Below are positions 1 through 23,602 of a stretch of DNA of 23,602 bases, piece by piece (position 1 is the first letter of the stretch; every line of letters starts with the position of its first letter). Source of the stretch: a virus; the IMG/VR virus record IMGVR_UViG_3300032087_002368, positions 1-23,602 of that record; one strand, given 5' to 3'. The notes under the pieces were generated by a model. That model was not told the DNA's origin. It searched no databases and worked only from the letters and a program-made list of their open reading frames with translations. A program made the position numbers and the translations under genes.

Positions 1-73
1 GAACAGGCTCGCCTGATCCTCGGATAGATTGCCGAATACCTTGACGGATAGAGTTGACTATTGCAGTTCTCAA
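1..73 (-). CDS. Partial virion/fibre-like gene, runs off left edge
   Basis: An open frame starts with TTG at 73-71 and stays open to the window edge (24 codons). A GAGGT ribosome-binding site lies at 84-80, six bases before the TTG, which is good spacing. The peptide begins MRTAIVNSIRQGIRQSIRG. This short periodic Ser-Ile-Arg pattern resembles N-termini I have seen in phage fibre or virion proteins. The gene follows the 118-aa gene by 25 bp on the same strand, so it likely continues the fibre module. The product cannot be named from 24 residues. The TTG start is an inference from the ribosome-binding site; no ATG is available in this frame. Confidence 0.5.
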   Translation of the reverse strand, partial: MRTAIVNSIRQGIRQSIRGSGEPV

Positions 74-98
74 GCGGCTACCTCAAAAGTCCAAAAAG

Positions 99-455
99 TT
101 AATCAAGAGGAACGCCCTGGCGATACTCAGCTGCTCTATCAGCAGTCAACACGCCTTCTGTTTCTAACAGGTCAATAGCTGATTGATACCCTGCGTCACT
201 TGCAGAAACTGTAACGCCCCTGTTTACAGTTAGAAGCTCTACTTGCGCTCTTACATCAGCATTTGCTGATTTTAATGCAAGCAAGGCTTCGTCTGTTGTA
301 AAAGAGTCGTACAGCTCTTTCGGGCTGAACTCTGTTTGGTGCGTTGGATCAGGACCAAGATACTCGTAATTTGTATACGTGGCCGCCATGTGCTCCGCAG
401 TAGCATGGATTCGATCCATGTACAGTCCCGGCTGATCGACTTTGTAGTAAGGCAT
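99..455 (-). CDS. Hypothetical protein, 118 aa, end of fibre module
   Basis: I do not recognise this small soluble protein. The N-terminus (MPYYKVDQPGLYMD) is followed by a helical, acidic stretch rich in Ala, Glu and Asp (about residues 45-115). No membrane segment or signal peptide is visible. The ATG at 455 is preceded by TTGGAGA with good spacing, and the upstream gene stops 14 bases before. Its place at the distal end of the fibre operon suggests a fibre-associated protein or assembly chaperone, but nothing in the sequence proves this. Confidence 0.7.
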   Translation of the reverse strand: MPYYKVDQPGLYMDRIHATAEHMAATYTNYEYLGPDPTHQTEFSPKELYDSFTTDEALLALKSANADVRAQVELLTVNRGVTVSASDAGYQSAIDLLETEGVLTADRAAEYRQGVPLD

Positions 456-469
456 TTATCAATCTCCAA

Positions 470-916
470 TTAAGTGAGGTAGTACGACCATGCGACATGG
501 CCGTCCACTGAGCCGCTGCCGTGACCTTCAATTAACAGGCTCTCGTAAAACGGTATTCTGGAGAGTGACATACCATGTATAGTGTTGCCGTAATAAAGCA
601 ACCCGGCGATCCAATAATACTTATTTGTCGTGGGAGTACCACTAAAACTGTACACTTCTACTCCGTCGATGGTGATTCTCGCACCAGAAACATTGGGCGA
701 GGATTGGCTGTTTGAGGAGTGACCCGCCATTTCAAGCACCCCTGAACCCGTTACGCTCAGCATCGTAACGAAAGACGCCGATGTTGTAGAGCCGACGGTA
801 AGGCCGTAAATACCTGCGCCCGCGGCGAAACCAACTGCTGCGGTTGCTGTTTTGACAATAAGCGATGTCGGTGCTCGGTCAATCGGAGAAACAACTGGTT
901 CTGTTATCAAAGGCAT
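470..916 (-). CDS. Small fibre-module protein, 148 aa
   Basis: This is an unrecognised protein rich in Ser, Gly, Thr and Tyr with an alternating pattern typical of beta-structured virion proteins. Residues about 20-45 form a Gly/Ala-rich hydrophobic stretch (TATAAVGFAAGAGIYGLTVG) that might be a membrane-like or trimer-core segment. The C-terminal half contains YYWIAGLLYYGN and ends HVAWSYYLT. Its ATG shares one base with the stop of the upstream gene (TAATG), so translation is probably coupled. Position next to the tail fibre suggests a fibre-tip or accessory adhesin role; this is inference. Confidence 0.75.
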   Translation of the reverse strand: MPLITEPVVSPIDRAPTSLIVKTATAAVGFAAGAGIYGLTVGSTTSASFVTMLSVTGSGVLEMAGHSSNSQSSPNVSGARITIDGVEVYSFSGTPTTNKYYWIAGLLYYGNTIHGMSLSRIPFYESLLIEGHGSGSVDGHVAWSYYLT

Positions 917-1224
917 TATTCGTCAAACCCCATTGCTACCATGTTTACATTGGTCGTGTCTGATTCGCCCACGATGTGCTGGTTGCCCTCTAGCACGATC
1001 TGCTTGAAGGTGGCAGTCTCATTGTCTGCGAGAGACAGAGACTCAATTAGCTTGCCTTCTGGCTGAAAGGTATTAGAGACCGTACTAACTCCCAACTGAA
1101 CAATCGCAGTTGATCCAGATGTGTTCAGAATCTCCACGTTAAATGTTCCACCGTCTGCGCCTGCCTGAATAACGTCAGCAGCTGTTGCGGCAGTTAGATT
1201 GACTCGCCCGTTCTTTGCGGCCAT
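916..1224 (-). CDS. Small beta-rich fibre-module protein, 102 aa
   Basis: The sequence shows repeated beta-strand-like segments (GTFNVEILNTSGSTAIVQLGV, with no cysteines and no membrane segment), consistent with a single small beta-sandwich. Its ATG overlaps the stop of the preceding gene by one base (TAATG), and AGGAGG lies seven bases upstream inside that gene, so it should be well translated. The conserved-looking opening MAAKNGRVNLTAATAADVI is of a kind I associate with small phage virion proteins. A role as a fibre or particle-surface component follows from the neighbours only. Confidence 0.75.
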   Translation of the reverse strand: MAAKNGRVNLTAATAADVIQAGADGGTFNVEILNTSGSTAIVQLGVSTVSNTFQPEGKLIESLSLADNETATFKQIVLEGNQHIVGESDTTNVNMVAMGFDE

Positions 1225-1628
1225 TACATGCCTCCTAAAAAGAATTGTTTAGCGGTTGAAGTACCACTGCCACCGCTAGAAAAGAACCAAGTATCTGTAT
1301 CGATTTTATAGACCGTAGCAAAATCGTACTGTCTGACGACCAGATCAGTGTCAGTGCCGACACCCGACGCCGATAAAGTTGCGGCACCATCGGCAGTTAC
1401 TGTGATGTCCCCCGCACCTTCGTTGTAGATCGGGATCACAGACCCTGTTGGAAAAGCCGTAGTAGCATTTAGCGGAATCGTCCACGTATACGGGTTGGCA
1501 TCGGTAGAAGTAAACAGTTTTGAGTCTTGGTCACCTAAAGCAAAAGTGCGGTTCTGGTTAACAACAACCTTTTCCAGCTCATAGGTGGCAAGCGTGCCAG
1601 TTGAGTAAAAGTTCGTAAGGTTTGTCAT
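1224..1628 (-). CDS. Fibre-like protein with C-terminal-fibre-type beta domain, 134 aa
   Basis: The central part (TWTIPLNATTAFPTGSVIPI ... ITVTADGAATLSASG ... YDFATVYKIDTDTWFFSSG) matches the layout of the beta domains at the C-terminus of the adjacent 1155-aa fibre: a polar strand, a T.P.N/S turn, G-D/S-V, ITV..., then an aromatic strand ending near GW or WF. It looks like a free-standing copy of a fibre tip domain. The end is Gly-rich (FFLGGM). Its ATG overlaps the fibre stop (TAATG), and GAGG lies about five bases upstream of the start. It is probably a tail-fibre accessory or tip protein. Confidence 0.75.
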   Translation of the reverse strand: MTNLTNFYSTGTLATYELEKVVVNQNRTFALGDQDSKLFTSTDANPYTWTIPLNATTAFPTGSVIPIYNEGAGDITVTADGAATLSASGVGTDTDLVVRQYDFATVYKIDTDTWFFSSGGSGTSTAKQFFLGGM

Positions 1629-4600
1629 TAGAGCCTCGTTGTCCAGCCGTCTTCAGTCAGATAAAGCAAAGAGAAGTATTTAGGTGAAGCAACGTCCCAA
1701 ATCAAGTCCGTTGTTTCATTTTCTATCTCTGAACCATTCCGCAAAAACGTCACATTATTAGCTGAAGGGTCAGAACCGTTTACAAACCGGAAGAAAACTT
1801 CATCGCCTTCTGTGGGTGATGCAGGCAGTGTGACGTTAAACCCGGCACTTGTGCAGTCCAGTTTGTACAGCTCGCCTGCGACTGCTGTAAAAGCGCTTGT
1901 TTGTACGGACGCCTGTACTGTGAAGCCAGAGCCGGTCGTTCCACTTGTACCCGCAACGGCAGCAGCGCCGACAGGCAACCAGCCGTTAGTAGTCCCGGTA
2001 TATATCCATGGCGTAGACCAGTTGTTGATGTCGATAAGACCATCTTCAGCAGCTCGCAAAACATTGGAGCCGTTACGAGCTAACGTGACTGCGTTAGTAC
2101 CGAAAGTACCAGTCAGGTCTATAATCCCAAAGGTGTCCCCAACAGTCGGTGACAACGGCAGTGTTACAGTGAACGCGCCCCCGCTTGTGTCTACGAGATA
2201 CTGGGTGCCGCTAGTTACTGTAAACCCAGCAGTTTTAGCAACCGAGTCAATTTCTAGTACGTTTAGCGAGTCCAATAAAGCTGCTTGGTGTTGAGTAACG
2301 CTAGACTCGGATATGTTGCCCGCGTTTATGTCTGTAGCACCTTGGTCTGTCGTCCAGTCGATGTGCTCGTTGGCTACAAAGCCTTGGAAGCTATCGTGGT
2401 CTAGCGAAGCCTGCATGTACCCGCCAAGTACGGAAACGTCTGTCCGCTTAAGCGCACCACTGTCGTTAATTAGCAATTCGTCGGCGTCGACTATGCCTGT
2501 AGTTAGCGCGGTTCTGTTCGTAATAGCAGAAACAGTAAGCGTAGTAGCTCCGTCACTACTGGACGTAACTTCTCCCGTATGGTCTGGGTGACTGTAGTTG
2601 TTTGCGTTAGCTGATATACCATTAAGTTTTGAGTGGTCAGCATCGGTGAACACATTACTGTCTGTAGCTGCTTCTACCGCAGCACGTATCTCCGCGTCGG
2701 TTTGATCCGCTGTAGCTCCGGCCTCTATACCATTAAGTTTTGAATGGTCTGCGTCAGTAAACACGTTACTGTCTGTAGCTGCTTCTACCGCAGCGCGTAT
2801 CTCTGCGTCGGTTTGATCCGCTGTAGCGCCGTCTTCTACGTTAAGTAGCGTTCTAACACTAGCGGGTGTCAATTCTTCTGAATCACCGGAACCCGCCGTT
2901 GCCCTACCTAAGATAGTGCTGGTGGCAACGTTTGATACTACGTCAACAGCATGGGCTAAGTCGCTAATTTGAGACTCAGTAATCGACAGCGCTGCTTGGT
3001 GCTGGGTTACTGAAGCCTCAGATATGTTAGCAGCATTTATGTCTGTAGCGCCCTGATCTGTTGTCCAGTCAATGTGCTCGTTGGCTACAAACCCCAGTAA
3101 GTTGTCGTGGTTTACCTCAGTCTCAATCTCTGACTTTAAATTAGACCATGTAATTTTACGGTGGCCGTTAGCGCCTGCATCCCATATAGGAAACGCGTCC
3201 GTATTTGTTAAGTTAGTGACTCCAGTAAGGCCATTGACATCCATATCAATGGTAACGTTGCCAGTTATGTCTCCTGAACCACTGAGACCTACACCACCAG
3301 AAATAGTGATAGCGCTGTGGTCAACGTGCTCGTTGGCTACAAAACCTGTCAGGTTATCGTGGTTTACGGCGGTCTCTATCTGCCCGGCAGTGACTGCGCC
3401 TGTCTGACCCACAACTGACTGAACAAGGTCCGTGTAGTCAGCTTTAAACCAGTTGTTCGCGTATGTAGTTGTAGATGCGTTATCTGTTATCGCGATGATG
3501 CGATCGTTCGCTGTAAACGAAACAGAGTCTACTGTACCGCTAACCGACACAATCCAAGACTCTCCTGCCTGTGCAGTGCCGCCGCCGGGGAACGAACCGG
3601 ACGACGCGTCCCATGTACCCATGAGGATAACGGAGGCATCTAGCTCATTGACGCGAGTCTCGATCGCGTCTAGGTCAACCGCTTGGGTGACGGTTAAGTG
3701 GCCTACCTTGGTCTGCTCTGCATCTGTATAAGCGTTGGTGTCAGCCTCTGCTTCATACAATGATTTGATTTCTGCGCCAGTCTGGTCAGCCGTCGCGCCA
3801 CTTTCAACGCCATCTAGTTTGGTCTTGTCTGCCGCAGACATGAGACCTGCAAGGCTAGTAGTAGCTGGCACCAGTGTGATATCTGTACCCTGATCTATGT
3901 TGATCGGCTGATCAGTAGCTGTCGTAGTACCTAACGACAAGTTGGCGTCTTTTATGTAGCCTGCTGTGCTTACTGCCGTGTCTAGGCTAGTTGTAACCGC
4001 CTGATTTGAGGCGTTGCCTAAAAAGATATTTCCGTCGTTCAGGTTTGGTGTAGTTGCAGAACGCCCTGCACCGCCCACTTTGATTGACCCTACAGTAGCG
4101 TTAGAACGTTTAACTTTGCCGACGTTTTGTATCTGTGCGGACTCTCCGGTAGGTGGTGTGCTGGTGAGCACGCCCGGCGTAGTACTAACAAAAAGATTAT
4201 TGCCTACGGAAAACGATGACGTATCTAGGCTGGACAACGTACCGAAAGTGACGATTTCAACGGCTGAAGATGCAGAGACTGATGCAGCGGCCAAACCAAA
4301 CGCAGGCATTTTACTGGCGTTGTCAGCGTCGGCTAGAGCGACAGTCACTGTGTTGCCGGACACGCCGGTTATGTATACAGCTTGACCTTTTGTAATAGCT
4401 TCGTCGGCTTGGGCGCTAAACCGCACCGCGCCGTTTAAGTCACCGAAAAACTCAGGTGCAGTAACGTTGTCAGTAAATGTTTTTTCGCCACCTACGGTCT
4501 GGTTTCCGGCGGTAGTTACTGCATCAGTAATACCGTAGCCAGATACCGTAGTTGGCTTGCCGGTTATGTCAGTGGCAAAGTCCCACGTCAGTGCGTCTAC

Positions 4601-5095
4601 TTCAGCTTCCGTGTACGCGTCAGTAATTCCGTACCCTGCCAGAGTCGTAGGCTCGTTAGCAACGTCTGACCACTGCAAAGTGCCGCTAAGCGTACTGCCG
4701 CTAACTGGTCCGTTAGACGTAACCTCGCTGACAGGCGTCGTCGCGCCTATAGACACACCATCGACTGAACCGCCAGTTATCGCGACGTTATCGGGTGGCG
4801 ATAACGATCCACCGGTAATACGTGCTTGGAAAGGAGTTGACGCGTTCCACGCCTGCGCAGTCGTGCCTTCTTGGGCTCGTGTAATAGTAAGTGTGTTAGT
4901 TACTTTCGCAGTAACCCGCACAATCTCCCAACTATTTTCTTGCCCGTTGTTGTCTACACCGACAAACGTAGCTAAGTAATAGTCTGAGCCGGGGTCAGGG
5001 AAAGACGAAGCGTCTGCTAGTACTACCGACGTCTGCGAATTAGTAATACTGCTGGCTGTCGCCCCTTCCGCGTTGTTAACAAAAATCTGTCCCAT
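1628..5095 (-). CDS. Tail fibre protein, 1155 aa
   Basis: This is a large repetitive fibre and the likely receptor-binding protein. Residues 1-100 form a typical virion-anchoring domain (SSITNSQTSVVLADASSFPD, later EIVRVT and RAQEGTTAQAW). Around residues 150-195 two GYGITDA segments occur, a hallmark of phage fibre shafts. Later come three GFVANEHxD segments, a tandem 37-residue repeat (about residues 755-828) starting GATADQTDAEIR, and a more diverged relative near residue 440. The C-terminus carries two copies of a beta domain (about 945-1045 and 1050-1155) with VTLPLSPTVGD and VTLPASPTEGD, both followed by RNGS. No catalytic or intramolecular-chaperone motif is visible. Start is ATG at 5095, three bases after the previous stop. 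Confidence 0.93.
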   Translation of the reverse strand: MGQIFVNNAEGATASSITNSQTSVVLADASSFPDPGSDYYLATFVGVDNNGQENSWEIVRVTAKVTNTLTITRAQEGTTAQAWNASTPFQARITGGSLSPPDNVAITGGSVDGVSIGATTPVSEVTSNGPVSGSTLSGTLQWSDVANEPTTLAGYGITDAYTEAEVDALTWDFATDITGKPTTVSGYGITDAVTTAGNQTVGGEKTFTDNVTAPEFFGDLNGAVRFSAQADEAITKGQAVYITGVSGNTVTVALADADNASKMPAFGLAAASVSASSAVEIVTFGTLSSLDTSSFSVGNNLFVSTTPGVLTSTPPTGESAQIQNVGKVKRSNATVGSIKVGGAGRSATTPNLNDGNIFLGNASNQAVTTSLDTAVSTAGYIKDANLSLGTTTATDQPINIDQGTDITLVPATTSLAGLMSAADKTKLDGVESGATADQTGAEIKSLYEAEADTNAYTDAEQTKVGHLTVTQAVDLDAIETRVNELDASVILMGTWDASSGSFPGGGTAQAGESWIVSVSGTVDSVSFTANDRIIAITDNASTTTYANNWFKADYTDLVQSVVGQTGAVTAGQIETAVNHDNLTGFVANEHVDHSAITISGGVGLSGSGDITGNVTIDMDVNGLTGVTNLTNTDAFPIWDAGANGHRKITWSNLKSEIETEVNHDNLLGFVANEHIDWTTDQGATDINAANISEASVTQHQAALSITESQISDLAHAVDVVSNVATSTILGRATAGSGDSEELTPASVRTLLNVEDGATADQTDAEIRAAVEAATDSNVFTDADHSKLNGIEAGATADQTDAEIRAAVEAATDSNVFTDADHSKLNGISANANNYSHPDHTGEVTSSSDGATTLTVSAITNRTALTTGIVDADELLINDSGALKRTDVSVLGGYMQASLDHDSFQGFVANEHIDWTTDQGATDINAGNISESSVTQHQAALLDSLNVLEIDSVAKTAGFTVTSGTQYLVDTSGGAFTVTLPLSPTVGDTFGIIDLTGTFGTNAVTLARNGSNVLRAAEDGLIDINNWSTPWIYTGTTNGWLPVGAAAVAGTSGTTGSGFTVQASVQTSAFTAVAGELYKLDCTSAGFNVTLPASPTEGDEVFFRFVNGSDPSANNVTFLRNGSEIENETTDLIWDVASPKYFSLLYLTEDGWTTRL
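2361..3343 (-). repeat. Dispersed fibre-shaft repeat, three copies
   Basis: The plus-strand string ATGTGCTCGTTGGCTACAAA occurs at 2361-2380 and 3072-3091, and as ACGTGCTCGTTGGCTACAAA at 3324-3343. It encodes the FVANEHI/V segment within a longer repeat (HDxxxGFVANEHxD). In the first two copies the next residues are WTTDQGATDIN. The copies are non-adjacent and in frame, so they are shaft modules rather than a CRISPR or transposon repeat. Confidence 0.85.
2611..2832 (-). repeat. Tandem 111-bp (37-codon) repeat in the fibre gene
   Basis: Two in-frame copies lie head to tail with an exact 111-bp offset: TATACCATTAAGTTTTGA starts at 2615 and again at 2726 on the plus strand. Both copies contain the stretch around GTAGCTGCTTCTACCGCAGC, with only a few substitutions between copies. 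Each encodes 37 residues beginning GATADQTDAEIR and ending SKLNGI. The near-identity at DNA level implies a recent duplication or ongoing recombination, which can change shaft length. Confidence 0.9.
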
Positions 5096-5098
5096 GCC

Positions 5099-5380
5099 CT
5101 AGTACTCTTTAATCTTAAAGATTATTTCGTCCTGTAGTTCCCTGCCATCAGCAGTGTCTACATCTATGGTTACTTTGTATCTAACGCCAGCTTCGCCGCC
5201 AGATACCCAGAATCGTACGCGTGGGTCAAACACGCCGACAGTATCGACAACAAGCCCCACTGGGTCTACCGCACTAACAACAGCTGCCTGAATGTTATCA
5301 CCGTCAGTCAAAAACTCGCCGTAGTTTATCGTGTATGAAAGTCGTTCAGCAGGTTGCTGCGTAACGGTGCCTAACTTCAT
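5099..5380 (-). CDS. Small beta-sandwich virion protein upstream of the fibre, 93 aa
   Basis: The sequence reads as one Ig-like or beta-sandwich domain: an N-terminal strand (LSYTINYGEFLTDGDNIQ), a middle segment (VDPVGLVVDTVGVFDPRVRFWVSGG) and a C-terminal motif GVRYKVTIDVDTADGRELQDEIIFKI. The pattern G..G..Y.V...V.T..GR....ELxFxV occurs in small proteins placed just before fibres in many tailed phages, which are proposed to adapt fibre to tail. The start codon overlaps the stop of the 493-aa gene (ATGA). The adaptor role is an inference from family resemblance and position. Confidence 0.8.
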   Translation of the reverse strand: MKLGTVTQQPAERLSYTINYGEFLTDGDNIQAAVVSAVDPVGLVVDTVGVFDPRVRFWVSGGEAGVRYKVTIDVDTADGRELQDEIIFKIKEY

Positions 5381-6858
5381 GCAACTCTCCTAAATTCAAA
5401 GTCTTGCGCCGGGCGTGTAAACTCCGACGTGTACGGCGGTCTAAAAAACGTGCGGTAGAGTGGATCGTACGACTCAGCGTTGACTGCTTCGATCGCGACA
5501 ATACTTAAAGCGCCGCCTAAACTCGTGCTGACAAACCGCTCAACAACTACGTCACCCAGCCCGCCTATTGTACATTCACCGGTCGACTGCGCCAAAGCGG
5601 TGCTAAATGTAACCTTTCCAGCTACGGCAGCTGGGACGCTAGAAGTCGCTACAACCGGCTCAGCTTGGGGTAGTTTTACAATAACTGCTTGTGTCGATAC
5701 CTCAGCTGAAACAGGCTCAACTTCAGAAACCGGTATAAGCTGCCGTACTCCGGTAGCCGTTACGTTTGCTGAACACGCTGCTGTAAACGCTGAGGCTTGA
5801 GTAGTTACGTTTACAACACCAACAGATAATGACCCGCTAACCGCCGCCGTTGCTTCTGGACGCACTACTCGTAGTGCTTCCCCTAAATTAACTGCCGCTG
5901 CCCCTCCTATGGGGCTTGCGCCAAATTGCTTAACAGAGGTAACCGCGCTAACAACTGCGGCAGCGGCGTCTAGCGCAATAGCCCCGCTACGGAACATTTT
6001 TGCTTCTGACAAGTTTATGCTAACACGGGCAGTCGCCAAAGTGTCTGCTGTTACGGCTCTTATACCTTCCGCAGACGCTGTTAGCGCTGTAGTTGCCGTA
6101 GCAGCACCCGCGTTTATTTCTTTAGACCCCAAGGCTGTAACGCTCAGCGCGCCCGCTGGAGCCGCTACCCCCGGACGAATGCGGCCCGGATCAGCAGTTA
6201 AGTTCGCAGTACCCGTACAGGATATGATCGCGGTAACTGTCTTGCCGTTAAGCGTTAGCCCGCTATCAAGAGCAAAGTTAGCGCTACCTCGTATATCGGC
6301 AAACGCGTCATATACGTCGTTTACGCCCGCCTCAACACGTACCGTAGTAAACGCTAGTATCGTAGCTTCGGGTCTGGGCGTGCGCGTTACGCTAACGTCT
6401 GGAATAGACGCTGTTCCGGCGGGGGATGCCAATGCGTGCTGCGTACGCGTGGCATCGGCCGTGACTGTTAAATATGCGGCTGGCGATGATTCGCCAAGTT
6501 CTTCTGCAGGAATGGCGACAATGTTTGCAGATACGTCTACGTCTGCGGAAGCAAAAACATCCCGCAATATAAACGCGACAAGTTCGGCGCTGACTTGTAT
6601 GTCAGCTGAAAGCGCACCGGTTTTTGTGGCCGCTGGGAACAGATTGCCCGCAGGCGAAACCGTCGCCGCTGCAGCGTGAACAATAATCGGAGTAGCTGTA
6701 GTAGATAGGCTACCACTAGGTGCGGCCGAGCCGGGCCTTATAAACCCGATAAGACCTACAGATACCGAGCAAGACGCATTTATCGACGCCTCTGCCGATA
6801 TAAATGTTGGGGCAGAAGCGCCGTTCGCTACAGCGCCGTTCGCTAGAGTAGAGTTCAT
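5377..6858 (-). CDS. Ala/Val/Ser/Thr-rich repeat virion protein, 493 aa
   Basis: Nearly the whole protein is a degenerate repeat of about 35-45 residues in which short beta-like strands (xSVxVxA) alternate with Gly/Pro/Ala turns. FIRPGSAAPSGSLSTTA near residue 40 and RIRPGVAAPAGALSVTA in the middle are clear related units, with VVRPEATAAVSGSLSVG a third. The last 30 residues are different: aromatic and basic (DPLYRTFFRPPYTSEFTRP, ending DFEFRRVA), as if forming an anchor. Low-complexity beta repeats like these are seen in virion surface proteins of marine phages. No enzymatic motif is visible. It lies between a small virion protein and the fibre-proximal protein, so a fibre or tail decoration is the best guess. 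Confidence 0.8.
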   Translation of the reverse strand: MNSTLANGAVANGASAPTFISAEASINASCSVSVGLIGFIRPGSAAPSGSLSTTATPIIVHAAAATVSPAGNLFPAATKTGALSADIQVSAELVAFILRDVFASADVDVSANIVAIPAEELGESSPAAYLTVTADATRTQHALASPAGTASIPDVSVTRTPRPEATILAFTTVRVEAGVNDVYDAFADIRGSANFALDSGLTLNGKTVTAIISCTGTANLTADPGRIRPGVAAPAGALSVTALGSKEINAGAATATTALTASAEGIRAVTADTLATARVSINLSEAKMFRSGAIALDAAAAVVSAVTSVKQFGASPIGGAAAVNLGEALRVVRPEATAAVSGSLSVGVVNVTTQASAFTAACSANVTATGVRQLIPVSEVEPVSAEVSTQAVIVKLPQAEPVVATSSVPAAVAGKVTFSTALAQSTGECTIGGLGDVVVERFVSTSLGGALSIVAIEAVNAESYDPLYRTFFRPPYTSEFTRPAQDFEFRRVA

Positions 6859-6882
6859 GCTACTTCTGCCCCACCGACTACA

Positions 6883-7314
6883 TTAGTCGAACGTTACAGT
6901 AATCGCTCCAATACCGAACGAAAGTACGTCACCTTGTAGCAGCGTCTTACTTGAAGCAAGGGGCGCATGGAACAACAAGTTGCCAGCAGTCAACGCATCG
7001 TACACGCCGATATGTGTAACAGTGATCGAGGCCGCGCCGTTGTTCGCAGGGAATGTAATTACCTGCGCGTTCTGGGTTGTACCGTCAGTGCTACCGGGGG
7101 CGTCCCAGCCGGTCTCCTTAGCTCCGCCGCCCGCTGCGTCTTGCCGGGCGTAGTCAGTCCAAGTACCTGCTGGATTAACTTCGGTGCCAGTATCCGCATC
7201 GGTGGGGTCTGACTCAAACAGGCCAATATAGATGGTGGATGGTGCAGAGTATGCTGGAGTACGGAAGATGTGGTTTACCAACTGTACTTCAAGATAATCT
7301 GAAAACTTACTCAT
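6883..7314 (-). CDS. Conserved small phage virion protein, 143 aa
   Basis: The N-terminus (MSKFSDYLEVQLVNHIF, then SAPSTIYIGLFESDPTDADTG) matches a widespread small phage protein family often labelled tail fibre protein (Gp80-like). Those proteins open with a short amphipathic helix, then a TxYxGLFxSDP strand-turn, and end with an I..IGVYDA...G.L.F segment, seen here as ITVTHIGVYDALTAGNLLFH. An excellent AGGAGAT ribosome-binding site lies six bases before the ATG. Its actual place in the particle is uncertain. I am fairly sure of the family and not sure of the function. Confidence 0.8.
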   Translation of the reverse strand: MSKFSDYLEVQLVNHIFRTPAYSAPSTIYIGLFESDPTDADTGTEVNPAGTWTDYARQDAAGGGAKETGWDAPGSTDGTTQNAQVITFPANNGAASITVTHIGVYDALTAGNLLFHAPLASSKTLLQGDVLSFGIGAITVTFD

Positions 7315-7334
7315 GGTTATCTCCTAGAAGATTG

Positions 7335-8030
7335 CTATGGCGCGGCCGGAACCGGCGCATTAGGGTTTGTAGGCGACTGAGGCCCAGCTTGAATTGTCGC
7401 TGAAATCTCAATGCCTAGTGCGTTTGCAAAAGTCGCATAATGCGCCTGTGCACGGTTGGCGTTACCGGCATATTCGCTATCCTTAGTATAGGCTCTGTAC
7501 AAGATGTAGTCTTGTATCACGTTGCCGTATATATCAGGTACGTTAATGTTTCCGGTCACATCCTCCCACGTAGCCCCGTTGCCCGGTTCCGCGATGTCGC
7601 TAGGGTATATTGAGTACACAATATCTAGCTTCGCAGAAGTCGTAGCTGGCGGGTATACATAGAAAACGTCTCTGTCCCGTGGGTCGTACATATAGTGCAG
7701 AATTTCATCCTGCCCGGTAATGTCGTGCCAATCGGGGGTTTGTGCGTCGAGAATTTCTCGATTGACAAGTCGAACGGCTTTTTTACTGCCAGTCGAGTTG
7801 TTACGCACGATTTCAATTAGCTTTGAGCCATCTGAAGGGATGGTCTGTTTGCTGCCGGTTACCAACGTAACCGTACTGTTCTGAACTAGCGCATCGGGAC
7901 GGTACAGTGCAACTTCACGCTGACCGTCGTTAAGATACCGCACAAGTTCGTCTACAGGCCACCTTACAGATGAGCTATCTTGTAGAATATCTACACACCG
8001 TCTAACGATGCTTTGTGCTGATATAGCCAT
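7335..8030 (-). CDS. Head-tail adaptor-like protein, 231 aa
   Basis: The helical N-terminus (RRCVDILQDSSSVRWPVDEL, then VRYLNDGQREVALYRPDA) followed by a beta-rich middle (Y.YDPRDRDVFYVYPPA) and a C-terminal helix ending in Ala/Pro is the layout of the adaptor proteins of SU10/phiEco32-type podoviruses. Those proteins sit under the portal and form the connector. The C-terminal helix (IQDYILYRAYTKDSEYAGN) is a common signature of that family. A GAGGTG site lies six bases before the ATG, and the previous gene stops four bases upstream. The 209-aa neighbour looks like a distant relative, so two adaptor rings are possible. Confidence 0.75.
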   Translation of the reverse strand: MAISAQSIVRRCVDILQDSSSVRWPVDELVRYLNDGQREVALYRPDALVQNSTVTLVTGSKQTIPSDGSKLIEIVRNNSTGSKKAVRLVNREILDAQTPDWHDITGQDEILHYMYDPRDRDVFYVYPPATTSAKLDIVYSIYPSDIAEPGNGATWEDVTGNINVPDIYGNVIQDYILYRAYTKDSEYAGNANRAQAHYATFANALGIEISATIQAGPQSPTNPNAPVPAAP

Positions 8031-8033
8031 TTA

Positions 8034-8663
8034 TCACCTCACAAAAGGGGTCGGTCTGGCGGAAAGAGAACTTATTGTCCTACCAATATTACCCTCAATC
8101 CGTGCGTTTTGGCAGGCCGCATACGCTTTATAAGCGTAGTTTCTTGCCATCACGGGGTCAGAGTAAGGCTGATCGCTAGAGTTCATAATTCGGCTCAGCG
8201 CCCCAAATACAAGCGCCTCATGCCAGTACGTGTATAAATCGTCCTCTAAGCGAGACGCGTTGCGCGTAGGGCGCAGTGCTACAGACATTTCTATCGTGTA
8301 GACGTCGTCCGGCGTAGGATACAAGTTTAACTGCAGCTCAGACTCGTTTTGTGTAACAAAGTAGTGCGTTGGCAGTGAATCACTTGTTTCTACAAGCGGT
8401 TGATTCCAAGCAGGTGCCGACTTAAGTTCTCGACCGTTAACTTTTAAGTACACCACGCGAGAAAAGTCTTGCGACGCTGGCAAGTCGAAATCGTAACGCG
8501 CCACGCTAGCGGTAGTGTACGCAATATCTGGTACGTACCGTATAGCTAATGACTTGTCACAAAAACTAATCGCAGCGTCGACAAGGGACTGCTCTGCCAA
8601 AGTATTGGGGCACCCAATAACATGCGGCAGTATTCGCGGCAAGAAGTCAGACAATGATTTCAT
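8034..8663 (-). CDS. Second adaptor/connector-like protein, 209 aa
   Basis: The architecture resembles the next gene: N-terminal helices with an invariant-looking small-residue stretch (IGCPNTLAEQSLVDAAISFC), a strand-rich middle (ELQLNLYPTPDDVYTIEMSV) and C-terminal helices with W.EALVFGALSRIM and ARNYAYKAY.A. The segment L.LYP.P.......V.L.P.......L..W.EA...GA is common in phage connector proteins encoded after the capsid gene. No signal or membrane segment is present. The ribosome-binding site is weak (GAGA). It probably acts as a connector between portal and tail. Confidence 0.72.
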   Translation of the reverse strand: MKSLSDFLPRILPHVIGCPNTLAEQSLVDAAISFCDKSLAIRYVPDIAYTTASVARYDFDLPASQDFSRVVYLKVNGRELKSAPAWNQPLVETSDSLPTHYFVTQNESELQLNLYPTPDDVYTIEMSVALRPTRNASRLEDDLYTYWHEALVFGALSRIMNSSDQPYSDPVMARNYAYKAYAACQNARIEGNIGRTISSLSARPTPFVR

Positions 8664-8680
8664 CTAATTCTCGCGCAAAG

Positions 8681-8929
8681 TTATTCGTCAAGCCCTAAAG
8701 CATCGGACAACTCATCGAGAGCGTCCACTTCAGGCTCAGGCTCCGACACGCTAATGCCCACAACTTGCTTAGCATTAAACTCAGCCATAAGTTGCTTGCC
8801 TAGAGCGTTCAGCTCGTAGCTGTCGCCTACAAGTGTGCCAATGTACACCTGCTTCCCGTTGTGCCTAACGCGCAGTTTGTGGGCGCTAGCGTACCCGCCA
8901 AGATGCTCACACAGTTCCAGTGGGGTCAT
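8681..8929 (-). CDS. Small acidic head-module protein, 82 aa
   Basis: This is an unrecognised small protein with an N-terminal part containing basic residues (ELCEHLGGYASAHKLRVRHN) and an acidic tail (SEPEPEVDALDELSDALGL). A possible upstream TTG start at 8932 sits only two bases from AGGAGG. The ATG at 8929 has the proper five-base spacing and is chosen. The gene lies directly behind the terminator that follows the capsid gene and opens the connector module. A head-completion or cement-like role is possible but not shown. Confidence 0.7.
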   Translation of the reverse strand: MTPLELCEHLGGYASAHKLRVRHNGKQVYIGTLVGDSYELNALGKQLMAEFNAKQVVGISVSEPEPEVDALDELSDALGLDE

Positions 8930-8949
8930 CAAAACCTCCTAACCCAGTT

Positions 8950-8978
8950 AAAAAACAGCGGGGGCTCGGGCCCCCGCT
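8950..8978 (-). terminator. Intrinsic terminator after the major capsid gene
   Basis: Read on the minus strand, this is a perfect 9-bp stem AGCGGGGGC / GCCCCCGCT with a four-base loop (CCGA), followed one base later by six Ts. It begins 12 bases after the capsid stop codon and lies in the only clear gap in this part of the operon. It would raise capsid mRNA relative to downstream genes while allowing some read-through to the connector and fibre genes. Confidence 0.88.
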
Positions 8979-8990
8979 AATGGGGGTGGC

Positions 8991-9980
8991 TTATGCTACA
9001 AGAGCCGTTACCAGTGCGTCAGGCTTAACAACCTTACGACCGTAAACTACAAGCCCACGAACGATGTCACCAAAGTCATTCTGGTTACGCAGCGGCTCAG
9101 TCTTGCTAATTGTCATAGCAAAAGAACAAGCGTGCTTAGTACCAGCGATCATGGTTCGTCGCTGTGCAGAGGTGTTGACCGCGCCAGTAGCCGGATCAGT
9201 AAGACCAGATACCAGCTCTTTGTTGGCGTCACCGCGAGGCAGCAGGTTAGATACGTAGACCGTGAAACGGTCCAGCATACCGATCTTACCAGTACGGATC
9301 GTACTAGAAGAATCACCCATAAAGTTAGCCTGCGCGATGTCAGAACGCATGAGAATCTGACGATCGAACGGAGTCATGATCAACCAACGGCCGTCTTCTG
9401 GTACGTTCTGCTCATCCAGCGTTGCAGACATGCGAAGAATACATTCCAGCAGGTTGTTTGCCGTAGAGGTGTCGATCGGAGCAGCGTCAGTACCGAGGTT
9501 GTAAGCTGCTGAGAGGGCACCAGCGGTGGCACCAGAGTTAGCAGCATCTGCGCCTTCAGTAACAAACGAGTTGAAGAACACTTCATCTTCGACAGCGATT
9601 TTCATCTGCTTCGCGGCGTCGTCAGTGAACATGTTCATCAGGTCCATGTCGGCCTGCTGGGCCAGCACGTCGTTCGTTTGGACGCTGAAGTACTTACCTT
9701 GGTTGATCTGCATATCTTGGAAGATAGGCGTAGGAACTTCAGTAGACAGGGTGTCACCAGCTCCGGCGTAGTCGTTGATGGTGATGGAAGGCGCAGTACG
9801 GATGCGAATCGTATCGCCTTGGTTACGCAGTTCACCTTCGTAGTCCGTGTTGCAAATTTCGGACAGCATAGTGTTCTGGTAAAACTTTGCCAGCAGTTTG
9901 CCGGACCAAAGAGTCGGGATAAAAGACCCGGTGTATTCCGGTGACGTAGTAAACGCACCGTTTGTGGGAAAAACAGCCAT
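8991..9980 (-). CDS. Major capsid protein, 329 aa
   Basis: Length, position directly after a scaffold gene and composition fit an HK97-fold major capsid protein. Visible family-like features are an N-terminal arm (MAVFPTNGAFTTSPEYTGSF), a central helix-rich part with DDAAKQMKIAVEDEVF (the long spine helix region), the AxLDEQNVPEDGRWLIMTP segment common to capsid proteins of this type (R..V.SP..), and a C-terminal beta part ending VRGLVVYGRKVVKPDALVTA. The ribosome-binding site AGGAGC lies nine bases before the ATG. The downstream terminator fits a need for high expression. No protease gene is seen nearby, so maturation by cleavage is not indicated. Confidence 0.93.
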   Translation of the reverse strand: MAVFPTNGAFTTSPEYTGSFIPTLWSGKLLAKFYQNTMLSEICNTDYEGELRNQGDTIRIRTAPSITINDYAGAGDTLSTEVPTPIFQDMQINQGKYFSVQTNDVLAQQADMDLMNMFTDDAAKQMKIAVEDEVFFNSFVTEGADAANSGATAGALSAAYNLGTDAAPIDTSTANNLLECILRMSATLDEQNVPEDGRWLIMTPFDRQILMRSDIAQANFMGDSSSTIRTGKIGMLDRFTVYVSNLLPRGDANKELVSGLTDPATGAVNTSAQRRTMIAGTKHACSFAMTISKTEPLRNQNDFGDIVRGLVVYGRKVVKPDALVTALVA

Positions 9981-10009
9981 TTGTGGTAGCTCCTAAAACA
10001 AAGTTGTCG

Positions 10010-10999
10010 TTACGGCACGACGCGCCCTTCTTGGTACGCCGCGTCAATTTCAGCTTCAAGTTTACGGGCTTCGTCCAGCCTACCAGCTGCGTTCAGGCTC
10101 ATAACTTTAGTAAACATTGCACGAATGTCTGCATCAGTTAACGTGCCCGGCTGGTTTTGCGGTGGCAAAGACGCTCCCGAAGTAGAAGGTTGAATCTGAT
10201 TTTCAAGCTCTTGTGTGCGACCTGAATCTTCCGTATCAACTGGCTGCAAAGACTCCTTAAACAGCGTGACAAAATGCGCAACGCCTTCGGCGTCACCTTC
10301 CGCGTAGGCAGCTTGTGCCGCAGTCATCCTCGGTCCTCTAAGCATCGGGTCTTCCTCGTTCAACCAGTTGATCCAGCGTGGATCAACGTTGACCTCTGCA
10401 AAATCAGGGACCAGTTGAGTAAGGCGTTGCTCAAAAGACGCTGTGACTACCCGCGCACCGGTGTCGTCCAGTTGTTGCTTCAACTGAGCGTTCTCGGCTT
10501 CAAGGGCTTCAAACCTAGCAATAAGGTCGGCGGTCTCCTCGCGTGCAACTTTGCGTTGTACTTCGATCAGTTCGTCACCAAATTCTTGGCGATCGTCATC
10601 AGTAACCAGATTTACACGCGCTTCGTGCGCTGCTTGCTTTTCCGCAGCGTCAGCTGCTTTTTGACTCTCAAGTACTTGATTTTTAAGAGCTTCTAGCTCT
10701 CCGCTCAAGTCTTTAACTTGTGAGTGCAAGCGAGGCACTTCAGCATCGTACATACCCTGAAGCGTCTTATACTTCTGCTTCCAAAGGTCTTCTCCATCTG
10801 GCTTAGTCGGCTCTACCTCTGCAGTACTATCATCATCAACAACTTCACTCTCACCAGCGGGTACTTCTTGCTCTGCTTCCGGCTCGACTACCGTAGAAAC
10901 CGTAGTTTCTGGAGTAGCCGCAGTATCGTCACCGTAAAGCTGCTGCTCAAGGTCGCTGACTTCGTTTATTTGCTGTTGTACTTGTTTCGGTAATGCCAT
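10010..10999 (-). CDS. Capsid scaffolding protein, 329 aa
   Basis: This is an internal scaffold that directs capsid assembly and is lost or retained inside the procapsid. Residues 25-70 are acidic and disordered (Glu/Asp/Thr/Pro). Residues 70-125 and 140-180 form two coiled-coil blocks rich in Glu, Lys, Gln and Leu. A compact helical part follows (LVPDFAEVNVDPRWINWLNE), and the C-terminal helix (ARKLEAEIDAAYQEG) probably binds coat protein. This order and the position immediately before the capsid gene are typical. No serine-protease motif is visible, so it is not a fused protease-scaffold. AGGAGA precedes the ATG with good spacing. Confidence 0.9.
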   Translation of the reverse strand: MALPKQVQQQINEVSDLEQQLYGDDTAATPETTVSTVVEPEAEQEVPAGESEVVDDDSTAEVEPTKPDGEDLWKQKYKTLQGMYDAEVPRLHSQVKDLSGELEALKNQVLESQKAADAAEKQAAHEARVNLVTDDDRQEFGDELIEVQRKVAREETADLIARFEALEAENAQLKQQLDDTGARVVTASFEQRLTQLVPDFAEVNVDPRWINWLNEEDPMLRGPRMTAAQAAYAEGDAEGVAHFVTLFKESLQPVDTEDSGRTQELENQIQPSTSGASLPPQNQPGTLTDADIRAMFTKVMSLNAAGRLDEARKLEAEIDAAYQEGRVVP

Positions 11000-11081
11000 T
11001 TACTTTCTCCTAAAGCTCCAACTCTGCTTAGCGCTCCGTGTGGTCTGCGCTACGCGTAATGGTTTGCTGAGATACGACGAG

Positions 11082-11324
11082 CTAGCTCGTCATTTTTTGC
11101 TTAACTTCCGAAGCAATATCAACTGCTTCTAAAAAGTCACGTAGGACCAACGCCTGCCCCTGTAGCTTTAGCGTGCGAGACGGGTCGTCTGACAACACTA
11201 GGTTGTCCTTAACCTCGTCTAAAGCAAACGCAAATAAATCAACGAGCGCAGGCATCCCGAGCTTACAGTCGACTAGCGCCTGTATGTGCTGCGGGTTTGG
11301 CTTATGTCCTATAAATAAGCTCAT
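11082..11324 (-). CDS. Small conserved-looking phage protein, 80 aa
   Basis: This small helical protein (HIQALVDCKLGMPALVDLFA, later RTLKLQGQALVLRDFLEAVD) belongs to a type often found just before the scaffold or capsid genes of short-tailed phages, where its function is unknown. No ribosome-binding site is clear, so translation may depend on the upstream gene, which stops ten bases earlier. The 82-bp gap after it holds only a weak inverted repeat (TAGCGC / GCGCTA, 12-base loop) and the scaffold ribosome-binding site. Confidence 0.7.
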   Translation of the reverse strand: MSLFIGHKPNPQHIQALVDCKLGMPALVDLFAFALDEVKDNLVLSDDPSRTLKLQGQALVLRDFLEAVDIASEVKQKMTS

Positions 11325-11334
11325 AGTGCGAAAT

Positions 11335-11877
11335 CTATAGCAACTTGAGCGCTATAGCAACAAGTTCTTCGTCAGTTGGATTACGTACTGTAGCTGGGTA
11401 CAGCGTTTGATACATACTGACGTTTACGCCGACTTCTTCGGTAGTTACCGCCCCACTCGTTACATCTCCCGTAGCTTGGTTGACACTTGCGCTAACAACG
11501 TCCAAACCCAGTGTAACGCCAGACGCTACGTCAGCTACGTTGTACTCTGCGTAGCTTAAAAACTGCGGAGTAGCGACCGTCGCTGACTTTTGCTCTACCT
11601 GTGGCGCGGGCCTTGGAAGCGGGGCTGGCGCAGGGGGTAAGGGCGTACTTGTAGGTACAGGGGTGCGGTATAGCGCGGGGGGTACAACGGCTAAGGGCTG
11701 CTCAACTTGCCACAGCCCTTTGTTTTCTATAAATACTTCTGGGGTTTCAGCGCGCTTTCTGAACGGCAGGACGACGCCATCGGGCTTTTGCTCAACAACT
11801 TCGGGGCGCTGCTGGCTAAGCGGTGCTACAAACGAGTCGGCGCGAAAAGTCCGAGCCGCGAATGTACTAAGAGGCAT
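11335..11877 (-). CDS. Proline-rich hypothetical protein, 180 aa
   Basis: The middle third (about residues 60-95) is a flexible Pro/Ala/Val linker containing PTSTPLPPAPAPLPRPAPQ. It joins an N-terminal part with basic residues to a small C-terminal domain (VTLGLDVVSASVNQATGDVT ... SMYQTLYPATVRNPTDEELV). The ATG overlaps the end of the 219-aa gene by 11 bases, and a GAGG is present but too close to the ATG to be ideal. I do not recognise the family. The linker layout suggests a tether between two virion components. Confidence 0.68.
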   Translation of the reverse strand: MPLSTFAARTFRADSFVAPLSQQRPEVVEQKPDGVVLPFRKRAETPEVFIENKGLWQVEQPLAVVPPALYRTPVPTSTPLPPAPAPLPRPAPQVEQKSATVATPQFLSYAEYNVADVASGVTLGLDVVSASVNQATGDVTSGAVTTEEVGVNVSMYQTLYPATVRNPTDEELVAIALKLL

Positions 11878-12526
11878 CCCTCGTCACCGCTGTTCTGTTG
11901 CCGTTTTCATCTACCGTAACCACAACGCGGTCTTTGGCGTCATCCAAGTCACGGAACGTCTCTGTACCTGTACCAGCGCCTGAAACTTTGCCTGTAAGCA
12001 TAGACGCCATTAAGCGAACAATTTCTTCGGCAGTTAATGAAGACTCAAGTACTCGCTGCCAAACAGCCGCTGCGTTGTCCGCGCTGGTAGGCACAGAGGC
12101 AAGATCACCCGTAACCACATTGGTCTTAGTTTCGACGGTGTTAACCAAAGAAGATACTTGTGCGGGGAACACCGGTGAGCCGTCTTCTACAAAGTAGTAC
12201 GGAGTTGAGTAGTCGTCAGAAAATAAAATCCCCGTTATCGCCACAACCCGAGGGTCGTATAGCAGCTTCCAGTTATTGATTAGAAAGTAGCTGTCTCCAG
12301 TGAAACCACCGGGGATAGGATCAAGACCCGTAAACCGCATGGCTAGGTAATAGCGCTCGTTTTGCTCTCGCTCAACCCAGCGTACCCAAGCAGAGTACAC
12401 TTCAGTACGTATGTCTAACTCAGTAACGCCTGCGTTTACCTGAATCGTGCGCGCAGTGCCGTTGAAGCTGACCTTCTCAGCAGCGGCCCATTCTTCACCG
12501 TGCGACGCCCAGCTAGGTACTGACAT
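11867..12526 (-). CDS. Conserved phage virion protein, 219 aa
   Basis: Residues 15-105 carry a pattern I have seen repeatedly in phage structural operons: an F-N/D-G-x-x-R-x-I-x-V strand, LDIRTEVYSAWVRWVEREQN, YYLAMRFTGLDPIPGG and YFLINNWKLLYDP, then an IxG.L strand. After residue 140 a helical linker and an acidic/basic C-terminal tail follow (ESSLTAEEIVRLMASMLTG). The function of this family is not established as far as I know; it is usually listed as a virion protein. Its stop codon is immediately followed upstream by the 657-aa gene in the same operon (ATG directly follows TAA at 12527). Confidence 0.78.
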   Translation of the reverse strand: MSVPSWASHGEEWAAAEKVSFNGTARTIQVNAGVTELDIRTEVYSAWVRWVEREQNERYYLAMRFTGLDPIPGGFTGDSYFLINNWKLLYDPRVVAITGILFSDDYSTPYYFVEDGSPVFPAQVSSLVNTVETKTNVVTGDLASVPTSADNAAAVWQRVLESSLTAEEIVRLMASMLTGKVSGAGTGTETFRDLDDAKDRVVVTVDENGNRTAVTRDAS

Positions 12527-14500
12527 TTACTGAACAATCTCTTTCCAGTTGACGATAAGGGTAAGTTTTTTAGTGCCGGTTTGCTCTGACCTAGCCTTAG
12601 CGAAAAAGGTCCAAATAACTCTCGACCCTTGGAATCCTTTAATGGACCCGCCGGTAGCCGCGCCTTCTGTCGTTCCGTTGATCGGCGTAGTCAGTGCTGC
12701 GTCTGCGTAAAGTTCTGCCGTGGTTACTCCTGTAGGCTTAACAAAAACTTGGCGGTCATCGTAATTTGTGTTGTCCGTACCGGTGATAATGTAGCCATCG
12801 CCGTTTAGCGGAAACGTCTGTGTCATAGGTACACGCGCCAAAAGGCGACTGCTTACGGTCATTACAGCAGGCGTAGCAGTGTCTATCGAAGTAATCGTGT
12901 TTTCGACTGTACCCCCGTCGTCAGGAAAGTTTTTAACTGCGCCGTACTGAAAGTTGTTAAACGTGTCTGTAAGGTTGGCTTCGTACCTTCCAACAAACAT
13001 ATCTTGCAAGATAACTCTGCCTGCTTCAAAGCTAGTGCCGCTTGTGTCTAGGTCGACGTTTGTGTTCGGCACGTTTGAAAAAACCTGCCCGTTTTCGATC
13101 GAATTAACTTCCATTTTTATGTCGATAATGGCGTCACTAACTACGCCGGTGTCTTCATTAAACGCATATCCTTTGATTGAAGTCGGGACGTATACCGTGT
13201 GGTTTACCTCACCGTTGGAATGTAGCTCAACAGGACTGAGCGCAAACAAGCGCTGCCAGCTTGGCCCGTTCGCAACCGTAACATGGCTAGAAGCGTAAGT
13301 AGCTGGGCTCCCATAACTCCTCAAATCAAGGTCCGCTTCTGTCCAAACCGCCCCCGACCAAGACTCTATGTAGAGGTTAGTGCTAGAACTTACCGTAGAC
13401 TTGTTAGCGTAACAGATAGGCAACGACGCTGATTGGCTCATTGCGTACGCGTAATTATTACCTTGGTAGTAAGAGTGGCAGACTACGCGTTGCCCGTCGA
13501 TGTACACACCAAAGCGAACTCTACCCGCTCCATGCCACTGAATATCAATCCAAAACAGATTGGCCTGCGCTAAGTCAATAGTTGCTTTGCTGTCTCCGGT
13601 GCCGTCTAGCTTATCTCCATTCCACTCTGATCGCGGGATAATGGTGTCTTTCTGTGCCGCTTCCGGCATGTTGTTACGAACGACTACACCAAATCCGGTT
13701 GCGTCAGTAGCATCTACACCGCCAGTACCTAAAACAAAGAAAAACCCGTTATTGGCGTCAAACAAGCCCCACCTGCGAGTATTGCCGCTAGTAGCTGGAG
13801 AGTTTAGTAGCGCAGTTGCTGCGTATAAGTGACTAGCGCCTGCTATATAATGGTGATACTGGTTAGACGAACAAGAACTAAACCCATTTGTCGGATCGAC
13901 TGTATGGTCAACGCCTATAGAAACAGAATGCCTAGTGTTGTTGTACGTTACGTACCCGCCGTCCAACTCTACCGGAGAAAAGTTCTCCGTAAGTATCTTC
14001 TCTTGACCAAATACGTAGTCGCCTAGCTGCGTAGCCCCTGACGTTCGGAGCTTGCCCCAAGCGTCCAGCTGCGGCAGACCTTCAGCAAATCGAACCTTGG
14101 CAGAGCCAGTAATGTCAACGTCCAGTCCGTACTCAGGGTTGTCGTAACCAACAATGTTGTTAGCCGGTATGTACAGGTCGTACACATCCGACGCAACCGT
14201 GCCAGCTAAAACATTGTCAGCGTCGCGAATTTCCTGTCCAGCGATAGGAGCTACACCCGGATCGTACCGATCGCTATTGGCGTAATGTACAGATAAGTGC
14301 CCTGCCGTATTTGTTCCCTGTATTCCATGTAAATGAACAGTCATGGTGGGGCCCGCCCCACCACTTATGGTGTAAAACTCACCAATCCGCCAGATACCGG
14401 AAACGCTAGTAAACTCAATTTCGGCCGTATGGACGTGCTTAATCCGGTCGCCCTGCCCCCTTTGGGGCAGCTGCGTTTGCCGCCTGTCATTGTTCGCCAT
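12527..14500 (-). CDS. Large virion protein with lectin-like domain, 657 aa
   Basis: The central part (about residues 235-390) reads as a concanavalin/jelly-roll-like domain: RRWGLFDANNGFFFVLGTGG, then FGVVVRNN, DLAQANLFWIDIQWHGAGRV, and RFGVYIDGQRVVCHSY. This RWGLFD...GxxF...FWIDIxWxGxGxVRxG pattern recurs in virion proteins of marine phages, including cyanophages. The N-terminus (HTAEIEFTSVSGIWRIGEFY) is beta-rich, and the C-terminus (TFFAKARSEQTGTKKLTLIV, ending NWKEIVQ) is a compact beta tail. AGGAGGT lies at good spacing from the ATG. It probably sits on the particle surface and may bind glycans; catalytic residues are not evident. Confidence 0.78.
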   Translation of the reverse strand: MANNDRRQTQLPQRGQGDRIKHVHTAEIEFTSVSGIWRIGEFYTISGGAGPTMTVHLHGIQGTNTAGHLSVHYANSDRYDPGVAPIAGQEIRDADNVLAGTVASDVYDLYIPANNIVGYDNPEYGLDVDITGSAKVRFAEGLPQLDAWGKLRTSGATQLGDYVFGQEKILTENFSPVELDGGYVTYNNTRHSVSIGVDHTVDPTNGFSSCSSNQYHHYIAGASHLYAATALLNSPATSGNTRRWGLFDANNGFFFVLGTGGVDATDATGFGVVVRNNMPEAAQKDTIIPRSEWNGDKLDGTGDSKATIDLAQANLFWIDIQWHGAGRVRFGVYIDGQRVVCHSYYQGNNYAYAMSQSASLPICYANKSTVSSSTNLYIESWSGAVWTEADLDLRSYGSPATYASSHVTVANGPSWQRLFALSPVELHSNGEVNHTVYVPTSIKGYAFNEDTGVVSDAIIDIKMEVNSIENGQVFSNVPNTNVDLDTSGTSFEAGRVILQDMFVGRYEANLTDTFNNFQYGAVKNFPDDGGTVENTITSIDTATPAVMTVSSRLLARVPMTQTFPLNGDGYIITGTDNTNYDDRQVFVKPTGVTTAELYADAALTTPINGTTEGAATGGSIKGFQGSRVIWTFFAKARSEQTGTKKLTLIVNWKEIVQ

Positions 14501-14512
14501 ACTTACCTCCTA

Positions 14513-16201
14513 TTAAGGCGTATATGCTCTGTCTTGTTCCGCTGTTAACGTCACAACGTTAGACTTACTACGCTCTATGACACCCGTGGCTACTACAGGC
14601 TTGGCAACGCCTTTGTTACCTGCGATTACCGTAATACCAATGTCAGCTGAGTTTTCATCAGCGTCAACTCGTCCGCCCTGAACGTTGTTGTCAAAGTCAA
14701 TGGAGAACGTAGCTGACGCTGCGCTGATCGTGCCGGACACATCGGCGGGGCTGTTATCTTGTAGCACGATTGCAGTTGCCGTACCGTAGTCATCTGCACC
14801 AGTTGTTGAGTCAGTAATGTAGGCAACGAAGTACCCGGTGCCGCCTGACTGCAAGAAGCTGTTGAAGTTGAGCTGCAGAGTTGCTGCAAAGTCGTAAATA
14901 CGCTTCGTACCGCCTTGGTCGAAGAAGTCTACGTTGTTTTGGTCCTGTGGTCTCAGATTTTGGATAAACACGCTGTTTGAACAGATCAGCTTATCGCCCT
15001 CAAACCTCATAAGCGAGTCTTGGATGTCTCCACGCTTAGTACCGGCGTCGCCAGCAGTGTTGATGTCACTGGTCTGCCGCAGCAAGTACTGGATTTTAGT
15101 ATAAATTTGTTGGAGCGTTTTGTTGTCGCCATCAACAATAATTCTGAAGTCAAAGTTATCAGCAACGTCATTGATGTCGATGGATTGAGACGCAGTGTAG
15201 TAGCTAACATCAATGTTAGCGTACGTAGCTGCTTCCGCCCCGGTGATTTCCGCGTCCGTATTAACAATGTTTGTGTCTGCTGCGTTAGACAGCAGTACGT
15301 TTACGGTATAAGCGCCCGTCTCAATCTGACCCGTGTCTGCCAGTACGGAATCGTCAAACGTAAATCCTTGAGAGCGAATGTACGCCCTAAAAAACTCAGA
15401 CCTATCAAAACCAACGCCGGTTGCGGTTGCAGTTTGCGTCGACGCATCGACCATGGTCTCTTTTGTCGTAATCGTTGTGGTCAGCGGGACTGTGTCAACA
15501 ACATAAAACTTGTTGTTGTCGGCTTGAGAAGACCCCGTAATTTTAATTACTTCGCCCTCAGCCAAGCCGTGCGCGCTCGCAAAAGTAATAGTTTGCGTAG
15601 CCGCTACAAAATCGGTTGCATTTGGAGTGACGGCACCGGAGGCAGTGCCGACAAAATCGTCAGCTGCTATATCCCCACCGGCATCGGCGTCAATGTTACC
15701 GTATATCTGAACTGCTTGGTTCGGCTCATCAGCAAAAACAAAGTTAGTAGGGTTAGCGGTGGTGTCTAGCTGATAATAAGCCTGTCCGCTAGCGTTAAAC
15801 TCACCCAGAGACACGATACCGACGTAGCGCCGCTTTAGCTCACCTGTGGTGCTAGTGCCCGCAATATCAGGTGTGCCTGCTGCTACGTACTCGTTCCAAC
15901 CGCCGTCTCTTAGTGCTTCTCGGGTAGCGTCGTCTGCTGGTCCCCAGTCGTTAAAACGCGAGCCATCAAATCCAAACTCAAACTGACCGGATTTAGCGTC
16001 GATTGCGTACATGGGAAAAGGAAAACTGTTATATGCAGCCGTTTCCCAAAGTTTAATGAACTTTGAGTACAGCGCTTGTAGAGTTACACCGTCTTTGTAC
16101 ACAAGGTTACCGGCTGCGAGCAAAGTAAACGTTCGAGCCGTGGTGTTAATTGTAATTTCTGTGCCGACGTTAAGGTCGTCACCGTCAATAATCTTTGGCA
16201 T
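14513..16201 (-). CDS. Large conserved virion protein, 562 aa
   Basis: The N-terminal ~130 residues (GTEITINTTARTFTLLAAGN, then VTLQALYSKFIKLWETAAYN, FPFPMYAIDAKSGQFEFGFD, and TREALRDGGWNEY) form a pattern that I recall from uncharacterised structural proteins of marine tailed phages. The rest is beta-rich with many Thr/Asp/Ala turns. The gene ends VTLTAEQDRAYTP, resembling the C-terminus of the preceding 520-aa protein (VAQQLDRNFVP). GAGGAGGT precedes the ATG. No enzyme motif is visible. A surface or fibre role is inferred from composition and neighbours. Confidence 0.75.
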   Translation of the reverse strand: MPKIIDGDDLNVGTEITINTTARTFTLLAAGNLVYKDGVTLQALYSKFIKLWETAAYNSFPFPMYAIDAKSGQFEFGFDGSRFNDWGPADDATREALRDGGWNEYVAAGTPDIAGTSTTGELKRRYVGIVSLGEFNASGQAYYQLDTTANPTNFVFADEPNQAVQIYGNIDADAGGDIAADDFVGTASGAVTPNATDFVAATQTITFASAHGLAEGEVIKITGSSQADNNKFYVVDTVPLTTTITTKETMVDASTQTATATGVGFDRSEFFRAYIRSQGFTFDDSVLADTGQIETGAYTVNVLLSNAADTNIVNTDAEITGAEAATYANIDVSYYTASQSIDINDVADNFDFRIIVDGDNKTLQQIYTKIQYLLRQTSDINTAGDAGTKRGDIQDSLMRFEGDKLICSNSVFIQNLRPQDQNNVDFFDQGGTKRIYDFAATLQLNFNSFLQSGGTGYFVAYITDSTTGADDYGTATAIVLQDNSPADVSGTISAASATFSIDFDNNVQGGRVDADENSADIGITVIAGNKGVAKPVVATGVIERSKSNVVTLTAEQDRAYTP

Positions 16202-16217
16202 TTAGAGTACCTCCTCG

Positions 16218-17780
16218 CTATGGCACAAAGTTTCTGTCTAGTTGCTGAGCTACCTGTATTGTACCGCCATTTGCGGGTAGCTCGAAGTTGTTTACAAAAT
16301 AGGGCACGTAGCCCTCTGAGTAGACGTACACGTCTACAAAAGTTCCGGCTGAGTACGTATAGCTATACGTGCTAGACGTGCCAGCAATATCTTGGTCGTC
16401 CTGCAGCTTAGTTGTGGTCCCCGCAGTTTTTATAACTACGTCAGACCCAGCGACGACGTTAGTAACCGTTAACTGCTTTTGTCCAATCTGTAGGCTTACT
16501 GAAGCTCCGGCAGTGCGATATGTAAACGAAGCGTCAGCCGTAATTGTAACCGACCCGGAAGGTATATTAACAAAAACAGCTTCGTTCCCTGTGCTCGTAC
16601 CTTGCCCGCCGCCATAATTGCTAAACGTAAGCCCGTTAAAAGTGTGAGACGTTCCGCCAGTTAGCTCTAGTCCGTGGCCCGTACCGCTACTTGTAAAGTC
16701 AATGTTGCTTAGGTTGGTAACGCTAGAACCTGCTAAAAGCGCTGTTGTCGCCGTGCTGTTGGAAACGGCAGTGTCAGAAACAGTAGCTCCAGAAACGGTA
16801 ATTTGGTTGCAACCCCTAAACGAAGACCCTGATACCGTGGTATTGGCATCAAAAACAAAAGTGTCCATATTAACGAACGAACAAGTAGTTAGGTCCACCT
16901 GCGTCGATGACGTACTGACCCACCTACCTCTAGTGTTTGCGCCAGAACTGGCAAGAAAGTTAATGTTTTCAAGAATAACAGTTGACGCCTGAGTAACATC
17001 AAATTCTACGAACGTGCCTGCAACAAACTCAAGGTCGTTAATCGTGATGTTTTTGTTGGAGTCACGAAAGTCACACGCCGTTGTGTTTGTAGTATCACCA
17101 AACTCTATTCGGCACTGCATTGTAAAGTTACTAGCACTGCCCGGTGTTCGTTGAAACTGGCCCCAACGATTGCCTACTGCGTCATTTTGAGCGGCTAAGT
17201 CAGTAAAATTAGCAGGTGCGCCTACACCATCGTTAATTTCTATAGACCTGCCGAATCTAATAATGTCTATACCCAACGGAGACCCTTTTGTCGGCCCGCC
17301 AGAAGGTAAGTTGGCTGCGCCCCCGTAAAAATCAATGTTAGCCGTTGTAACTGTGCCTGTTGTCTGCAGTCCTTGGTCTGGGTCAATGACAGCCGCAATC
17401 CACGGGGCTCCATAGTCGATCGTATCATTGCCCGCGTAGTAGTACTCGTTATAAGTACTTGCATCGCTGCCTAGAACGATACGGATACCGCCAACAGATT
17501 TAGCGCCCAGTGAGCCGGGCGTGTGGTGTGTTATCCACGTATATACGGCATTACCTGCGCCGGTGCTAAGCGTAGACAAGGCTGTGCCTACGCTGATAAC
17601 TCCTTTCCAAGACCCTGCCCATGCGTTGCGTGAGCAGCACTCAGTGTCCTGAATGTAATAATCTGTCTCAGGGTCGTTAACGCCTGAGCCACCGCCGCTC
17701 TGCTGAATACCGGAAAACGAGCTGGTAACGCCAGAGTCAACCAAGAGCGAAAGATCGGTGTTGTAGCTAGCAGCGGCCAT
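16218..17780 (-). CDS. Beta-helix-like virion protein, 520 aa
   Basis: Residues about 25-130 contain DYYIQDTECCSRNAWAGSWK and YTWITHHTPGSLGAKSVGGI followed by IRIVLGSD, a conserved opening seen in marine phage virion proteins. Residues about 230-400 show short regular rungs (ITINDLEFVAGTFVEFDVTQ, VILENINFLAS, VDLTTCSFVNMDTFVFDAN, VSGSSFRGCNQITVSGATVS) typical of a right-handed beta-helix, as in tailspikes. The C-terminal ~100 residues form a beta-sandwich-like domain ending VAQQLDRNFVP. No pectate-lyase or hydrolase active site is recognisable, so enzymatic depolymerase activity is not claimed. It starts three bases after the stop of the 131-aa gene. Confidence 0.77.
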   Translation of the reverse strand: MAAASYNTDLSLLVDSGVTSSFSGIQQSGGGSGVNDPETDYYIQDTECCSRNAWAGSWKGVISVGTALSTLSTGAGNAVYTWITHHTPGSLGAKSVGGIRIVLGSDASTYNEYYYAGNDTIDYGAPWIAAVIDPDQGLQTTGTVTTANIDFYGGAANLPSGGPTKGSPLGIDIIRFGRSIEINDGVGAPANFTDLAAQNDAVGNRWGQFQRTPGSASNFTMQCRIEFGDTTNTTACDFRDSNKNITINDLEFVAGTFVEFDVTQASTVILENINFLASSGANTRGRWVSTSSTQVDLTTCSFVNMDTFVFDANTTVSGSSFRGCNQITVSGATVSDTAVSNSTATTALLAGSSVTNLSNIDFTSSGTGHGLELTGGTSHTFNGLTFSNYGGGQGTSTGNEAVFVNIPSGSVTITADASFTYRTAGASVSLQIGQKQLTVTNVVAGSDVVIKTAGTTTKLQDDQDIAGTSSTYSYTYSAGTFVDVYVYSEGYVPYFVNNFELPANGGTIQVAQQLDRNFVP

Positions 17781-17783
17781 GCT

Positions 17784-18179
17784 TTATACCAGCAGTATTT
17801 GCTTTTCAGGGATGTTGACAATGAACGGGCCGTTGGTGCTCGTATAATCAGCCCCCCAACTACCTACAAAAAGCGACGCGTTGTTTTTAGACGTGTCGTA
17901 CACCATATACCCAGCCGCTGTTATTGACGCTTTCGGCCACTCTGCGTTGTCCCAAGTTATGTAAGCGCTACCGTCCGTATCGGTTTCCACGCAGCAGTTG
18001 GACAGCTTTATGCCGCCCGGCGTATATCCTGCACCGGACGCTTCACCTTCGGAGGTATACGCAGCGGTCATAGGCCCAATTTCGGCCTCAGCGGTGTACA
18101 AAGCAAGTTTACAGGAGTCGTTAATAACAGACTTCAAAAACAGTACTTTAGCCGCCGTTGTCAGGCCCGACTCGATCAT
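17784..18179 (-). CDS. Small conserved virion protein after portal, 131 aa
   Basis: The sequence reads as a family of small phage virion proteins: an N-terminal helix, DSCKLALYTAEAEIGPMTAA, then YTSEGEASGAGYTPGGIKLS, a WDNAEWPKASITAAGYMVYD strand pair and a closing FIVNIPE strand. Many tailed phages encode a similar 120-140 aa protein with LALYT....LG..T.AYT..GE..G.GYT.GG. It is commonly left unnamed or called a head or fibre protein. The ATG overlaps the portal stop (ATGA), so translation is coupled. A particle-surface role is likely but unproven. Confidence 0.78.
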   Translation of the reverse strand: MIESGLTTAAKVLFLKSVINDSCKLALYTAEAEIGPMTAAYTSEGEASGAGYTPGGIKLSNCCVETDTDGSAYITWDNAEWPKASITAAGYMVYDTSKNNASLFVGSWGADYTSTNGPFIVNIPEKQILLV

Positions 18180-20302
18180 CCATTACGTCCTGACGCGACA
18201 TTTCGCATTGTGTTACCGTCGCGTCCGCCGACAGGCGAACCGTCGGGTAAAGTCGGAGCAACCTTTCTGCGTGTTGCACCCGTGACGTTGCCTTGAGCAT
18301 CACGGGAGAACTCGACGTTATCTGGTGCAGCATCCATAGACTCCTGCATCATCTCCAGCTGTTGCTGCAGCTGAGCGATCATTTGTTGTTGCTGTTCCAT
18401 AACCGAAACCTGCTGTCTGTCCGGTACGATACGGTCAACGTTCATGTTTAAGTTAGTCGCGGCGTCACGCAACAGCTCTGCGGCCCCGCTGGTGCCAACG
18501 ATCTGACTAGCTATCGGGCTACTAAGTACCAACTGCAAGAACTCGCTGCGGCGTATTGCTTCTGCCTCTTTAACCACAAGAGAGCTAGCCCCCCGTGCAA
18601 CGACTTGCAAATCGCCAACAATGTCGGGGTCTTTGTTGTACCGCAAGTTGTCGTGGTACAGACGTTCGATCGCAGGGACAATTACGTTCTTGTCGATGTT
18701 GTTAATGACCTGCTTTATGCCTTTACCGGCGTTGCTGATCATCATAGAAAGACCAGACGACGTTCGTCCTGCTCCGGCCGTGTGTTCCCCTGTCATGTAT
18801 TTAGGGATCATCGTGTCTTCGTCGGCGCGGTCTGAAAACTTCTCAAACACCGCCATAAGCTCTTGCGCATTACTACTCGGCTGGAAAAAGTCCAGCGGGC
18901 GAGAGCCGTCGTTAAACTCACTGGACTCGAACTGCCATATCTTCCACGGGTGTAAGTCGGTTATGTCTTCGCCCGGCGGCAGTCGGGATACGTTGACGCC
19001 TACCTGCGGCCCGGAAGAAATGCCCATGTTGTTTGACAGCGCTCGCGCTGTAGCGTTGACCATAGCCTGAGAGTCGCGACACAGGTCAGCAACGCCGTTA
19101 CCTGCGACGCTGCCCGGCTTCTGCTCGTACGAAGTTACGTAGTATGGCTTACGGTTGACCGGGTCGTAGTTAAGCACAGCGCGGATAACGGTGCTGCCAA
19201 TAACCCAGACCTCGCAAGAGTAACTTAGGTCGGGGTCAGGTATTTCATCCTCTGACATACCCCACTCAAGCAACAACCGCCCTTCGATCTCGTCCCACAA
19301 CTGTATGGCGTCAATCAAGTCGTCAGTGTTTTCAGAGTAGTATTCTGACTTACCTTCTGCTTCGGCCTGCTCTGTGTCTCGCCAAAGCCACTCGTTCAAG
19401 AACCCGTGCCGGAAGTGCGTCAGTACGGTTCGTATCGCGTCTTCGTTGTAGCCGGGTACGCCCATCAACGACTGCAAGTCAGTCGCGGTCATTTTGTGGC
19501 GCTCAATAACAAAACCGTCATTGATGTTACTCGCCCACGGTGCCCAGTACAGCATGAACGGGTCTACCCGCTCCCACTCGTTACGGACTACGTCAGTCGG
19601 GACCAGTTGATCTCCCTGCCACTTCATGACTCTGCGCTTGCGCTTAATCGGCCCTTTAAGGCACGCAAACGGGAACGTCACAATGTCATCAATAAAATCG
19701 TTGAACGCCTTCTGCCAGCCGCCTTCTATGAGCTGGTCTTCCATCTTACGTTCCATGCGGTCGACGCGCTCGTCAGCTTCCTCTTTAAACGCCCGAAACG
19801 CCTGCTCCCGCATCTGGTCAGCAATATCACGCAGCTCTTGCTCTGAAGGCATCTCGCCTACCTGCTGCATAGCCGCAGTGAGTTGGGTGGCTAGTTCTGC
19901 CTGCAGCGCTGCCATTAAACCTTGAGGTAGCTCTGGCTCGGGCGTCGATCCGATCGACCACGGCTTGTCGCTCCCGCTCCCTAGCAGCGTATCCCGCAGC
20001 CAGCTAGTTGCCGCCCGGCACTTTACGGATGTAAGCCGGACAAAAATATCCGACCCACCTTGTTGCCTAATTTGTGACTGAACGTTAGGATCATACTCAC
20101 CGTTGCGCTGCCGAAGGCACTGCAACATACGGTCTTCAAGGTCAACGCGGCTGTCTTTTGCAAGCGTCCAGCGTTTGCGAACGTGCGCGGCGAGCCCCTG
20201 CATAGTGGGGGAGGCTTGGAGCTTGTCATTTCTCGCTGCAGCTTCTTGCTCTAATTTAGACGCGCTGGCGACAGGTATGAGGGATGCGGCAACGTCTGCC
20301 AT
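18176..20302 (-). CDS. Portal protein, 708 aa
   Basis: The dodecameric channel for DNA entry and exit. Length matches the large P22-type portals of short-tailed phages. Features in order: N-terminal helices; a block (SDIFVRLTSVKCRAATSWLR, then DTLLGSGSDKPWSIGSTPEP) marking the clip/wing start; an acidic, Arg-rich helix (EEADERVDRMERKMEDQLIE); a central wing with WERVDPFMLYWAPWASNIND; the stem/crown part (YMTGEHTAGAGRTSSGLSMM and ISNAGKGIKQVINNIDKN); and a C-terminal Gln/Met coiled coil (QQQQMIAQLQQQLEMMQESM) consistent with a barrel or crown. It follows terL by 52 bp, with a weak GTGAG site before the ATG. Confidence 0.92.
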   Translation of the reverse strand: MADVAASLIPVASASKLEQEAAARNDKLQASPTMQGLAAHVRKRWTLAKDSRVDLEDRMLQCLRQRNGEYDPNVQSQIRQQGGSDIFVRLTSVKCRAATSWLRDTLLGSGSDKPWSIGSTPEPELPQGLMAALQAELATQLTAAMQQVGEMPSEQELRDIADQMREQAFRAFKEEADERVDRMERKMEDQLIEGGWQKAFNDFIDDIVTFPFACLKGPIKRKRRVMKWQGDQLVPTDVVRNEWERVDPFMLYWAPWASNINDGFVIERHKMTATDLQSLMGVPGYNEDAIRTVLTHFRHGFLNEWLWRDTEQAEAEGKSEYYSENTDDLIDAIQLWDEIEGRLLLEWGMSEDEIPDPDLSYSCEVWVIGSTVIRAVLNYDPVNRKPYYVTSYEQKPGSVAGNGVADLCRDSQAMVNATARALSNNMGISSGPQVGVNVSRLPPGEDITDLHPWKIWQFESSEFNDGSRPLDFFQPSSNAQELMAVFEKFSDRADEDTMIPKYMTGEHTAGAGRTSSGLSMMISNAGKGIKQVINNIDKNVIVPAIERLYHDNLRYNKDPDIVGDLQVVARGASSLVVKEAEAIRRSEFLQLVLSSPIASQIVGTSGAAELLRDAATNLNMNVDRIVPDRQQVSVMEQQQQMIAQLQQQLEMMQESMDAAPDNVEFSRDAQGNVTGATRRKVAPTLPDGSPVGGRDGNTMRNVASGRNG

Positions 20303-20354
20303 AAGTGTAGCTCACTGTGGTAGTCCTGCGATTGTAACAACGCGTCGGTTCGCG

Positions 20355-21758
20355 TCAAGCATACATGTAGTTTGACTTTACGACTTCACGGCGCTGCGAC
20401 CGGCGGCTAACCCCCCTAACCGACATATCTATAACCGAGTCCGCGTACTGATTCGCGTCATGAACGTGGGACCATTCGTTCTTTTCTGGCGACTTCTCAA
20501 GCTGCCCGTCCCGCTTTTTCTTGTACCGATACCCATGAATGAACCCACGGACCAACATTGGGCACTTTTTGGGGTCAATCAAGTACAGCGCTTCCCCGTC
20601 AATCTGCTGGGATAGCAGCCTTTCTACCGCCTGTATGCGATATTCCGGCTTGTTGCTGGGTGGTTTAACACACCTATACCCCGCATTTTCCAAGGCGTTG
20701 ACCAATGTGACCTCGTTCAGCTGCTGTTTCATGAACCCTGCCGGGTCAGGCGCACAGACTAGATCATAACCGGGGTAATGCTGCGCCACGAACGGGTTCA
20801 ATTTTAGCCTGATGAACGTCTCGATGCCCATATTTTCACTGGTAATCTCGGCAAGCGTCACTACCCGCCCGCGTGGATCACGCTGTTTAAACACTGCTGC
20901 AGGCGTCCGCCCAAAATCGATCCCGATAATGATGGGATAGTCGTAATTCTCGATCGGCATGATGGATTCTTTCGCAACATGAAAATCCTGCCTGAATGAC
21001 CGCTCATATACCGGCGTACCCGCCAATGATCGCCCAAACTTGTTGTGGATGTAGACATCGATCCAGTCCTCAGTCTTCCCTTCGGCAAGGTTGACGTAGT
21101 AGTCCTGCACCAGATACTGAAGCCAATCGGCCTCGTCTGACAGCGCGCTGGGCTGCTGGAAGACACTCACGTTTTTAGGCGGCTCTGTCATCAGCTCCTC
21201 CCAGAACGTATCCGCGTCCGGCGCGTTGGTCGCCCCCCAGATGTGATGGTTGGGACTGCCGTCATCCTTAACGCACCCTCCATTGGCAACGGACGGATAC
21301 CGCCCTACCCGTCCTTGCAGGGCGTTATAGATATCAGGGTGAATTTCCCGGTACTCGTCTAGGACACCAAACGATGCTTCCAGCGACAGCAGCCGCCGCA
21401 CGTCATTCGCGTCGTCGAGCCCCCGAAACAGGACTTCACACTCCACATCATCGAACCGAAGGTAGAACCGCTTGTCTGTTCTGGCGAAGGAACCTGCTGG
21501 CCCTTCTGGAAACCACGTAAAAAACGTCGGCAGGGTCGCGTCCGTCAACATCTGGTTAGTGTTCCTGACCACCACAGCCCGTGACCGCCGTACCCCATCA
21601 GCCCCGGCTCTCATCATCTTGGCGTGATACGCGATTTTCAACATCGCAGCACTCGACTTGCCTGACCCAACCGGCCCTGATATCAGCGTCACAAAGTTTT
21701 CGTCAGTCAGAAACGGCACCAATGACGGAGGTGGCACGTATTTTGTTATGTTGCTCAT
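20355..21758 (-). CDS. terL: Terminase large subunit, 467 aa
   Basis: The packaging motor and nuclease. The N-terminal ATPase has a Walker A motif (GPVGSGKSS, residues 28-36) and a Walker B motif with the catalytic glutamate (VLDEY, D134/E135). The coupling region WGATN lies at 174-178. The C-terminal RNase H-like nuclease has acidic residues at D281 (IGIDFGRTP), D338 (CAPDPAG) and D434/D440 near the end (HDANQYAD), the expected metal-binding set. Length and order are normal, with no missing key residue. The ATG shares one base with the terS stop (TAATG), and GAGGA lies five bases before it, so the two subunits are translationally coupled. Confidence 0.95.
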   Translation of the reverse strand: MSNITKYVPPPSLVPFLTDENFVTLISGPVGSGKSSAAMLKIAYHAKMMRAGADGVRRSRAVVVRNTNQMLTDATLPTFFTWFPEGPAGSFARTDKRFYLRFDDVECEVLFRGLDDANDVRRLLSLEASFGVLDEYREIHPDIYNALQGRVGRYPSVANGGCVKDDGSPNHHIWGATNAPDADTFWEELMTEPPKNVSVFQQPSALSDEADWLQYLVQDYYVNLAEGKTEDWIDVYIHNKFGRSLAGTPVYERSFRQDFHVAKESIMPIENYDYPIIIGIDFGRTPAAVFKQRDPRGRVVTLAEITSENMGIETFIRLKLNPFVAQHYPGYDLVCAPDPAGFMKQQLNEVTLVNALENAGYRCVKPPSNKPEYRIQAVERLLSQQIDGEALYLIDPKKCPMLVRGFIHGYRYKKKRDGQLEKSPEKNEWSHVHDANQYADSVIDMSVRGVSRRSQRREVVKSNYMYA

Positions 21759-22435
21759 TATTCCTCGGGATATTCGAGCGGGTCTTCGCTGTCCATGAAC
21801 TCGTCTACCCAGTTCTGCAGCTCTGCCATCTTCTCTGCCGGGGTATCGAGTGTCACTTCTTCTCCCGATGTGTCGAGCAACACGACCGAATTGTGCTCAA
21901 TAAGCTCTGTAGTAGTTTCAGGATTGTTTAGTTCCAAGACAGGAGAAAAATTTTCTGAGCTCTGGGACTCCGACACGGGGTCCGGTGTAACGTCGACCGT
22001 CACAGTTTGAGGAGTTTGGTCACTTTGCGCCTGTTCAGGCAGTACGATCTGAATGCTGAACCCTGCTCCTGCCATAGCCGGGGAGTCCTTCTTTGGCTTA
22101 AGGTTCGCCCACTCCACTAGATTCTCCATGACCTTGGCGCGCACCGGGGCTGGTGTGTCCATGTCACGCCCTAAATGGTAGAAATTTGCCAGCATGTCTT
22201 CTGCCAGCACTCGGCACTTGGCTTCAAAACTAAATCCAGACTCGATAAGTTCGTTGGTGTAGTTTTGTAGGTACTTGACGTAGGTGGGGTTGGCGGCGAT
22301 CGCTGTGTACTCGCGCTCGGTCACGCCTTCTGATTTCAGTATGTCTCCTAATGGTAGATTTGCGCCGACGGTGTTACGTGCGACGGATAGCGCTAACGAC
22401 TGAAGAAACACATCTGCTTTAACGGCGCTGTGCAT
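21758..22435 (-). CDS. terS: Terminase small subunit, 225 aa
   Basis: The DNA-recognition subunit of the packaging terminase. The N-terminal ~70 residues are helical and carry a helix-turn-helix-like segment (GDILKSEGVTEREYTAIAAN). The middle (NELIESGFSFEAKCRVLAED and VRAKVMENLVEWANLKPKKD) is helical oligomerisation material, and the C-terminal 80 residues are acidic and disordered (end PLEYPEE), likely contacting TerL. I place the start at ATG 22435 (MHSAVKADVF). The same frame stays open to 22612, but that extension would translate the promoter and LexA box and yields a sequence unlike a protein. No strong ribosome-binding site precedes 22435, which leaves the exact start slightly uncertain. 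Confidence 0.87.
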   Translation of the reverse strand: MHSAVKADVFLQSLALSVARNTVGANLPLGDILKSEGVTEREYTAIAANPTYVKYLQNYTNELIESGFSFEAKCRVLAEDMLANFYHLGRDMDTPAPVRAKVMENLVEWANLKPKKDSPAMAGAGFSIQIVLPEQAQSDQTPQTVTVDVTPDPVSESQSSENFSPVLELNNPETTTELIEHNSVVLLDTSGEEVTLDTPAEKMAELQNWVDEFMDSEDPLEYPEE

Positions 22436-22501
22436 AAAGCTGCGACTCGTATGTAGAGAATTAGGCGGTAGCTTATCCGAACTCGTTGGATACTGAAAGT
22501 A

Positions 22502-22517
22502 CTGTATAAATATACAG
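22502..22517. promoter_or_regulatory. LexA (SOS) box over the terminase-operon promoter
   Basis: CTGTATAAATATACAG matches the enterobacterial LexA operator CTGTATATATATACAG at 15 of 16 positions and is an exact CTG-N10-CAG site. The upstream flank TA also fits the 20-bp consensus. It covers the -10 hexamer of the minus-strand promoter at 22509-22514 and the probable start point, which is a repressing position. Binding has not been shown, but this is one of the strongest possible matches short of the full consensus. Confidence 0.85.
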
Positions 22518-22536
22518 GTAGTTGAAAAAATAGCAA
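22509..22536 (-). promoter_or_regulatory. Sigma70-type promoter for the terminase/virion operon
   Basis: On the minus strand: -35 TTGCTA (22536-22531), 16-bp spacer, -10 TATATT (22514-22509). The predicted start is near 22502, giving a leader of about 67 bases to the terS ATG. The upstream stretch AAATTTGC and the T-run in the spacer are AT-rich. The -10 lies inside the LexA box. This is the only promoter-like site I find upstream of the long minus-strand operon in this window. Confidence 0.65.
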
Positions 22537-22581
22537 ATTTTATGCGGGGAACGGATATTGGGTGCATGTGGGGGTGGGGCT

Positions 22582-22597
22582 GGGGGTCCATACCCCC
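22582..22597. other. G/C hairpin upstream of terminase promoter
   Basis: GGGGGT and ACCCCC form a perfect 6-bp stem with a four-base loop (CCAT). There is no T-run after it on either strand, so it is not a standard terminator. It lies in a very G-rich stretch (22561-22587) between the two divergent promoters. It could be a packaging or regulatory structure. Confidence 0.45.
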
Positions 22598-22601
22598 CTC
22601 C

Positions 22602-22611
22602 ACTACTATCA
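22602..22611 (+). repeat. ACTACTATCA repeat, copy 1
   Basis: Exact 10-base match shared with 22661-22670 and 23564-23573, all in non-coding DNA. Each copy is followed by a pyrimidine, a purine and C. Here it lies between the two divergent promoters. Confidence 0.7.
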
Positions 22612-22660
22612 TACCTCGTCGCCCCTTAGCTGGCCCGGTAGCCTAGCCGTGGTGGGGTTG

Positions 22661-22670
22661 ACTACTATCA
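22661..22670 (+). repeat. ACTACTATCA repeat, copy 2
   Basis: Second exact copy, 59 bases after copy 1 and in the same orientation. It is preceded by TTG, so the local sequence contains TTGACT, but no -10 follows at a usable distance. Confidence 0.7.
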
Positions 22671-22681
22671 CGCGGAGCGCG

Positions 22682-22694
22682 GCCGCAAAGCGGC
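22682..22694. other. GC-rich hairpin
   Basis: GCCGC and GCGGC form a 5-bp stem with an AAA loop, within a block containing GCGGCCGC. It is the first of three consecutive inverted repeats leading up to the rightward promoter. No terminator T-run follows. Confidence 0.5.
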
Positions 22695-22696
22695 GC

Positions 22697-22714
22697 TTAA
22701 CCCCATGGGGTTAA
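22697..22714. promoter_or_regulatory. Perfect 18-bp palindrome, candidate operator 1
   Basis: TTAACCCCATGGGGTTAA is self-complementary over all 18 bases. It ends 24 bases before the -35 of the rightward promoter and one base before a second perfect palindrome. Size and placement fit a binding site for a dimeric regulator. Confidence 0.6.
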
Positions 22715-22715
22715 A

Positions 22716-22733
22716 CAGAAAACTAGTTTTCTG
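22716..22733. promoter_or_regulatory. Perfect 18-bp palindrome, candidate operator 2
   Basis: CAGAAAACTAGTTTTCTG is self-complementary over all 18 bases, separated from the first palindrome by a single A. It ends five bases before the -35 (22739), a position suited to an activator or a repressor. The sequence differs from operator 1, so if both are bound, the proteins may differ. Confidence 0.6.
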
Positions 22734-22738
22734 GTTAT

Positions 22739-22766
22739 TTGCTATAGGCTTTCAGACTGGTATAAT
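22739..22766 (+). promoter_or_regulatory. Sigma70 extended -10 promoter for the rightward gene
   Basis: -35 TTGCTA at 22739-22744, 16-bp spacer, consensus -10 TATAAT at 22761-22766, with TGG directly before it giving an extended -10. The transcript should start near 22773, with a leader of about 76 bases. The same -35 hexamer and spacer length occur in the divergent terminase promoter. Confidence 0.8.
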
Positions 22767-22778
22767 TCTTTTGTGTCT

Positions 22779-22792
22779 GGGGAGATGACCCC
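22779..22792 (+). other. Short hairpin in 5' leader
   Basis: GGGG and CCCC flank a six-base loop (AGATGA) near the predicted transcript start. It may protect the 5' end or be incidental. Confidence 0.35.
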
Positions 22793-22796
22793 TACA

Positions 22797-22812
22797 CTGT
22801 ACAGATATACAG
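22797..22812. promoter_or_regulatory. LexA (SOS) box 1 of a tandem pair
   Basis: CTGTACAGATATACAG is CTG-N10-CAG and matches the E. coli LexA operator at 14 of 16 positions. It lies about 25 bases after the predicted start of the rightward transcript and directly abuts box 2. LexA bound here would block initiation or early elongation. Confidence 0.75.
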
Positions 22813-22828
22813 CTGTACATACATACAG
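22813..22828. promoter_or_regulatory. LexA (SOS) box 2 of a tandem pair
   Basis: CTGTACATACATACAG is CTG-N10-CAG, also 14 of 16 to the consensus, with the flanking TA of the 20-bp consensus on its right. It starts immediately after box 1 and ends nine bases before the GGAGG of the rightward gene. Tandem or overlapping LexA boxes are known from colicin promoters, where they give tight repression. Confidence 0.75.
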
Positions 22829-22848
22829 TAATGATCGGAGGATCAACC

Positions 22849-23505
22849 ATGAGCAATAAGCTTTTTGAAAAATCGGACATCGTCGCGGGCATGCTGAAAG
22901 AGGCAGACGCCGGACATACCAGTTTGCTTAACCAGTACCATGCGGCCGCGTTGCAGTTCTGCAAAACGTTAACCGTTCCGGCCGGATCACTGACCGGTGA
23001 ACAGGTTAAAGCAATCACCAGCGATGCGCGTGCCATGTATAAAGATGATTTCGGCGGCGGGTTCGGCAGTTATGCGTCGTATTTCTGCGACGTTGTCGTC
23101 TTGAAACTGGCAGGCGATGCGCCGGTCACGTTCAAGGGCCAAGTTGTGAACGAAGCCGGAAAGAAAGAAACCGGTGACGTCGACAGCACTTGCGCGGAAG
23201 TTGCCGACGATGCGGCACGGTCAAAGCACGACATGTCACGCGCAGCGAAAGAAAGACGCGAGGAACTAGGCATAGGTCGCAAGACGTCGCCACGCGTGCC
23301 GCGTCCAGCTGGCGCCAGCAAAGCGGCATCCCCGGATCGCACGCAACGCCCTACCAACGTGCAGACCGCTAGCAGTAATGATATTGCCGGACAAGTTCGC
23401 GCATTGTTCGAAGTCAGCGACGAAGCGGCCGTGAACACGTTGAACCGGATTCTGTCAGAGCACGGTTACAGCGTGCGCAAGTTGCCTAAGAAAAAGGCAG
23501 CGTAA
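22849..23505 (+). CDS. SOS-box-controlled hypothetical protein, 218 aa
   Basis: I do not recognise this protein. Residues 1-95 look like a folded, mostly helical domain (VAGMLKEADAGHTSLLNQYH, GGGFGSYASYFCDVVVLKLA). Residues 117-145 form a charged helix (SRAAKERREELGIGRK). Residues 146-175 are a basic, Pro/Ala/Ser-rich linker. Residues 178-212 form a small helical segment (AAVNTLNRILSEHGYSVRKL), and the end is KKKAA. The basic tail suggests nucleic-acid contact. The start is ATG 22849: GGAGG lies seven bases upstream, while an in-frame ATG at 22831 precedes that site and has none. Two sample 60-base lines gave 55-58% GC, versus about 42-55% in sampled structural genes. It has its own promoter, two LexA boxes and a terminator. 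Confidence 0.85.
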   Translation: MSNKLFEKSDIVAGMLKEADAGHTSLLNQYHAAALQFCKTLTVPAGSLTGEQVKAITSDARAMYKDDFGGGFGSYASYFCDVVVLKLAGDAPVTFKGQVVNEAGKKETGDVDSTCAEVADDAARSKHDMSRAAKERREELGIGRKTSPRVPRPAGASKAASPDRTQRPTNVQTASSNDIAGQVRALFEVSDEAAVNTLNRILSEHGYSVRKLPKKKAA

Positions 23506-23519
23506 ACGCGGACCAGTTC

Positions 23520-23550
23520 GGGCCCGGTGCAATGCCGGGCCCAATTTTTT
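23520..23550 (+). terminator. Intrinsic terminator of the rightward gene
   Basis: A perfect 8-bp stem GGGCCCGG / CCGGGCCC with a seven-base loop is followed, after AA, by six Ts (23545-23550). It begins 14 bases after the stop codon, so the 218-aa gene is a single-gene transcription unit. Confidence 0.92.
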
Positions 23551-23563
23551 CCAAAATTACAAA

Positions 23564-23573
23564 ACTACTATCA
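23564..23573 (+). repeat. ACTACTATCA repeat, copy 3
   Basis: Third exact copy, 14 bases beyond the terminator. With copies 1 and 2 it brackets the rightward gene in direct orientation. The rest of the right end (to 23602) shows no gene I can support. Confidence 0.65.
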
Positions 23574-23602
23574 CACTTCTCTGCTGCTTACTTCACCATG
23601 CG

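Follow-up and report, generated by a model that had tools for sequence, protein, structure and literature searches.

In colicin operators, two SOS boxes overlap. The only phage that host LexA is known to hold in its entirety is, to our knowledge, GIL01, a tectivirus of a Gram-positive bacterium with another LexA motif; a few temperate phages are held in part. In GIL01, which infects Bacillus thuringiensis, boxes for the host LexA lie downstream of the early promoter P1 and in tandem in the late promoter P3; LexA holds both the early and the late units, there is no dedicated phage repressor, and the phage uses a co-repressor, gp7, and an activator, gp6 (PMC4551915, PMC6182141). A different arrangement is that of the Gifsy antirepressors, in which the antirepressor gene under LexA control belongs to an integrating phage and lies outside its immunity region (PMC3121763).

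The window analysed here, the whole stretch of 23,602 bp, is a 23.6-kb linear contig of a podovirus-type phage. As in GIL01, LexA-type boxes are present on both the early and the late side, judged here from predicted promoters. In contrast to the tectivirus, this is a tailed phage, and its motif is CTGT-N8-ACAG.

Gene layout and three palindromes of the intergenic region

The recognised late genes, which encode a putative small terminase subunit (TerS), the large terminase subunit (TerL), the portal, the major capsid protein and tail proteins, are all on the minus strand (Table 1). The putative TerS is the first gene of this late operon; a family search with the protein gave no significant match, and its name rests on position. 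A single gene, encoding a protein of 218 aa, diverges from the operon on the plus strand. Neither an integrase nor an S24/LexA-like repressor (PF00717) was detected in the window, which is a contig fragment, and a phage repressor may therefore be encoded elsewhere. PF00717 and PF00589 (integrase) were likewise absent from 14 other records, mostly relatives, the box-bearing contigs being fragments.

Table 1. Positions of genes, LexA-type boxes and predicted regulatory elements in the window
Feature	Coordinates	Strand	Remarks
Portal (head-tail adaptor type), late operon	18176-20302	-	phrog_332, E 1.5e-62
Large terminase subunit (TerL)	20355-21758	-	phrog_2, E 2.1e-18
Putative small terminase subunit (TerS)	21758-22435	-	ATG at 22435; precedes TerL; start matches relatives
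Box 1, LexA-type, CTGTATAAATATACAG	22502-22517	+	15/16; 25.8 bits (matrix start 22500)
Predicted late-operon promoter, TTGCTA-16-TATATT	22509-22536	-	Consensus match only, modest; not obvious in all relatives
ACTACTATCA element, copy 1	22602-22611	+	Follows GGGGGTCCATACCCCC hairpin
ACTACTATCA element, copy 2	22661-22670	+	Intergenic region
Predicted sigma-70 extended -10 promoter, TTGCTA-16-TATAAT	22739-22766	+	TG before -10; consensus match only
Box 2, LexA-type, CTGTACAGATATACAG, first of abutting pair	22797-22812	+	14/16; 18.6 bits (matrix start 22795)
Box 3, LexA-type, CTGTACATACATACAG, second of abutting pair	22813-22828	+	14/16; 23.1 bits (matrix start 22811)
218-aa divergent early protein	22849-23505	+	Family by profile from relatives; structure by AlphaFold2
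ACTACTATCA element, copy 3	about 23564-23573	+	3' of 218-aa gene

All three boxes fall between the start codons of TerS and of the 218-aa gene, and each is a CTGT-N8-ACAG palindrome close to the consensus, as in LexA operators of the gamma- and betaproteobacterial type. Boxes 2 and 3 abut with a 16-bp period in the leader of the 218-aa gene. A preliminary description of this DNA had placed the abutting pair at 22797-22828, with 14 of 16 consensus positions in each box, and both coordinates and letters proved exact; three strong sites in one divergent intergenic region, including the box at 22502, were likewise confirmed. It did not note that the box at 22502, box 1, belongs to the TerS-TerL side and is the one conserved in relatives.

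Compared with the consensus CTGTATATATATACAG, box 1 has one mismatch and boxes 2 and 3 have two each, and no other site in the 23,602 bp has three mismatches or fewer. In 100 dinucleotide shuffles the mean was 0.03 matches, and none of the shuffled sequences gave three; these counts are independent of the weight matrix used in a second approach. The matrix, 20 bp in length, was assembled from 20 E. coli sites. In a scan of the contig it ranked the three boxes highest, at 18.6-25.8 bits, and the next best site, at 11.4 bits, was 7 bits under the weakest box; a Markov model gives an expectation of 0.08 matches of at least 16 bits per window. Both the ranking within the contig and the earlier claim that match quality and clustering exceed chance are thus borne out. 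The CTG-N10-CAG pattern alone is common, which would favour a chance similarity with no function, but such a reading is contradicted by the shuffles, as well as by the conservation and the control palindrome described below, and is scarcely credible.

The boxes overlap or closely follow consensus promoter matches at fitting places, although the promoters are predictions. The predicted early-side promoter points towards the 218-aa gene; the pair starts approximately 24 nt past its expected start point and ends upstream of the Shine-Dalgarno sequence GGAGG (22837-22841). On the other side, the -10 element of the predicted late promoter falls inside box 1. On the basis of these predicted positions, the boxes can be assigned to two divergent units, box 1 to the late one and boxes 2 and 3 to the early one. 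The location of the pair, in a predicted leader between promoter and Shine-Dalgarno sequence, could also be explained if it acted as RNA, the palindromes folding into hairpins in the 5' leader of the 218-aa gene. This is very improbable: box 1 overlaps the predicted promoter of the opposite side, the letters agree with LexA half-sites, a match that a hairpin as such would not need, and other phages carry pairs at other places.

The intergenic region contains further conserved elements. Many phages of the TerL family, including some that have no LexA box, carry the ten-base sequence ACTACTATCA upstream of TerS; it is possibly an early promoter or a regulator site. A block at 22520-22600 consists of AAAAATAG(G/C)AAATTTTATGCG..ACGGATAT, followed by a G-run and then by a GGGGG-nCCATA-CCCCC hairpin, and is common to relatives both with and without the LexA box.

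Conservation and recurrence of the palindromes

Relatives of the phage were gathered by a TerL search, which gave 80 related loci. Box 1 is present at the corresponding place in L002, L004, L005, L006-L008, L012 and L016; its half-sites are the same throughout and its core takes three forms, and it adjoins a conserved block that relatives without the box also carry; in L012 and L016, other genes intervene between the box and TerS. Within the TerL family, the palindrome occurs eight times in 68 kb upstream of TerS, compared with no occurrence in the 534 kb that follow the TerL start. The abutting pair, within this phage family, was seen only in the window: it has no counterpart at that place in L005-L007, L012 and L016, and the contigs of L002 and L004 end before it. 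More distant relatives lack CTGTA-N6-TACAG and have an unchanged gene order, and LexA control is therefore not essential to the family. A contig of the box-bearing relative L012, designated L217, encodes a Mom-family DNA modification protein and, adjoining a DUF2201 metallopeptidase/VWA protein, an AAA ATPase (7462-8070 and 561-3026).

Outside the family, paired boxes recur widely in IMG/VR. Abutting pairs were found in three further records (L082, L083 and L084), in each case before a TerS-like gene; the pair of L082 is identical to that of the window at 30 of 32 positions, although the rest of the phage is different. Copies of a DnaA-box-like sequence, TTATCCACA, adjoin the L082 pair (1660-1730). 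Four CTGTA-N6-TACAG palindromes are arranged in tandem in L084 (2091-2154), L083 (11-76) and L097 (5613-5682). Pairs separated by 1-16 bp are present in 79 contigs. The gap is exactly 2 bp in 43 of 88 pairs; most of these gaps read TA, and adjoining 20-bp sites thereby have a flank in common. A control palindrome of equal composition, CTGAT-N6-ATCAG, was found as a pair with a gap of 0-16 bp in two contigs, compared with about 80 for the LexA-type motif. Pairs with an 8-bp gap before a 127-aa gene are present in L127 (8009-8048) and L162 (410-449), contigs which, judging from their names, are drawn from isolate genomes.

The distance to TerL was surveyed in 49 contigs with a gap of 0-3 bp, in 31 of which TerL is detectable. 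In 23 of these 31 it starts at a distance of 0.9-3.4 kb and its transcription leads away from the pair; in seven, at 1.9-3.8 kb, transcription runs towards the pair, and in one TerL is at 18.7 kb. Several contigs are near-duplicates, and the independent lineages are therefore fewer than these counts. The TerS genes beside the pairs fall into unrelated groups, one of which is that of the HMO-2011-type phages. A motif that is constant beside unrelated TerS and early proteins implies a shared ligand, for which a host factor is the best explanation.

The nature of this factor is indicated by cellular genomes. The pattern CTGTA-N6-TACAG, paired with a gap of 0-3 bp, was scanned in 84,980 bacterial and archaeal genomes and gave 52 loci, part of which resemble chance matches (e.g. 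in Nostoc and Streptomyces). Pairs are located directly upstream of lexA, with a gap of 0 in two gammaproteobacteria (L173 and L208) and of 3 bp in two Acidiferrobacteraceae (L189 and L202), directly upstream of recA, with a gap of 1 bp, in five betaproteobacterial MAGs, and directly upstream of recN, with a gap of 2 bp, in three Chimaeribacter; these gene names are our own reading of the translations. Since the same tight pairs precede lexA, recA and recN, the palindromes of the window can be regarded as LexA-type operators, and these cellular SOS promoters are the strongest evidence for that proposed identity. A 3-bp-spaced LexA pair also recurs in Ralstonia and Cupriavidus genomes (L186, L196, L204 and others), and in three loci it is 8-9 bases upstream of a small gene of 89-90 aa (MDDLIRIENEYDRQTVAWLRNRLG...).

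The palindromes could instead be operators for a repressor or activator that the phage itself encodes and that shares the LexA consensus. Palindromes that cluster where early and late units diverge are typical of phage operators, and the box-bearing relative L012 encodes a 181-aa protein that, by eye, resembles a ribbon-helix-helix and helix-turn-helix regulator, for which Pfam gives only DUF6290 (E 0.0067). However, several lineages have the motif next to TerS and early proteins that are unrelated to one another, bacterial lexA, recA and recN promoters contain it too, and an S24 protein is absent from the window and the 14 other records; a phage regulator is thus unlikely.

The strong association with TerS-TerL, the many IMG/VR contigs that end near the pair and the DnaA-box-like copies in L082 might also indicate a role in packaging or replication, with the sites near terS serving for TerS binding, as cos/pac or as iterons. 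Against this, the motif stays constant while the TerS families are unrelated and is not specific to any one of them, TerL relatives without the motif keep the layout, and cellular SOS promoters carry the same motif. We consider this improbable.

Boxes are also present in isolated phages. Vibrio phage KIT05 (AP019417) has a TTGACA...TATAAT promoter followed by a box of 24.7 bits, in the leader of a tRNA-terS-endolysin-terL cluster. In Pseudoalteromonas phage J2-1 (MF988720), a TA-spaced pair of 25 bits each is located near one end, and three boxes are present in the stretch read. Aeromonas phage AerP_220 (ON624112) carries four boxes at its left end. These three phages are unrelated to that of the window, but resemble it in having strong boxes near the terS cluster or one genome end; KIT05 also shares the order of promoter, box and terS cluster. 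AerP_220 has been described as virulent, with clear plaques, and the boxes therefore need not mean dormancy; the words LexA and promoter are absent from the main text of the paper on this phage. No isolate belonging to the phage family of the window came to light, and a BLAST search of isolates with the window's pair gave partial matches only. Of the nearest isolates, neither Rollin nor Vibrio phage VA-RY-3 showed a box in the stretches read. CTGT-N8-ACAG was also absent from the stretches read of HTVC115P and HMO-2011, the two isolates with alphaproteobacterial hosts that were considered, as would be expected if the motif follows the LexA of the host.

The several strong sites per genome, present in lytic isolates too (four in AerP_220 and three in the stretch read of J2-1), would be consistent with a decoy function, in which the phage DNA, as it replicates, would titrate LexA and thereby induce host SOS functions of use to the phage, with little direct control of phage genes. 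However, the sites overlap or follow phage promoters rather than lying anywhere. In addition, LexA is abundant in E. coli, at about a thousand copies, and a few sites per genome would therefore titrate it only late. A decoy function is as improbable as a packaging signal.

The divergent 218-aa gene

The gene downstream of the pair had been described as an orphan, a label that holds by family look-up only. The 218-aa protein gave no convincing match in Pfam, PHROGs or the PDB, and a single-sequence search of viral contigs and phages found nothing. With a profile built from relatives, the family is recovered wherever a locus extends far enough on that side, in some loci twice, with 21-32% identity to the protein of the window. 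The 218-aa protein is therefore best regarded as a core early protein, given its homologues in those relatives whose contigs extend far enough. Members also occur in relatives without LexA boxes. Homology of the family with the early proteins of other paired-box phages found no support (hhalign probability under 1%).

The AlphaFold2 model (pLDDT 82.4) has a helical N-terminal part with a beta hairpin, a disordered basic linker (161-173) and a C-terminal helical hairpin. The basic linker and an isoelectric point of 8.9 suggest nucleic-acid binding. When the model was used for fold searches, the PDB gave no convincing match, and the one similar structure that emerged, in BFVD, belongs to an uncharacterised phage protein (A0A6J7WQ49, E 5.6e-10).

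By analogy with colicins, it had been proposed that the protein is harmful if expressed early, or that it is the trigger of induction. Neither suggestion fits well: the family consists of conserved early proteins, at times accompanied by a paralogue, and has no match to known toxins in Pfam, PHROGs or the PDB; because it is conserved also in box-less relatives, an SOS-specific toxin or trigger is unlikely. As regards a tum-type antirepressor, no S24 repressor on which it could act was found in the records examined, and the protein showed no similarity to known families.

Proposed control by host LexA and comparison with known systems

The operator identity of the sites, their position, the conservation of box 1 and the recurrence of pairs beside TerS-TerL are all evident in the DNA, and we infer that LexA binds the boxes and regulates the adjoining genes; the LexA motif of the host is itself deduced from the operators. 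On this basis, the palindromes are probably host LexA operators in a divergent early/late region, which would hold both units until the SOS response. One LexA dimer on box 1 would cover the -10 element of the leftward TerS-TerL-structural operon, while two dimers on the abutting pair would block the rightward early transcript just past its promoter. With intact host LexA, both divergent units would be held down; when RecA filaments cut LexA, both would open together. RecA filaments could arise from damage to the host, or because infection itself gives rise to single-stranded DNA and breaks down the chromosome. The phage may stay dormant until damage occurs, as GIL01 does, or LexA may act as a timer by which the late genes are coupled to DNA stress in a lytic infection.

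The paired-site layout beside packaging genes suggests that such viruses time their own genes by the host's damage alarm. More tentatively, it is possible that unrelated, integrase-less tailed phages of Proteobacteria have independently placed tandem host-LexA operators at the head of both the TerS-TerL operon and the divergent early gene, as an SOS checkpoint or timer for lytic gene expression in phages regarded as strictly lytic. A literature search, mostly outside subscription journals, found no report of LexA at terS, which is weak evidence of novelty. If the arrangement is recurrent at the TerS-TerL of lytic-type phages, the damage state of the host would gate the lytic growth of far more phages than is known so far, and this would bear directly on delayed lysis, on carrier states and on the synergy of phages with DNA-damaging antibiotics. 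Such gating is open to direct test in isolates, e.g. Vibrio phage KIT05 and Aeromonas phage AerP_220.

The LexA-controlled antirepressors (Gifsy; tum of 186/Fels-2) resemble the window in that a LexA-boxed phage gene links the phage to SOS; here, in contrast, the boxes flank a TerS-TerL operon and a core early gene, and an integrase and repressor were not found. In colicin operators, as in the window, two closely spaced LexA boxes precede one gene. The gene in the window, however, encodes a conserved early protein of phages that gives no indication of toxin function, and the boxes abut at 16 bp downstream of a predicted promoter, with a third box on the late operon. The lexA, recA and recN operators of Proteobacteria have the same palindrome with a spacing of 0-3 bp, but control cellular SOS genes, whereas the genes adjoining the boxes of the window are those of a phage.
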